Shown here: positions 1 through 64,000 of the stretch, one piece after another
How positions within the stretch are numbered: the first letter of the stretch is position 1
How the letters are laid out: each line of letters begins with the position of its first letter
Assembly: GCA_016778985.1 (NCBI GenBank)
Contig: JADHOM010000001.1
Span: forward strand, 62,001-126,000
Direction of reading: 5' to 3'
DNA from: Alphaproteobacteria bacterium
GTDB taxonomy: Bacteria > Pseudomonadota > Alphaproteobacteria > Puniceispirillales > UBA1172
Length of the DNA stretch: 64,000 bases
The notes under the pieces: generated by a model
The model's database searches: none
What the model was told of the DNA's origin: nothing
What the model saw: the letters and a program-made list of their open reading frames with translations, nothing else
Translations under genes and position numbers: made by a program

Positions 1-306
<306 letters not shown>

Positions 307-485
307 TCACAATATCACATCAGATCACCTTATAAGTTTATGATAATCCTATAATTATAAAATAAGTCAATGAGTTATGATGAGAAATTGATTCGTTATC
401 TACATATTGTGTTTAGACAATAGAGGGATTCTCTATCTTGTGGCTATCCAGATAGAAAATCCAACTGTCATTTTCATTACAATAA

Positions 486-2354
486 TTATTCAGCCAGATA
501 TGATGATAGTTTCGCTATCATGTCATCCATGTCTTGCGAAGGCTGAAGCGTAATCTCTGCCGTTTCTGGGGCTTCATAAGGTGAGCCGATACCCGTGAAG
601 TTAGGGATGTCGCCTGCTCTGGCTTTTTTGTAAAGCCCTTTGGCATCACGTTGCTCACATAATTCGAGCGGCGTATCAACAAACACCTCAACAAACTCGC
701 TATCATCAAAGAGTTGCCTTGCCATATCACGTTCTGATCGGAAGGGGGAGATGAAGGCGGTTAACACAACCAGACCCGCATCAACCATGAGCTTTGCCAT
801 TTCTGCCACGCGGCGGATATTTTCAACACGGTCAGCATCACTGAACCCCAAATCTTTATTTAAGCCATGCCGAATATTATCACCATCAAGCAGATAGGTG
901 CGAATACCTTTGGCATGTAGGGCGCTGGCAAAAGCATCAGCGATTGTTGATTTTCCTGAGCCGCTGAGACCTGTGAACCAGAACACTTTTGAAGTATGGC
1001 CATTTAAGCTACGTCTGGCTGCCTTATCGACATTCAGTTTCTGATGATGAATATTGCCTGATCGGCGCAAGGCAAAATGGATCATACCCGCCGCGACCGT
1101 TTGGTTAGTAATCGGATCAATCAGAATAAATGCCCCACATTCGGGCGTCTTTTCATATGCATCAAAGCAAATCGGTTTCTGGCAGTTTACCGTCACCCGC
1201 GCAATATCATTTAGCTCTAATGTTTTGGCGGCCAGATCATTGCCGGTATTGATATCACGTTTATATTTAATCGACAGCAAACTGGCTGAGACAATCTGGC
1301 CAGCCATTTTAAGTTGATAGCCGCGACCGGCAATGCCGTGTTCTTCTCCCATCCAGACCAGATCGACTTCAAACTGATCAGCAACCTCAACAGGTTGCAG
1401 GTGCGAGGCGATGACTTCTCCGCGAGATATATCGACATTGTCTGTCAACTCAAGCGTTACGGCAAGCCCTGGCTCGGCTTGCTCAAGCTTCGTGCCTGCC
1501 AGCCAAATATGCTTCACGCTAGTCATAGCTCCAGATGGAGCAACCCTAACCCTTTCCCCGACGGATACAGCTTTGCGCAAGATAACTCCGTTATAGCCTC
1601 TAAAATCAGAATGCGGGCGGTTCACCAATTGCACTGGCATGGCAAAGCCGCTGGCTTCAGGCAAAATCTGGTTAGGAACCGCCTCGAGTTTGGATATTAG
1701 CGTTGGTCCATTATACCATGCCATCATCTTTGAGCGGCTATTGATATGGTCGCCTTTTAAGGCTGATATCGGGATCGGGGTGACATCTGCAAAGTTAAGC
1801 TTTTTGGAAAACTCAGCATAATCCTCAACGATAGTATTAAAGACATCGCGGTCGTAATCGATCAAATCCATTTTATTGACTGCTAGGATAATCTGCCGAA
1901 TTCCCATGAGGTGACAAATATGCGAATGGCGGCGGGTTTGTTCTAATATGCCTTGCCGCGCATCAACCAGAATAATAGCTAATGAGGCGGTTGACGCGCC
2001 AGTCGCCATATTGCGCGTATATTGGCTATGGCCGGGAGTATCAGCAACGATAAAGCGGCGCTTGTCAGTTGTGAAAAACCGATAGGCAACATCAATGGTA
2101 ATCCCTTGTTCACGTTCAGCCGCAAGGCCATCAACCAGCAAAGCAAAATCAATATCTTCGCCTTGGGTGCCGTGTTTTTTGGAATCCGATTGTAGTGCCA
2201 CCACCTGATCATCAAACAAGGCCTGGGCTTCGTATAACATACGGCCAATAAGCGTTGACTTGCCATCATCGACTGACCCGCAGGTAATGAAGCGCAAGGT
2301 ATCAAGTTCAGATTGATTTTTCAGATAATCAGTCACTGAGAGTGTTTCAGACAT
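486..2354 (-). CDS. cysNC: Bifunctional sulfate adenylyltransferase large subunit / adenylylsulfate kinase (CysNC)
   Basis: This 622-residue fusion activates sulfate. The CysN part is the GTPase subunit that drives APS formation with CysD; the C-terminal APS kinase phosphorylates APS to PAPS. Residues 1 to about 440 hold an EF-Tu-like GTPase with the P-loop GSVDDGKST (26-34), the [11 protein letters not shown] switch and the NKMDL specificity motif. A second P-loop, GLSGSGKST, near 461-469 opens the kinase domain, followed by LDGDNIR and the [10 protein letters not shown] segment. The start was set at MSETLSV, one base after the cysD stop, with a GAGGGG ribosome-binding site inside the end of cysD; longer in-frame starts would overlap cysD. 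The tight spacing indicates co-translation with cysD. No cysH or sulfite reductase gene is in the window, so the fate of the PAPS cannot be read from here. Confidence 0.96.
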
Positions 2355-2355
2355 A

Positions 2356-3792
2356 TTAGAAATACCCCTCTTTTTTCTTTGCTTCCATGCTGGCATGGGC
2401 ATCTTTATCAATGGTTCGGCCTTGGCGTTCTGATGTCCGTGCAGTAAGCAATTCTAGAATAATGTCCTCAATGTTTCTTGCCGTGCTTTCAACAGCACCT
2501 GTTAGCGGATAGCATCCTAGAGTCCGAAACCGCACCGTTTTCATTTCCACTTTTTCAGAAGGGTTAAGCGCCAGCCTATCATCATCAACCATAATCAATG
2601 TCCCATCGCGTTCAACGACAGGGCGTGGGGCGCTAAAATATAGGGGTACAATTGGTATCTGTTCGCGATAAATATATGTCCAGATATCCAATTCTGTCCA
2701 GTTTGATAAGGGAAAGACGCGAATAGACTCGCCCCTGTTAACCCTAGCATTGTAAATATTCCACAGCTCTGGGCGTTGGTATTTCGGGTCCCATTGGTGA
2801 TTAGCTGTGCGGAAGGAAAAAATGCGTTCTTTGGCACGGCTTTTTTCCTCATCACGGCGAGCACCACCAAAAGCTGCATCAAATTGATAATGATTGAGCG
2901 CTTGCTTTAGCCCTTGCGTTTTCATGATATCGGTATGCAGCGCCGAGCCATGATCAATCGGATTAATCCCTTGTTTAACGCCATCGAGGTTTTTATGGAT
3001 ATGCAGCGTCATCCCTGTCGCCGCGGCGACCTGATCACGGAAGGCGTACATCGCCTCAAACTTCCATCCGGTATCAACATGCAAAAGCGGAAATGGCGGT
3101 AGCGCCGGCCAAAACGCTTTGCGAGCCAGATGCAGCATAACTGCGCTATCCTTTCCAATAGAATATAGCATTACCGGATTGGCGGTTTCCGCTACAACTT
3201 CACGAATGATCTCAATGCTTTCAGCTTCAAGTCGGTCAAGATGTGATAATGGATAAGACGGAGCGGCTGGCACAAAGGCTTGCTCAAAGCTGATATCATA
3301 ATGCTCATGAAAGCTCATTTCAGAGATATGAGTCGATTTAGGTGCCGTGATATGCTGACGCAAACGCGCCAATTCCGCATGCAGGAATAATAGCAGCGGC
3401 TGTGAGGTCTCTTTAACTAATTGATCCACGAAACGCTGGAGATGATTTTGCTCTGTCTGATTAGCGTCAGCAAAACTCCAAATCCGAGCGCCTCTGCCAT
3501 CATGGGCACAGATCATAGCCGGATGCTGATCATGCTGCCATTGCTGGACAATCAGATATTTACCACGCCGCGACTTTATTTTACTAATCTCATATTCAAG
3601 TAAATTATCTTGCACGCCTTTGCCTAAGCTGTCTTTGACGTCTGCTACATCAATGGCTGGCGGAAAATAATGCGCCTCTGCGGTTAGCCGCTCTAGCTTT
3701 TTAAGGCCAGCCGCATCATGTGGCAACTGGCATGATTCAAGCAAAGTATCGCGTGTCCAAAGACGGTCAGATTGTTGTGTATAGGGTAGCAT
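2356..3792 (-). CDS. cysD: Sulfate adenylyltransferase small subunit (CysD) with a long unrecognised N-terminal extension
   Basis: CysD is the ATP pyrophosphatase-type subunit that adenylates sulfate together with CysN. Residues from about 181 to 478 are a complete Cys[13 protein letters not shown], then the PP-loop SIGKDS (about 211-216), [16 protein letters not shown], and a [11 protein letters not shown] segment near the end. That part alone matches the usual family length of about 300. The first 180 residues are extra; I do not recognise their fold. They are hydrophilic, without signal peptide or membrane segment, and have no Walker motif. The reading frame is continuous and the gene is directly coupled to cysNC. 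I chose the ATG at 3792; a TTG four codons upstream is possible. An internal ATG at 3318 lacks a ribosome-binding site, so a short CysD made from it is not well supported. Confidence 0.93.
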
Positions 3793-3793
3793 A

Positions 3794-3894
3794 AAATGTC
3801 GCAATAATTAATTTAAGAAGAATGTTATATATAATTATACGGATTTGGTTGTCAAATGTTTAATAGAAAAATAATATTCAATATTGCGACATTT
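3794..3894. repeat. 13-bp perfect inverted repeat flanking the cysD leader
   Basis: AAATGTCGCAATA at 3794-3806 and its exact reverse complement TATTGCGACATTT at 3882-3894 are 75 bp apart. The inner arm lies directly against the cysD start codon and the outer arm just past the rnhB stop. The gap between them is AT-rich. The pair could form a leader stem that hides the cysD start, or be two half-sites of an operator for a DNA-looping repressor. Neither role is established; only the symmetry is seen. Confidence 0.55.
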
Positions 3895-3909
3895 ACATTA
3901 GATAACCAA

Positions 3910-4611
3910 TTAATCATCAACGCTATCGCGATATGGCGCCAATGGCCGAAAAGACATGCGGTGATATGCGGTGGCGCCATGCTCTGCCAATGCTGCTTGA
4001 TGATCTGCTGTGCCATAGCCTTTATTTTTCTGCCAGCCATATTGCGGATAGGTCTTAGCCAGCTCAATCATGATCTCATCACGCGTAACCTTGGCTATAA
4101 TAGAAGCAGCGGCTATTGATAAAACCTTGAGATCACCTTTGATAATCGCCTCAACCTCTGTTCGCTGCGCGGGCGATGACAGTTTAGGCTGGATAGAGCC
4201 ATCGACCAGCATAATCACATCATCTTGACCCCACGCGCCATCATCTTGGTCAAATAATGTATTGGCGGCGGTTTGCATCGCCTGAAATATTGCAGGCAAA
4301 ATGCCTATTTGATCAATCTCTCGCGCATCTGTGGCGGCAGTTGCCCATCGCAGTTTTGATCGGTCTTGGGCCAAATCAAGCAATGCTTCATAGATTATCT
4401 GGCGGCGGCTTGCGTTAAGTCTCTTACTATCAGTTAGTCCGGCAGGTAAATTGCCAACCATATCAGCGGCTATCCATGCCGCCCCAGCAACAACAGGCCC
4501 TGCCCAAGGGCCGCGCCCAGCCTCATCAATACCAATAATTGTGGCGGTGGGTAAAGCGGCAAGTCTTTGTCTCTCATAGCTGAAGTCGGGAAGCAGGCTG
4601 ACAGCAGTCAT
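3910..4611 (-). CDS. rnhB: Ribonuclease HII
   Basis: RNase HII cuts the RNA strand of RNA-DNA hybrids and removes single ribonucleotides misincorporated in DNA. The 233-residue product has the family opening GIDEAGRGPWAGPVVAGA, with metal ligands Asp29 and Glu30, a third Asp in the LVDG segment and another in KVTRDE. Length is near the family norm with about 20 extra N-terminal residues. Its ATG overlaps the moaB stop as ATGA, so the two genes are translationally coupled. The unusual pairing with moaB says nothing clear about function and probably reflects compact packing. Confidence 0.96.
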   Translation of the reverse strand: MTAVSLLPDFSYERQRLAALPTATIIGIDEAGRGPWAGPVVAGAAWIAADMVGNLPAGLTDSKRLNASRRQIIYEALLDLAQDRSKLRWATAATDAREIDQIGILPAIFQAMQTAANTLFDQDDGAWGQDDVIMLVDGSIQPKLSSPAQRTEVEAIIKGDLKVLSIAAASIIAKVTRDEIMIELAKTYPQYGWQKNKGYGTADHQAALAEHGATAYHRMSFRPLAPYRDSVDD

Positions 4612-5156
4612 CCGTTGCGGCCACCAATACCCTGTTCCAGCAGACGCGGCATAATCTCAACAAAATTACAGGGCTTATGTCTGATATCCAGTTGCAGCGA
4701 TAGCAATTCATCCCAACCATCACGACATGCCGATGGTGACCCTGGCAACGCAAAGACATAGACCCCGTTAACAACCCCTGCCATAGCCCGGCTTTGCATA
4801 GCCGATGTACCTATTTTCTGATAACTCATCCAGCGAAAAGCCTCACCAAAGCCTTCTATGGGCTTATCCATGATCAAGGTTAATGCCTCAGGCGTGACAT
4901 CACGTCCGGTCAAGCCAGTGCCGCCTGTTGTGATGATGGCATCAATCTGCTCGTCTGACGACCAGCGTTTTATTTGCGCCGCTATATTGTCGATATCATC
5001 GCTGACAATAGCACGATCAATCAGATGGTGGCCAGCTTGGGTAATCCGATCTGCCAACACATCACCAGATTTATCGGTGCCAGGCGTGCGCGTATCGGAT
5101 ACGGTCAAAACCGCGATAGCAACAGGTTGGAATGGTATTGCGGTATCAATCGCCAT
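4608..5156 (-). CDS. moaB: Molybdenum cofactor biosynthesis protein B (MoaB/Mog family)
   Basis: The 182-residue protein belongs to the MoaB/MogA family, which binds molybdopterin and, in MogA, adenylates it during molybdenum cofactor synthesis. Recognisable motifs are VLTVSDTRTPGTDKSG near the N-terminus, TTGGTGLTGRDVTPEA in the centre (the molybdopterin-binding loop) and ALPGSPSAC near the C-terminus. Other Mo-cofactor genes are absent from the window. It overlaps rnhB by four bases and follows the lytic transglycosylase gene by 18 bp, so the three may be one transcript. MoaB and MogA are hard to separate by sequence; MoaB is preferred from length and N-terminal form. Confidence 0.9.
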   Translation of the reverse strand: MAIDTAIPFQPVAIAVLTVSDTRTPGTDKSGDVLADRITQAGHHLIDRAIVSDDIDNIAAQIKRWSSDEQIDAIITTGGTGLTGRDVTPEALTLIMDKPIEGFGEAFRWMSYQKIGTSAMQSRAMAGVVNGVYVFALPGSPSACRDGWDELLSLQLDIRHKPCNFVEIMPRLLEQGIGGRNG

Positions 5157-5174
5157 CTTTACATCTTCACGTAA

Positions 5175-6983
5175 TCATTCAGGACAAATATCGGATAATT
5201 TGGTAATTGCGCAATCCTTTTGGGCAAGGCTTTGGATGACCGCTCCGTCACCCGCTGCCAAAGCCGCTACCATACTTGACTCTCTGCCTGTTAACTTGCT
5301 GTAAATCCATAAGTTGGTCATGACGTTTTTCACATAAAAGCGGGTTTCACGCGCTGGTAGTGATTCCAATAGCATCAGTTCATCACCACCATGATTGACT
5401 TTACTTGACCATTTTTTCAAATTGCCGGGGCCAGCATTATAAGCAGCTAGCAAGCGGATTAAATCGCCGTCAACAATAGGTGATTCAAGCAAATAAAGAA
5501 TATAATCTTCACCCAAGCGGATATTGATATCAGGGATCAGCAGATCATGTCGCTTAGCGTTTCGATAGCCGCCATCACGCGCGATATAGGCCGCCGTAGC
5601 AGGCATTAATTGCATTAATCCACTGGCTTTAGCCCATGATTTTGCGCGCGGATTAAATCCTGATTCTTGCCGCATAATGGCTAATAATAATGGTTGGCTG
5701 ACCCTGATTGGCAATTTTGTGTCAAAGTCGGGAACAGGATAAAGCCCGCCATACCAGTTCTTATTGGTATCATCACGCAAAATACCTGCGGTGCGAAAAG
5801 CTAGCCCTGCCATATGCGTTTCTGCCGCCAGCGCCATAAGCTTGGCCTTATCTTGCTCATTATGTTCATCCCAGAGATAACGAAGCTCACGGCTAGCATG
5901 ATAGGTTTCGCCAACCTGCAGTAAGGCAAAGGCACGCTCGCCTCCGGGGATACTATTAAGCCAGTTGATATAATTTTGATCGACTTCCGGCAAAGAGAAA
6001 TCAAGCGTGATATCTTGGCCTAATGCTTCGGCAGCTAACATGCCGTAAAAGGTATCCTGGTAGCGTGCCGCGCGGTTCAGATAAGTGATCGATTGGTTGG
6101 CATGGCCAGCTCTTAAATCTGCGCGGCTTGCCCAATATGCCCCTGCACTCGCCAGCCCATGATCATTCACATCATCGAGATCAGCAAGGATATGCATATA
6201 GGTTGAGGCTTGCTCAATATTGCCGCTTCGCCAAGAGGCAATTCCAGCAACCCAATAGGCGCGCGGGACCTGATCACCAGAGGCAAGCTGCAAGGCTTTT
6301 TCAGCTTGCTTTATGGCCTCTATATCTTTGCCATAAATGAAATATCCATGGGCAATATCGACCCGCAAAACGGCTTCTTCTAGTTTTGTGAGATAGCGCA
6401 GATTATTTTTATTGGCCAGAATGTTAACCGCACCTGTCGGATAGCCTGAGCGAATTTTACGCCGAACATCCCGGGCGATAGCGCGTGTCTTGGATAGTGA
6501 CGATCTGTTCGCAAAGCTCATCGGGATAGCAACATATGTGCCATCAGAATGGGCGCGTCCATAGCCATTAAGATAGCCTTTTTTTGGCTCTTTCGGATTT
6601 TTGTAATTGGCTGGCTGGCGCTTTTTGGCAAGCCGATAAATGCGCGTTGCCGATGGATGATCGTTATACTTAGCCAACCAATCACGCAATTCAACATATG
6701 TTGATCGCCATCCTGTTGGATGCAGGTAGCGTTGTGATAAGACGCGTCCCATCAGCACATCATTATCAAGGGTTTTGATAATTTTATCAGCTTGTTTCCA
6801 TTTTTTATCTTGCTGGAGGGCAAAAATTTGCTGATAGCGATCAATATCGGCAGCAGATAGAGGTTGCGGCAGATGAATGTCTGCTGAGGCCACAATCGGC
6901 AGCATGACTAGCGCTAAAAGAGCCAAGACAAACCGTGTGGTCTGGCTAATCAGCATAGACTTAAGGTGTTCAACAATATTCAT
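5175..6983 (-). CDS. slt: Periplasmic soluble lytic murein transglycosylase (Slt-type)
   Basis: This 602-residue exported enzyme cleaves the MurNAc-GlcNAc bond of peptidoglycan to give 1,6-anhydro ends. The N-terminus has a basic stretch, a hydrophobic core (FVLALLALVMLPIV) and a likely cleavage after ASA. The long middle is helical and tetratricopeptide-like, as in the ring-shaped U domain of Slt70. The catalytic domain lies in the last third: MRQESGF carries the catalytic Glu, followed by SGLMQLMPATA and AAYNAGPGN, the three goose-lysozyme-type motifs. A second Met nine residues in would also give a good signal peptide; neither start has a strong ribosome-binding site. It lies 18 bp upstream of moaB on the same strand. 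Confidence 0.93.
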   Translation of the reverse strand: MNIVEHLKSMLISQTTRFVLALLALVMLPIVASADIHLPQPLSAADIDRYQQIFALQQDKKWKQADKIIKTLDNDVLMGRVLSQRYLHPTGWRSTYVELRDWLAKYNDHPSATRIYRLAKKRQPANYKNPKEPKKGYLNGYGRAHSDGTYVAIPMSFANRSSLSKTRAIARDVRRKIRSGYPTGAVNILANKNNLRYLTKLEEAVLRVDIAHGYFIYGKDIEAIKQAEKALQLASGDQVPRAYWVAGIASWRSGNIEQASTYMHILADLDDVNDHGLASAGAYWASRADLRAGHANQSITYLNRAARYQDTFYGMLAAEALGQDITLDFSLPEVDQNYINWLNSIPGGERAFALLQVGETYHASRELRYLWDEHNEQDKAKLMALAAETHMAGLAFRTAGILRDDTNKNWYGGLYPVPDFDTKLPIRVSQPLLLAIMRQESGFNPRAKSWAKASGLMQLMPATAAYIARDGGYRNAKRHDLLIPDINIRLGEDYILYLLESPIVDGDLIRLLAAYNAGPGNLKKWSSKVNHGGDELMLLESLPARETRFYVKNVMTNLWIYSKLTGRESSMVAALAAGDGAVIQSLAQKDCAITKLSDICPE

Positions 6984-7002
6984 GGAAATAGTCTAGCATA
7001 AA

Positions 7003-7896
7003 TCAGGACTGAATTTCTTCTATCTTTTTTGCGATCTGCCGAAAATCCTTCCATGCTAGTGCCTTTTGTTGGGGTGAGCGCAGCAGATAAGCCGGATGCA
7101 ACGTCGGCATAACTGGCAAAATATGCCCTTCACCTGCATCAAAATCATGCCATTGCCCGCGCAGTTTCAAAATCCCCATATCGGTTGCCAATAGCGCTTT
7201 TGCTGCCGCCCCACCAAGGCAGACCAAGATTTTAGGCGCAACTAGCTGTATATGACGCCTTAAAATAGGCATGAATTGGGCGGTTTCTTGTGCTGTTGGT
7301 GTCCGATTGCCCGGTGGCCGCCATAAAATCATGTTGGTGATATAAATCTGATCACGGTGCAGGCCGATAGATAGTAGCATCCGGTTTAGCAACTGACCAC
7401 TAACCCCGACAAACGGTTTGCCTTGCCTGTCTTCATCTGCCCCCGGGGCTTCGCCGATAAACATAATATCAGAGGCTGGATCACCATCTGCAAAGACAAT
7501 TTGGGTGGCTGTGCGCTTCAGATCGGAGCCATCATAAGAGGCTGCTGCCTGCCGTAATTCCACTAGTGTTTGGCATCTTGAGACGTCCAAAGCCTCAATT
7601 TTAGTGGCTTCTGAGCCACCTTTAGCGGGTCCATCTGTGACCCCTTGGTTTGGTAGATTAGTATCTGTTGGGGTATTTGCCTGTGCGTTAGCCGCTTGCT
7701 CAGCACCATTATCTGTGATGCCTTTATCGCTTCCCAGATCAGGCGTGTCCATGATTGCTTCATCGGCACCCATCTCAACTTGCCAGCATAAAGCGTCTAG
7801 CATTTGCCGCGCATCATTGATCGGCAGGGCTGAGCGCATATTATCGTCAGATGCTGACTGAGATGACGGAAATGAATTATTTTCTGACGGCACCAT
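7003..7896 (-). CDS. Uracil-DNA glycosylase, family 4 type
   Basis: The enzyme removes uracil from DNA to start base-excision repair. Motif [18 protein letters not shown] (about residues 150-166), and motif B, HPAYLLR (about 266-272), define family 4. The first 100 or so residues are a low-complexity, Asp/Asn/Thr-rich tail typical of alphaproteobacterial members. Family 4 enzymes from thermophiles bind a 4Fe-4S cluster through four cysteines. Here those positions read [14 protein letters not shown] and AQFMP, so the cluster ligands look lost; only isolated cysteines remain. The gene is divergent from the ETF-ubiquinone oxidoreductase gene, with a 137-bp AT-rich gap likely to hold both promoters. 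It ends 19 bp before slt on the same strand. Confidence 0.92.
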
Positions 7897-8033
7897 ATTA
7901 TTTATTTTCCTTTTACATCCATTATAAATAGTATGGAGTTATTCTTATAAAACAATATCACAATTGCATTATACTTAAATCAAAAATGGTTTAGCAAAAT
8001 TGCTAAATCGACAGGTTGAGGGGTAAGGATCTG

Positions 8034-9683
8034 ATGGAACGCGAATCAATGGAATTTGATGTGGTGATTGTTGGTGGTGGGCCATCGGGTCTATCAGCGG
8101 CAATTCGGCTGAAACAACGCGCTCAAGAAGAAGGTCGTGAGATTGAAGTCTGCCTGATTGAAAAAGGCGCTGAGATTGGCGCCCATATCTTATCAGGTGC
8201 TGTGCTTGAGCCGCGTGCGCTCAATGAACTTATCCCTGACTGGGCAGAAAAAGGCGCGCCATTGGATACGCCGGTTAAACATGACCGTTTCATGTATCTA
8301 ACAAAAACCGGATCATTCCGCCTGCCGACCCCGCCGCAGATGAATAATCATGGTAATTATATTATCAGCCTTGGCAATTTCTGCCGCTGGCTTGGTGAAC
8401 AAGCCGAAGCTATGGGCGTTGAGATTTATCCGGGCTTTCCTGCGGCTGAAGTGCTTTATGATGATGACGGCCGTGTTCGCGGTATTGCCACTGGTGATAT
8501 GGGGCGTGATCAAAATGGTGAGCCTACGGATGCCTTTGAGCCGGGCATGGAATTACTTGGTAAGCAGACTATTTTCGCCGAAGGTTGTCGCGGTCATCTG
8601 ACAAAAACCTTATTTGATCGCTATGATTTGCGTGAGGGCAAAGACCCACAAACCTATGCTATTGGCATTAAAGAGCTATGGGATATTGATCCAGCCAAAT
8701 CTGAGCCGGGAAAAGTCTGGCATTCGGTTGGCTGGCCAGTTTCTAGTGATGTCTATGGCGGATCATTTCTTTATCACCTCAATGGTAATCAAGTGGCGGT
8801 TGGTTACGTCATTGGATTAGATTATAAAAACCCGCATTTATCCCCATTTGATGAGTTTCAGCGGTTTAAAACCCATCCCAAGGTTAGAGCCGTATTTGAA
8901 GGCGGACGCCGTGTATCCTATGGCGCACGGGCCCTTAACGAAGGCGGCTTTCAGTCTATTCCAAAATTGACCTTCCCTGGAGGCTGTCTCGTTGGCTGCA
9001 CCGCTGGCTTCCTCAATGTGCCAAAGATTAAGGGCACGCATACTTCTATGAAATCTGGCATGCTTGCCGCCGATGCTGTCTTTGATGTTATTGCCAGCGC
9101 CGATGCTGCCGCCGATGCTTCTGGTGTTGAACCTGTTAGCTATGCGGAGAAGATTGAAGCTTCTTGGCTCTGGAAAGAATTGCATAAGGTGCGCAATATC
9201 AGGCCTGGTTTCAATCGTGGATTATGGCTAGGCATGGCTTATGCTGGCCTTGATACCTATATTTTGCGCGGCCGGGCGCCGTGGACATTCAAGCATCACA
9301 GCGATCATGATCAGCTCAAGCTGGCCGCCGATATGCCCAAAATTGAATATCCTAAGCCCGATGGTGTAGTCAGTTTTGATCGCAATTCATCTGTCTATTT
9401 ATCTGGCACAAACCATACTGATGGTCAGCCTGTTCATCTTAAGCTAAAGGATGCGTCTGTACCTGTTGAGCATAATCTGGCGCTTTATGATGCCCCTGAA
9501 CAGCGCTATTGCCCGGCTGGAGTATATGAGATTATCCGTGACGATGATGGAAGTAACCCACGCCTGCAAATCAATTCACAAAACTGTGTGCATTGCAAAA
9601 CCTGCGATATTAAAGACCCGACGCAAAATATTACATGGGTAACGCCTGAGGGTGGTGGCGGGCCTGCTTATCCAAATATGTGA
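8034..9683 (+). CDS. Electron transfer flavoprotein-ubiquinone oxidoreductase
   Basis: ETF-QO passes electrons from electron-transfer flavoprotein, reduced by acyl-CoA and other dehydrogenases, to membrane ubiquinone. The 549-residue protein has the FAD-binding Rossmann motif [14 protein letters not shown] near residues 10-23. At the C-terminus a Cys in YCPAG plus [13 protein letters not shown] supply the four ligands of the 4Fe-4S cluster. Length is typical. The start was placed at the ATG giving [11 protein letters not shown], the usual family N-terminus; an upstream TTG is in frame but adds only six residues. A purine-rich GAGGGG lies about 10 bp upstream. The etfAB genes are not in the window. 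Confidence 0.96.
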
Positions 9684-9764
9684 TATGACGCGGTTATAGT
9701 TTGGCATAATCCATAATTCTCGCCATAATGGAATCATGGACAGTTTCATGATTGATAAAACGAG

Positions 9765-11540
9765 ATGGCGATGATGGCCAGAGTTATGATGACCAGAGTT
9801 ATGATGACTGGTGTTCGTCGTATCATGACAGCTGGTGGTATTCAGCCTGTTATCTTGCCTGTTATCTTGGTTGGCATCATGTTAACTATGGCTAGCTGTG
9901 CCAACCAGCCCGCGCAAGATCTAGATGACATTAGTGCGGCTGATCTCACCTACCCAGTTAGTTATTATCAAGATTCAGAATTAGCCGCGTTTATGGTTGG
10001 TCATTTTGCCCTGAAAAGCGGTGATCTGACGATAGCCGCCGATGCCTTTACGCAAGCGCTATCGCGTGATCAGGATAATCGCTATCTCTTAAACCTCGCC
10101 TTTCAAACACAATATTTTAGCGGCGATATTGAGGCCGCAAGCGATTTAGCGGCACGCATTGAACGTAGCGATGACCAGATTATCCTATCGGGTGAGCCAG
10201 CCACCGCTTTAGTCGCATTAGAAGAAGATTGGGAAGCGCTATATGTTTTAGCCAAACATATGGTTGCCGATGGCCGCTCGCATGATACCGGAATAATCAT
10301 GGCGGCATGGGCACTAGCCGCCCAAGGGCAAGGTGATGCTGGTTTGGTGATGCTTGATGACATTGATCAATTTAATGATGGCAGCAGCTCACAAACCCGC
10401 TTAAGTCAGCAAGCATTATTGGCAGAATATATTGGCAATACGGAACTGGCTTTAGCTAATGCGCTTGATGTTCTGGAACGCGATAATTTAGATCAGAATA
10501 TCATTCTAGATATGGTAGGGGTATTGCTGCGCAATGATAATGCCGATGATGCCAGGCTATGGATAAACCGATTAGGATGGCAATTTCCTCGCGCCCAGAT
10601 GCTGGCGCAGATTGATGCCGGATCCTCCCCATTACTGACCCCGCCAAATGCCATAAATGCTATGGCAACAGGCATTGTTACTAGTCAGATTGACCCTATT
10701 CAGAACAGCTATCAGCCTATTTCACTGGCGCGGCTTTATCTGGCGGCATATCTTGATCAAGATAATGCCTATGCGAAATATTTGATTGCTGAATCCTATA
10801 TTGATGCTGGTTTGATTGATGATGGTGTGGCGATATTGTCGCTTATTCCCCGTGATAATATTTGGTTTATAGAAGCCCGGATGAGCATGGTATCGGCTAT
10901 CCGCTCTGGCGAGACGGACAAAGCCCTTGGCTGGCAAATTATCAATGATCTGCTTGATGACTATCCCGACAACCCATTGATATGGGCTGAAAAGGGATTA
11001 ACCGCACAGCGCAATGATCGCCATAGTGATGCTGAGACTGCATTTACCAAGGCCATTGCCTTAGGGCTTAATAATGGCCGTATTCTCTATTACCTAGCGA
11101 TTGCCCAAGCTGACCAAGGCAAAACGGAAATAGCAGAAGAGACATTTCGGCGGTCGATCGCACTTGCCCCATTTAACGCTTATAGCCTCAATTATTTTGG
11201 CTATTGGCTGATTGAGCAAAATCGGCAATTGGATGAAGCCAAATCATTTATTCAGACTGCCGTAGATAAACAGCCTGATAATGGCGCCTTTGTCGACTCG
11301 CTAGGCTGGGTCTATTTCAAAATGGGGGATTATCAAAATGCCCTGATTTATCTGGAACGGGCGGCGACTCTCATTCCTGATGATCCTGTTATCACCGATC
11401 ATTTAGGCGATGTCTATTTGGCATTAGGGCGTTCAACGGAGGCCGTCCATGAATGGCGGCGATCATTGGTTTTCGCACCCGAAAAGATGCTAAAGGCAAA
11501 AATTGAGGCCAAGATTTCGAAAGTGCTTGATGATGAATAA
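9765..11540 (+). CDS. Tetratricopeptide-repeat lipoprotein
   Basis: The 591-residue product has a long N-terminal region rich in Met and Arg, a hydrophobic core and a lipobox ending LTMASC at about residue 44, so it should be a lipid-anchored envelope protein. The rest is a chain of helical repeats; canonical TPR units are clear toward the C-terminus (for example near DNPLIWAEKGL, GRILYYLAIAQ, NGAFVDSLGWVYFKMGDY and DPVITDHLGDVYLALGR). TPR proteins scaffold other proteins; no partner is evident. Similar TPR proteins precede ispE in many alphaproteobacteria, and here the last codons overlap the ispE start, so both are probably co-expressed. The start is uncertain because several in-frame ATGs precede the signal peptide, within a short tandem repeat. 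Confidence 0.85.
   Translation: MAMMARVMMTRVMMTGVRRIMTAGGIQPVILPVILVGIMLTMASCANQPAQDLDDISAADLTYPVSYYQDSELAAFMVGHFALKSGDLTIAADAFTQALSRDQDNRYLLNLAFQTQYFSGDIEAASDLAARIERSDDQIILSGEPATALVALEEDWEALYVLAKHMVADGRSHDTGIIMAAWALAAQGQGDAGLVMLDDIDQFNDGSSSQTRLSQQALLAEYIGNTELALANALDVLERDNLDQNIILDMVGVLLRNDNADDARLWINRLGWQFPRAQMLAQIDAGSSPLLTPPNAINAMATGIVTSQIDPIQNSYQPISLARLYLAAYLDQDNAYAKYLIAESYIDAGLIDDGVAILSLIPRDNIWFIEARMSMVSAIRSGETDKALGWQIINDLLDDYPDNPLIWAEKGLTAQRNDRHSDAETAFTKAIALGLNNGRILYYLAIAQADQGKTEIAEETFRRSIALAPFNAYSLNYFGYWLIEQNRQLDEAKSFIQTAVDKQPDNGAFVDSLGWVYFKMGDYQNALIYLERAATLIPDDPVITDHLGDVYLALGRSTEAVHEWRRSLVFAPEKMLKAKIEAKISKVLDDE
9778..9807. repeat. Two perfect 15-bp tandem copies in the start of the TPR lipoprotein gene
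   Basis: CCAGAGTTATGATGA occurs at 9778-9792 and again at 9793-9807. It encodes a repeated Arg-Val-Met-Met-Thr stretch before the signal-peptide core and multiplies the possible ATG starts. It looks like a recent slippage duplication that keeps the frame. Confidence 0.8.
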
Positions 11541-12456
11541 TCAGGTGAGTTTGCTGGCTCCAGCAAAAATTAACCTCAATCTCAACATTACCGGCCGCCG
11601 TGCTGATGGCTACCACCTACTGGATTCGGTTGTTATTTTTGCCAGCCTTGCCGATCACCTGACCATAAGTATTGCTGATAAAGACAGCGTCTCTATCAGG
11701 GGTGCAATGATGGATGGGATGATGGCCGACCTTGATCATATGGATAGCAGTTTGCATGTGGCGCGTGATATGTTTCGGGCGCGAACAGGATGGCATCAAC
11801 CGCTTCAGATTGAGCTCAAGAAAAACATTCCTATTGCTGCAGGTTTAGGTGGCGGCTCATCTGATGCGGCGGCTGTCTTGCATGGTATGGCACAGCTATC
11901 AGGACGGGATGACGACAGCCAAATGGATTTGAGCCAGATGATAGATATGGCGCTTAGCATTGGTGCCGATGTACCTGCCCTGATGATGAGCAGGCAGACA
12001 ACTATGCTCCGTATGCAAGGCATTGGTGAAGTATTGACGCCGCTATCCGATGCGGAGGCTAAGTCGCTTGGTATCCTGCTCGTCAACCCCGGGATTTCGG
12101 TATCAACAGCGGCAGTGTTTCAAGCCTTGCGTGATCAGGGCTTTGCGCCAGTGCCAGAACAGCAACTGCCATTAACAGGGATGAATCTTGCCGCCCAGAT
12201 CGCGCGGGGCAATGATATGACTTCGGCGGCGATATCACTTGCCCCTCAAATTGAAACGACGCTTTCGGTGCTGACACAATGTAGTAAAGAAAATCATGGA
12301 TATGGCGCCGCCATGAGCGGCTCAGGCGCCACATGTTTTGCCATTTTTCCGGCTGTTAGCCAAGCCGAGCAGGCGCGTTCAAACCTGCCATCTCTAATGC
12401 CAGATGATCAGTTTTGGTGCTGGGCTGGTGGGGTAATCAGACGAGATCAGCGGTAA
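11530..12456 (+). CDS. ispE: 4-diphosphocytidyl-2-C-methyl-D-erythritol kinase
   Basis: IspE phosphorylates CDP-methylerythritol in the non-mevalonate isoprenoid pathway. The 308-residue protein is a GHMP kinase: APAKINLNLNI near the N-terminus, the ATP-binding PIAAGLGGGSSDAAAVL in the first third, and AMSGSGATCFAIF near the C-terminus. Length is within the family range. Two adjacent ATGs (11530 and 11533) lie inside the last codons of the upstream TPR gene, so translation is probably coupled; a longer in-frame extension upstream lacks family similarity and was not used. Confidence 0.95.
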   Translation: MMNNQVSLLAPAKINLNLNITGRRADGYHLLDSVVIFASLADHLTISIADKDSVSIRGAMMDGMMADLDHMDSSLHVARDMFRARTGWHQPLQIELKKNIPIAAGLGGGSSDAAAVLHGMAQLSGRDDDSQMDLSQMIDMALSIGADVPALMMSRQTTMLRMQGIGEVLTPLSDAEAKSLGILLVNPGISVSTAAVFQALRDQGFAPVPEQQLPLTGMNLAAQIARGNDMTSAAISLAPQIETTLSVLTQCSKENHGYGAAMSGSGATCFAIFPAVSQAEQARSNLPSLMPDDQFWCWAGGVIRRDQR

Positions 12457-12501
12457 ATCAGCTTTTTTGAATATGCCTGACAGTTTTCATAAAAAACAAT
12501 C

Positions 12502-12530
12502 TTGATATCAGGCGATGTTATCGCTATGTT
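12502..12530 (+). promoter_or_regulatory. Possible sigma-70-type promoter for tRNA-Gln
   Basis: TTGATA at 12502-12507 and TATGTT at 12525-12530 are separated by 17 bp. The expected start of transcription is about 20 bp before the tRNA. The -35 matches five of six consensus bases, the -10 four of six. No experimental support. Confidence 0.4.
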
Positions 12531-12556
12531 GCGTCAATATTTGGCGTTGACTTTAT

Positions 12557-12631
12557 TGGGGCGTGGCCAAGCGGTAAGGCATCGGTTTTTGGTACCGTGT
12601 ATCGTAGGTTCGAATCCTACCGCCCCAGCCA
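12557..12631 (+). tRNA. tRNA-Gln (anticodon TTG)
   Basis: The 75-nt sequence folds as a standard tRNA: acceptor TGGGGCG pairs with CGCCCCA, the discriminator is G and CCA is encoded. The T arm is GTAGG-TTCGAAT-CCTAC. The anticodon loop TTTTGGT places TTG at positions 34-36, which reads CAA and, by wobble, CAG. It closely resembles bacterial tRNA-Gln in the D arm and anticodon arm. The outermost pair of the anticodon stem is a T-T mismatch, with four good pairs below it. It stands alone between ispE and a convergent regulator gene. Confidence 0.97.
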
Positions 12632-12683
12632 ATTTTTTTAATAATTACTGAAGATCACTGACAATATGGGTGCTTAAACGACC

Positions 12684-13358
12684 TTAAGCCAATTGATAAC
12701 CGCCATCGGATGTCAGCAAAAATGGCGTCTCATCGACATAACGGATTTTTTGGCGGAGCCGGTAGATATGGGTTTCCAGCGTATGAGTTGTTACCCCATC
12801 GCCATAGCCCCATACTTCTTCGAGCAGGGCTTTTTTATTGATCACCCGATCCCGATTCTGATGCAGATGCTTAATAATGGCTGCTTCTTTTTCGGTCAGG
12901 TTGATGACATCACTATTTTCGATATGCACCAATGTTTTGCGGCTACTAGAAAATTGGAAAGCGCCAATGGTGATTCTGGCATCCTCGCGAGCTTGATGTT
13001 GAATGAGATGGGTTTTCATCCGCGCGATCAGCTCACCAATGCGGACAGGCTTAGCGATGTAATCATTGGCACCTGCTTCCAGCCCATCAATCGTATCCAT
13101 TTCGCTTGATTGTGCCGTCAACATAAGCACAGGGATCGTGTATCCCATGTCACGCATCCAGCGACAAAAGTCACGCCCATCCCCGTCACCAAGCGTGACA
13201 TCCAGAATAACCAGATCAGGGTCCATCTGAGGGAGTTTGGTTTTTGCCTCTGTCAGCGATGCCGCCCCATCAATGTCATAGCCACCTTCTTGTTCAATTT
13301 GAAGAAGGATTGTTTCAAGAAGATGTGGATCATCATCAACAGCTAGAACTTTAATCAC
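12684..13358 (-). CDS. OmpR/PhoB-family response regulator (orphan)
   Basis: The 224-residue protein has a receiver domain (about 1-120) with the acidic pocket VDDD, the phospho-acceptor Asp in LVILDVTL, the Thr in LMLTAQ and the Lys in YIAKPVR. The C-terminal winged-helix DNA-binding domain ends with EVWGYGDGVTTHTLETHIYRLRQ and a GGYQL close, typical of OmpR-type regulators. No histidine kinase gene is adjacent, so the partner is unknown. The C-terminal half resembles a group of alphaproteobacterial envelope regulators such as CenR, but I cannot confirm this. It is convergent with tRNA-Gln and divergent from ribA, with a 127-bp AT-rich gap between the two starts. Confidence 0.92.
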   Translation of the reverse strand: MIKVLAVDDDPHLLETILLQIEQEGGYDIDGAASLTEAKTKLPQMDPDLVILDVTLGDGDGRDFCRWMRDMGYTIPVLMLTAQSSEMDTIDGLEAGANDYIAKPVRIGELIARMKTHLIQHQAREDARITIGAFQFSSSRKTLVHIENSDVINLTEKEAAIIKHLHQNRDRVINKKALLEEVWGYGDGVTTHTLETHIYRLRQKIRYVDETPFLLTSDGGYQLA

Positions 13359-13485
13359 AACAATCAGTACCTATATATAAAGTCTTATGGAAAACTCTTT
13401 CATTCCTACATAATTTAATGATAAAGAATTGACCAGACAAAATCACTAATATTTATATACCTACAATAGATGCGGGACACATTTT

Positions 13486-14598
13486 ATGGTCATTTCGGCC
13501 AAACATCAGGCAGTACAGCGCGCTATATCTGACTTGCGCCGAGGGGGGGCTGTGCTTGTTCGTGATAAAGAAAATGATGCGTATTTAGTCCGCGCGGCTG
13601 AACAGATGGACAATAATACCATTGCCAACATGGCGCAACTCAGCCGATCTGCACCTTATTTGCTGATTAGCACTAATCGTGCCTTGGCTATCGGGCTGAC
13701 CCCGCGTGAGGATGCGGCAGCGTGTTCCATTGCCCTTTCTGATGAGCAAAATAATGATATTATTCGCGGTCTGATTGGCGATATTCCACTAAAAGTCGAT
13801 ATTGAAGACCTATCTATTCTGGGGGAGAAACCGCTTAGTGTAGCCGACAGTATTCTGATATTGATGCGGGTAGCCCGGCTGTTGCCGGCAGCGATATCAA
13901 CACGTCTGCCACAGACCGATCATGCGTCGCTACGGCTATGGGCAGAAGAGCACGGCATTTTGATTATTCAAGATAATGATATTCGCCGCTTTGAGACGAT
14001 CTCAGCCAGCCTCCTGAAAGAAGTCGCCCGCGCCAGACTACCTTTAGCTGATGCTGAGGATGCCCAAATTGCAATCTTTCGTCCCGGCGATGGCGGCACT
14101 GAACATTTTGCCATTATTATCAGCAATGGTGATAGGTTGGCGGCGCCACCTGTGCGCATTCATTCTCAATGTATTACTGGCGATATTCTTGGTAGTCTGA
14201 AATGTGATTGTGGCGATCAATTGCGGCTATCTATCCGCCAGATGGCAGATATGGGTGGCGGCGTGCTGATCTATTTAGCTCAGGAAGGCCGTGATATTGG
14301 CCTTGTTAATAAACTCAAGGCCTATGCCTTACAAGATCAGGGTGTTGATACAGTTGATGCTAATCATCACCTTGGCTTTGACACAGATCACCGGTTTTTT
14401 CTGCCAGCAGCGGAAATGTTACGGCAGATGGGCATAGCAAATATTCAGCTGATGACCAATAATCCTGATAAAATTAGCCAGATCGAAGCCTGCGGCATTA
14501 CCGTTGACTCACGTCTGCCTATCATTACCCCTGATAATCCGCATAATGCCGATTATCTGGCAACAAAGGCGAAGCGAACAGGCCATATGTTTGACTAG
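13486..14598 (+). CDS. ribA: GTP cyclohydrolase II with an N-terminal non-catalytic domain
   Basis: RibA opens the imidazole ring of GTP in the first step of riboflavin synthesis. The catalytic domain occupies roughly residues 190-370: zinc ligands in QCITGDILGSLKCDCG, then YLAQEGRDIGL and LMTNNPDKI near the C-terminus. The first 180 residues resemble a worn-out DHBP synthase (RRGGAVLVRDKEND), but the acidic active-site segment and the later catalytic motifs of RibB are missing, so this half should not make DHBP. Such two-part RibA proteins are known in alphaproteobacteria. No FMN riboswitch was recognised in the 127-bp upstream gap. An ATG at 13486 fits the family start. Confidence 0.93.
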   Translation: MVISAKHQAVQRAISDLRRGGAVLVRDKENDAYLVRAAEQMDNNTIANMAQLSRSAPYLLISTNRALAIGLTPREDAAACSIALSDEQNNDIIRGLIGDIPLKVDIEDLSILGEKPLSVADSILILMRVARLLPAAISTRLPQTDHASLRLWAEEHGILIIQDNDIRRFETISASLLKEVARARLPLADAEDAQIAIFRPGDGGTEHFAIIISNGDRLAAPPVRIHSQCITGDILGSLKCDCGDQLRLSIRQMADMGGGVLIYLAQEGRDIGLVNKLKAYALQDQGVDTVDANHHLGFDTDHRFFLPAAEMLRQMGIANIQLMTNNPDKISQIEACGITVDSRLPIITPDNPHNADYLATKAKRTGHMFD

Positions 14599-14617
14599 CC
14601 CTGTTTAGGTAGCGGCT

Positions 14618-15280
14618 TTATTGGCGCGGTAATCTTGCCCCGAATATGGCCGATCCGACCCGAACCGATGTTGCGCCAAATTTAATGGCTTCCAGATAAT
14701 CGCCGCTCATCCCCATCGATAATGTTGATAACCCGCATGTTTTCGCTAGTTTGGCCAGCAGCGCAAAATGCATGGCCGGTTCTTCATCTGCCGGTGGGAT
14801 ACACATCAGACCGGTAATATTGAGCCCGTGATGCGTCTGACAATGACGGACGAAAGCCGCCGTATCTTGGGGGCTAATCCCAGATTTTTGCTCTTCTTCG
14901 CCGGTATTGACTTGCACCAGGCATGGCAGATGGCGGTTCTGTTTTGTCATTTCTTTGGCGAGCGCGGCGGCGAGTTTTTCCCTATCCACCACCTCGATAA
15001 CATCAAAAAGCGCCACCGCATCAGCCGCCTTATTGGTCTGAAGAGGGCCAATTAAATGCAACGTCAGATCAGGATAATCGGCACGGCGATGCGCCCATCG
15101 GCTAATCGCTTCTTGCACACGGTTTTCGCCAAAGACCCGATGGCCAGCCGCCAGCGCCGCATCTATCCGCTCATCAGGCTGCTGTTTTGATACCGCTACA
15201 AGCGTGATACGTTCATTCGAAGTAATGCTAATTTTAACTTGTATTTCTACAATGGCTTTTTTTATCTGATCAACAATCAT
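14618..15280 (-). CDS. yggS: YggS-family pyridoxal-phosphate homeostasis protein
   Basis: The 220-residue protein is a fold-type III PLP-binding protein that keeps PLP and related amino-acid pools balanced and has no known catalytic turnover. The PLP lysine lies in LVAVSKQQP (about residue 31). Other family motifs are FGENRVQEA, LIGPLQTNKA, GLMCIPP, LSMGMSGDYLEAI and RVGSAIFG. Length is typical. It is convergent with ribA, with a 19-bp gap, and divergent from the first sulfotransferase gene. Confidence 0.95.
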   Translation of the reverse strand: MIVDQIKKAIVEIQVKISITSNERITLVAVSKQQPDERIDAALAAGHRVFGENRVQEAISRWAHRRADYPDLTLHLIGPLQTNKAADAVALFDVIEVVDREKLAAALAKEMTKQNRHLPCLVQVNTGEEEQKSGISPQDTAAFVRHCQTHHGLNITGLMCIPPADEEPAMHFALLAKLAKTCGLSTLSMGMSGDYLEAIKFGATSVRVGSAIFGARLPRQ

Positions 15281-15362
15281 TATGGGTTCTCTTTTCTGAT
15301 TGTTGAGTTTATTACCTAAAAACTGTAAGGTTCAACAAGTTTTAATAGTGGTATTTTTTGTT

Positions 15363-17132
15363 ATGTCTGACATTCATAAACTGAAAGCGTTACATTCTGA
15401 AGGTAAAATTGATAAAGCCCTTAAACTTTCAAACCAATTATTAAAAAGAAATCCAAATGATTATCAGCTTCTTTACGCCCATGCTTCGTTACACAATAAA
15501 GCTGGGTTAGTTAAAGTTGCATTACGGTCTTATCTAAAAATACATGATCTCAATTCAACTGATATCACTATTGTTCTGGCTATTGGCACATGTTATTCAA
15601 AAATTGGTGAATATGAGGCGTCATTAAAATTTTTTCATAATGCCGATAAGCTCAGGCCAAATGATCATGAAATTATCATGAATATTGGGGTGTTATACCG
15701 TCTTATTAACAACGCCTCAGAATCAAAACTTTATCTGGAAAAGTCCGTTCAGCTGGCACCTAAAAAAGCCGAAGCATTTCATAACTTGGCTATAACCAAT
15801 GAGCTTGATGAAGATTTTGAAACAGCATTAAAAAATTACAGAAAAGCGGTTGAGCTTGATAATAAACACTATCGTGCGCTCGGTAATATGGGTGTTGTCT
15901 ATTCAAAGCTAAAAGAGCTGGACCTTGCGGAAGAAGCCTTTATAACCTCGCTTTCCATTAATCCAAAATATGATCTAGCATTAAAAAATCTTGGCATTAA
16001 TTATGTCTATCAAAAACGACTAGATGAAGCAAAAGCATTGCTTTTTAAAGCAATTGACCACCACCCTAATTCTCCAATGTTCTATAATAACATCTCACAA
16101 TTAAGCAATTTGACAAAAGACGAATTGAAACAAGTTAGAGTTGCTATTGAAACCGCCCTCTCATCTAAAGCTAAAATAGTATCCATCGAGCAGATGTATT
16201 TTGCATTGGGAAAAATATGCCAATCTCTTAAAGACTATAGAGCCGCTGAGGCAAGTTACCTCAAGGCCAATATGCTTGTTTGTAAAATGAAGCCTTATGA
16301 TCGTTCATTTGTATCTAACTACTTTGATTATTCAAAATATCTTATTTCTCATTTAGACACGCCTTTTGAAGGCCATGTTTCTGGTGAAAATTTTGTCTTT
16401 ATCGTGGGTATGCCAAGATCAGGAACCACTTTGCTAGAATCCCTATTATCAATGCATAAAAAATTGATACCCGGTGATGAATTACCTTATTTCAATACTA
16501 TCTGTTTTGGTGAATTATTTAAAAATAAACGTTATATTGGACAACCGACCACTGATAATCTTTCTGTTATTTCTGATTATTATGTCACGAAAACATCAAC
16601 GCTTTTTTCGAAGCCAAATATACTAATAGATAAGTTGCCACACAATTTCAGATGGATACCTATAATTTCTGCCGTGTTCCCAAAAGCAACAATTGTACAC
16701 ATATCAAGAGACCCTATTGATAATTGCTGGTCACTTTTTAGAGAAAACTTTAATAACAATAGTCATGAATATAGCTACCAGTTGAAAACATTGGCAGAAT
16801 ATTATGGCAAATATCAGCAATTGATGTCACTTTATGAGGAAGGGGGAGATTACAACATGATTGATGTCACATACGAAGATCTGGTGGATCAGCCGATAAC
16901 TACTATTAAAAGCATATTTCATAAAATGAATATTAATCCTGATGACTTTGACGAAGCATCGCGTGAGAATAATTATTATTCAAAAACAGCTAGCTCTGTT
17001 CAGGTTCAGCAACCTGTTTCAAAAACATCTGTTCAAGGCTGGAAAAAACATTCTGACTTTTTAAAACCCTTAGTGTTAAATCTACAAAAACATCAGAAAA
17101 ATCTCGGACTACCTATTTATGATGATAACTAA
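15363..17132 (+). CDS. Tetratricopeptide-repeat sulfotransferase
   Basis: The 589-residue protein has two parts. Residues 1 to about 330 are tandem TPR units. From about 340 a sulfotransferase domain follows, with the PAPS 5'-phosphosulfate loop FIVGMPRSGTTLLESLLS near residue 349 and the 3'-phosphate motif HISRDPIDNCWSLFRENF later on. The family transfers sulfate from PAPS to hydroxyls of sugars, peptides or lipids; the acceptor cannot be read from sequence. There is no signal peptide from the ATG at 15363. A TTG start at 15300 would add a short hydrophobic segment but has no ribosome-binding site. The gene is visibly richer in A and T (many AAA, AAT, TTA codons) than its neighbours, which suggests transfer or relaxed constraint. 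It ends 10 bp from a second, inverted TPR-sulfotransferase. Confidence 0.9.
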   Translation: MSDIHKLKALHSEGKIDKALKLSNQLLKRNPNDYQLLYAHASLHNKAGLVKVALRSYLKIHDLNSTDITIVLAIGTCYSKIGEYEASLKFFHNADKLRPNDHEIIMNIGVLYRLINNASESKLYLEKSVQLAPKKAEAFHNLAITNELDEDFETALKNYRKAVELDNKHYRALGNMGVVYSKLKELDLAEEAFITSLSINPKYDLALKNLGINYVYQKRLDEAKALLFKAIDHHPNSPMFYNNISQLSNLTKDELKQVRVAIETALSSKAKIVSIEQMYFALGKICQSLKDYRAAEASYLKANMLVCKMKPYDRSFVSNYFDYSKYLISHLDTPFEGHVSGENFVFIVGMPRSGTTLLESLLSMHKKLIPGDELPYFNTICFGELFKNKRYIGQPTTDNLSVISDYYVTKTSTLFSKPNILIDKLPHNFRWIPIISAVFPKATIVHISRDPIDNCWSLFRENFNNNSHEYSYQLKTLAEYYGKYQQLMSLYEEGGDYNMIDVTYEDLVDQPITTIKSIFHKMNINPDDFDEASRENNYYSKTASSVQVQQPVSKTSVQGWKKHSDFLKPLVLNLQKHQKNLGLPIYDDN

Positions 17133-17142
17133 TAAGCATCTG

Positions 17143-18654
17143 TCATTGGCCAAATTTTAAATTATAGGCTTCATTATATTGCGGGTAATTTTTAGTTTCA
17201 TCACTTGCTTTTTTTATAGATGTCCTGATTTGGCTATTTGTTATCGTTTGAACAACTCGTTTGTTATGTTCAATATCTACACATTGTTTTTCAAAATCTA
17301 GATTACATTTATTCAATAATTGCTTAATTTCTTGCTCTGGCTGTTGGGCTAAATCTTCATAACTCACATTAATGATATCGTCATATAACGCGTTCCAGTG
17401 TTTCATATGATGCTGATAGAGATTATAATATGAAAAAATCTCATCAAGGTTGAATGAAAAATGACAGCCAACAGGAAATAAGTGTTTAAAAACTGAAAAG
17501 CAGACCGATTTAGGATTGCGATGGACATGTATAATTTTCGCATTTGGGAAACAAGTTTTTATCACACCAACCCAGCGAAAGTTTAACGGGTTTTTATCCG
17601 TTATCATTTTTTTGGTCTTTGTGATTGCCCTAAGACGATTGGTGTAATGGTGTCTAATATCAACGAAATCTGGAGCTAACTGGTGTTTCTGATCGGTTTT
17701 TATGATCGCTTCTTCTAGGAACGTTAACTCACCTGCACCAAATATCTGACTATGGCCTGAAAGAATCTGTTCTATCAAAGATGTACCGGACCGAGGCATG
17801 CCAATAATAAAACACATTCTGGCATCCTTGGGGATTTCATAATAATCAATGGTTTTATGCCATAATTTGAAGCGTTCAAATTGCTCCGCTTCTGTATCTA
17901 TATTAAAATTAATAGTCGATCTAAAATGCGCTTTACCTCGTGTCCAGTATGTATACGCTTTATTATATGATTTTAAATTAGCATAAGCATTACCAAGAGC
18001 AAAACTCAGATATGATGCGTCTTCCGGTGACTTGGCAGCTTTTAGTGATTTTTCCATATGAGTGATATGATTGTCTTTTGCAGAGAACGTGTTCAACCTG
18101 CTAAATTCAAAAACCGCTTTTGAATGGTCAATTTCTGATCTAATGATGTCTTTGTAAAATAATTTAGCCTGCTCAAAATCACCAAAATCTTGCAGAAGAT
18201 TAGCAAGATTATACTTTATTACATGACTATTTGGAAATTTGCGAAGACCATCATAAAGCACTCTCTTGGCAAAATGGAATTTCTGCAAATGTTTCAAACT
18301 GAGAGAGAGCGTCACATAGTTTATTTCAAAATGATCATCTAATGATCTGGATGCCAAAAAATGATGTAGTGCAGATTTATAATCATTACACTTAGCGTAT
18401 ATGCAGCCAATATTATATTCTGTTTCAGCTTGAAATTTTTTATCCTCAGAGGGTGTGGCTTCAAGAATTGATTTATAGATATCTAAAGCTTTTTGATATC
18501 GCTTCTTACCAAGATATGCTTTGCCTATAATAAGCAATATTTTAATGTCAGTCGGAAATAATGCACGATACCTGTCTGCCTTTTGCAGTATCTGTTCGAA
18601 CGCACCTCTGTTGAAAAGATGCGAAAGCGTTTTGTAGTTAAGAGGTTCTAGCAT
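17143..18654 (-). CDS. Second tetratricopeptide-repeat sulfotransferase
   Basis: The 503-residue protein repeats the architecture of its convergent neighbour: TPR units in residues 1 to about 260, then a PAPS-dependent sulfotransferase with CFIIGMPRSGTSLIEQILS near residue 284 and IIHVHRNPKSVCFSVF for the 3'-phosphate. The two proteins differ clearly outside these motifs, so this is not a recent duplication. ATG at 18654 was chosen; a GTG two codons upstream is possible. No signal peptide or membrane segment is present, so it should act in the cytoplasm or at the inner face of the membrane. It is AT-rich like its neighbour. The acceptor is unknown; a surface polysaccharide is one reasonable guess. 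Confidence 0.9.
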   Translation of the reverse strand: MLEPLNYKTLSHLFNRGAFEQILQKADRYRALFPTDIKILLIIGKAYLGKKRYQKALDIYKSILEATPSEDKKFQAETEYNIGCIYAKCNDYKSALHHFLASRSLDDHFEINYVTLSLSLKHLQKFHFAKRVLYDGLRKFPNSHVIKYNLANLLQDFGDFEQAKLFYKDIIRSEIDHSKAVFEFSRLNTFSAKDNHITHMEKSLKAAKSPEDASYLSFALGNAYANLKSYNKAYTYWTRGKAHFRSTINFNIDTEAEQFERFKLWHKTIDYYEIPKDARMCFIIGMPRSGTSLIEQILSGHSQIFGAGELTFLEEAIIKTDQKHQLAPDFVDIRHHYTNRLRAITKTKKMITDKNPLNFRWVGVIKTCFPNAKIIHVHRNPKSVCFSVFKHLFPVGCHFSFNLDEIFSYYNLYQHHMKHWNALYDDIINVSYEDLAQQPEQEIKQLLNKCNLDFEKQCVDIEHNKRVVQTITNSQIRTSIKKASDETKNYPQYNEAYNLKFGQ

Positions 18655-18846
18655 CTTCACTTACTATAATTGATTAGCAATCAGATCAACTATTCAATTA
18701 TAGGTTACCTTTAAGGCTGTTGTAAATATGCAACACTAGAATTTAATTGTATTCATACATTAGTTTATATTAATTTAATAAATCATTTATTATGTATAAG
18801 TAATTTAGCCAATAACGGCATAACTACAAATAATAGAGGATTTATT

Positions 18847-19797
18847 ATGCGTAAAATTCTTTTAGCTTCTACAGCTATTGCTTCTACTTTTGTTGTTGCT
18901 TCAGCAAATGCAGAAGTTTCTATCTCAGGTGGTGTAGCAATGCATTATTCTGCTACTAGTGACGATTTCACAAGAACTACAACTTCTGACGAAACACTAG
19001 GTTTAACAGATAATACAATTACAATTAGCTTTTCATCCGTGACGGACAATGGATTGACTCTTGCATACTCATCAGATATCAGATCAACAACTTCACAGAA
19101 CGCTTCAATTTCTGGTGATTTTGGAACTATTACATTGAGTAATACAGCACATGCCGCTGAAAGTTTCGATGTCACATCACCTACAATGGTTGGTGGTCAT
19201 GGTGATTTGATCACCAAACCAGAATCCGCAGCTGGTACAGATATCACACAAGTCCGTTGGAATGAAGCTGATACAGGTTCACTAGATGGTAATAATATTG
19301 CATACTATTCACCAAGCATAAATGGCTTCTCCTTTGGTATGGGCATTGGTGGTATTGATACAACTGATGACGTAACATCATTTGGTGTGAAATATTCTAT
19401 GGAAATGGGTGGAGCTACAGCAACAGTTGGTTATGCCGCATCAGAAGGTGCTGCTAATGTTACTAACGACCATGTAGGTGCTCAAGTATCTGCAGGTAAC
19501 ATTACCATTGGTATTGGTTCTTCAACCGAAGAAGCATCAACATCTGACAAAGAAGAAACCACTTCTTATGGTGTTACATATGTGATGAACGATCAACTTT
19601 CATTTAATGCTGGCCATGTTAACTCTGATAACACGCTTGCATCTAAGGAATTGACCACGACTTCTGTAGGTGTTTCATATACAATCGCTTCAGGTCTAGT
19701 TGCTCGACTCGCAAATAACAGCTTTGAATACAAAGAAAGTGGTTCAGTCGTTAATGATGGTAGCATCATGAACCTGGTTATCTCTATGTCATTCTAA
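18847..19797 (+). CDS. Outer-membrane porin (alphaproteobacterial Porin_4-like)
   Basis: The 316-residue product starts with a classical signal peptide (MRKILLASTAIAST, cleavage likely after ANA at residue 22). The mature part is a chain of short amphipathic beta strands rich in Gly, Ser and Thr and poor in Cys, and it ends in Ser-Phe, the C-terminal Phe signal for BAM-mediated insertion. These traits fit a trimeric 16-strand porin for small solutes. An AGAGGA ribosome-binding site precedes the ATG, and a strong terminator follows, both consistent with high expression. The codons are AT-rich but evenly chosen. The preceding 190 bp is AT-rich leader with no obvious operator. Substrate preference cannot be inferred. 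Confidence 0.88.
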   Translation: MRKILLASTAIASTFVVASANAEVSISGGVAMHYSATSDDFTRTTTSDETLGLTDNTITISFSSVTDNGLTLAYSSDIRSTTSQNASISGDFGTITLSNTAHAAESFDVTSPTMVGGHGDLITKPESAAGTDITQVRWNEADTGSLDGNNIAYYSPSINGFSFGMGIGGIDTTDDVTSFGVKYSMEMGGATATVGYAASEGAANVTNDHVGAQVSAGNITIGIGSSTEEASTSDKEETTSYGVTYVMNDQLSFNAGHVNSDNTLASKELTTTSVGVSYTIASGLVARLANNSFEYKESGSVVNDGSIMNLVISMSF

Positions 19798-19818
19798 TCA
19801 TTTCTGTTATACAGAACG

Positions 19819-19848
19819 AAAGGCCACTCTATATGGGTGGCCTTTTTT
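19819..19848 (+). terminator. Rho-independent terminator of the porin gene
   Basis: A perfect 9-bp stem (AAAGGCCAC at 19819-19827 with GTGGCCTTT at 19837-19845) with a 9-nt loop runs into six Ts. It lies 22 bp after the porin stop codon. Confidence 0.93.
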
Positions 19849-19949
19849 CATGGAAATTATTCTCCATGTGATCAAAATATGATCAAAATCTTTATCTTGG
19901 ATCATTTTTGTGGTTTATTGATTGGGTGATCATATTAAGGGTTTTAATC

Positions 19950-20495
19950 ATGCCAAATCATATCTCTAATCGCGCCTTATCATCGCTTAAATGGATGGTT
20001 ATGGGCCTCGGGCTTATGCTAGCACTTTCTGCATGTGGAGGTATTCAAACAACCCCGTATGAACAACCCAAAGATCGCAATGATAGTGGGTCATTCATCA
20101 CCGGTAAGGATAAAGCGGGAATTAGCCTGGATGATATCCTTAACCCGAGATCGTCAGGTTCGGGCAGCATGCCAGTCAACGCGCTGTTATGGCGTGCCGC
20201 GCTTGATACGGTTTCGGTGATCCCGATTGATGATATTGATACCTTTGGCGGCACAATCCTAACCGAATGGTATCCGCACCCGGAACAGGCCAACCAGCGC
20301 ATAAAAATTGCTGTCTTTATCCTCGACAGAGAGCTTCGTGCTGATGCTATCCGTGTTCAGGTTTATGTTCAGCAATATCAAAACAACGCTTGGACTGATA
20401 CAGGGATAGATGGTGATTTTGCCCGCAAAATGGAAGATCTCATCCTAACCCGCGCTCGTGAGATTAGGTCTGCTAATGTTGGTAATGCTCAATAA
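19950..20495 (+). CDS. DUF3576-type lipoprotein
   Basis: The 181-residue product has a lipoprotein signal ending LALSACG (Cys about residue 28). After a Gly/Ser/Pro-rich linker comes a compact domain starting at NALLWRAALDTVSVIPIDDID, followed by GGTILTEWY and a beta-strand-rich stretch, the signature of DUF3576 proteins. Function is unknown; the family is found in alphaproteobacteria next to leuS, as here. The ATG at 19950 has AAGGG eight bases upstream. It probably forms an operon with leuS (41-bp gap), lptE and holA. The lptE link suggests an envelope role, which is inference. Confidence 0.8.
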   Translation: MPNHISNRALSSLKWMVMGLGLMLALSACGGIQTTPYEQPKDRNDSGSFITGKDKAGISLDDILNPRSSGSGSMPVNALLWRAALDTVSVIPIDDIDTFGGTILTEWYPHPEQANQRIKIAVFILDRELRADAIRVQVYVQQYQNNAWTDTGIDGDFARKMEDLILTRAREIRSANVGNAQ

Positions 20496-20536
20496 TTTGT
20501 GCTTTATCTTTACCCAATAGACATTTTGGATAAACC

Positions 20537-23116
20537 ATGACTCGCTATAACGCCATTGAAATTGAACGGAAATGGCAAGACAGATGGCATAATGCTGGCT
20601 GTTTCCATGCCGATATTGATCGCGCAAAACCAAAATATTATGTCTTGGAGATGTTCCCCTACCCATCAGGTCGTATTCATATGGGGCATGTCCGAAACTA
20701 TACTCTTGGTGATGTTGTCGCGCGCTTCAAACGAGCGCAAGGATTTAATGTTTTGCACCCGATGGGTTGGGATGCTTTTGGTTTGCCGGCTGAAAATGCC
20801 GCGATTGAGCGTGGGGATCATCCCGCTAAATGGACATATGCCAATATCGAATCCATGCGTGAACAGCTTAAGAAAATGGGGCTGTCTTATGACTGGCGGC
20901 GGGAGTTTGCCACTTGTGACGAGAGCTATTACCGGTTTGAGCAGAAAATGTTCCTTGATTTTATCAAGGCTGGCCTCGCCTATAAAAAAGAAAGCTGGGT
21001 GAATTGGGACCCTGTTGAAAACACTGTTCTGGCTAATGAACAGGTGGTAAATGGCTGTGGCTGGCGCTCTGGTGCGCCTGTCGAAAGACGGCTTTTGTCG
21101 CAATGGTTTTTGAAAATCACAGCATTTGCCCAAGATTTGCTTGATGCCATAGAAACGCTAGATCGCTGGCCTGATAGAGTGCGGCTGATGCAGCATAATT
21201 GGATTGGCAGGTCAACAGGTGCCATTGTGCGCTTTGATCTGGATGTCGAAGCGCCGGACGGATTTGATCATATTGAGGTATTTACGACGCGCCCCGATAC
21301 GCTTTATGGGGCTGGCTTTATGGCAATCTCGGCAACCCATCCGCTGGCTATGGCATTAGCTAAAGATAATGCTGAGCTAAGGGATTTTGTTGAAGAATGT
21401 AACCGTATGGGAACATCTGAGGCGACAATTGAAGCAGCAGAGAAAAAAGGCTTTGATACTGGGTGTTTTGTCACCCATCCATTTGATAAATCATGGAAAC
21501 TGCCTGTTTATATTGCTAATTTTGTGCTTATGGATTATGGCACCGGCGCTTTGTTTGGCTGTGCCGCGCATGATCAGCGTGACCTTGATTTTGCCCGCAA
21601 ATATGACTTGCCCGTGATCCCTGTCGTCTTGCCAAAAGATGCTAATCCAGATGAGTTTAGCATCGGCAAGGAGGCATATACAGGCGACGGCACCATTTTT
21701 CAGTCTGATTTTCTAAATGGCCTAGATGTCCCAAGCGCCATTGCGGCGGCTATCGCCAGATTAGAAGAGCTCAATAAAGGCAGTGCCAAAATCTCATGGC
21801 GTTTGCGCGATTGGGGGGTTAGCCGACAACGCTATTGGGGCTGTCCTATTCCCATTATCCATTGCCCATCTTGCGGTATTGTCCATGTTCCTGAACATGA
21901 ATTACCAGTAACATTACCCGATGATGTTAGCTTTGATCAGCCAGGTAATCCGCTTGACCATCATCCAACATGGAAGCATACCAACTGTCCAGAATGTGGC
22001 GAGGCGGCGACGCGTGAAACCGACACATTTGATACTTTTTTTGAAAGTTCATGGTATTTTCTGCGTTTTGCAGACCCTGATCCGGCGATTGCCTTCTCTA
22101 AAGAAGCCATGCAATACTGGTTGCCTGTTGATCAGTATATTGGTGGTGTTGAACATGCGGTTTTGCATTTGCTGTATTCGCGTTTTTTCACCCGCGCATT
22201 AGCGGCTTGCGGGTATCTTGATCTGGCCGAACCTTTTGACGGCATGATGACACAAGGCATGGTTTGTCACCAAACCTATCAAGATGCTGATGGCCATTGG
22301 CTTTTTCCTGAACAGGTGGAAAAGCAGGGTGAGCAATGGCTAATGCGTGATAATGGAGATGCTGTCAAAGCTGGCCGTATCGAAAAAATGAGCAAATCAA
22401 AGCGCAATGTCATTGATCCAGATAATATCATTGAAACCTACGGCGCCGACACGGCAAGATTATTCATGATGTCGGATTCGCCACCTGAACGTGATATGGA
22501 ATGGACAAGTTCTGGCGTTGAAGGCGCGAGCCGGTTCTTGGCAAAATGTTTTCGCTTGAGTCTTGCCGAAGACGAAAGCCGACCTTTGGCGCCAGTCCAT
22601 ACACCCATCCCAGATGATATTGACGCGAAAGCCGCAGCATTAATTACGCTGACGCATCAAACCATCAAAGGCATTACCGAGGATATCGAACGCTTTCGCT
22701 TTAATCGGGCGGTCGCGGCGCTGCATACGCTTAATAATGCGATCAATGCCTGTGATGAGAATAGCCCATCGCAAAACTGGGCGCGCCGCTTTGCTGCCGA
22801 AACCCTGACCCAATTGCTCGCCCCAATTGCCCCGCATATTGCTGAAGAAATGTGGCAACAGCTAGGGCATGAGACATTATTAGCCAGCTGCCCATGGCTT
22901 GTAGCTGACGATCAGTGGCTGGCCATTGATCTGATTTCTATGCCTATTCAAGTCAACGGCAAATTGCGCGCAACACTAGAGATTGAGCCAGATAGTGATA
23001 GTAAAGTGGTAGAAGCTAAGGCCTTAGCTATGGACTCTGTGCAGAAATATCTTGCTGGTCAAACGCCAAAAAAGGTTATTGTGGTGCCTAACCGTATCAT
23101 AAATGTGGTAATATAA
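20537..23116 (+). CDS. leuS: Leucyl-tRNA synthetase
   Basis: LeuRS charges tRNA-Leu and edits mischarged products. The 859-residue protein has the class I signature HMGH in [14 protein letters not shown] and the KMSKS loop as [12 protein letters not shown]. The CP1 editing domain lies between, with a T-rich TTRPDTLYG segment and a DYGTGA motif. Two CxxC pairs (CPSCG and CPECG) near the middle are zinc-binding. Length is standard. The lptE start lies 4 bp after the stop. Confidence 0.98.
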
Positions 23117-23120
23117 ATTT

Positions 23121-23585
23121 ATGCGGATTTGTTTATCATCACTGATCATCGCCTTTTCCCTTATCTTGGCTGGGTGCACATCGATTGAGCGCCTTAGATC
23201 TGCTGAAGTCACCGAAATTGGCCAAATCTCTGTTAAAATGGCGTCAACGCGCAGTGATCAAATCTTTAGCCAGCAATTATATCGCTATTTAAACAGGCAT
23301 CCGGCGCAAGCTATCCGCTATCATCTGACAACTTCTATTGCCGAATCAAAATCGAGTTCATCGGTATCCATGACCTTAAATTATAATTTGTATGATCAGA
23401 CCGAAGGCAAAGTCTTGTTAGCAGATACGATTAGCCAAAGCGCCACTTTCGGTGCTGTATCCTCACTTTATGGACAGGACAAAGCCGCCACATTTGCTAG
23501 CGAACGGCTAGCCACGCAACTCGCAGATAAACTTTATCTTAAAATTCTAGCCTATTTTAATAATAAGGAAAATACTGGTGAGTGA
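23121..23585 (+). CDS. lptE: LPS-assembly lipoprotein LptE
   Basis: LptE is the outer-membrane lipoprotein that plugs LptD and helps place LPS on the cell surface. The 154-residue protein has a lipobox ending ILAGC (Cys at residue 19) followed by a small alternating beta domain with one amphipathic C-terminal helix. Primary sequence of this family is poorly conserved; the call rests on size, the lipobox, motifs such as RYHLTTSIAES and MTLNYNLYD, and the position between leuS and holA, which is standard across proteobacteria. Confidence 0.85.
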   Translation: MRICLSSLIIAFSLILAGCTSIERLRSAEVTEIGQISVKMASTRSDQIFSQQLYRYLNRHPAQAIRYHLTTSIAESKSSSSVSMTLNYNLYDQTEGKVLLADTISQSATFGAVSSLYGQDKAATFASERLATQLADKLYLKILAYFNNKENTGE

Positions 23586-23603
23586 TTGCCAAAGTGATTG
23601 GTT

Positions 23604-24632
23604 ATGAAAATAGCTCCACGCGATATTGATGCCTTTCTACGATCACCGCCGCCAGACCTGTTATTGGCTTTATTTTACGGCCAAGATGATGGTCTTATTA
23701 GTGAAAGAGCAAAATCACTTTGCACAGCACTTGTTCCAGATATCAACGATCCGTTCGCCGTTACTGACATTTCAGGTGATGATATCGCATCTGATCAAGC
23801 GCTTTTATACGATAGTGCTGCCGCTATCCCTGCTATGGGGCAAAAGCGGTTAGTTCGCGTCAGTCAGGCTAATGATCAGATCGCTGATGCGGTTAAAACG
23901 GTTATCGAGAAGCCGCCAGAGCAGGCGGTTATTGTGATTAGTGGCCGCGATATCAATACCAAATCCAAGCTTGTCAAAATGCTGGATAGCGCCAAAACCG
24001 GCGCCACTATAGGCTGTTATCCTGATCAACAGCGGCAAATCGCTCAATTGGCGCGTGATATCTTTTCTCAGCATCATATCAAAACCGATAATGATGCTAT
24101 GACATGGATCACTACCCATCTTGGCAGCGATCGTCTGATTAGCCGCTCAGAAATTGAAAAATTGGCTATTATGGCAGGTGAAAATGGGCATATTACCCTG
24201 GCTATGGTGACAGAGGCGCTTGGTGATAGCGCATCAGTCGCCGCAAGTCAGGTCATTAGCTCCGCCGCATCTGGACATATCTCAGCGATGGGTCAGCAAT
24301 TTGATCGCGCGATGACCGAAGGAATTGCTCCAGAAGCCATTATTCGAGCCAGCATCACCTATTTTCAACGGCTGTTCAGGCTCAGCTGTATGATGGATAA
24401 GGGCCTCAATTCTGCCGATGCGGTGAGCCAGTACAAGCCGCCTATTTTTTTCAATGAAAAACCTATTATTTCATCCCAGCTCAATCAATGGACAAGTCAA
24501 AAGGTCATGGCCGCGTTGGATAGACTAGGGCAAGCCGAAAAGCAATCACGGTCGGGCATCCATTCAGATACTGCCGTAGCGCAAGCATTGCTAGCCATCT
24601 GTCAAATGGCACAGCGGCGGCAACGCACTTAA
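23604..24632 (+). CDS. holA: DNA polymerase III delta subunit
   Basis: HolA is the wrench subunit of the clamp loader that opens the beta sliding clamp. The 342-residue protein starts with a segment typical of alphaproteobacterial delta (LLALFYGQDDGLISERA), has a degenerate AAA+ domain without Walker motifs, and a C-terminal helical collar. The start is ATG at 23604; a TTG two codons upstream is possible. It closes the DUF3576-leuS-lptE-holA operon and is convergent with parB, 36 bp away. Confidence 0.92.
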   Translation: MKIAPRDIDAFLRSPPPDLLLALFYGQDDGLISERAKSLCTALVPDINDPFAVTDISGDDIASDQALLYDSAAAIPAMGQKRLVRVSQANDQIADAVKTVIEKPPEQAVIVISGRDINTKSKLVKMLDSAKTGATIGCYPDQQRQIAQLARDIFSQHHIKTDNDAMTWITTHLGSDRLISRSEIEKLAIMAGENGHITLAMVTEALGDSASVAASQVISSAASGHISAMGQQFDRAMTEGIAPEAIIRASITYFQRLFRLSCMMDKGLNSADAVSQYKPPIFFNEKPIISSQLNQWTSQKVMAALDRLGQAEKQSRSGIHSDTAVAQALLAICQMAQRRQRT

Positions 24633-24668
24633 TATAGCCTAAAATAGCCAATAAGACTTGGCGGTTAT

Positions 24669-25670
24669 TCACAGATTTTTATCAGTAAGCCTGCCAATAA
24701 TCTCATCAAATTGGTCAAGTGAGCGGCAGCTAATCATAATCCGGCCAGACTCGCTTTTATGATCAAAAGCTAATTTAACGGCCATCCCTAACTGCTCAGC
24801 GATTTGTTTTTCCGTTGCCTTCAGATCAGCATTCTCTGGTTCAGGAGATTGGGGTTTTAGCCTGCCTTTTTTAACCAGCTGTTCGGCTTGTCTGGCATTT
24901 AACCCGCGCGTCTTGATCATAGTGGCCAGGGCTAAGGCATCTTGATGACCAATTAGCGGCCGTACCTGCCCCATAGAAAGCTCTGATCTTGCCAGCATGT
25001 CCCTGATTTTACTTGGTAAAGTCAAAAGACGCATAGTATTTGACAAATGGCTTCTCGATTTGCCAACAACTTCTGCCAAATCTTCTTGCTTATAATCAAA
25101 CTCAGCCATGAGGCGCTGATAGCCTTCGGCTTCTTCAATGATGTTGAGGTCTTGGCGTTGAATATTTTCAATCAAAGCCATCTCAGCCGCTTGTTGCTCA
25201 TTGGTGTCTCTTATGACAACAGGAACATCATGGCGCTGGGCTAATTGCGCCGCCCGCCACCGACGTTCCCCAGCAATGAGCTGATAATGATCTGCTTTGT
25301 CAGGATGTGGACGCACCAAAAGCGGCTGAATGATGCCGTGATTGGTAATGCTATCCGCCAATTCTTTTAACTCATCTGGCGAAAAATAGCGTCTTGGCTG
25401 CCACGGATTAGGTTCAATTTTTTCAATAGCGACAATCTGATCGCTCATATGGGAAGATGGATTGGCATTTATCTCAGCCCCATTACTGTTCTGGTTACTG
25501 TTCAGGGCGGCTTTATCTGCCTGCTCACCGCTTAGAGCGGTTAACGCTGGCGCATCACCAAGCAAAGCCTTTAATCCACGGCCAAGCCCTTTTTCGCTAG
25601 TTTTGCGAGGCGTTGGTGTTTTATTCAGCGTATTTTTGGTGTTTTGATGAGGTTTATCGGGTTTTGCCAT
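24669..25670 (-). CDS. parB: Chromosome-partitioning protein ParB
   Basis: ParB is a CTP-dependent clamp that loads at parS and spreads to form the partition complex. The 333-residue protein has the N-terminal ParA-activating segment GLGRGLKALLGD, the CTP-binding core with NPWQPRR and GERRWRA, a helix-turn-helix around LAEVVGKSRSHLSNTMRLL and a C-terminal dimer domain. The chosen ATG has AGGA eight bases upstream inside the end of parA; a start nine codons upstream is possible. It overlaps parA by 17 bp. A DnaA-box match (TTATTCACA, 24665-24673) overlaps its stop codon. Confidence 0.97.
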   Translation of the reverse strand: MAKPDKPHQNTKNTLNKTPTPRKTSEKGLGRGLKALLGDAPALTALSGEQADKAALNSNQNSNGAEINANPSSHMSDQIVAIEKIEPNPWQPRRYFSPDELKELADSITNHGIIQPLLVRPHPDKADHYQLIAGERRWRAAQLAQRHDVPVVIRDTNEQQAAEMALIENIQRQDLNIIEEAEGYQRLMAEFDYKQEDLAEVVGKSRSHLSNTMRLLTLPSKIRDMLARSELSMGQVRPLIGHQDALALATMIKTRGLNARQAEQLVKKGRLKPQSPEPENADLKATEKQIAEQLGMAVKLAFDHKSESGRIMISCRSLDQFDEIIGRLTDKNL

Positions 25671-26442
25671 TGTTTTTTTCCTGTTTGATGACTTCACCGG
25701 CTAGGGCGATATAAGCTTCGGATCCCGCGCAATTGATATCATATAATAATACCGGAACACCATATGATGGCGCTTCAGATACTCTGACATTTCGGGGAAT
25801 GACCGTCTTATAGACAAGCGATCCTAAATGCTCACGCACATCTTTTGCGACCATAGATGACAGATTATTGCGGCTATCATACATCGTCAAAACGAGGCCC
25901 TTTATAGTCAATCGTGGGTTAAGCCCTTCTCTGACCATTTCGACCGTATCCATCAGTTGCGATAACCCCTCTAGAGCATAATATTCACATTGCAGCGGGA
26001 TAAGAATGGAATTAGCAGCCGCCAAGGCATTAACCGTCAATAATCCAAGCGATGGCGGGCAATCAATAAAGACATAGTCATAATCAGTTTTTATATTTTT
26101 AATCAATGCTTTAAGCCGATTATTACGATCCTTCTTGCTGGCCAGCTCCAATTCAACCGCTGATAAGTCAGTTGATGCCGGAATAACATCGACGCCTTTT
26201 ATGTTTGTGCTGATAATGGCTTGATCAATGGTAATCGTGCCTGAGATAAGCTGATAGAGATCATCATCGCGTTGCTTTTTATCTATGCCGAGGCCTGTGC
26301 TGGCATTACCTTGAGGGTCAGCATCAATGACGAGCACAGAGCGCCCTGTTGCCGCTAAAGCTGTTGAAAGATTGACGGTTGTCGTGGTTTTCCCAACCCC
26401 CCCTTTTTGATTACTTACAGCAATAATTTGTTGTGGAATCAT
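25654..26442 (-). CDS. parA: Chromosome-partitioning ATPase ParA
   Basis: ParA is a deviant-Walker ATPase that binds DNA non-specifically and pulls ParB-parS complexes through the cell. The 262-residue protein has the deviant Walker A KGGVGKTTTTVN (about 12-23), DADPQGNASTGLG and the Walker B region FIDCPPSLGLLTVNAL. Lacking the N-terminal extension of plasmid Type Ia proteins, it is a chromosomal ParA. The start overlaps the rsmG stop as ATGA, and the end overlaps parB, making rsmG-parA-parB one translational unit. Confidence 0.97.
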   Translation of the reverse strand: MIPQQIIAVSNQKGGVGKTTTTVNLSTALAATGRSVLVIDADPQGNASTGLGIDKKQRDDDLYQLISGTITIDQAIISTNIKGVDVIPASTDLSAVELELASKKDRNNRLKALIKNIKTDYDYVFIDCPPSLGLLTVNALAAANSILIPLQCEYYALEGLSQLMDTVEMVREGLNPRLTIKGLVLTMYDSRNNLSSMVAKDVREHLGSLVYKTVIPRNVRVSEAPSYGVPVLLYDINCAGSEAYIALAGEVIKQEKNNGKTR

Positions 26443-27161
26443 AGGTTATGCCTTTGTTTTTTATACACTTTATGAGATACCTGTTTAGAAGCTTCGGTCT
26501 TACCAGTTGATATCTGCGGCCGTTTTGTAAATCCTGATATTCGCAAAATCACGCCATCAGGATGCGTTATACTAGCATAACTATTAATCCGCATCTTAGG
26601 ATTAATTTTCTGATAGTTCTGACATTTGGTCAATTCTTCCTTGGCCTTTTTGCCTTTCATAAATAGACAGGTAAGGCCAGGATGATGTTGTTTCTCTGTC
26701 CATTGCAGGAGCTTATTTAAGGGTGCAACCGCACGCGCGGTAATGGTTGCTGGCCAAAGCGATGATAAATCCTCCACCCGTTTATGCGTCACCCGGGCAT
26801 TTATACCAATATCAGCAATAATAGTTTTCAGAAAGCGGCATTTGCGGCCATCCGATTCAACAAGCTGAAGCGGTGACTTTAACCTATCGCCATAAAGAAT
26901 GGCCAACACCAAGCCGGGAAAGCCGGCGCCACTGCCAATATCCATAATAGCGCCGGTTTCGGGCTTAATAAATGGCATTAACTGTGCCGAATCGAGAATA
27001 TGGCGTTGCCAGATATGTGGCATTGTCCCCGGCCCAACCAGGCTTAGACCTTGTTGCCATTCTTCTAACAGGCGGACATAGCCATCTAATTTGGCAGTAA
27101 TGTTAGCATCTGCACCTATTTCAGCCAAAATCTCAGCTCGGCTCGCATCTTCAGCAATCAT
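26439..27161 (-). CDS. rsmG: 16S rRNA (guanine-N7) methyltransferase
   Basis: RsmG (GidB) methylates G527 of 16S rRNA using SAM. The SAM-binding motif IMDIGSGAGFPGLVLAI lies near residues 88-104, with DSAQLMPF before it and TARAVAPLNKLL after it. The last 25 or so residues, rich in Lys, Thr and Ser, form an extra basic tail beyond the usual end of the family (about 210). The position between mnmG and parA is standard. A parS site lies 20 bp upstream of its ATG. Confidence 0.95.
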   Translation of the reverse strand: MIAEDASRAEILAEIGADANITAKLDGYVRLLEEWQQGLSLVGPGTMPHIWQRHILDSAQLMPFIKPETGAIMDIGSGAGFPGLVLAILYGDRLKSPLQLVESDGRKCRFLKTIIADIGINARVTHKRVEDLSSLWPATITARAVAPLNKLLQWTEKQHHPGLTCLFMKGKKAKEELTKCQNYQKINPKMRINSYASITHPDGVILRISGFTKRPQISTGKTEASKQVSHKVYKKQRHNL

Positions 27162-27181
27162 AATTAGCTCTTATTTGGGAA

Positions 27182-27197
27182 TGTTTCACGTGAAACA
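27182..27197. promoter_or_regulatory. parS centromere site 1
   Basis: Exact 16-bp palindrome TGTTTCACGTGAAACA, the universal bacterial parS consensus. It touches the mnmG stop codon (27198) and lies 20 bp upstream of rsmG. ParB encoded 1.5 kb away should load here. Confidence 0.97.
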
Positions 27198-29078
27198 TTA
27201 CGCGGCTCGATGAATATAGCGGATGAGCACCAACAGCGCCGCTGGCGTTAATCCGGCCAAGCGACTAGCTTGGGCAATTGTTTCAGGCTGATGACGCCGC
27301 AAAATATCAATGCTTTCGGCTGATAGGCCGCCAATCTTTTGATAATCAAGTTGTTTTGGTATTTCTAGGGATTCGTCCTTGCGCATCGCCTCAATATCAG
27401 ACTTTTGCCGATTAAGATAAGCAGCATAACGGCAATCCGTTTCCAATTGGAAGTGATACGCTTCAGGTATGCTGGCTAATTCTGGCCAAAGCGGGATCAA
27501 TTGCGCCAATGTTACGCCTTCACGAGATAGTAGTTTTCGCGCTGTTTGGGCTCTACCATCGCGGCTGGCGGCAATATTAATCTTGGCTAGCATCGACGGC
27601 GTGGCCGAACATTGATCAAGTTTTTCATTGGCTTGAGCTAAAATTGTCTTCTTTTTATGCCACGCATCAGCACGGCTTTGGCTAATTGCGCCAATAGCAA
27701 ACCCCTTATCTGTGAGCCGTTGATCGGCGTTATCTGCCCGCAGCAATAGCCGATATTCCGCCCGAGACGTAAACATGCGATAAGGCTCCGGGGCGCCGCG
27801 GGTGATCAGATCATCAATCATAACACCTATATAAGCCGTGGCACGATCTAGGGTGAAGGGCTTAGCTGTCTCGGCCACTGCTCCAGCCGCTGCCTTGCCT
27901 GCTTTTAGGGCGGCATTGATACCGGCCATCAGCCCCTGGGCGCCGGCTTCCTCGTATCCTGTTGTGCCATTAATTTGACCAGCCAGATATAGCCCTGGCA
28001 AGGCTTTCAGTTCCAACGCTCGGGTTAAGCTCCTTGGATCAATGTAATCATACTCAATCGCATAGCCATAGCGGATAATCCGGGCATTTTCCAAGCCTTC
28101 TATAGACGCAATCATGGCATCCTGAACATGCCGCGGCAGGCTCGTCGATATGCCATTGGGATAGACCGTGCTATCTGTCAATCCTTCTGGCTCAAGAAAA
28201 ATCTGATGCGCCTGACGCTCTTTGAAGCGAACCACTTTATCTTCAATTGAAGGGCAATAGCGTGGGCCTTGACCTTCAATTTGTCCTGAATACACAGCAG
28301 AGAGATGAATAGAATCGGCGATAATGCGATGCGTCTCTGCATTTGTTCGGGTGATACCGCAAGGGATTTGTGGAACCGTGATCTTATCTGTCAGCGTCGA
28401 AAATGGGATTGGCGGATCATCCGCTGGCTGCATCTCTAACCGCTCCCACGCAATCGTATCCCCATCAAGCCGCGCTGGAGTGCCGGTTTTCAGCCGCCCA
28501 ACCTGCAGATTTAGCGCCGGATCACGCAGCCGCCTCGACAGCGCATTAGAAGGATTCTCGCCAAAACGTCCCGCTTGTTCTCTCTCATCACCTAAATGGA
28601 TAATGCCGCCAAGAAATGTTCCTGTTGTCAGGACAGCGGCAGAGGCGTGATATTCCGTGCCATCTTCGGCTATCAAACCAGCAAAGCACCCGCCTTTGAC
28701 AATAATATCGCCAACCATTGCCTCAATCACCGTCAGCTGTGGCGTCTCAGCCAATAATTGCTGAATGGCCGCCTTATAAAGCGCACGATCAGCCTGTGCT
28801 CTCGGCCCATGGACAGCAGCTCCACGTGAACGGTTAAGCATCCTAAACTGAATACCAGAAGCATCAATAGCCTTTGCCATCAGACCATCTAGGGCGTCAA
28901 TCTCACGAACCAGATGGCCTTTCCCCAAGCCGCCAATAGCCGGATTGCATGACATGTCACCGATGGTATCTTTACGCATGGTAAGTAAGGCTACACGCGC
29001 ACCCATACGCGCCGCTGCCGCCGCTGCTTCAACGCCAGCATGACCTCCACCAACAACTAATACATCAAATGATGACAT
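27198..29078 (-). CDS. mnmG: tRNA uridine-5-carboxymethylaminomethyl modification enzyme MnmG
   Basis: MnmG (GidA) is the FAD-dependent partner of MnmE in making cmnm5U34 in certain tRNAs. The 626-residue protein opens with [12 protein letters not shown] for FAD, then [22 protein letters not shown], and has the family Cys motif in [11 protein letters not shown]. The C-terminal helical domain with the short [10 protein letters not shown] segment binds MnmE. Length is standard. It sits between two parS sites and after mnmE, an arrangement common near bacterial origins. Confidence 0.98.
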
Positions 29079-29106
29079 TAAGACCTCTTACGCTTTTGCC
29101 TATTCT

Positions 29107-29154
29107 CATGCTGATTCCCATGCTGATTAATGGGTCAATTAATGGGCTAATTAA
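29107..29154. repeat. Four 12-bp tandem units upstream of mnmG
   Basis: Units are CATGCTGATTCC, CATGCTGATTAA, TGGGTCAATTAA and TGGGCTAATTAA. The period is exact and the sequence drifts from one unit to the next. The last unit shares GGGCTAAT with the repeat at 37937-37996. Confidence 0.7.
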
Positions 29155-29265
29155 TAGGCGCCTTATCGTCCTGACCATACGCCTAACACTAAAATCGGTC
29201 AAGGCTATGTAAGGCATGCTGTGCCAGATAGCTATCCAATAGAAGAGGCTTGGATGGAAAGGCAA

Positions 29266-29281
29266 TGTTTCACGTGAAACA
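29266..29281. promoter_or_regulatory. parS centromere site 2
   Basis: A second exact copy of TGTTTCACGTGAAACA, 2.1 kb from the first, in the mnmE-mnmG gap and about 5 kb from the predicted oriC. The pair brackets mnmG. Confidence 0.97.
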
Positions 29282-29308
29282 TCAATTTATATATATTTCA
29301 ATAACTTA

Positions 29309-30679
29309 CTATTTGCCTATGCAGAAAGAGCTAAAGATTTCATCAAGCAAGTCTTCGACATCGACTTGTCCGGAAATACGCCCCAATGCTTGCGCTGCGT
29401 GCCGTAAATCCTCAGCTAGCAATTCGGGCAGAGTAACCGGATTAACATCTTTGGCTGAGATTAAACTGGCTTGGCACGATAACAGCGCCAAGCGATGTCG
29501 CTGACGACTAACCATCGCCGCCTCACCAGAGCCCAGCAATTGATCCATGGCCGACCTGATCACCATACGCAAGGCGTCCATGCCAAACCCGGTTTCCGCA
29601 GATATCGACGGCCAATCCTTATCTAGCTTGATATCCGAGACCATATCCATTTTGGTTAAAATAGGGATAATCACCGGTCGAGATGCTACCTTATCTAGCC
29701 CTAACTCAGCGTGTAGTGATACCCAATGGCTACCAAAATCGCTCTTGTTTTCAACATCTTGTCCATCAATACACAGCAAAATGATATCTGCCTCAGCAGC
29801 GGCTTTTAAAGACCGCTTTATACCCTCTTTCTCAGCCAGACTTTCGCTTTGCCGCAAGCCTGCCGTATCTTTGAGATGAACCGCATAACCATCAATATTA
29901 AGAGACACTTTGATAATGTCGCGGGTTGTGCCTTCTTCGGTGGAAACAATAGCATCATCACGGCCAGCCAGAGCATTAAGCAGCGTTGATTTACCCGCAT
30001 TAGGCCGTCCAATAAGAACAATATTGACCCCATCACGGATAATAACGCCGCGATCAGCATCTTTAAGCGTCACCGCAATCCCATTAATCAAGTGGTCAAG
30101 CCGATGCCTGATATCATCGGTCAAATCGTCAGGAATATCTTCATCAGCAAAATCAATCAGCGTCTCTAATCTGGCCATGAGAGCCACCAGCTCACGCCGC
30201 CATGTTTCGGTCAGTTGGCTTAACGGCGCATCAAGCCTAGCCATCGCTTGACGGTGCTGGGCTTCGGTATCAGCATCAATAATATCAGATAACGCCTCTG
30301 TCTGATCGAGTGTCATCTTGCCATTAAGAAAGGCTCGGCGCGTGAACTCACCTGGATCAGCTAGCCGGAACGCCGGAAGCGCCTCAAGGGTAAGCATCAC
30401 CATGCGGCCAATTTGCGGCGTCCCATGCAAATGAAACTCTGCATAATCATCACCTGTAGGACTAGCAGGTGATGGAAACCACACCGCCATGCCATAATCA
30501 ATGACCATGCCATTCAAATCACTGATCGTGGAATAGCGCATCAGCCGCGGTTCAGGCAGATGCCCAGTCAACCGCCTTAGCGCCCGCGCCGCGCCAGTGC
30601 CAGAAACACGAATAATTTGGATCGCGGCACGGCCGGCAGGCGTTGCTAGTGCAAAAATAGTTTCATCTTGTCTGTTCAC
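29309..30679 (-). CDS. mnmE: tRNA modification GTPase MnmE
   Basis: MnmE is the potassium-dependent GTPase that works with MnmG on U34 of tRNAs. The N-terminal tetrahydrofolate-binding domain is followed by a helical domain in which the G domain is inserted: GRPNAGKSTLLNAL, GTTRDI, DTAGL and TKMD. The C-terminal CIGK motif, with the reactive cysteine, is intact at the end (FCIGK). The 456-residue length is standard. Transcribed toward mnmG with a 230-bp gap that holds a 12-bp repeat and parS. Confidence 0.98.
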   Translation of the reverse strand: MNRQDETIFALATPAGRAAIQIIRVSGTGAARALRRLTGHLPEPRLMRYSTISDLNGMVIDYGMAVWFPSPASPTGDDYAEFHLHGTPQIGRMVMLTLEALPAFRLADPGEFTRRAFLNGKMTLDQTEALSDIIDADTEAQHRQAMARLDAPLSQLTETWRRELVALMARLETLIDFADEDIPDDLTDDIRHRLDHLINGIAVTLKDADRGVIIRDGVNIVLIGRPNAGKSTLLNALAGRDDAIVSTEEGTTRDIIKVSLNIDGYAVHLKDTAGLRQSESLAEKEGIKRSLKAAAEADIILLCIDGQDVENKSDFGSHWVSLHAELGLDKVASRPVIIPILTKMDMVSDIKLDKDWPSISAETGFGMDALRMVIRSAMDQLLGSGEAAMVSRQRHRLALLSCQASLISAKDVNPVTLPELLAEDLRHAAQALGRISGQVDVEDLLDEIFSSFCIGK

Positions 30680-30762
30680 ATTAATTCCTTCATAGTAATT
30701 TTTTTATATAGCCCATTTTCATGCCAGCATTAGGCTATGCGTATATTATATTGGGTAAAATC

Positions 30763-31302
30763 ATGCCACATAGAACAGATATGACTCCGTTCGGTTTCAT
30801 TAGCATGTCATCAAACGGAAAAGCCATCACTAATCTTACATGGGTGACCACGGATACACCGCAAATTGACCATGATCCTATTCTTGATCAAGCCTTTCAG
30901 GAATTACACGAATATGCCAAAGGCGAACGCCAGCAATTTAGCGTACCTGTTGATTTAGAAGATATCTCAGCGTCGCATCAAGACTGGCTTCAGGTATTAA
31001 GGCAAGTCGGATATGGTGAGACGATCAGCTATCAAGAATTAGCTAGCCGTGCGGGTAAGCCAAAGGCAGCACGTGCCGCAGGCTCGGCTTGTGCGCGAAA
31101 CCCAGTGCCAATTATTTACCCATGCCACCGCATCTTAAAAAGCGATGGCGATTTAGGTAATTTTGGGGCAATAAGACAACTCAAGCCTGACGATGGCCGC
31201 AACTTGAAGATCAAAGCAAAGCTCATTGAACATGAAAAGTTGTGTTGGAGCAATGATGCCATAACGCACACTAACGCTATCACTGACGTTACAATGCGCT
31301 GA
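30763..31302 (+). CDS. ogt: Methylated-DNA--protein-cysteine methyltransferase
   Basis: The protein repairs O6-alkylguanine by transferring the alkyl group to its own cysteine. The active-site motif is present as PCHRI near residue 124, preceded by VGYGETISYQELA, with ARAAGSA as the DNA-recognition helix. The usual LGGYxxG after the active site is replaced by LGNFGAI. The start is uncertain: ATG at 30721, 30763 (chosen) or 30781. The last 25 residues are extra and variable. The only plus-strand gene between mnmE and the origin; it is divergent from mnmE and convergent with rho. Confidence 0.9.
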   Translation: MPHRTDMTPFGFISMSSNGKAITNLTWVTTDTPQIDHDPILDQAFQELHEYAKGERQQFSVPVDLEDISASHQDWLQVLRQVGYGETISYQELASRAGKPKAARAAGSACARNPVPIIYPCHRILKSDGDLGNFGAIRQLKPDDGRNLKIKAKLIEHEKLCWSNDAITHTNAITDVTMR

Positions 31303-31320
31303 TGGCGTTTATTGGTGCTG

Positions 31321-31355
31321 TTTATTGATAATATTTATTGATAATATTTATTGAT
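31321..31355. repeat. 13-bp tandem repeat reaching into the rho stop codon
   Basis: TTTATTGATAATA occurs at 31321-31333 and 31334-31346, with a partial third copy from 31347 that contains the rho stop codon (31348-31350). The array fills the ogt-rho convergent gap. Confidence 0.75.
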
Positions 31356-32607
31356 TCATGGATTGGAAAAAGTCTTCATTGCTCTTCGTTTGTTTGAGTT
31401 TATCAACAAGGAATTCCATTCCATCAACCTGACCCATTGGCATCAATATCCGGCGCAATATCCACATTTTGGATAAGGTGTCTTTATCAATCAGCAGCTC
31501 TTCCTTACGGGTGCCAGAACGAGTAATGTCAATCGCAGGGAAGATCCGCTTATCAGATATTTTACGATCCAGGATAACCTCAGAGTTACCTGTGCCCTTA
31601 AACTCTTCAAAGATCACTTCATCCATGCGGCTACCAGTTTCGATCAGCGCCGTTGCAATAATGGTTAGCGATCCGCCTTCCTCAATGTTTCTAGCCGCCC
31701 CGAAGAAGCGTTTTGGCCGTTGCAGGGCGTTAGCGTCAACACCGCCTGTCAAGACCTTCCCGGACGAAGGAACAACGGTATTATAAGCGCGCGCCAAGCG
31801 CGTTATACTATCGAGTAAGATAACAACATCGCGCTTATGTTCAACCAAACGCTTGGCTTTTTCAATAACCATATCAGTGACTTGGACATGGCGTGCCGCA
31901 GGCTCGTCAAATGTTGAGGAAATGACTTCACCATTAACCGAGCGCTGCATATCGGTCACTTCTTCTGGGCGTTCATCGATAAGCAGAACAATCAAATACA
32001 CCTCAGGGTGGTTTGATGATATGGCATGAGCAATAGATTGTAGCATCATTGTCTTACCAGTGCGCGGCGGCGCCACAATCAACCCACGCTGACCTTTGCC
32101 CATTGGTGAGACCAGATCAATTACACGCGGTGTATAGTCTTTGTTATCAGGACTGAACGGCAATTCGAAGGTTAGCTTTTCTTGTGGATAAAGCGGCGTC
32201 AAATTATCAAAATTGATACGGTGACGAACAGCCGATGGGTCTTCAAAATTAACCTGTTCTACCTTCAGTAAGGCAAAATAACGCTCGCCTTCTTGAGGCG
32301 CTCTAATTTGACCGTCAACGGTGTCTCCAGTCCGCAGTGAAAAGCGTTTAATCTGGCTAGGTGAGACATAAATATCATCAGGACCAGGCAGATAATTCGA
32401 TTCTGGTGAACGCAGAAAGCCAAAGCCATCAGCTAGCACTTCTAAGACGCCGCCACCGTAAATAGGGACATCATCCTCAGCCAGTTGCTTAAGAATAGCA
32501 AACATCATATCCTGCTTACGAAGAGTAGATGCGTTTTCTATCTCAAGCTCTTCAGCATAGGACAGGAGTTCGGCAGGCGTTTTTTTCTTGAGGTCTTGAA
32601 GATTCAT
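31348..32607 (-). CDS. rho: Transcription termination factor Rho
   Basis: Rho is the hexameric RNA helicase that ends many transcripts. The 419-residue protein has the N-terminal Rho domain and an RNA-binding CSD-like domain (GFGFLRSP). The ATPase has Walker [13 protein letters not shown], Walker [10 protein letters not shown] and the R-loop region SGTRKEELL. Length is standard, without the insertions of some lineages. A consensus DnaA-box sequence (TGTGGATAA, 32183-32191) lies inside the coding region. It follows hemJ by 86 bp on the same strand. Confidence 0.98.
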
Positions 32608-32693
32608 ATGAAGGGAAAAACAGATATGTTTTTTTATAAAAGGAAAGATTTGAATATTTATACTGTTTCTTCAGTAAAAGTCAACAAAACATA

Positions 32694-33122
32694 TTAAAAG
32701 GGCTGAACAACAACCATGATGACGATGATGATCATCAGAACAGTCGGGACTTCATTCCAAATCCGATAATATCTATCGCTTTGATTGGCCCGGCCTTGCT
32801 CAAATGCTTTGCGCATAACAGCAAACTTACCATGAACGCCAGCCATCAGAAAAACCATCCCAAGTTTTACATTAAACCAGCCTTGTGATAATAGCCCCGG
32901 ATCAATTAACACCATCCAAAAGCCAAAAAAGAAACTGGCAATCATGGCTGGGTTCATAATTGCTTTGAGCAGTCGTCTTTCCATCAATTGAAAGGTCAAA
33001 TCACGCGCCGAGCCGCGCTCAACCATCGCATGATAGACATAAAGCCGCGGCAGATAGAGTAGCCCCGCCATCCAAGAGATAATGGCAAGAATATGAAGCG
33101 CTTTGACCCAAAGATATAACAT
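32694..33122 (-). CDS. hemJ: HemJ-type protoporphyrinogen IX oxidase
   Basis: HemJ is the membrane enzyme of most alphaproteobacteria that oxidises protoporphyrinogen IX in heme synthesis. The 142-residue protein has four hydrophobic segments. The conserved N-terminal His lies in VKALHILAII (residue 10), and the conserved Lys in WFNVKLGMVF. The RLYVYHA segment is also typical. It lies 26 bp after hemE, which makes the substrate two steps earlier. Confidence 0.95.
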   Translation of the reverse strand: MLYLWVKALHILAIISWMAGLLYLPRLYVYHAMVERGSARDLTFQLMERRLLKAIMNPAMIASFFFGFWMVLIDPGLLSQGWFNVKLGMVFLMAGVHGKFAVMRKAFEQGRANQSDRYYRIWNEVPTVLMIIIVIMVVVQPF

Positions 33123-33148
33123 AAGAGCGACGTCCCTTTAAAAAATAA

Positions 33149-34174
33149 TCACTGATAGGTTTGACGAAGATGCCGAAGCAATTCTTCAACATGTTTAATC
33201 AGCGTAAACTGACCGATCCCATGTCCTAAATTAAAAATATGTGGTCTTTTGCGAAATGCTGAGATGATCTGATCTGCTGCCTCACACATGGATCGCCCGC
33301 CTGTCTCAACCGCAAGCGGATCAAGATTGCCTTGAACAACAACATTTTTTGGCAAATGAGCATCGAGCCAAAACGGATCAACTGTGTGGTCAACTGCTAA
33401 AACATTACAGCCAGTGGCATGGACGTATTCATCAAAGCCGCCAGATAAACCTTTGGGAAAAGCGATGACCGGCAAGTCAATGCCGCGAGCGCGAAGCCCG
33501 CTTATAATACTTGCCACAGGGTCAATAAGATACCTGTGCCGCAAAGTTGATGGTACTACGCCTGCCCAACTGTCGAAAATCATTAATATATCGGCGCCAG
33601 CCTTGGCTTTGCCTGCCAATAATTCGACTGATGCTGAAACCAAATGCTGCATGAGCAGATCACATGCTTTAGGGTCTTGCCAAAGCCATTTCCTTGATAT
33701 GGCGAAATCGCGGCTTGAGCCGCCTTCCAGCATATAGGTTGCGACTGTCCACGGTGCCCCGCAAAACCCAATTAAGGCTTTATCACTGGTCAGATTAACG
33801 CGTGTTTTAGTAATTGCATCACAGACTGGCTGAAGTTTTTTCATTAAATCGGCATTATTAGGGACAACTAAATCAGATGGATGCTTTAATGCGGTTAGTT
33901 TAGGCCCCTTACCAGTGATGAAATGAACGCCCCTATCCATAGCCCAAGGGATCATTAATATGTCTGAAAAAATAATGGCTGCGTCAAAATCAAAACGGTT
34001 TATTGGTTGTATCGTTGCTTCTGATGCTTTTTCACTATCAAGGCAATAACTGATGAAATCTGATGTTGTTTCCCGTAATGCTTTATATTCAGGTAAATAG
34101 CGACCTGCTTGTCGCATAAACCATATTGGAGGTAGTGTGAATATGGCACCGTTAATTGTATCGCGTATTTTCAT
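33149..34174 (-). CDS. hemE: Uroporphyrinogen decarboxylase
   Basis: HemE removes four carboxyl groups from uroporphyrinogen III to give coproporphyrinogen III. The 341-residue protein starts with PPIWFMRQAGRYLPEY, which contains the substrate-binding Arg residues, and has FSDILMIPWAM and GFCGAPWTVATYM. Length is standard. Its promoter must lie in the adjacent predicted oriC; in Caulobacter, hemE transcription starts within the origin. AGG lies seven bases before the ATG. Confidence 0.97.
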   Translation of the reverse strand: MKIRDTINGAIFTLPPIWFMRQAGRYLPEYKALRETTSDFISYCLDSEKASEATIQPINRFDFDAAIIFSDILMIPWAMDRGVHFITGKGPKLTALKHPSDLVVPNNADLMKKLQPVCDAITKTRVNLTSDKALIGFCGAPWTVATYMLEGGSSRDFAISRKWLWQDPKACDLLMQHLVSASVELLAGKAKAGADILMIFDSWAGVVPSTLRHRYLIDPVASIISGLRARGIDLPVIAFPKGLSGGFDEYVHATGCNVLAVDHTVDPFWLDAHLPKNVVVQGNLDPLAVETGGRSMCEAADQIISAFRKRPHIFNLGHGIGQFTLIKHVEELLRHLRQTYQ

Positions 34175-34264
34175 AATACTACCTATATAAGTATATATAT
34201 AAATATATAAAGGAGGATGTTGTTGTTGTCGGCTGTAAAACTGGATTAGCAGTATGTTAACAGA

Positions 34265-34273
34265 TTATCCACA
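34265..34273 (+). promoter_or_regulatory. DnaA box (TTATCCACA)
   Basis: Perfect nine-base match to the bacterial DnaA consensus inside the predicted oriC. Confidence 0.85.
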
Positions 34274-34451
34274 GATGTTTTCCCGTAAGTTAACCTATTT
34301 AACTAATTGTAAATAAATATGAAATTATAGTTATCTAAGTTTTTATAATTGTTAATAGAGGTTTATACACCGCTTAACATCATTGTTGAAAAATAACAGC
34401 ATAACTGTGCTAACGTCATCATTATTCGCCATAAATTGTTTTATCCTATTG

Positions 34452-34460
34452 TTATCCACA
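34452..34460 (+). promoter_or_regulatory. DnaA box (TTATCCACA)
   Basis: Second perfect match, same orientation as the first and 179 bp from its end. A degenerate copy (TTATCCTAT) begins 11 bp upstream. Confidence 0.85.
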
Positions 34461-34555
34461 AGTTATTATCACTTTTCGGGAACGTCATTTAGACATTGCT
34501 ATATGCGCCCATTTTTATATTAATGGTGAGACTAACGCTAAAGCGATGCTGAAAA

Positions 34556-35383
34556 ATGAATGCAAAACAGACGATACATATCCATCTCATTTCTGACGCG
34601 ACAGGTGAGACAACTCATCTCTTAGCGCGCGCCGCCTTGGGTAAATTTACTGCGACCAGAGCCATAGAGCATGTCTGGACATTAGTGCGGACAATGGATC
34701 ACCTCGACGTCATAAAAAGGGAAATCGCCGAACATGGCGGGGTTGTTTTTTACAGTATTTCCGACCCTGATATCCGCGCCGCGTTAGAGCAATTTTGCCA
34801 GCAAAAGAAAGCCCCTCATTTGAGTATCCTTGATCCTGCGGTACGAACGCTTTCCCAGGCTTTAGGCAAGCAAGCGACTGCACGTGTTGGTGCCCAGCAC
34901 AGAATGGATGAAGCCTATTTTAACCGCATGGAAGCCTTGGAGTTCGCAGTCCATCATGATGATGGTCAGGCAATGTCATCTGTCCATACCGCTGATATCC
35001 TGCTGGTTGGAGTATCACGAAGTTCAAAAACACCGACTTCTATCTATTTGGCAAATAGAGGGTATAAAGTTGCTAATTATCCATTAGTTCCGGGGATTAC
35101 GCCGCCAATTGAGCTGATGAGAAACAAGGATGTTTTGGTTGTTGGCTTAATAAACGAAGCCAGACGGTTATCGCAAATCAGACGCAATCGGCTTGAAAGC
35201 ATGAATGCTGAAGAAAATATGGAATATGCGGATATTCGGAAGATCAATGATGAATTGAACCAAGCTATCAAATTATTCAAAGAGCAAGGTTGGCCGATCA
35301 TAGATGTATCGCGGAAATCAATTGAAGAAACCGCCGCCGAGATTATCAATATTTATACCCTTTGGATTGAGGAAAAATCATAA
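34556..35383 (+). CDS. ppsR: Pyruvate,phosphate dikinase / PEP synthase regulatory protein
   Basis: This bifunctional kinase/pyrophosphorylase (DUF299) switches PPDK or PEP synthase on and off by ADP-dependent phosphorylation of a Thr. The 275-residue protein has the N-terminal ISDATGETTHLLARAAL motif and the nucleotide-binding loop GVSRSSKTPTSIYLA near residues 151-165. Length is standard. A homologue is the first gene clockwise of the Caulobacter origin, which supports the oriC call. The stop codon shares a base with the maf start (TAATG). Confidence 0.95.
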   Translation: MNAKQTIHIHLISDATGETTHLLARAALGKFTATRAIEHVWTLVRTMDHLDVIKREIAEHGGVVFYSISDPDIRAALEQFCQQKKAPHLSILDPAVRTLSQALGKQATARVGAQHRMDEAYFNRMEALEFAVHHDDGQAMSSVHTADILLVGVSRSSKTPTSIYLANRGYKVANYPLVPGITPPIELMRNKDVLVVGLINEARRLSQIRRNRLESMNAEENMEYADIRKINDELNQAIKLFKEQGWPIIDVSRKSIEETAAEIINIYTLWIEEKS

Positions 35384-36027
35384 TGCCAAGCATGGATAGC
35401 ACAAAACCCAAATGGCAACTTCCTCAAAACCCGATTATTCTAGCAACAGAAAGCATGGCGCGTCGCCGTATGTTTGAAGATGCTGGTATCCTTCATAACG
35501 CTATTGCTGCCAATCTTGATGAAGATGCTCTGAGCGCGGCGGCCGCCCATGAAAACATTTCTCCTACTGATACTGCCTCTATGCTGGCAGAAGCAAAAGC
35601 CATGAAAATCTCTGCTCAGCATCCGTCAGCATTGGTCATTGCATCTGATCAATTACTAGTCTGTGAAGGGGTTATTTATGGTAAACCAAAGACCTTGGCA
35701 GAAGCCAAAACACGTCTCAACACGCTGTCGGGGAAAACGCATGAATTGGTGACTGCCGCCGTCATAATCTTGGCTAACCAGCGGCTTTGGCATATCGTTA
35801 AATCCCCTAAAATCAGCCTTCGTGACTTGAGTGAACATGATATCGCGTCTTACCTTGCCGCGATGGCTGAGGAGGCGATGCTAACCCCTGGTGTGTATAT
35901 GATAGAAACGCTTGGGGCGCATATTATTAGCAAGATGGAGGGCTGTTCCTATACCATACTCGGATTTCCACTGCTGGAATGTTTAGAATATTTGCGCCGG
36001 TTTGGGATGGAGGCCAGAACATCATGA
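35383..36027 (+). CDS. maf: Maf-family nucleotide pyrophosphatase-like protein
   Basis: Maf proteins hydrolyse modified or canonical nucleoside triphosphates to monophosphates. The 214-residue product keeps the ASDQLL segment with the catalytic Asp, KPKTLAEA and the C-terminal GCSYTILGFPL. The N-terminal substrate loop, usually LASxSPRR, reads LATESMARRRM, so substrate preference may differ. About 12 extra N-terminal residues precede the core. It is coupled to ppsR by one base and to coaE by an ATGA overlap. Confidence 0.88.
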   Translation: MPSMDSTKPKWQLPQNPIILATESMARRRMFEDAGILHNAIAANLDEDALSAAAAHENISPTDTASMLAEAKAMKISAQHPSALVIASDQLLVCEGVIYGKPKTLAEAKTRLNTLSGKTHELVTAAVIILANQRLWHIVKSPKISLRDLSEHDIASYLAAMAEEAMLTPGVYMIETLGAHIISKMEGCSYTILGFPLLECLEYLRRFGMEARTS

Positions 36028-36632
36028 TCCGTTTAGGGTTAACGGGTTCAATTGCTATGGGGAAAACGACCGCTGCTAATATGCTTCGTGACCGCGGGGT
36101 TCCTGTGCATGATTCAGATGCAGTTGTTCATCGCTTGATGTCAAATGGCGGTGAAGCGGTTACCGCTGTCCTTGCACTATTTCCTAATGCTGATGATGGT
36201 AATGGCGGAATTAATCGAAAAGTCATTGCTGATGAGGTATTTCAACAACCTGAAAAACGCGCCAAGCTAGAAGCCATTATTCACCCGCTCGTTCGCCATG
36301 ACAGAGAGGCCTGGGCAGATTATATGGATGATGATGCCCCGCCCATTATTGTTTTTGATATTCCGCTATTATATGAAACCCGCTCGCAAGATTTCTGCGA
36401 TTATGTGGCAGTCGTATCAGCACCATCATGGGCTCAGAAAACGCGAGCGATGCAGCGTGATGGCATGTCTGAAGAAAAACTCAATAATATTCTCAAGGCG
36501 CAGACCCCAGATAAGATGAAACGCCAGCACGCCGATTATGTTATCCCGACAGGATATGGTAAAACTGTGACAGGCTGGTATATTGATCAGATGATGGCAG
36601 ATATTCTGTTAAGAGGTAAAGAAAATGCGTGA
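36024..36632 (+). CDS. coaE: Dephospho-CoA kinase
   Basis: CoaE phosphorylates dephospho-CoA in the last step of coenzyme A synthesis. The 202-residue protein starts with the P-loop [15 protein letters not shown], followed by [13 protein letters not shown], and has FDIPLLYET in the middle. The GSIAMGKT loop has the family form with Ala-Met for the usual Gly-Ser or Gly-Met. A GGAGG ribosome-binding site inside maf sits ten bases before the ATG. The gene overlaps dnaQ by eight bases. aroE, which separates maf and coaE in Caulobacter, is missing here. Confidence 0.95.
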
Positions 36633-37356
36633 GATTGTTCTTGATACAGAAACCACCGGTCTTGAACATGAGCTTGGCCACCGAATCATTGAAATAGGTG
36701 CAGTTGAGCTGATCAATCATGTGCCAACTGGCAAGCATTATCACGTTTATATTAACCCTGAACGCGATATTGATGCCCGCGCTAGTGAAGTTCATGGCAT
36801 CACTAATGATCAGCTAGCGGATAAACCGCTATTTGCCGATATTGCTGATGATTTTCTGCAATTTATTGATAACGCCAGCCTAATTATTCACAATGCCAGC
36901 TTTGATATGGGATTTATCAATGCTGAATTAAGCCGTTTGCAAAAACCGACTATTGGTAATGACCACGTCATTGATACATTGTTAATGGCACGGCAAAAAT
37001 TCCCCGGCGGTCAGGCTAGTCTTGACGCATTATGTAAAAAATTCGGTATTGATAATTCAGGCCGAGATTTGCACGGCGCCTTGATAGACGCGGATTTGCT
37101 AGCCTTTGTCTATATTGAATTAATCGGCGGTAAACAGCCTGATCTGATGGGTGCAATCACATCTGATGCTCATGATAAACAACAAAATCAAAACCCAAAC
37201 CTAAATCCAAACCCAGATAAGGCAGCAACATCTAAGGCAGATAAATCGACTATACGACCGCCGCGAGAGTTTCCCCTAAACCCTGATGAGCTGGTGGCGC
37301 ATCAACAGTTTATCGCCTCAATCGATGATGGGATCTGGCAAAAATATCAATCTTAA
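36625..37356 (+). CDS. dnaQ: DNA polymerase III epsilon subunit (proofreading exonuclease)
   Basis: DnaQ is the 3'-5' proofreading exonuclease of the replicative polymerase. The 243-residue protein has Exo I as LDTETTGL (Asp7, Glu9), Exo II around [11 protein letters not shown] and Exo III as [11 protein letters not shown]. Residues 1-178 are the exonuclease domain; an Asn/Pro/Lys-rich linker of about 30 residues follows, and the C-terminal segment should bind the alpha subunit. AGAGG precedes the ATG. Its stop codon overlaps the secB stop on the other strand. Confidence 0.95.
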
Positions 37357-37871
37357 TTGTCGGCTTTGCCGTTTTCTTTTTGCGTTGCCTGATGTTCGGC
37401 TTGTTGCTGCATCCGCATTTGATACAATTTGATAAAATCAATTGGTTGAATGTTAAGCGGCATAAAGCCGCCATCACGGGTCACATTGCTCATCAATGCA
37501 CGCGCAAAGGGGAACAGAAACCGTGGGCCTTCGATCATGACAACAGGCTGAACAGCGCGTTCATCCATCTCCGCCGCAATCGATACTTCACCGCCATAAC
37601 TCAATTCGGCAAGGAACATCGTTTGCTCGCCTTGCTCAGCTGACGCTTTAATCATTAAGACAACTTCATAATGGCGGTCTTTACCTTTAATAGGCGTTGA
37701 GGTAACAGAAAAATTGACCGAAACCTGTGGGGCATTAGCTGGATTATCATAGATAAGTGGGGCATTAGGATTTTCAAAAGATAAATCTTTGACATAATGG
37801 CTATGAAAGGTGATTTGTTGGTCTGGTGTTGTGACGCCTTGTCCGCTATCAGATGATTGTTTGTCAGTCAT
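37353..37871 (-). CDS. secB: Protein-export chaperone SecB
   Basis: SecB is a tetrameric chaperone that holds preproteins unfolded and hands them to SecA. The 172-residue protein has the family opening [19 protein letters not shown], then FLAELSYGG and an [20 protein letters not shown] segment for the peptide-binding groove. The chosen ATG has AAAGGAA seven bases upstream. It is convergent with dnaQ, the two stop codons overlapping by two bases. Confidence 0.96.
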
Positions 37872-37936
37872 AATAATTCCTTTCAGATGGCACATATGCC
37901 GTTGGTCAAATAGTCTATGACTATGTATTTAACTTA

Positions 37937-37996
37937 GCTAATCATTGGGCTAATCATTGGGCTAATCATTGAGCTAATCATTGGGCTATTTATTGG
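37937..37996. repeat. Five 12-bp tandem units at the end of fxsA
   Basis: Units from GCTAATCATTGG: copies 1, 2 and 4 are identical, copy 3 differs by one base, copy 5 (37985-37996) differs more and contains the fxsA stop codon. The array looks like an expansion outward from the gene end into the secB-fxsA gap. Confidence 0.9.
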
Positions 37997-38564
37997 GCTC
38001 ATTTTTATCATGATTGTCATCAGGGTCAATATGCTCTGCCTCACCCTCGATGATCATACTTGATGGCATGTCAGATGCTAACCCATCAGCATCATCAGAT
38101 TGCTGGTCTTTATCATAATTTGGAAATCCAAAACTCGACATATTCATATGGGCTGAGAATCCACCAGTTTGGCCCCCAGCTTGACCACCTGTCTGAAATG
38201 GAAAGGGTCGAGTTTTGGCCGCCGGAAACAGGTGGAACAGCGCCGTCCCTATCAGATCACGCAGGAGCGGAAGAAAACACAAAATACCAAACGCATCGCT
38301 TGCATAACCTGGAATGATCAATCCAAAGCCGCCAAATAACACCGGCAACACTAATGGCATCATCTCATGTGGAGGCTTTGTGATACCGCCACCTGCCAAT
38401 ATCTGCATAAACCGATAACGCATGAGCTGAAATCCCATGATCGCGGTAACAAAAACGCCAATAATGGTGGGAAGCACGTTAATGGCGTCTGCTACTATGC
38501 CGAAAACAATCACCTCGACCCATATCAAGACGATGATAAATGCAAGAATAATCAGACCTCTCAT
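37986..38564 (-). CDS. fxsA: FxsA-family membrane protein
   Basis: The 192-residue protein has hydrophobic segments near residues 4-25, 27-46 and 67-95, then a Gly-rich linker with repeated QTGGQAGG and an acidic, Asp/His-rich C-terminal tail. In E. coli, FxsA relieves exclusion of phage T7 by F plasmid; its cellular role is unknown. The family segment FVTAIMGFQLMRY is present. Position beside secB near oriC is conserved in alphaproteobacteria. The C-terminal tail is read in part from the 12-bp repeat and probably varies between strains. Confidence 0.9.
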   Translation of the reverse strand: MRGLIILAFIIVLIWVEVIVFGIVADAINVLPTIIGVFVTAIMGFQLMRYRFMQILAGGGITKPPHEMMPLVLPVLFGGFGLIIPGYASDAFGILCFLPLLRDLIGTALFHLFPAAKTRPFPFQTGGQAGGQTGGFSAHMNMSSFGFPNYDKDQQSDDADGLASDMPSSMIIEGEAEHIDPDDNHDKNEPNK

Positions 38565-38744
38565 TATGGCTCCTTTGGCATACTTTTGCAGGGTTCTTTT
38601 AACGCTTATTTAAATCGTAAAGCAAATTTCTTTTTGCGAATAATGACTAGAGTCTTGTCGTTTAAGCCTAATGCGTCTATCTGTATGTAACAAGAGCATA
38701 AACTGGCGAATGGCATAAAAGGCATAAGCCAACAGGAGTAAACC

Positions 38745-39371
38745 ATGTTTAATGGCCCCTATGTCGACATTTTGATCTTTGCTGTGCTGGCTGTATTTCT
38801 GATTTTCCGCCTTCGTTCAATTTTAGGAAGGCGCGATGGTTTTGAAGAAGACCCCAATAAAAAAGCCGCAGCAGCATTCAAGTCACAAACAAAGGCTGAC
38901 ATGAATAATGAACTGCCTTCGGGTGAGGGAATAGACGCTATTGTCGCCGCTGATTCTGGATTTAGCAAACAAGCGTTTCTGGATGGCGCAGAACAAGTAT
39001 ATGAAATGATATTGACCGCCTTTGCGCGGGGCAACATGGAAGAATTGCGGCCTTTCCTGGGTTATGAGATGGCAGGCAGTTTTTCTGATGCCATCAAAGA
39101 GCGCCGTAAAGCCGGCGAAGAATTGAGCATTACGCTGACCGATTTAAGTCGTGTTGATATCCGTGAAGCTGGCGTCACTGAGGGCATTGCCTCAATCACT
39201 GTAGAATATCAATCTACTCAAGTCCGCGTCCTGAAAGACGAAAAGGGAACCATTATTGATGGTGATAGTAATGACCCTGAAACATTTGTCGATCAGTGGA
39301 CATTTGAACGTGATGTGACATCGGCAAATCCAAACTGGCTATTGGTAGAAACCCAAACATCGGAAAGCTAA
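38745..39371 (+). CDS. Tim44-like inner-membrane protein (TimA type)
   Basis: The 208-residue protein has one N-terminal membrane segment (VDILIFAVLAVFLIFRLRSILG) followed by a basic GRR stretch and a soluble Tim44-like domain from about residue 70. Tim44 in mitochondria tethers Hsp70 to the import channel; bacterial relatives are of uncertain function and are placed at the inner membrane facing the cytoplasm. The position between fxsA and the Smr gene is conserved in alphaproteobacteria. In Caulobacter and others an mltA gene often follows; it is absent here. Confidence 0.88.
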   Translation: MFNGPYVDILIFAVLAVFLIFRLRSILGRRDGFEEDPNKKAAAAFKSQTKADMNNELPSGEGIDAIVAADSGFSKQAFLDGAEQVYEMILTAFARGNMEELRPFLGYEMAGSFSDAIKERRKAGEELSITLTDLSRVDIREAGVTEGIASITVEYQSTQVRVLKDEKGTIIDGDSNDPETFVDQWTFERDVTSANPNWLLVETQTSES

Positions 39372-39431
39372 TACCACTATAAGGCCATTTGATTGCTAAA
39401 ATGCCAGTTGATTAAAACTGTGAGCCGAAAC

Positions 39432-40070
39432 ATGAAAAAGCGCAACAATCAAAAGGCCAACCAAAAAGCCAGCCAAAAGGCCAACCAAAAGGATAAGGAT
39501 GGTGATGCGCTCTGGCAAGACGTGGTGCGAACGATTAATCCGATGCCGCAAGATACTGTTTTGCCAAACCCAGATGCTCTTGCTTCACTGGTGCTTAAAA
39601 AAGCCCCCAAAAAGGCGACAACAAAAGCCAAATCAGTCTCTAGCGCTTTGGCGGCGTTTCCATCCGCTTCTATTTCTGGCATGAACGGATTATCGCGCCA
39701 TAACATCAAATCTGAATTGAAACCAGCAGACCTTGCTGCAGAAAAGGTCAGCGGTATTTCACGAACTGATGCCAAACGCATAAAAAGCGGTCAAGTCTCC
39801 CCCACCGCGCGGCTTGATCTGCATGGATTGACAACCCTTAATGCCAGATTAGCTCTGCGCCGGTTTATCGCCGAAAAACACCAGGATAGACATCAACATG
39901 TCTTGGTCATCACCGGCAAAGGTACAGCTGGAAAAGGTGTGATCCGTCAATCCCTGCCGCAATGGCTGGATGAGCCGCCATTATCGGAACAAGTGGTCGC
40001 CTATCATCCCGCCAAACCCAAAGACGGCGGCTTAGGCGCATGGTATATTAAGCTCAGACAAATCCCATGA
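39432..40070 (+). CDS. Smr-domain protein
   Basis: The 212-residue product has a lysine-rich, low-complexity N-terminus that includes a 12-bp coding repeat (Asn-Gln-Lys-Ala units), a variable middle and a C-terminal Smr domain from about residue 125. The domain has LDLHGLTTLNARLALRRFI and VITGKGTAGKGVIRQSLPQWL, ending YHPAKPKDGGLGAWYI. Smr domains are nucleases or RNA-binding modules related to the MutS2 tail. The start is ATG at 39432 with a weak ribosome-binding site. It overlaps the following regulator gene as ATGA. Confidence 0.9.
   Translation: MKKRNNQKANQKASQKANQKDKDGDALWQDVVRTINPMPQDTVLPNPDALASLVLKKAPKKATTKAKSVSSALAAFPSASISGMNGLSRHNIKSELKPADLAAEKVSGISRTDAKRIKSGQVSPTARLDLHGLTTLNARLALRRFIAEKHQDRHQHVLVITGKGTAGKGVIRQSLPQWLDEPPLSEQVVAYHPAKPKDGGLGAWYIKLRQIP
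39447..39494. repeat. Four 12-bp coding repeat units in the Smr gene
   Basis: Units AATCAAAAGGCC, AACCAAAAAGCC, AGCCAAAAGGCC and AACCAAAAGGAT encode Asn/Ser-Gln-Lys-Ala/Asp four times. The repeat preserves the reading frame. Confidence 0.85.
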
Positions 40071-40435
40071 CTCCATTTGGCCAAAAATTGCGCGACCTGC
40101 GCCAACAAAACAACATGACCATGTCTGCTATGGCTGAATATCTGGGCGTGTCCTCAGCCTATTTATCGCAAGTCGAACATGGCAAGCGCGGCGTTCCGGG
40201 GGTGATCATGATGGATCAGATTTGCGCCTTATTTGGCCTCATCTGGGAAGACGCCGAAGCTTTAAAAGCACTCGCGCAATTATCAAATCCTCGTATTGTC
40301 ATTGACACTGGCGATTTAGGGCAAGACGCGATGATCGCGGCTAATCTGTTCGCGCAACTGCTGCCAAAAGTCAGCGAAGAGGAAGCCAAAACGATGGCTG
40401 AATGGCTTAAAACCCGCAATGATCAGCTGTCCTGA
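40067..40435 (+). CDS. XRE-family helix-turn-helix regulator
   Basis: The 122-residue protein has an N-terminal XRE helix-turn-helix at about residues 5-60 (KLRDLRQQNNMTMSAMAEYL and VSSAYLSQVEHGKRG). The C-terminal 50 residues are helical and may dimerise; no ligand or metallopeptidase domain is seen. It is translationally coupled to the Smr gene, a pairing common in alphaproteobacteria. Its targets are unknown. A weak hairpin-plus-T-run lies 120 bp downstream. Confidence 0.88.
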   Translation: MTPFGQKLRDLRQQNNMTMSAMAEYLGVSSAYLSQVEHGKRGVPGVIMMDQICALFGLIWEDAEALKALAQLSNPRIVIDTGDLGQDAMIAANLFAQLLPKVSEEEAKTMAEWLKTRNDQLS

Positions 40436-40552
40436 CGCAGGTGTGACGGGGGTGCGGTTTTAAGGGATGGGCGGATTGCCTGAATTCTAGCCGTTGGGTT
40501 CGGGGATGCATCCAGTAATCGCCAAAAGCCACTCTTGCATTTGCCTTGCAAT

Positions 40553-40574
40553 CACCGCCAATAAACGGTGTTTT
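40553..40574 (+). terminator. Possible weak terminator before hisB
   Basis: A 5-bp stem (CACCG 40553-40557, CGGTG 40566-40570) with an 8-nt loop runs into four Ts. Weak, but it sits between the Smr/XRE unit and the histidine cluster. Confidence 0.35.
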
Positions 40575-40658
40575 GAGTGATTCTGCTAGTCAAATGATGC
40601 TGATCCTGCTAGTAACCGCACCATAAGGAAACCGATATATCCTCATAGGAGAGTTTTC

Positions 40659-41279
40659 ATGGCTAAAGAAAACCCGACCTCAAATCCGTCTTTGCGACAG
40701 GCAGATGTGAAACGTGAAACCAAAGAGACAAAGATCACAGCACATGTCACGCTTGATGGCATGGGAAAAGTTGATGTTGCTACAGGATTAGGATTTTTTG
40801 ATCATATGATTGAACAATTGGGTCGTCACAGCCTGATTGATATCCGTCTTGCTTGTCAGGGGGATTTGCATATTGATGCTCATCATACGGTTGAGGATTG
40901 TGGTTGGGCGCTGGGTGAGGCTTTTTCAAAAGCGCTGGGTGATCGCCGCGGCATTACCCGCTATGGCACGGCTTTGCTGCCGATGGATGAAGCTTTGACG
41001 AGGGTTGCGATTGATATTTCTGGTCGGCCATTTCTGGTTTGGAATGTGTCGCTGCCATCGCTGCGGCTCGGCGAGATGGATAGTGAAGTATTTGAAGAGT
41101 TCTTCCGTGCCTTTAGCCAGTCCGCGGGTATAACGCTTCATATCGAAACAGTTTATGGCAGCAATACGCACCACATTATTGAGAGTAGCTTTAAAGCGCT
41201 GGCGCAAGCGTTGAAAACCGCTGTTGCGATTGATCCCAGACAAGCTGATTGTATCCCATCGACCAAGGGAGTGCTGTAA
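40659..41279 (+). CDS. hisB: Imidazoleglycerol-phosphate dehydratase
   Basis: HisB dehydrates imidazoleglycerol phosphate to imidazoleacetol phosphate in histidine synthesis. The 206-residue monofunctional enzyme has [16 protein letters not shown], the manganese-binding [12 protein letters not shown] and the second half-site [28 protein letters not shown] precedes the ATG by eight bases. It starts the hisB-hisH-GNAT-hisA-hisF-hisE cluster; no phosphatase domain is attached. Confidence 0.97.
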
Positions 41280-41292
41280 CAGGCAGTCAGCA

Positions 41293-41967
41293 ATGAAACT
41301 GGTTATTGTGGACTATGGTTCGGGCAACCTGCGGTCGGTTAAAAATTCATTGCAAACCGCGGCTCATAATGCTGATCTTGCGCATCAGGTCACGGTATCT
41401 TCTGACCCTGATATTGTCGCAAAAGCAGAATATCTGGTACTACCGGGGGTTGGCGCTTTTGCTGATTGTAAAGCAAATCTGATCAAGATAGACGGCATGA
41501 TTGCGGCTATTGAACATGTTGCTCTCACATTGGCGCGACCATTTTTGGGGATTTGTGTTGGCATGCAATTGATGGCAGAGGTTGGCGAAGAAGGTGGTGT
41601 TAAAACGGCTGGCTTGGGCTGGATTAATGGCAGTATTACGGCGATGCATCCCCGCATTGATGAGGTGCCGCTGAAAGTTCCGCATATGGGCTGGAATCAG
41701 CTCATAATATCGGATCATATGGCGAATGATATTATGTTTGATAGGCTTGCAGCGGATAGTCGTGTCTATTTTCTGCATGGTTATCATCTGACTGGCTATC
41801 ATCTGGCGGGCGGCGATGATAAACAGATCGCTGCATGGACGGATTATGGCGGTCATATTGTTGCCGCAGTAAAGACGGATAATCTGACTGGGGTACAATT
41901 TCACCCTGAAAAAAGCCAGAAAGTAGGGCAACGAATTCTTGCAAACTGGCTTTCATATACCTGCTAG
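41293..41967 (+). CDS. hisH: Imidazole glycerol phosphate synthase, glutaminase subunit
   Basis: HisH supplies ammonia from glutamine to HisF. The 224-residue class I glutamine amidotransferase has the oxyanion strand VLPGVGAF, the catalytic Cys in LGICVGMQLM and the His-Glu pair in FHPEKSQ. The start is the ATG giving MKLVIVDYGSGN; longer forms overlap hisB without similarity. It lies 13 bp after hisB. Confidence 0.97.
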   Translation: MKLVIVDYGSGNLRSVKNSLQTAAHNADLAHQVTVSSDPDIVAKAEYLVLPGVGAFADCKANLIKIDGMIAAIEHVALTLARPFLGICVGMQLMAEVGEEGGVKTAGLGWINGSITAMHPRIDEVPLKVPHMGWNQLIISDHMANDIMFDRLAADSRVYFLHGYHLTGYHLAGGDDKQIAAWTDYGGHIVAAVKTDNLTGVQFHPEKSQKVGQRILANWLSYTC

Positions 41968-42001
41968 GGTGTCGGCGTAACAATAAAGGGAAAATCTTGA
42001 T

Positions 42002-42580
42002 ATGATGGCGCAAGATAACAGAAAACCAATTACCGCTGTTGAAACCGTTAAGACGTTATCAGCGGCGGACATTATTGAATTATGTGATGCCGCTATCGAG
42101 GCGATTGAAAGTGGCGGCGGCTTTGGCTGGATCACTCCACCACCGCGAAATATTCTCGAAGATTACTGGAAAGGCGTCATGCTTATTCCAGAACGCGAGC
42201 TTATCATTGGCCGCATTGATGGCGTTATAGCCGCCAGTTGTCAAATTGTCCGCCCGCCGCGCAATAACGAAGCTCAAAAGCTGACATGTTCTCTTACCAC
42301 GTTCTTTGTCGTGCCATGGGCCCGCGGCAAAGGTCTGGCCCCATTAATGCTTGATGAAGCTGAGGCATTTTGCCGGTCAGAAGGATTTAAAGTCATTAAT
42401 CTTGATGTTCGGGCAACCCAAGAAAGAGCGATACAGCGCTATGAAGCCGCTGGCTATATTCGCTTTGGTGAACATCCTAAATATGCCTATATAAATGGCA
42501 GTTATGCGACGGCATATTATTATTACAAAGAGGTTTTGGAAATATCCGAACACCCTAATAAAGGCAAAGTCGGTTCATGA
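42002..42580 (+). CDS. GNAT-family N-acetyltransferase
   Basis: The 192-residue protein has the GNAT acetyl-CoA site TTFFVVPWARGKGLAPLMLDEA, with Arg-Gly-Lys-Gly as the pyrophosphate loop, followed by INLDVRATQERAIQRYEAAGYI. The substrate is unknown. It lies between hisH and hisA and overlaps hisA as ATGA, so it is translated with the histidine genes; GNAT genes at this spot occur in other alphaproteobacteria, but a histidine role is not established. Two adjacent ATGs (42002, 42005) could serve as start. Confidence 0.9.
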   Translation: MMAQDNRKPITAVETVKTLSAADIIELCDAAIEAIESGGGFGWITPPPRNILEDYWKGVMLIPERELIIGRIDGVIAASCQIVRPPRNNEAQKLTCSLTTFFVVPWARGKGLAPLMLDEAEAFCRSEGFKVINLDVRATQERAIQRYEAAGYIRFGEHPKYAYINGSYATAYYYYKEVLEISEHPNKGKVGS

Positions 42581-43308
42581 TTATCTTTCCCGCTATTGAT
42601 TTGAAGGATGGGAAATGCGTGCGCCTCAAGCATGGTGATTTTGACCAATTAACGATTTATAACAGCAACCCCGGCGATCAGGCTAATCAATTTGTTCAGG
42701 CTGGCACTCAATGGATTCACTGTGTTGATCTTGATGGCGCGGTTCAAGGCAAGCCTGTCAACAGAGATGCGGTGAATGCTATTCTGGCGGCAGGTGTCAA
42801 GGTACAGCTCGGCGGCGGCATCAGAGATATGGAAACGATTGCGGCATGGTTAGAGCAAGGGGTGGAACGGGTTATATTGGGCACCATTGCGCTCAAAAAT
42901 CCGGAATTAGTCATTCAGGCAGCGCAAGCCTTTCCTGACCAAATTGCTGTTGGCGCAGATGCAAAGGATGGCATGATTGCCGCCGAAGGCTGGCTGGAAA
43001 CATCACATATTCCTGTCCTTGATCTGGTCAGACGGTTTGAAGATTGTGGCGTTGCTGCTGTTATTTTTACCGATATTAGCCGTGATGGTGCGCTCGAAGG
43101 TGTTAATGCGAAAGCGACATTGGAACTTGCTGATGCGGTTTCTATTCCGGTCATAGCGTCGGGTGGAGTAGCCAATATCCAAGACATAAAAACGCTTGCC
43201 AATACCGCTGTCCATGGGGTGATTATTGGCCGTGCTATCTATGATGGCAGGTTAGAGCTGGCGGCCGCCATGACCTATCAAACCAATTCACATAATCAAG
43301 GTGTCTGA
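42577..43308 (+). CDS. hisA: Phosphoribosylformimino-AICAR ribotide isomerase
   Basis: HisA catalyses an Amadori rearrangement of ProFAR to PRFAR. The 243-residue TIM barrel begins [16 protein letters not shown], has the catalytic Asp in AIDLKDG and the second acid in [11 protein letters not shown], and phosphate loops LGGGIRDM and ASGGVANI. It overlaps the GNAT gene by four bases and shares one base with hisF (TGATG). Confidence 0.97.
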
Positions 43309-44066
43309 TGCTTGCTGTTCGAGTAATTCCTTGTCTCGATGTTCATGATGGCCGCGTTGTCAAAGGCATTAATTTCGTCGATTTGGTCGATGCTGGTGAT
43401 CCGGTTGAACAGGCTAAAGTCTATAATGACGCTGGCGCTGATGAGCTATGCTTCCTTGATATTTCGGCCAGCATTGAAGGCAGAAAAGCAATGGCAAATG
43501 TCATTAGCCAAACTGCAGATCACTGTTTCATGCCACTGACGGTTGGTGGCGGCGTCAGCGAAGTCGAAGATTTTCGCCGCTTGCTCTTGGCTGGAGCAGA
43601 TAAAATATCAGTCAATTCATCGGCTGTTAAACATCCTGAATTATTATCTGAGGCAGCGTCCCGATTTGGCAGCCAATGTGTCGTTTTAGCGATTGATGCT
43701 CGGCGTCATGCTGATGGCTGGTTTGAGGTAGTCACACATGGTGGCCGCACGCCGACAGGCATAGATGCTATCGCATGGGCGGAAAAAGGCTGTGCCATGG
43801 GCGCTGGTGAAATTCTATTAACATCAATGGATGCAGATGGGACAAAAGAAGGATATGATATCCCATTAACGCAAGCAGTAAGTGATGCAGTTTCCATTCC
43901 GGTCATTGCGTCAGGTGGCGCCGGGCATGCTGATCATATGGTGGAAGCCATTACCAAAGGCCACGCATCGGCGGTATTGGCAGCATCTATTTTTCATTTC
44001 GGACTTCTGGATATGAATGCAGTCAAAACACATATGGCCAATCAAGGGCTGGAAGTCCGTCTCTAA
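43308..44066 (+). CDS. hisF: Imidazole glycerol phosphate synthase, cyclase subunit
   Basis: HisF combines PRFAR with ammonia from HisH to make imidazoleglycerol phosphate and AICAR. The 252-residue TIM barrel starts [17 protein letters not shown] with the catalytic Asp, has [16 protein letters not shown] and [15 protein letters not shown] with the second catalytic Asp, then [11 protein letters not shown]. Length is standard. Start and hisA stop share one base. Confidence 0.97.
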
Positions 44067-44095
44067 AGAAATGCTAAAATGCGGGGAGCGATAAA

Positions 44096-44416
44096 ATGAG
44101 CACACCAATTTTGGAAGAGCTATATGATGTTATTCTGTCTCGGCGTGGGGAAGACCCAAAGAAATCATGGACAGCGCGGTTATTAATAGAAGCCCCGCAT
44201 CTACCAGCGCGCAAACTTGGTGAAGAAACAACCGAGGCGATTATTGCGGCAATGGCTGGCAATCGCGATGAGCTGATTGGGGAAGCGGCGGATGTTATCT
44301 ATCATCTGCTGGTTGTCTTAGCCGCCGCTGATATCACCCTTGACGAATTATGGGATGAGCTGGCACGTCGCCGCCAGCAATCGGGTATTGACGAAAAAGC
44401 CAGCCGCGACGGATAG
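44096..44416 (+). CDS. hisE: Phosphoribosyl-ATP pyrophosphatase
   Basis: HisE hydrolyses phosphoribosyl-ATP to phosphoribosyl-AMP, the second step of histidine synthesis. The 106-residue MazG-like protein has KLGEETTEAIIAAMAGN and ELIGEAADVIYHLLVVL, whose acidic residues bind magnesium. It is separate from HisI, as usual in alphaproteobacteria; hisI is not in the window. It follows hisF by 29 bp. Confidence 0.96.
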   Translation: MSTPILEELYDVILSRRGEDPKKSWTARLLIEAPHLPARKLGEETTEAIIAAMAGNRDELIGEAADVIYHLLVVLAAADITLDELWDELARRRQQSGIDEKASRDG

Positions 44417-44473
44417 TCAGAATATACATAAGCCTGTTAACACATAGCCTGATTAACAGAGAGAGAGAGGATA

Positions 44474-44842
44474 ATGATGAGTTATGATCTGGATAATATT
44501 TTTGCTCAGATACTAGATGGTCGCATCCCTTCTGCGCCGGTTGATGAAAATGACACGACACTCAGCTTTGCGGATATTCAGCCGCAAGCCCCACAACATC
44601 ATCTGGTTATTCCGCGCGGGGCTTATACAGACCTCAGTGATTTTGCTGATAAGGCTTCGGATAAGGAGCTAGCGGATTGGGTGCGCGCCTTGGCAAGAGT
44701 GGCGAAGAAAACCGGGGTTGCTGATGATGGCTATCGCGTCATTGTTAATGTTGGCCGAAATGGTGGCCAAGAAGTGCCGCATTTGCATGGTCATGTTGTT
44801 GGCGGCGCACCTTTAGGCGCTATGCTAACAGCCAAAGGCTGA
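44474..44842 (+). CDS. HIT-family hydrolase (Hint type)
   Basis: The 122-residue protein belongs to the histidine-triad nucleotide-binding family, which hydrolyses nucleoside phosphoramidates and adenylates. The triad is HLHGHVVGG near residues 104-112. The Hint form is supported by DIQPQAPQHHLVIP and YRVIVNVGRNGGQEVPH. Two adjacent ATGs (44474, 44477) follow a GAGAGAGAGGA ribosome-binding site. The gene follows hisE by 57 bp, and hisE-HIT adjacency is common in alphaproteobacteria. Confidence 0.94.
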   Translation: MMSYDLDNIFAQILDGRIPSAPVDENDTTLSFADIQPQAPQHHLVIPRGAYTDLSDFADKASDKELADWVRALARVAKKTGVADDGYRVIVNVGRNGGQEVPHLHGHVVGGAPLGAMLTAKG

Positions 44843-45002
44843 GAGATGATAGAATATAATACAGGGCATTATATGTGATGCCCCTCAAAATGATATGCTC
44901 TGGTTTGCGGATTTGGCGGCATCTCGGCCTGCGCTTGTATTGCTAAGTAAACTGTGCGACTGTTGATTATCACAATAAAAATAACAATCGTCAGACATAT
45001 TT

Positions 45003-46511
45003 ATGCAGGCATCCATTCATACCCTAGCCTTTCGCGGCCTTGAGCCTGTTCCTGTGCATGTTCAGGTTCATCTATCTAATGGTCTGCCGAATATTGCTAT
45101 TGTTGGTCTCGCTGATAAAGCGGTGAGCGAATCAAAAGAGCGGGTGCGTGCCGCTTTATCATCGTTAGGCTTGTCTTTGCCGCCGAAGCGCATCGCAGTT
45201 AATCTGGCACCGGCTGATCTGATTAAAGAAGGCTCACATTTTGACCTGCCTATTGCATTAGGATTGCTGGTGGCGATGGGCGCGGTTCCATCCGATAGCG
45301 TTGATGGCATGATCGTGATGGGTGAGCTTGCCCTTGATGGAACGATCACAGGGGTTAATGGTGTTCTGGCGGCGGCGATTGGCGCATCATCTAAAGAGAT
45401 GGGGTTGATTTGTCCTGCCGCAAATGGTGAGGAAGCGGCATGGGGCGGTGATGTTAAGATCATTTCTGCACCTAGCCTAATGACGTTGATTAATCATTTG
45501 CGAGGTGATCAGGTACTATCTGATCCAAAAGCCAAAGTCGCCGAAAGGCAGAACAATTTTCCTGATATGGCTGATCTCGTTGGTCAAGACCTGGCAAAAA
45601 GAGCAATGGAAATCACGGCGGTTGGGGGTCATAATTTATTGATGATGGGGCCGCCAGGGTCAGGTAAATCAATGTTGGCGTCACGGCTGGCTGGAATATT
45701 ACCGCCCATGCTTGCCAAAGAATCGCTCGAAGTCACGATGATACATTCTATCGCTGGTTATTTGGATAAAGCAGGGCTGATTGTCTCGCGGCCGTATCGT
45801 GATCCGCATCACTCATCATCAGTTGCGGCGCTAGTTGGCGGCGGTGTTCGCGCTAAGCCGGGTGAAGTCAGCCTTGCTCATGGCGGGGTTTTATTTTTGG
45901 ATGAATTGGCGGAATGGCCAGCTCATCAGCTTGATGCGTTGCGGCAAACGATTGAAACCGGCAAAGCCGTTGTCAGCCGAGCCAATCATCATGTCACGTA
46001 TCCAGCCCGCTTTCAGCTTATTGCCGCGATGAACCCTTGTCGATGTGGATATTTGGGTGATCCATCACGCGCCTGTGCCAAGGCACCACGTTGTGGTCGT
46101 GACTATATGGCAAAAATATCAGGGCCATTACTTGATCGATTTGATATGTTGATTGAGGTTGTTGAGGTTCCTATATCGGCATTATCACAGCAGCAGTCAG
46201 GGGATACTAGTAAAACCATAGCCGAGCGTGTTCAGGTTGCGCGAAGCCGTAGCTTTCAACGCCAAGATCAAGCGGCAGGCATTGTTAATGCTCAACTTGA
46301 TGGGGCTCAGCTCGAAGGTGTTATGCAAATGACAACGTCGGTTAAATCATTTCTTCAGGAAAGTGCAGAAACATTGCGGTTATCAGCGCGTGGCTATCAT
46401 CGGGTCATGCGTGTCGCCCGAAGCGTTGCTGACCTTGATGACAGCGCCGCGGTGGAACGGCCGCATATCGCAGAAGCCATGCATTATCGGTCGTTACCGC
46501 CATTATCCTAA
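45003..46511 (+). CDS. comM: ComM/YifB-family AAA+ ATPase
   Basis: ComM is a hexameric helicase that promotes branch migration during natural transformation in some bacteria; its role elsewhere is unclear. The 502-residue protein has an N-terminal Lon-like domain (residues 1-170), a magnesium-chelatase-type ATPase with Walker A GPPGSGKSML and Walker B region LFLDELAEW, a zinc-type cysteine cluster around NPCRCGYLGDPSRAC and a C-terminal helical domain. Length is standard. It is convergent with gshB, with a 14-bp gap. Confidence 0.95.
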   Translation: MQASIHTLAFRGLEPVPVHVQVHLSNGLPNIAIVGLADKAVSESKERVRAALSSLGLSLPPKRIAVNLAPADLIKEGSHFDLPIALGLLVAMGAVPSDSVDGMIVMGELALDGTITGVNGVLAAAIGASSKEMGLICPAANGEEAAWGGDVKIISAPSLMTLINHLRGDQVLSDPKAKVAERQNNFPDMADLVGQDLAKRAMEITAVGGHNLLMMGPPGSGKSMLASRLAGILPPMLAKESLEVTMIHSIAGYLDKAGLIVSRPYRDPHHSSSVAALVGGGVRAKPGEVSLAHGGVLFLDELAEWPAHQLDALRQTIETGKAVVSRANHHVTYPARFQLIAAMNPCRCGYLGDPSRACAKAPRCGRDYMAKISGPLLDRFDMLIEVVEVPISALSQQQSGDTSKTIAERVQVARSRSFQRQDQAAGIVNAQLDGAQLEGVMQMTTSVKSFLQESAETLRLSARGYHRVMRVARSVADLDDSAAVERPHIAEAMHYRSLPPLS

Positions 46512-46525
46512 AGCCGATGATGAGC

Positions 46526-47464
46526 TTACAGTTTAGCCGTGATGCTATCCCAGATGCTGACAGCAAGGTCGAGGCCGCTTAATTGTTTAATCTCACGCAA
46601 TCCTGTTGGTGAGGTGACGTTAATCTCTGTCAGATAACCGCCAATGACATCAATGCCGCAAAATAATAATTCTTTTTCTTTCAAAAATGGGCCAATGGCT
46701 TCGGCAATACGAAAATCATGATCATCAAGATCAGATTTTACGGCTTTGCCGCCAACATGCAGATTTGACCTGGCCTCACCTTTGGGCGGCACACGATTGA
46801 CCGCCCCGACGGCTTCACCATCGATCATGATGACCCGTTTATCACCATTGGTAACAGCGGGCAAATAACGCTGCACCATGAGCGGTGAGCGGTCAATAAG
46901 AAGCATGGTTTCTATTAGGCTGGACAGGTTAGTATCTTCGGGTTTGAGGTGAAAGATTCCACGGCCGCCATTGCCGTATAATGGTTTGACAATAATATCT
47001 TTATGCTCAGAACGAAACGTCTTGATCTGGTCAATGTTGCTGGTGATCAATGTCGGCGGCATTAATTCATGAAACAGCGTCGCAACAAGTTTCTCTGGCG
47101 CATTGCGCACAGAGGTTGGATGATTAACTACCTTAACCTTATCCATAATCGTCTCAAGCATGTAGGTTGCTGTGATATAATGCATATCAAAAGGCGGGTC
47201 TTGGCGCATCAGAATAACATCAAGATCGGTCAGGTCTATGCGCTCCTCACGGATGATATTGACATGGTGATTGATATCATCTTTCACATCTACCCATGCG
47301 CCTTTGGCGGTGAGACCAACCCCTGGTGTGAAAGCCAAATTATCGGGATGATAGACAAAAATATTATAGCCTCTTGCTGCCGCTTCGAGAGCGAGCGCAA
47401 AACTGCTATCGCCACGAATATCAATCGTTTCGATGGCATCCATCTGCAAGGCAATTTTAAGCAT
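46526..47464 (-). CDS. gshB: Glutathione synthetase
   Basis: GshB joins glycine to gamma-glutamylcysteine with ATP to make glutathione. The 312-residue ATP-grasp enzyme has MRQDPPFDMHYI, NHPTSVRNAPEK, IIVKPLYGNGGRGIF for the nucleotide and EINVTSPTGLREI for magnesium. Length is standard. It closes the rsmI-yraN-BON-gshB series on the minus strand, a common alphaproteobacterial neighbourhood. Confidence 0.97.
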   Translation of the reverse strand: MLKIALQMDAIETIDIRGDSSFALALEAAARGYNIFVYHPDNLAFTPGVGLTAKGAWVDVKDDINHHVNIIREERIDLTDLDVILMRQDPPFDMHYITATYMLETIMDKVKVVNHPTSVRNAPEKLVATLFHELMPPTLITSNIDQIKTFRSEHKDIIVKPLYGNGGRGIFHLKPEDTNLSSLIETMLLIDRSPLMVQRYLPAVTNGDKRVIMIDGEAVGAVNRVPPKGEARSNLHVGGKAVKSDLDDHDFRIAEAIGPFLKEKELLFCGIDVIGGYLTEINVTSPTGLREIKQLSGLDLAVSIWDSITAKL

Positions 47465-47481
47465 GATATGGTGACCTGATT

Positions 47482-48099
47482 CTAAAGCCGATCGTCGTCA
47501 TTCAAACGGATGTAATTGATAACAGTCGTTCCAAAACGCAACTCTTGCGCGTGGCCGACGACTTTATTCATTTCTTCTTCTGAGCCAGCAATGCCGCTAA
47601 GATAAACGACGCCATTTACGACATCTATGCTGAAATTCAAAGATGATATTTCCGGATCAGTAATCAGCTTACCGCGAAGTTGTGCTTCACTAGCCAAGTC
47701 TTTGGCCCGATCTTTGATTGAGGCTTTATTGCTAACATCAATTTCATTGATCACCTCAATAACGCCGTTCACCTGCCATGCGATCTGAACGGCTTGAACA
47801 GCGCTTTCCGGTTCATCGACATCACCAGTCAGCAAAACAGACCCTTTATTGACATCAACTTTGATATTTGAATAAAGGCTCACATGTTCTTTAAAATATG
47901 CTTCGGATATTTTGGTTTTGATAAGGCCGTCGTTAATGCTGGTGCCTATGCCTTTTTCTGTTGTACTAGCCGCAACCGCCGCTGCGCCAACCCCTGCAAC
48001 TGCACCAACGCACCCTGATAATCCTAGCATCAGAAAGCCCATTAATATAAGGCTAGCCAATCCTAAATGTGGTGATTGCTTGGTCATGTTCATCATCAT
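47482..48099 (-). CDS. BON-domain lipoprotein
   Basis: The 205-residue protein has a lipobox ending LGLSGC (Cys about residue 30), a small Gly/Ala-rich linker and two BON domains (about 55-125 and 130-200). BON domains bind phospholipid; in DolP, which has the same layout, they help keep the outer membrane intact. The DolP-type assignment is a family inference. AAAGGAA lies just before three consecutive ATGs (48099, 48096, 48093); the second has the best spacing. The gene lies between yraN and gshB. Confidence 0.9.
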   Translation of the reverse strand: MMMNMTKQSPHLGLASLILMGFLMLGLSGCVGAVAGVGAAAVAASTTEKGIGTSINDGLIKTKISEAYFKEHVSLYSNIKVDVNKGSVLLTGDVDEPESAVQAVQIAWQVNGVIEVINEIDVSNKASIKDRAKDLASEAQLRGKLITDPEISSLNFSIDVVNGVVYLSGIAGSEEEMNKVVGHAQELRFGTTVINYIRLNDDDRL

Positions 48100-48237
48100 A
48101 TTCCTTTGTTATATGCCTTACCTATATTTATGACAGGATTTTTGACAGGTGCCTATATACGTCATGAAATATAGATATTTCCTTTATACACTGTTCTTAC
48201 ATGGTGCGGCAATATTTTATCGTAAGTTATTATGCCA

Positions 48238-48612
48238 TCACATCATGTCGAAAAAGTGACCACCTATAAATTGAATACGGCCATAGGGGCGAACCAAGGC
48301 AATAACGAGCTGCATCTCAACTTGGCTCAATTCTGGATATTTGGATAGAAAATGCTGTGCCGTGTCATAGATACGGCGTTGTTGCCGCGCCTGAGGCAAC
48401 ACTTTTTCTAGCTCATCATCACTGGCCTGACTGGTATATTTGACTTCAACAAACAGCAGTTTGCTGGGTTTTTGCATAATTAAATCAATCTCACCATAAG
48501 GACACCGATAGCGTGACTTTAGGGTTTTCCAGCCGTTCAATCGCAAGCGCAAGGCCACTATTTTTTCAGCCATACGACCACGTTTTTCAGCGATCTGGCG
48601 GCTTTTGCGCAT
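48238..48612 (-). CDS. yraN: YraN-family putative endonuclease (UPF0102)
   Basis: The 124-residue protein has the restriction-endonuclease-like core of UPF0102: RGRMAEKIVALRLRLNGW, then CPYGEIDLIMQ with the catalytic Asp and LLFVEVKYT with the Glu-x-Lys. Its function is unproven. It follows rsmI by 13 bp, the usual arrangement. The adjacent intergenic stretch to the BON gene is 138 bp and shows nothing clear. Confidence 0.94.
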   Translation of the reverse strand: MRKSRQIAEKRGRMAEKIVALRLRLNGWKTLKSRYRCPYGEIDLIMQKPSKLLFVEVKYTSQASDDELEKVLPQARQQRRIYDTAQHFLSKYPELSQVEMQLVIALVRPYGRIQFIGGHFFDMM

Positions 48613-48625
48613 TAAAATGATGGTT

Positions 48626-49474
48626 TCATGATGATGAATGATCCACCCGCAACATCAGATCATAGATGTGGGTTTTTCCCATTTTAGTGGCCTCTGTCAC
48701 ATCACGCACGGCATCACGGCGGCTTAGCCCGTCATCTAATGCGGCTTTTAGCATTGCTATTAAGTCATCATCTGAATAGCTATGCTCATCATCTGAAGGC
48801 GGCGCAAACATAACAACAATTTCGCCTTTTGGGGTGTCGTGTTCGGCAAAATAAGTGGCTAAAACATGCACCTCATCAAGCCAACTTTCTTCATATGTTT
48901 TGGTTAACTCTCTTGCCACAGCACAGTGCCGATGCGGGGCTATGCTTGCCGCCTCTGCCAAAGTTTCCGCCAGTCGCTTTGCTGATTCATAGCAAATAAT
49001 GGTAGCATCAATGCGCATCAGCTTGGCTAGAGCTTTCTGTCTTTTGCTGGCGGTATTTGGCAAAAATCCAGCAAAGTGAAAGCGATCTGTTGGCAAGCCA
49101 GATATCACCAATGCGGCGAGCACGGCGGAAGGCCCCGGAACCGTGGTGACAGGAATATTGCTATCACGGCAGGCTCTTACCAGCCGATATCCCGGATCAG
49201 AAATCAATGGCGTTCCGGCATCGCTGACCAGCGTGATGGCTTTCCCGTCGGCTAATGCTTTGAGCAATTTTTCTCTGGCCTTGGTGGAGGTATGATCATG
49301 ATAAGCAATAAGCTGGCCATGAGAAATGCCAAGCCGTTTGAGCATCAGGCCAGTATGTCGGGTATCCTCACAAGCGATCCAATCAGCGGATTGGAAAGAG
49401 GCAACCGCGCGCGGTGATAAATCATCCAGATTACCAATTGGCGTTGCTGTTATGGTTAAACCCGGAATAGACAT
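48626..49474 (-). CDS. rsmI: 16S rRNA (cytidine-2'-O) methyltransferase
   Basis: RsmI methylates the ribose of C1402 in 16S rRNA with SAM. The 282-residue protein has the tetrapyrrole-methylase fold: ITATPIGNLDDLSPRAV, CEDTRHTGLML, SDAGTPLISDPGYRLV and TVPGPSAVLAAL. Length is standard. It is divergent from lppC with about 115 bp between start codons, and it leads the yraN-BON-gshB block. Confidence 0.97.
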   Translation of the reverse strand: MSIPGLTITATPIGNLDDLSPRAVASFQSADWIACEDTRHTGLMLKRLGISHGQLIAYHDHTSTKAREKLLKALADGKAITLVSDAGTPLISDPGYRLVRACRDSNIPVTTVPGPSAVLAALVISGLPTDRFHFAGFLPNTASKRQKALAKLMRIDATIICYESAKRLAETLAEAASIAPHRHCAVARELTKTYEESWLDEVHVLATYFAEHDTPKGEIVVMFAPPSDDEHSYSDDDLIAMLKAALDDGLSRRDAVRDVTEATKMGKTHIYDLMLRVDHSSS

Positions 49475-49590
49475 AGGCTAATCTCTCCACCCCCAAAACG
49501 TCTCGCACACTTTACGAACTCACCAAATCATAATAGACTTATATGGGTGCAAAGGATACCTGATTTCAAATCAAATTTATGTCAGGTTAT

Positions 49591-51318
49591 ATGAGATATA
49601 TTATGCCATTTATGAAGAAACCTGTGCCATTTTCACTTCGTTATTTTCGACATAATAGAAGTGTATTCAGAGGTCTTGGTTTAGTTGGGGCATTATTTAT
49701 CCTTTCCGCCTGTGAGCCACAAAAAACCGCGCCCATTGTTGCCGCCCCATCAGCATCAGATACAGCAACAGGTGAGGCAATCACATTGCTTGATACGACA
49801 ACGCAAGCAACAGAGGCGCAAGACCAATTAGAGGCCAGCCAGTTTGAAGATAATACTGGGGAAGCCAATAGTCAGGAAGGAAGTAAAATAGACCCATCGG
49901 TCAGTTATCTAAGCCAACAGTCAGACCCGATTGCGACCGAGCCAAATCTTCAGGTTCTTGACCAAGATATTTTCAGTGATACGGCAGACCAAGGCAATCC
50001 TTTGAACAGCCTGAAGCCTAAATCTGATGATAGTCAGGATGAAATTGATAGCGCTATTGAATGGATTTTTAACGACCAAGCCGCCCTCTCACCATCACCA
50101 CCGACAAGCGGCGATATCGCAGAGCCGGCTTTCGATGGAAATGCGATTACCAGTCTGATTGATGATGGCTTTGACTATGATAGCCTAGAAGATGTATTTG
50201 CCATTATCAGCAAGCCAAAAATAGAAAATATCATCACCCAGCCGCCATCGCAGTTCCCTTCAAAACAAGCCTTATTTACACGGGCAGCAGTTTTGCTGCC
50301 TCTATCTGGCTCTTATAAATCGGTTGGGGAGGAGTTAAGGAAAGCGGTTGATATGGCAGTGATCTCACTTGATCGGCCCCAATTTGAGGTGATTTATATC
50401 GATACTGCAGATCAGCCAGCGGAAGCGGCCTATGCGGCGGTTGCTGCCGATGCTGATATTATCATTGGCCCTGTTTTCTCAAGCCATACGGCGGCGGTGG
50501 CGCCGATTGCCAGAGAACACCAAATCCCTGTCCTGTCGTTTTCCAATAATAGTGCGGTCACTAATCAAGATGTCTGGATTATGGGGCAACAGCCTGAGCA
50601 TGAAATGGAAGCGGTGCTTAGTTATGCGATGGCGTCTTTGGCGGCAATTGATCAAATCCCTGCTGAGCAGGCTAGGATCGCCATTGTTACGAATGATACG
50701 GCATATGGCAGAATCTTGCGGGATGTCAGTATCAATCATTTGAAAACTGCTGGAGTGACACGCATATCGCAATTGCTTCTCAACCAGTCAGTTTTGAAAA
50801 ACGAAGCACGTTTGCAGCTATCGATCCGGCAATTTGCACGCTGGTCAGAAGAAGACCCAACGCCAGAGTTTGATATGGTTATCATCTGCGGTGATGGTGA
50901 TTTTACCTTGGCTGTTGCGCCTGTTCTGGTGTGGCATGATCTTGATCCAGCCAAGGTACGTTTTGTTGGCTCATCACAATGGAATCGCATTGATATGATT
51001 ACAGAACCGTCGCTTCAAGGCGGGCTTTATGCGACAATACCAACGGAAAAGCGCCAGCGCTTTGAAAAAGTCTGGAAAATCTATTTTGCTGATGCGCCAG
51101 GTGATCTCGCACCGCTTGGCTTTGATGCGGTTGCGATTGCAAGTCTGATGACAGCAGATGTTTCGGTGAGTGAGGTGCTATTGCGTGACACGGGTTTTGC
51201 CGGATTTAGTGGCGTCTTCCGGTTTTATCCGGATGGCAATAATAAACGGCATTTAGAAGTCCGCCAGATCAATGCCTATAAATCTGCGATTGTTAGCCCT
51301 GCCGATACGATATTCTAA
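49591..51318 (+). CDS. Penicillin-binding-protein activator (LppC/LpoA-like lipoprotein)
   Basis: The 575-residue product has a lipobox ending FILSAC (Cys about residue 41). An acidic, low-complexity region of about 180 residues follows. From about residue 225 a periplasmic-binding-protein-like domain begins (AVLLPLSGSYKSVGEELRKA), as in the C-terminal half of E. coli LpoA, which activates PBP1A. The LpoA N-terminal TPR half is missing, as in other alphaproteobacterial LppC proteins. Position opposite rsmI is conserved. The start is one of four in-frame ATGs (49579 to 49612); AGG lies five bases before the chosen one. Confidence 0.88.
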   Translation: MRYIMPFMKKPVPFSLRYFRHNRSVFRGLGLVGALFILSACEPQKTAPIVAAPSASDTATGEAITLLDTTTQATEAQDQLEASQFEDNTGEANSQEGSKIDPSVSYLSQQSDPIATEPNLQVLDQDIFSDTADQGNPLNSLKPKSDDSQDEIDSAIEWIFNDQAALSPSPPTSGDIAEPAFDGNAITSLIDDGFDYDSLEDVFAIISKPKIENIITQPPSQFPSKQALFTRAAVLLPLSGSYKSVGEELRKAVDMAVISLDRPQFEVIYIDTADQPAEAAYAAVAADADIIIGPVFSSHTAAVAPIAREHQIPVLSFSNNSAVTNQDVWIMGQQPEHEMEAVLSYAMASLAAIDQIPAEQARIAIVTNDTAYGRILRDVSINHLKTAGVTRISQLLLNQSVLKNEARLQLSIRQFARWSEEDPTPEFDMVIICGDGDFTLAVAPVLVWHDLDPAKVRFVGSSQWNRIDMITEPSLQGGLYATIPTEKRQRFEKVWKIYFADAPGDLAPLGFDAVAIASLMTADVSVSEVLLRDTGFAGFSGVFRFYPDGNNKRHLEVRQINAYKSAIVSPADTIF

Positions 51319-51343
51319 ATAACATAACATAGACAGAGCCAGA

Positions 51344-52543
51344 TTATAAAATCAGAATTTCCCCAATCAACGTATTCATGATTGTCTTTCCATGTTCCGT
51401 CAGTTTGAGAATACCTGCCTCCTCATTAAGCAGACCTTGCTGACAATATCGCGCGACCGCATCGGTATCAAGCCAGGTGTGGCGAGCGCCGGCCTTACCC
51501 TCAATAGCGGCAATATTAATCCCATCCGCAAGCCGCAAGCCCATCATGACAGCTTCAATGGCATAGGCATGTGGTGTCTCCTGATTTTCCTCAGCAATGC
51601 CTGAACCGGTTTTTGTCACATCATCAAGCCAGCCATCAGGGTGTTTGCGGCACCGTGTTTCGATGCGCCCATAATTGGTTTCATGATCATTCTCAGAATT
51701 GGGCATGTGATGAGACCAGATGCGGCCAACCGCACCCGGACCTGCGCCAATCCAGTCATCAGCTTGCCAATAAATCAGATTATGCCGACTCATCTGACCG
51801 GCTTTAGCATGGTTAGAAATCTCATAGGCATGAAACCCTGCTGCCTTGCAATGGGCCTGTGTTTCCTTGAACATTTCGAGTGATAATTCATCACTTGGAA
51901 TTTCCAGCAACCCCCGCTTAGCCATGCTGGTAAAGGCGGTGCCCGGCTCAAGGGTCAGCTGATATAGTGATAGATGATCACAGCCAAGGGTTAGAATATC
52001 AGCCAGCTCAGCCAGCCAATCAGCGGTTGTTTGGTCTGGCAGGGCATAAATAAAATCAATAGAGACCCGATCAAACACTTGCTGCGCCTTGGCTAAGGCG
52101 TCTAAGGCTTCATTAGCTGAATGTTGGCGCCCTAAGAAAGATAAATGCCGGTCATTAAGCGATTGTATGCCCAGAGATAACCGATTAATTCCGTGATCAC
52201 GAAATGCTGCCAGCTTCTCAGCTTCGACCGATGTCGGATTTGCTTCTAGGGTAATCTCAATATCGTCAGTTACAGAAAACAGTCTTTTGATAGCGCCGCA
52301 TATTTCACCTGTTATCTCAGGCAACATCAGCGATGGTGTGCCGCCACCAAAAAAAACACTTTTGACAGGACGATTAGCTAAATGGAACCGCTCTGCCATT
52401 GTTTCAAGTTCGGTGATAATGGCTTGACCATAGCGCGCCTGATCAACCGTTTCACGGACATGGCTATTAAAATCACAATAAGGACATTTTTTCTGGCAAA
52501 AGGGCCAATGGATATAAACCCCAAAATCAGCCATATCAGTCAT
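51344..52543 (-). CDS. hemW: HemW radical-SAM heme chaperone
   Basis: HemW is a radical-SAM protein that binds heme and delivers it to respiratory enzymes; it was long misannotated as coproporphyrinogen oxidase. The 399-residue protein has the cluster motif CQKKCPYCDFN near the start and FFGGGTPSLM and NRLSLGIQSLND in the core. The first Cys and two others give CxxxCxxC; the N-terminal segment of true HemN is missing. The ATG at 52543 overlaps the rdgB stop as ATGA; a longer start at 52570 lies inside rdgB. Confidence 0.95.
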   Translation of the reverse strand: MTDMADFGVYIHWPFCQKKCPYCDFNSHVRETVDQARYGQAIITELETMAERFHLANRPVKSVFFGGGTPSLMLPEITGEICGAIKRLFSVTDDIEITLEANPTSVEAEKLAAFRDHGINRLSLGIQSLNDRHLSFLGRQHSANEALDALAKAQQVFDRVSIDFIYALPDQTTADWLAELADILTLGCDHLSLYQLTLEPGTAFTSMAKRGLLEIPSDELSLEMFKETQAHCKAAGFHAYEISNHAKAGQMSRHNLIYWQADDWIGAGPGAVGRIWSHHMPNSENDHETNYGRIETRCRKHPDGWLDDVTKTGSGIAEENQETPHAYAIEAVMMGLRLADGINIAAIEGKAGARHTWLDTDAVARYCQQGLLNEEAGILKLTEHGKTIMNTLIGEILIL

Positions 52544-53160
52544 GATCGTCTCGGCGTTTCTTGAAAACATAAATCAATTAATTTTTGAAAGGCGATGGCC
52601 CGATGGCTGACCGAATGTTTCCAGTCGGGGTCAACCTCACCAAAGGTTTGATCATAGCCGTTTAGTTGAAACATGGGATCATATCCAAAGCCGCGAGTGC
52701 CGCGAGGTGGCCATACATATGAGCCTTCAATTATGCCTTCTGTGGTGATGATCTCACCATCAGGCCAACATAAAGCAAGGGCGCAGATAAAGCGGCATGA
52801 TCTATCCGCGGAGCCGCTTTCGATAATGGCATCATGTACCTTTTGCATGGCGACTGAAAAATTGTTATCAGGCTTTGCCCAGCGCGCTGAATATAACCCC
52901 GGATCGCCATTAATGGCCTTGACTTCAAACCCAGAATCATCAGATAATGCAGGCATTCCGGCCGCCATCGCCGCGGCTTTTGCCTTAATTGCGGCATTGG
53001 CAATATAGTTATCGCCATCCTCAATCGGCTCATCCAAATTGAGAGCGCTGGCGCTAGTCACTGACAAATCATAAGGCGCAAGTAAAGCCGCGATCTCACG
53101 CACTTTGCCCTGATTGTGACTAGCAACAATAAGCGTATCTTCCTTAAAACCTCTGGTCAT
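52540..53160 (-). CDS. rdgB: dITP/XTP pyrophosphatase
   Basis: RdgB removes non-canonical purine triphosphates (dITP, XTP) from the nucleotide pool. The 206-residue protein has the substrate motif [12 protein letters not shown], then [20 protein letters not shown] and GFGYDPMF. Length is standard. It overlaps rph and hemW by four bases on each side, making rph-rdgB-hemW a tightly coupled unit. Confidence 0.97.
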
Positions 53161-53894
53161 GCGGTTAAGGCGTTAAGGGCATTTTGCTGATGCTGAAACA
53201 GCTCATCCGCCCCCTTTTTGGCGTAATCAAGCATAGCAAGCAGGTCATCTTGTGTATAAGGATCAGCTTCTGCCGTTGCCTGCACCTCAACAATTCCGCC
53301 ATCTGCGGTCAGGACAAAATTAGCATCAGTCTCAGCTTGGCTATCTTCGGCATAATCAAGATCAAGAACAACATTGCGCTCAAAAATGCCACATGATATT
53401 GCCGCTACTTGGCCAGTAACGGGCTGGCGTGTAATTTTACCATTAAGCAATAGCCGTTCGGTTGCCGCCATTAATGCGACCCATGATCCGGTGATCGCAG
53501 CGGTGCGAGTGCCGCCATCCGCCTGCAACACATCACAGTCAATTTTAATCTGTCTTTCCCCCAATAATTCAAGATTAGTAACTGCCCGCAAAGACCGCCC
53601 TATTAAACGCTGAATCTCTTGGGTGCGGCCAGATTGTTTGCCGCGCACGGCTTCACGGTCCATGCGGCTATGGGTTGAGCGTGGCAGCATACCATATTCT
53701 GCTGTTACCCAGCCTTTGCCCGTATTGCGCAAAAATGGCGGTACTCTTTCATCAATGCTAGCGGTCACTAGAACATGAGTATTTCCAAACTTGGCCAGGC
53801 ATGAGCCTTCGGCATATGGCGAAAATCCAGCTGTCATTTCGATCTGGCGCAGGGCATCAGCCTGACGGCCAGATGGACGGGAAAAAGATGTCAT
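53157..53894 (-). CDS. rph: Ribonuclease PH
   Basis: RNase PH trims 3' ends of tRNA precursors by phosphorolysis. The 245-residue protein starts [16 protein letters not shown], has [17 protein letters not shown] and [13 protein letters not shown], and keeps the phosphate-binding Arg residues. Length is standard. It is divergent from hrcA across about 150 bp, an arrangement common in alphaproteobacteria. Confidence 0.97.
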
Positions 53895-54044
53895 TATATG
53901 ATCCTATATATGAAACGGGGCAGTATTTACCTCTAGATAATTCTCTTGGTATTTTTGATGGTATTTGTGAAAACCGACCATATCATATCAGATGCCTGAA
54001 AGCGACGACTTGACCGGAGCAATTTCCAATTTTATTTTCATATT

Positions 54045-55151
54045 ATGACATTACAGCATCCACCATCATTTGATACTAAACCCACCGCGATAGATAAATC
54101 TGTTTTGGGGATGAATGAGCGTGTTCATATGATCTTTAATCGGATTGTTGACCGTTATTTATCATCAGGCACCGCTGTTGGATCAAAAGCCATTGCCGAT
54201 GATTTGGATCATATGCTATCGAGCGCCTCTATCCGCTCTATCATGGCTGAATTGGAACATGCTGGATTATTGTTTCAGCCGCACACATCAGCAGGCCGGA
54301 TTCCCACCCAAACCGGATTGCGGCTGTTTGTAAATGGTCTGCTTGAAATTGGCGGCAGTATTAGCGATAGCGAACGTATGATGCTAGACGTTAATTGTCA
54401 GGCGCAAGGATTGAGCTTTGATGATGCCTTATCCGAAACCTCGTCAATGTTATCTGGCCTAACCCGCTGCGCGGCGTTGGTGATTATGCCAAAAACCGAT
54501 ATGATTATTAGGCAGGTCGAGTTTATTCCCATTGAAAAAAATAAAGCTTTGGTGGTGCTCGTGTCATCAGCCGGTCATGTGGAAAACCGCATTATGGAAA
54601 CCCCTGCTGATATGCCAGCATCGGTTTTGATTGAGGCGGGTAACTTTATTAACGCGCATTTAGCTGGCAAAAGTTTGTCTGACGCATCTGTTCTGCTGAA
54701 AGAGCTTATCGAAGTCAAGCAAGCGGCTATTGATGAGCTGACGCAAAAAGTGGCAGCAAGCGGTATCGCGATTTGGACAGGAAAAAACTCTGGTCAATCT
54801 GGTAATTTCATCCTCCGAGGACAGGCTAATTTGCTTGAAAATGTGACAGCTATGGATCAACTCGAACAAGTGCGGTCGCTGTTTCATCAATTAGAGGAGC
54901 AAAGCAATGCTCTTGATGTGCTTGCGACCATGCAGCAAGCCGAAGGCGTGCAGATTTTTATTGGCTCAGAAAACCGATTTTTTTCTGAAACCAACTGCTC
55001 GACTATTATTGCGCCTTATTATGACAGCAATCAGTCGATTATAGGGGCGGTTGGCGTGATTGGCCCAACGCGGCTAGATTATGCGCGGATTATTCCTATG
55101 GTTAATCATACATCGGCTACGATTACCAAAATGCTGTCTGAACGGCTTTAG
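54045..55151 (+). CDS. hrcA: Heat-inducible transcription repressor HrcA
   Basis: HrcA represses chaperone operons by binding CIRCE (TTAGCACTC-N9-GAGTGCTAA). The 368-residue protein has the N-terminal winged helix NERVHMIFNRIVDRYL to HTSAGRIPTQTGLRLFV and a C-terminal domain with the usual FIGSEN and VGVIGPTRLDYARI. About 22 residues precede the family start. No CIRCE was seen in this window; its targets, probably groESL, are elsewhere. It leads the grpE-dnaK-dnaJ region. Confidence 0.95.
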   Translation: MTLQHPPSFDTKPTAIDKSVLGMNERVHMIFNRIVDRYLSSGTAVGSKAIADDLDHMLSSASIRSIMAELEHAGLLFQPHTSAGRIPTQTGLRLFVNGLLEIGGSISDSERMMLDVNCQAQGLSFDDALSETSSMLSGLTRCAALVIMPKTDMIIRQVEFIPIEKNKALVVLVSSAGHVENRIMETPADMPASVLIEAGNFINAHLAGKSLSDASVLLKELIEVKQAAIDELTQKVAASGIAIWTGKNSGQSGNFILRGQANLLENVTAMDQLEQVRSLFHQLEEQSNALDVLATMQQAEGVQIFIGSENRFFSETNCSTIIAPYYDSNQSIIGAVGVIGPTRLDYARIIPMVNHTSATITKMLSERL

Positions 55152-55182
55152 GCTGAAAATCTGGGATTTTCACGATTTTGTT

Positions 55183-55212
55183 AAAATAAATTTAATAAAA
55201 TTTTATTTTTTT
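55183..55212 (+). terminator. Possible AT-only terminator after hrcA
   Basis: AAAATAAA (55183-55190) and TTTATTTT (55202-55209) pair into an 8-bp stem before a run of Ts. A second small hairpin (GAAAATC/GATTTTC, 55155-55171) precedes it. Being A/T-only the stem is weak; it separates hrcA from the grpE promoter. Confidence 0.35.
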
Positions 55213-55241
55213 CTTGGAAATACCGCGCCTCATCCTTACAT
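55213..55241 (+). promoter_or_regulatory. Probable RpoH (sigma-32) promoter for grpE
   Basis: CTTG at 55213-55216 and CTTACAT at 55235-55241, 18 bp apart. The alphaproteobacterial RpoH consensus is CTTG-N17-CYTATNT. One mismatch and one extra base make this a near match, and it lies just before grpE. Confidence 0.55.
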
Positions 55242-55274
55242 AACTAACGCAAATGAATGAAACAGAGGATTATC

Positions 55275-55979
55275 ATGTCTAACGATACGCCTGATAAAAA
55301 TTTGGATAATCAAAATTCAGATGAAAACTCAAAACACAATAATGATGACGCAAGCCAAGAACCCAATGATGCCACATCAGAAGCCATGCCATCAGAGCCC
55401 AACCCAACATCAGACCAAGCCGCATCAATTGATATCAATATAGATGATATCCTTGATCCGGTGACAACGCTTCAAGCCGAACGTGATGATCTCAAAGATC
55501 AGATGCTAAGAGCGGTTGCGGAAACTGAAAATACGCGGCGCCGTGCTGAACGTGATGTGGCGCAGGTGCGTAAATATGGTCATACTGGTTTTGCTCGTGA
55601 TTTGCTCTCGGTCGTTGAAAACCTGTCGCGGGCGGTTGAGGTCTTGCCAGAAAACCGTGATGGCCTTGATGATACTATGAAAAATCTGGTCATTGGTGTT
55701 GAAATGATCTCAAAAGAGTTAGCGAGTGTTCTCGAGCGCCATGGTATCATCCGCATTATGCCAATTGGTGAAAAGTTTGATCCTAACAAACACCAAGCGA
55801 TGTTTGAAGTGCCGACAAATGAGGCTGAGCCGGGGACGATTGTGCAGGTGGCTCAATCGGGATGGATGCTCCATGATCGGCTATTAAGCCCAGCTATGGT
55901 TGGGGTGGCAAAAGCTGCTGAAAATAACGCTACAACAGATAAACATGCTGCTGATAATAATGATGAGAGCAGTGCATAG
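55275..55979 (+). CDS. grpE: GrpE nucleotide-exchange factor
   Basis: GrpE releases ADP from DnaK. The 234-residue protein has a long polar N-terminal tail rich in Asp, Asn and Gln (about 65 residues), then the coiled coil with LQAERDDLKDQMLRAVAETEN, RRAERDVAQVRKYG and the beta domain GEKFDPNKHQAMF. The chosen ATG has AGAGGA in front; another ATG six codons upstream is inferior. It stands between an RpoH-like promoter and dnaK. Confidence 0.96.
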   Translation: MSNDTPDKNLDNQNSDENSKHNNDDASQEPNDATSEAMPSEPNPTSDQAASIDINIDDILDPVTTLQAERDDLKDQMLRAVAETENTRRRAERDVAQVRKYGHTGFARDLLSVVENLSRAVEVLPENRDGLDDTMKNLVIGVEMISKELASVLERHGIIRIMPIGEKFDPNKHQAMFEVPTNEAEPGTIVQVAQSGWMLHDRLLSPAMVGVAKAAENNATTDKHAADNNDESSA

Positions 55980-56016
55980 GGAAAACACCTTCACAACCAT
56001 CAAATAATGGGGAAAT

Positions 56017-56047
56017 CTTGCAATCAGATTTTCCTTTCTTATATGAG
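56017..56047 (+). promoter_or_regulatory. RpoH (sigma-32) promoter for dnaK
   Basis: CTTG (56017-56020), exactly 17 bp, then CTTATATGAG (56038-56047): a full match to the alphaproteobacterial heat-shock consensus CTTG-N17-CYTATNTNNG. It lies about 100 bp before the dnaK start. Confidence 0.85.
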
Positions 56048-56143
56048 CAATATCATGACCATGTTTTTTATTGCTAAATTGGCAAAGAGATGACCATAAA
56101 GCACTAAAACAGTCAAAGTGATGAAGAAAGAAAGAGGCTAATT

Positions 56144-58060
56144 ATGTCAAAAGTAATAGGAATTGATCTTGGTACCACAAACTCATGTGTTGCTGTCATG
56201 GATGGTGCATCCGCTAAAATCATTGAAAATGCCGAAGGCGCGCGAACAACGCCGTCTATGGTGGCTTTTACTGATGATGGAGAGAGGCTTGTTGGCCAGT
56301 CAGCAAAGCGGCAGGCAGTAACCAATTCAGAAAACACATTATATGCTATCAAGCGGATGATTGGACGCCGGCATGACGATGCAGCATCAAAAAAATTCGC
56401 CAAACTGGTTCCCTATAAAACCGTCAAGGCGGATAATGGTGACAATTGGGTTGAAGTTAATGGTGAGGCTTACTCACCGAGCCAGATATCCAGTTTCATT
56501 CTGCGCAAACTGAAAGAAGATGCGGAGTCATATTTGGGTGAAAGCGTGACCGAAGCGGTCATCACTGTGCCGGCTTATTTTAATGATGCCCAGCGGCAAG
56601 CCACCAAAGATGCTGGTAAAATTGCCGGCCTTAATGTCTTGCGGATCATTAATGAGCCAACGGCAGCGGCGCTTGCATATGGTTTAGATAAAAAAGAATC
56701 TGGCGTCATTGTTGTCTATGATCTTGGCGGCGGCACGTTTGATGTCTCTATCCTCGAAGTCGGCGATGGGGTTTTTGAAGTTAAATCCACCAATGGTGAT
56801 ACGTTCCTTGGCGGTGAAGATTTTGATCAGCGCATTATTGATTTCCTTGCTGATGAGTTTCAAAAAGATAACGGTATTGATTTACGGTCAGATAAACTGG
56901 CGCTTCAGCGACTGAAAGAAGCTGCTGAGAAAGCAAAGATTGAACTGTCTAGCAGTACCCAGACAGAGGTCAATCTGCCATTTATCACAGCTGATCATTC
57001 AGGCCCCAAGCACCTCAATGTTAAAATGACACGGGCAAAGTTGGAAAACCTTGTTGATGATCTGGTTGAACGCTCATTGAAGCCATGTAAAGCGGCGCTC
57101 AAAGATGCGGGACTTAAAGCCAGCGATATTGATGAGGTTATTCTGGTTGGCGGTATGACCAGAATGCCAAAGATATTTGAAAAAGTATCAGAGTTTTTTG
57201 GAACCGAGCCACATCGCGGGGTTAACCCTGATGAGGTGGTTGCCGCAGGTGCTGCTATTCAGGGCGGTGTGCTTAAAGGTGACGTTAAAGATGTGCTGCT
57301 TCTTGACGTGACACCATTATCGCTCGGTATCGAAACGTTAGGCGGTGTCTTTACCCGTCTGATTGATCGTAATACGACCATTCCGACCAAGAAAAGCCAG
57401 ACCTTTTCAACCGCGGATGATAATCAGACGGCGGTGACAATCAGAGTGTTTCAGGGCGAGCGGGAGATTGCAGCAGATAATAAATTGCTTGGTCAATTTG
57501 ATTTGGTTGGTATTCCAGCCGCGCCACGCGGCGTTCCACAAATCGAAGTCACCTTTGATATTGATGCTAATGGTATTGTTAATGTCAGCGCTAAAGATAC
57601 GGCAACAGGCAAGGAACAGCAGATCAAAATTCAGGCCTCAGGTGGGCTTAGTGATGATGATATTGAACAAATGGTTAAAGATGCTGAGGCTAATGCCGAA
57701 GATGATAAAAAGCGTCGGGAAAAAATCGAAGCTCGTAATCATGCAGAATCGCTTATTCACGGGGCAGAAAAGACCTTATCTGATCTCGATGACAAAGTTG
57801 ATGATGATCTGAAAACAGCAACGACAGATGCTATTGCTGAACTAAGAACAGCGATTGACGATGACGATGATGACGCGATTGCTGAAAAATCACAGGCGTT
57901 GAGCGCACAGATGATGAAACTAGGTGAGATTGCCTATGCGCAACAAGATGATGCTGATGACAGCTTTGATGATGCGGATAACGCGCCATCCGATGATGGT
58001 GTTGTTGATGCTGAGTTTACCGAGGTTGATGATACTGAAGATAAAAAATCAGCATCTTAA
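56144..58060 (+). CDS. dnaK: Chaperone DnaK (Hsp70)
   Basis: DnaK binds hydrophobic peptide segments in an ATP cycle with DnaJ and GrpE. The 638-residue protein begins with the phosphate loop [17 protein letters not shown], has [14 protein letters not shown] and [13 protein letters not shown], the linker [15 protein letters not shown] and a substrate domain ending in an acidic tail that finishes [11 protein letters not shown] plus a short extra Lys/Ser end. A GAAAGAGG ribosome-binding site precedes the ATG. Confidence 0.98.
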
Positions 58061-58076
58061 TATCCATATGACACAT

Positions 58077-58120
58077 AAAACCATTCGTTCTGTTATGCTA
58101 TAAACAGATCGGGTGGTTTT
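58077..58120 (+). promoter_or_regulatory. Nested stem-loop in the dnaK-dnaJ gap
   Basis: An outer 7-bp stem (AAAACCA 58077-58083, TGGTTTT 58114-58120) encloses an inner 5-bp stem (CTGTT 58090-58094, AACAG 58103-58107). It ends in four Ts and could attenuate readthrough into dnaJ or stabilise the dnaK mRNA end. Confidence 0.4.
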
Positions 58121-58144
58121 GGTTTAAGATAGAGTATTTTATTC

Positions 58145-59275
58145 ATGGCTAAACGAGATTTCTATGATGTGCTGGGTGTAAACAAAGATGCTGATGGATC
58201 AGCAATTAAATCAGCTTATCGCAAACTAGCTATGAAATATCATCCGGATCGTAACCCTGATGATAAAGCCGCCGACGATAAATTCCGTGAAGCCGCCGAA
58301 GCCTATGATGTTCTAAAAGATGATCAGAAGCGTGCCGCCTATGATCAATTTGGTCATGCCGCTTTTGATGGTCAAGGTGGCGGTGGTGGCGGCTTTTCCG
58401 GATTTGGCGGGGGTGGCGGCTTTAGTGATATTTTTGATGACATGTTTTCTGAGTTCATGGGCGGTGGCCGCCGTGGACGCCGTGGTCAACAAAGCCGTAA
58501 AGGCGCTGATCTGCGATATGACTTGGAAGTCACTTTAGAACAAGCCTTTGATGGTGATACACAAAAGATTAGCATCCCGGTTCCAGCGACCTGTGATACC
58601 TGCGCTGGTAGTGGTGCTGCTAAGGGCAGCAAGCCAGTCACCTGTAACGCCTGTGGCGGTCATGGCAAGGTCCGCGCCCAACAAGGCTTTTTTTCGGTTG
58701 AGAGAACATGCCCTACCTGCCAAGGACAAGGTGAGACCATCTCAAAACCATGTGGATCATGTGGTGGTCAGGGACGTGTACAAAAAAATAAGAGCCTTAA
58801 TGTTAATATTCCCAAAGGTGTTGATACAGGCACGCGGATAAGACTTTCGGGTGAGGGCGAAGCAGGACTGCGAGGCGGACCTGCTGGTGATCTTTATATC
58901 TTTATCAATGTTAAAGACCATTCGCTGTTCTCACGCGAGGGCAATAACCTCTTTATGACAATGCCGGTGCCGATGGTAAAAGCTATCCTTGGTGGCTCGG
59001 TTGATATTCCTAGCCTTGATGGCAAGATGGCACGAATTACGATTGATTCTGGCACCCAATCAGGTCATCGTCTGCGGCTTCGCGGCAAAGGCATGCCGGG
59101 GCTGCAAGGCCGTGGCCGTGGCGATATGTATGTTGATATTCATGTCGAAACGCCAATCAATCTAAGCTCACGCCAGAAAGAGCTGTTGAAAGAGTTTGAT
59201 AACGCTGGCAAGAATCAGAACCCTGAATCTGACTCATTTGTCAGACGTATCAAAAAGATGTTTGGCGAAAGCTAA
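58145..59275 (+). CDS. dnaJ: Chaperone DnaJ (Hsp40)
   Basis: DnaJ delivers clients to DnaK and triggers its ATPase. The 376-residue protein has the J domain with HPD in [10 protein letters not shown] (about 33-42), a Gly/Phe-rich stretch, the four zinc-binding CxxCxGxG repeats ([32 protein letters not shown]) and the C-terminal client domains. It lies 84 bp after dnaK with a stem-loop between. Confidence 0.98.
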
Positions 59276-59370
59276 GCCGCATCTTTGACCCTGATATATA
59301 GATATGATCATTGGCGTGATTTTGGATATGGGTTTTAACTGGACTTGTTAAAACTGGATGTTCAGACTAT

Positions 59371-59398
59371 GTATCTGTATCTTGGTATCTGTATCTTG
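59371..59398. repeat. Two perfect 14-bp tandem copies before dapB
   Basis: GTATCTGTATCTTG occurs at 59371-59384 and 59385-59398 in the dnaJ-dapB gap, with a shorter inner TATCTG repetition. It resembles the slippage duplications found elsewhere in the window. Confidence 0.8.
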
Positions 59399-59444
59399 AT
59401 CAGATTGATCTTGCGAACACATTAAGCTGATGGGAGCTTTGAGG

Positions 59445-60248
59445 ATGACAGCACCACTTCGAATTGCTTTACCTGGTGCGGCCGGCCGAATGGGACGTAT
59501 GATAACAACATTGGCAGCGGCAGATGACAGATGTCAGATTGTTGCCGCTTCGGATCAGCCAGACTCCCCCTTGCTTGGGCAAGATATAGGGGAAATAAAC
59601 CAACTGCCGCCTATGGGGGTGACATTGACCGCTGATGCGTCAGCGCTGTTTGCTGCTAAGCCAGATGTGATCATTGACTTTACCGCTCCGGCGGCAACGC
59701 ATGACCATGCCAAAATGGCGGCTAGCCATGATACGGCGATGGTTGTTGGGACGACGGGCTTGACCCAAAAAGACGGCGAGCATCTCGCTGCTTTGGCAAC
59801 TGATATTCCTATTGTCTGGTGTGCAAATACATCTGTTGGGGTGACTTTATTGAACCGTCTGGTTGAACAAGTCGCGTCGCAACTTGTCGATGGCTGGGAT
59901 ATTGAGGTTGTTGAAACGCACCACAAGCATAAAGTCGATGCGCCATCTGGTACGGCGCTTGCCCTAGCGCAAGCTGCTGCTAAAGGCCGCAAAGTTGATC
60001 TTAATGCAGTGTCATCAATAGATCGGACAGGGGCAAGACAAGATGGCGATATCGGCTTTGCTGTTATGCGCGGTGGTGATGTAGCGGGTGAGCATAGCGT
60101 CATTTTCTATGGTCAGTCTGAGCGCATTGAGCTAACCCATCGGGCGACAGATCGAGTTATTTTTGGTCGTGGCGCTTTACGGGCGGCGAGCTGGATACAT
60201 AGGCAACCGGCTGGCCTTTATTCTATGGATGATGTTCTGTCTGATTAG
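59445..60248 (+). CDS. dapB: 4-hydroxy-tetrahydrodipicolinate reductase
   Basis: DapB reduces 4-hydroxy-tetrahydrodipicolinate with NAD(P)H in lysine and diaminopimelate synthesis. The 267-residue enzyme has the Rossmann motif PGAAGRMGRM near residue 10, VVGTTGLT, and the catalytic VETHHKHKVDAPSGTAL with the His pair and Lys. GGGAG eight bases before the ATG supports this start; a longer one at 59430 is less likely. Its end overlaps the DUF2244 gene on the other strand by 26 bp. Confidence 0.97.
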   Translation: MTAPLRIALPGAAGRMGRMITTLAAADDRCQIVAASDQPDSPLLGQDIGEINQLPPMGVTLTADASALFAAKPDVIIDFTAPAATHDHAKMAASHDTAMVVGTTGLTQKDGEHLAALATDIPIVWCANTSVGVTLLNRLVEQVASQLVDGWDIEVVETHHKHKVDAPSGTALALAQAAAKGRKVDLNAVSSIDRTGARQDGDIGFAVMRGGDVAGEHSVIFYGQSERIELTHRATDRVIFGRGALRAASWIHRQPAGLYSMDDVLSD

Positions 60249-60750
60249 GATGCAGGTCTGATGGCTCATCAATGAGGTCAGTAATGGCTTTCGCTAATTC
60301 GGGTTTTTCCTGATATGGCAGAAACGCCCCAATTTCTATTTTTTTGCCCTGACTAGTTAGATAAAGCCGATGGCGTTCTAATAAATGCCGATCAGTATCA
60401 GGCAGGTTATCCATATCTTCGGTTTCAAGACGCACATTTAGCCATGCTAGCGGCATCTCTTCGGTGCTGATGCGGCCTTTCGCATCGGCCTGTTCAATGC
60501 GCAAGACGGGCTTGGCTTTTGTGATGCGCTCAAAGCGTTTTGCCGTCGCCCGATGGTGGAGATGAAAAAATAAACAAATTAATCCAAACTCGACGCCAAA
60601 AAACCCGATAACAGGCCAAGCTCCTAGAACCAAAAATACGATGGAGAATAAGAGTCCGGTTAGTGCCATGGCGAGCAGCAAAATAGCTGCGCCTTTTCGG
60701 CTCAAGCTACAATACGGCCATAACGTAATTGGCTTCGCGATTGCTGTCAT
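60223..60750 (-). CDS. DUF2244-family membrane protein
   Basis: The 175-residue protein has two closely spaced membrane segments (about residues 22-62) after a segment WPYCSLSRKG typical of DUF2244, then a cytoplasmic domain with a beta-rich end. Function unknown; the family occurs widely in alphaproteobacteria, often near nth. AAGGA precedes the ATG at 60750, the reason for choosing it over the longer forms (60774, 60858). It is divergent from nth and overlaps dapB tail to tail. Confidence 0.85.
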   Translation of the reverse strand: MTAIAKPITLWPYCSLSRKGAAILLLAMALTGLLFSIVFLVLGAWPVIGFFGVEFGLICLFFHLHHRATAKRFERITKAKPVLRIEQADAKGRISTEEMPLAWLNVRLETEDMDNLPDTDRHLLERHRLYLTSQGKKIEIGAFLPYQEKPELAKAITDLIDEPSDLHPNQTEHHP

Positions 60751-60876
60751 GACTTCCTTATCTGCCCTATCCATAGAAATTATGATAGACTGTAAACTCT
60801 TTTGGTCAATCCAGATGCCATCATTACATGGTGGCAGATTGCCGCTTTCTAAGACCAATGCGCAAACTAGTGAGAT

Positions 60877-61554
60877 ATGAACATGGCCGTAAAAACTGAT
60901 AAAAAACCAACACCATCTATGACGAAAAAGGCGATCGCTGAGGTATTTGAACGCTTTGCTAAATCCATGCCGGAAGCGGCGACAGAATTACACTTCACCA
61001 ATCCATACACGCTTTTAGTGGCGGTGGCTTTATCGGCTCAAGCGACAGATGTTGGCGTCAATAAGGCAACTAAATCGCTGTTTGAGATTGTCGCAACACC
61101 AACTGATATGTTGGCATTGGGGCTTGCTGGTCTGATCGGTCATATCAAAACCATCGGCCTTTATAACAGCAAGGCGAAAAATCTAATTGCTATGGCTGAA
61201 ATACTGATCAGAGATCATGATGGTATCGTGCCCGAAGACCGTGAAGCGCTAGAGGCTTTACCAGGGGTTGGGCGAAAAACCGCTAATGTTGTTTTAAACG
61301 AAGCGTTTGGTCATCCGACCATTGCGGTTGATACGCATATTTTCAGATTAGGTAATCGGACAGGAATGGCGCCGGGAAAAACGCCGCTTGAAGTAGAAAA
61401 AAATCTGCTTAAACGGGTGCCTGAAGACGCCTTGAAAGAAGCCCATCATTGGCTCATCTTACATGGCAGATATTGCTGTGTGGCGCGCAAACCACGATGC
61501 CAAGACTGTATCATTAACGATCTCTGCCGGTTCAAGGATAAAACGCAAGATTGA
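60877..61554 (+). CDS. nth: Endonuclease III
   Basis: Nth removes oxidised pyrimidines from DNA and cuts at the abasic site. The 225-residue protein has the helix-hairpin-helix LPGVGRKTANVVL with the catalytic Lys, the catalytic Asp in VDTHIFRLGNR and four cysteines in CCVARKPRCQDCIINDLC arranged C-x6-C-x2-C-x5-C for the 4Fe-4S cluster. Start at 60877 or the ATG two codons on. It is transcribed on the plus strand, with a 25-bp gap to the convergent lipoprotein gene. Confidence 0.97.
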   Translation: MNMAVKTDKKPTPSMTKKAIAEVFERFAKSMPEAATELHFTNPYTLLVAVALSAQATDVGVNKATKSLFEIVATPTDMLALGLAGLIGHIKTIGLYNSKAKNLIAMAEILIRDHDGIVPEDREALEALPGVGRKTANVVLNEAFGHPTIAVDTHIFRLGNRTGMAPGKTPLEVEKNLLKRVPEDALKEAHHWLILHGRYCCVARKPRCQDCIINDLCRFKDKTQD

Positions 61555-61579
61555 AAATAAGGCTGAAGATAAGGCCTGC

Positions 61580-62146
61580 TTACCGCCCTGCTCTACGGCT
61601 AGCAAGGTTTTCATAACATGCCTCAGCATCAATATTTTGATGCTGAATACGGCTTCTGCCATGCCATGCTATGATCTCAATACGGCCATCTTTAGGAAAT
61701 AGTGTGAAATCAATAATACAAGTTTCTAATTTATATTGATGCACCTCACCTTCACCATCACGGCGGATATAATCGGCATTACCCAGAACTTGAACAAGCT
61801 CAGTTTTTTGCCACCCCATCGTATTAGCTGGATAAAACTTTGGCACAGTAGGTGCTGGCGGTGGCGCGATACTTGCGGGTTCAATGGCGGTCAATGTCGT
61901 CTCTGGTACTTTGGCGGCAACATGGGTTGGCATGGTGGTGTCTTCACTAAGAATGGTATCACTTGTTCTCGTATCACTTGGCGGCTTTATCGGCACAGCA
62001 TCATTGATATCAGGAAGATTATCATCGCTGGGGATAATGTTGTCAGTGACGCTCGATATCTCTTGAATAAGAGGCTGACAGCCAGAAATTAGGCTTGCCA
62101 ATACGCTTATAGCTATTCCAAGCTTGATGGTTGTGCTAGCACTCAT
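61580..62146 (-). CDS. Lipoprotein with a BamE/SmpA-like C-terminal domain
   Basis: The 188-residue protein has a lipobox ending SLISGC (Cys about residue 23), a Pro/Thr/Asp-rich linker of about 75 residues and a C-terminal domain of about 80 with WQKTELVQVLGNADYIRRDGEG and CIIDFTLF. The G-x-P/A-x-x-x-R turn and following beta strands recall BamE/OmlA-type domains, but this is only a fold guess. The gene is convergent with nth and divergent from the kinase gene. No function is proposed. Confidence 0.7.
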   Translation of the reverse strand: MSASTTIKLGIAISVLASLISGCQPLIQEISSVTDNIIPSDDNLPDINDAVPIKPPSDTRTSDTILSEDTTMPTHVAAKVPETTLTAIEPASIAPPPAPTVPKFYPANTMGWQKTELVQVLGNADYIRRDGEGEVHQYKLETCIIDFTLFPKDGRIEIIAWHGRSRIQHQNIDAEACYENLASRRAGR

Positions 62147-62219
62147 GTAGTCAAATTATATTGGCATTGGTAATAATTCAATATCAAGTGTCATTGTTTT
62201 TCTAATTAAAGGGTAAAAA

Positions 62220-63254
62220 ATGTCAGTAGCCAGTTCAGACCATACTAATAAAAACGCCAATAATCATGCAAGCATCATTACCGTTGGTAACGCGATCGTT
62301 GATGTGATCGCGCAAGCATCGGATGATTTTATAACTGAGCAAGGCATGATGAAAAATGCCATGAACCTGATTGATGCAGACCGTGCCACTGCGCTTTATG
62401 AGCGGATTGGTCCAGCGATAGAAGTATCTGGCGGCTCAGCGGCAAATACGGCAGCTGGCATTGCCTTACTGGGTGGTCATGCTGGTTTTATTGGAAAAAT
62501 TGGTGATGATATGCTGGGCCGGATTTTCCGTCATGATATTAACGCTATAGGAGTTAAATCCCATCTCGCTGCTGAGGAAGCGCTACAAACTGCGTGTTCC
62601 TATATTCTGGTGACGCCTGATAAACAGCGGACAATGAACACATATCTGGGCGCGTCAATTACTCTAAAACCTGATGATATGAATGCTGATGCTATCGCGG
62701 CGGCAGATATCGTATACATCGAAGGCTATTTATATGATGCCCCAGAAGGCCCAGCTTGTTGGGATAAAATTGCCGGCGTCGCCCATGCTGCTGGAACAAA
62801 GATTGCAATTTCGCTATCCGACGGCTGGTGTGTCGAGCGCCATAGACAAGCGATGCATCAATTTGTCAGGGATCACTGCGACATGGTGCTTTGTAACGCT
62901 GAAGAAGCCCGGCTTATGTTCAATTCGGATAAAGATGACGCCATCCGCCAATTACGGCAATTAGTAGCTGAGGCGGTGATTACTGATGGTGGCAATGGTT
63001 CGATTGCCTGTGCGGGTGATGCTATTGCAACTATCACCCCTGACCGTGATATCCCTGTTATGGATACAACTGGTGCTGGTGATCTCTATGCGGCTGGATA
63101 TCTCTATGCTCGCCATCAAGGGGCTGACCTAAACACGGCGGTCAATCTGGCCACGATTACCGCGAGTGAGGTGATCAGTCATATTGGAGCGCGGCCGCAA
63201 GCTGATTTGATTGCGCTTGCCAGCCCGCATATGCCTGATCATTTTTTTGGATGA
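62220..63254 (+). CDS. PfkB-family sugar/nucleoside kinase (adenosine-kinase-like)
   Basis: The 344-residue protein is a ribokinase-fold kinase. It has VSGGSAANTAAGIALLGG and the catalytic signature DTTGAGDLYAAGYLYA near residue 283, with Asp as general base, and NAEEARLMF in between. Such proteins in alphaproteobacteria are usually annotated adenosine kinase; the substrate cannot be decided from sequence. AAAGGG precedes the ATG. It lies 82 bp before mutS on the same strand. Confidence 0.9.
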   Translation: MSVASSDHTNKNANNHASIITVGNAIVDVIAQASDDFITEQGMMKNAMNLIDADRATALYERIGPAIEVSGGSAANTAAGIALLGGHAGFIGKIGDDMLGRIFRHDINAIGVKSHLAAEEALQTACSYILVTPDKQRTMNTYLGASITLKPDDMNADAIAAADIVYIEGYLYDAPEGPACWDKIAGVAHAAGTKIAISLSDGWCVERHRQAMHQFVRDHCDMVLCNAEEARLMFNSDKDDAIRQLRQLVAEAVITDGGNGSIACAGDAIATITPDRDIPVMDTTGAGDLYAAGYLYARHQGADLNTAVNLATITASEVISHIGARPQADLIALASPHMPDHFFG

Positions 63255-63336
63255 TTTATTTGGATTGATGCTGGTTTTCTGCGTATTGTGCTTTAGGATA
63301 AATTGATGATCTGATTGCAGAAAAAGAGCGCTACTC

Positions 63337-64000
63337 ATGCCGGATGAACCATTGCCAACAGAACATGCAAAACAATCACGCCCGTCGCCTGATACGCTTG
63401 GTTTGACCCCCGTCATCCGCCAGTTTCTTGAGATAAAGGCCAATCATGACGATAGCCTGTTATTTTATCGCATGGGTGATTTTTATGAGCTGTTTTTTGA
63501 TGATGCTGAGATTGCCGCGAAAGCTCTTGATATTACGTTAACTAAGCGTGGCAAGGCTGATGGCCAAGATATTCCCATGTGCGGGGTGCCGTTTCATGCC
63601 GTCGATGCCTATATGACGCGGCTAATCAAGCAGGGCTTTCGGGTGGCTATCTGTGAGCAAGCGGAAACTCCCGAAGAAGCCAAAGCGAGAAAAGCCAAAG
63701 GCCCTCTTAAACGTGATGTTGTCCGCATAGTGACGCCCGGAACTTTAGTCGAGGATAGTTATCTGCCGCCGCGTGAGAATAATTATCTCATGACCTTATT
63801 TCAGCAGCCAGATGCCTTATCTCTGGCGGCGGTTGATCTCAGCACCGGTGATGTCAAGGTCGAGAGCTTACCGCTTTCACAATGTGATGATGCGCTGGCC
63901 AGATGGAAGCCTGCTGAAGTGGTTATCAGCGATCAACAGACGGATTTAGGTAAGGCACTTGCTAATAATGATACATGTCTTAGCTTGCGGCCAGCGCGGG
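63337..64000 (+). CDS. mutS: DNA mismatch-repair protein MutS (N-terminal part; runs off the right edge)
   Basis: Only the first 221 codons are visible. MutS recognises mismatches and starts repair. The visible part is domain I with the Phe-x-Glu mismatch wedge in GDFYELFFDDAE (about residues 48-53), KRGKADGQDIPMCGVPFHA and RVAICEQAETPEEA, leading into domain II (VVRIVTPGTLVED). A 20-residue polar segment precedes the core. The ATPase domain is outside the window. The gene order dnaK-dnaJ ... mutS follows the Caulobacter origin region. Confidence 0.96.
   Translation, partial: MPDEPLPTEHAKQSRPSPDTLGLTPVIRQFLEIKANHDDSLLFYRMGDFYELFFDDAEIAAKALDITLTKRGKADGQDIPMCGVPFHAVDAYMTRLIKQGFRVAICEQAETPEEAKARKAKGPLKRDVVRIVTPGTLVEDSYLPPRENNYLMTLFQQPDALSLAAVDLSTGDVKVESLPLSQCDDALARWKPAEVVISDQQTDLGKALANNDTCLSLRPAR

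Follow-up and report, generated by a model that had tools for sequence, protein, structure and literature searches.

The replication origins of Caulobacter and Rickettsia are flanked by hemE and a COG1806 gene (PMC1914354). In the DnaA-trios of Bacillus subtilis, Asn187 of DnaA makes contact with the middle adenine through that base's amino group, while Arg202 and Glu228 contact the G; a middle T or G impairs origin opening, whereas a middle C does not (PMC10721633). The published rule for this basal unwinding system (BUS) calls for at least three NAN trios (3'-NAN-5') within 16 bp of a DnaA box, with a usual spacer of 10-13 nt between trios and box (PMC8287927). In Thermotoga maritima, the origin trios read TAG TAG TAG (PMC10316083). 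Deviant trios without a middle adenine have already been suspected (PMC8287927), as has a range of recognized trio sequences (PMC10721633).

The hemE-ppsR gap as chromosomal origin

The window, i.e., the whole stretch of DNA that was analyzed, covers 64 kb (contig C10:62001-126000) of a 2.10-Mb, 43-contig assembly; among named relatives, MED595, a MAG of the SAR116 cluster, comes nearest (93% identity in ppsR). Within it, an intergenic region of 381 bp (oriC, 34175-34555; hereafter the gap) is situated between a divergent gene pair, composed of hemE on the minus strand (33149-34174; TIGR01464, 348.7 bits) and a ppsR-type gene for a PPDK/PEP-synthase regulator on the plus strand (COG1806/DUF299; 34556-35383; NF003742, 321.1 bits). 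The G+C content of the gap is 29.7%, vs. 45.9% in the window. The gene order around it reads parB-parA-rsmG-mnmG-mnmE-rho-hemJ-hemE // ppsR-maf-coaE-dnaQ-secB, and such a neighborhood, from parB to hemE and from ppsR to secB, forms the usual surroundings of alphaproteobacterial origins. The divergent hemE-ppsR pair is kept in the order, and most of the class sample has it too; dnaA is located on the same contig (C10:169.9 kb), 74 kb from the gap. The first-pass annotation had placed a parABS system 5-10 kb from the gap, and all of its parts were recovered: parB (24669-25697, minus strand; TIGR00180, 193.9 bits), parA (25654-26442, minus strand; assigned by its ParA/MinD-family ATPase matches and its position adjoining parB) and two perfect copies of parS TGTTTCACGTGAAACA (27182-27197 and 29266-29281). 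It had also seen gene direction reverse at the gap. This is true of hemE and ppsR, but the wider switch is imperfect, with 30721-31302 running on the plus strand to the left, and secB and fxsA on the minus strand to the right.

Several features of the surroundings stand apart from the origin. The gene at 30721-31302 encodes an O6-methylguanine-DNA methyltransferase and interrupts, on the opposite strand, the leftward row between mnmE and rho. An AT-rich island at 15300-18660 (about 34% G+C vs. 46%) carries two tail-to-tail genes resembling TPR-sulfotransferase fusions, and a porin-like gene comes next, as read by eye from the translations; the island was possibly acquired horizontally. Elsewhere in the order, ppsR was not found in any of the searched genomes of family f4 (G014, G017, G020 and others), so the hemE-ppsR landmark is unusable there. 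In family f3, the gaps L013 (G051), L017 (G055), L023 (G043) and L026 (G041) have G+C contents down to 18-21%, and the first of these is 550 bp long.

A replication origin between hemE and ppsR had been predicted, with cumulative GC skew as the proposed check, and the prediction stands. The assembly is unclosed, and the skew covers 360 kb of its own contig; over this run, the cumulative minimum lies at C10:95786 (window position 33,786), a point within hemE that is separated from the gap by about 390 bp (0.4 kb). Two-segment splits of the skew fit best at 95-103 kb (t about 7.9; block-permutation P = 0.001), a split at 96 kb being roughly equal to those at 97-102 kb, and the mean third-codon-position skew shifts from -0.062 at 80-100 kb to +0.070 at 100-120 kb. 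Two closed, single-contig relatives, each covered by 20 samples of 20 kb, switch at the same gene pair. In G004, the skew changes from -0.167 to +0.199 between the samples flanking hemE-ppsR, sharply near the origin and irregularly elsewhere; in G007, it changes from -0.059 to +0.060 across hemE-ppsR, with the reverse switch about half a genome away. Together with the conserved box positions and the conserved unwinding element described below, these skew patterns leave very little doubt that the gap is the chromosomal origin of this SAR116-clade alphaproteobacterium. Its location is textbook for Alphaproteobacteria, and it is chiefly useful as a confirmed start point for growth-rate (peak-to-trough) estimates in SAR116. 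The unwinding element matters more than the location: as an origin the gap is ordinary, and the novelty lies in its unwinding motif.

DnaA boxes and regulator sites

Two perfect DnaA boxes TTATCCACA had been noted, and both are exact and on the plus strand: box A (34265-34273), identical in 4/4 same-genus genomes, and box D (34452-34460), situated 187 bp farther along. In the same-genus genomes, and likewise in L007 and L009, the two boxes keep their plus-strand orientation and lie about 185-187 bp apart. Three weaker matches had been listed as well; all are present with two mismatches each, but only two of them are conserved, namely box B (TTATACACC, 34363-34371, plus strand), whose position is kept in the genus and the family, and box C (TTTTCAACA, 34384-34392, minus strand), whose position is kept by orthologues. 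Box B is one mismatch from the consensus in L003/L004 (TTATACACA), while box C corresponds to TTTTCCACA in L002 and to a minus-strand TTATCCACA or TTTTCCACA at a like position in L007-L009. Since boxes B and C match better boxes in relatives, they are probably real despite their weak sequence. The third match (TTATTTACA, 34308-34316, minus strand) is unconserved in orthologues and was rejected as a true box, being probably due to chance. Across the four same-genus gaps, all columns of boxes A and D are identical (100%), as are 89% of those in box B and 67% of those in box C. In place of the earlier impression of few DnaA boxes, orthologue comparison yields four conserved positions. In addition, a degenerate position (TGTAAAACT, five mismatches, 34234-34242, minus strand) stands where a trio-proximal DnaA box (TGTGGATAA on the plus strand) is found in other Alphaproteobacteria, as judged against L025, L145, L151, L186 and L191.

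The cluster of DnaA boxes in the gap exceeds chance: Markov sequences of gap composition contained a mean of 0.006 perfect boxes, and two were found in 0/5000. The third and last perfect box of the window lies at 32183-32191, inside rho and 2 kb from the origin, and the 2.10-Mb genome holds 17 perfect boxes vs. 7 for the reversed control word.

A full CtrA site (TTAA-N7-TTAA) is missing from the gap, as had been observed, and neither the IHF consensus nor GANTC was detected there. From the missing site and the few DnaA boxes, the first-pass annotation had suggested that initiation control may be simpler or use other proteins, a suggestion that is supported only in part. The genome encodes a CtrA-like regulator (279.5 bits, below the model's Rhodobacter cut-off, with the next regulator at 151.7) and GcrA (93.7 bits). 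Moreover, the full site is missing in 26/28 gaps of the order, and other alphaproteobacteria have been described as poor in such sites (PMC1914354); its absence is therefore not special to this genome. Considering that both regulators are encoded and the gap holds no full CtrA site, they probably do not act through such sites at the origin.

AT-rich block and trinucleotide run beside hemE

An AT-rich core had been among the features cited for the origin. The gap is indeed AT-rich, but the likeliest opening block is located beside hemE and not mid-gap, and the likely opening site at 34183-34231 had been overlooked. The predicted unwinding block (DUE; CTATATAAGTATATATATAAATATATAAAG, 34183-34212, plus strand) adjoins the hemE start and represents the least stable 30 bp of the 64-kb window by nearest-neighbor energy. 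Next to it is the G-phased run AGG AGG ATG TTG TTG TTG TCG (34211-34231, plus strand), a candidate DnaA-trio-like motif for the binding of DnaA to single strands, which includes three overlapping TTGT (34220, 34223 and 34226; span 34220-34229). Both strands of the 360 kb of contig were searched for an AT-rich 20-mer leading into five or more trinucleotides that have G in third position and lack C, and the only occurrence was at 34211; the chance of an AT block with at least five trios in Markov sequence of gap composition is about 5e-5. Column identity among the four same-genus gaps reaches 92% over 34175-34210 and 62% in the trinucleotide run, with mostly 31-48% elsewhere in the gap.

To the same element belongs a wider distribution across the class. 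A run of at least four trios after AT-rich DNA was found in 66 of 108 alphaproteobacterial hemE-ppsR gaps, where 1.4 would be expected and the opposite strand has 4; the unrestricted run, with first and middle base free, gave a weaker test (69/108, with 12 on the opposite strand and 11 expected). The scanners demand a fixed G, and the third position is hence beyond their test. Many relatives display the AT block, the trios, a short spacer and then TGTGGATAA, which is a DnaA box on the other strand. In the positive control, the dnaA-downstream regions of one Firmicute family, a canonical BUS was recovered in 25/25 Paenibacillus/Cohnella sequences (TAG CAG TAG GGG ... TGTGGATA), with canonical TAG/CAG/TCG trios preceding GGG and TGTGGATA.

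Considering these patterns, we hypothesize that the locus is best explained overall by a single origin with DnaA-trio-like opening beside hemE and a relaxed code, a reading that we regard as probable. With DnaA bound to boxes A-D (34265-34460), melting would take place in the AT-rich block next to hemE (34183-34212), and DnaA-ATP protomers would hold the plus strand of 34211-34231, one per trinucleotide; the held strand would then stay open and permit helicase loading, as in the DnaA-trio BUS. First melting would accordingly be expected at 34183-34231, with DnaA on the plus strand. The hemE-side element shares with the BUS its AT-rich DNA beyond the trios, the 3-nt phasing and the fixed G. At least three tandem middle-A trios were not found in its run, in which no trio has a middle A, nor was an intact, properly oriented DnaA box at a distance of up to 16 bp, where the genus has the degenerate TGTAAAACT. 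With no middle A and a degenerate adjacent box, the element falls outside the published BUS definition. It may work like a BUS or like the ssDUE recruitment of E. coli, the latter being possible because the run carries three overlapping TTGT.

In ssDUE recruitment, DnaA would remain on boxes A-D, the DNA would bend back, and the H/B motifs of DnaA would catch the TTGT of the T-rich strand once it has melted, in place of a filament that grows from an adjacent box. In E. coli, the ssDUE motifs are TTGT and TTATT (PMC5742627, PMC10316083); the gap contains eight TTGT on the run strand vs. one on the other, and the first 120 nt of the 108 gaps contain 113 vs. 48 on the opposite strand. The degenerate trio-adjacent box, the 33 bp between box A and the run, and the Lys at DnaA residue 202 common to E. 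coli and this genome fit such a mechanism too. We nevertheless consider it rather unlikely, as the BUS order is retained in many relatives, the 3-nt phase persists where TAG or TGG substitutes TTGT, and the IHF consensus was not found in the gap, although HU or other proteins might bend the DNA between the DUE and the boxes.

Opening on the box D side appears improbable. The minus strand to the right of box D reads GAT AAT AAC T TGTGGATAA, and this run is picked up by the permissive NAN rule in L001-L004, of which L003 and L004 reach six NAN. These canonical trios were rejected, however, as being at chance level: the chance of three NAN beside box D is 0.56, and that of six in L003/L004 is 0.06-0.08. 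Furthermore, the spacer is 1 nt vs. the usual 10-13 (PMC8287927), the run is absent in L007 and L008, and conservation is poor on the ppsR side (39% identical columns). Slightly less credible still is the view that the hemE-side block is just a promoter, leader peptide or 5' UTR, with a conservation unrelated to replication. The block does lie directly upstream of hemE, and ATGTTGTTGTTGTCG, with AGGAGG before it, could pass for the beginning of a short plus-strand ORF; yet the frame is unconserved, with in-phase TAG stops in most relatives, and the leader peptide was rejected. The element also recurs at the hemE-ppsR gap across the class, and its Firmicute counterpart adjoins dnaA, not hemE. 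Finally, it is extremely unlikely that the true origin lies elsewhere, e.g., at C14:42464-42484, where two perfect boxes 12 bp apart form the genome's only other tight pair, since this pair is intergenic, with a uvrB-like gene upstream of it and a uvrC-like gene immediately downstream (ORF reading), and both the skew minimum and the conservation of the hemE-ppsR architecture favor the gap. For the C14 pair itself (L309:2465-2485), a role in DnaA control of nucleotide-excision repair is possible.

Trio code, DnaA residues and known systems

If opening is DnaA-trio-like and takes place beside hemE, as we prefer to read it, the composition of the trios bears on how DnaA recognizes single strands. 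Middle bases were counted in non-redundant strings, with AGG, GGG, AAG and GAG excluded in all groups. The counts were A37 C8 G6 T2 in Firmicutes, where most G/T fall within the spacer by the box, T53 A44 G26 C2 in Alphaproteobacteria other than SAR116, and T12 A4 G1 C1 in the SAR116 order. Comparison of A+C vs. G+T between the groups yielded a Fisher P of 7e-10, for genomes that are related and not independent. The alphaproteobacterial trio code thus seems to be relaxed, with a fixed G and a middle A, G or T, almost never C, and is T-rich in the SAR116 order.

Next to these counts, the DnaA proteins themselves differ. Relative to the 8btg chain, the DnaA of this genome has N187 replaced by Y, N196 by R and R202 by K, while E183, I190 and E228 are kept. 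At residue 187, Y is found in 18/23 SAR116 DnaAs, the others having H (4) or N (1), and in 25/27 DnaAs from the rest of the Alphaproteobacteria, the remaining two having F; residue 202 is Lys in all 50 (23 SAR116 and 27 other). Asn187/Arg202 is found in 25/25 Firmicute DnaAs and, by alignment, in T. maritima DnaA (PDB 2z4r), and E. coli DnaA has Gln187/Lys202 (own reading against 8btg numbering). Across the few independent lineages compared, this distribution suggests a trio code set by residues 187 and 202, and Tyr in place of Asn187 could explain the relaxed middle base. One SAR116 genome speaks against a simple residue-187 rule: G019 (DnaA L223) has Asn187, yet its origin L024 is mixed (TAG TTG TTT TAG TGG). 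Tentatively, with somewhat less than even confidence, we suggest that alphaproteobacterial DnaA may follow a single-strand code 5'-[T/A][A/G/T]G-3', set by the replacement of Asn187 and Arg202, with this SAR116 genus as its extreme, lacking both a middle adenine and an intact anchoring box. If true, this different code would mean that the amine-contact rule of B. subtilis is not universal in bacteria. As a separate observation, the order members G012 and G018 (family f2) and G051 gave no DnaA-family match over threshold; this may reflect incomplete assemblies, and the absence is common to both f2 genomes.

The alphaproteobacterial series offers natural sequences and DnaA variants for testing the strand choice of DnaA. 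In addition, the signature of AT block and trios, unique in 360 kb here, may help to pinpoint origins in fragmentary marine genomes.

Compared with described systems, the gap resembles Caulobacter crescentus Cori and the Rickettsia prowazekii origin in its gene pair, its AT-rich block and its few DnaA boxes; Cori differs in that it carries an IHF site along with five for CtrA (PMC1914354), neither of which occurs in full form in the gap. With E. coli oriC, it shares a T-rich TTGT strand and Lys202, and E. coli box R1 matches the trio-proximal box of the gap's relatives in relative orientation; in place of L/M/R 13-mers and an IHF consensus, however, the gap displays 3-nt phasing. The Thermotoga maritima oriC (eTrio TAG TAG TAG) likewise carries at least three tandem trinucleotides in the DUE, which its DnaA needs in single-stranded form, but it differs in its TAG trios and in a DnaA that retains Asn187/Arg202. 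Bacillus-type trios have a middle A or C, in contrast to the A, G or T, almost never C, of Alphaproteobacteria. From the B. subtilis BUS, the gap differs in a run without middle A, a degenerate adjacent box and a DnaA with Tyr187 and Lys202, whereas it agrees with it in the AT-rich DNA, the G-phased run on one strand and the box further along, all in the same polarity.
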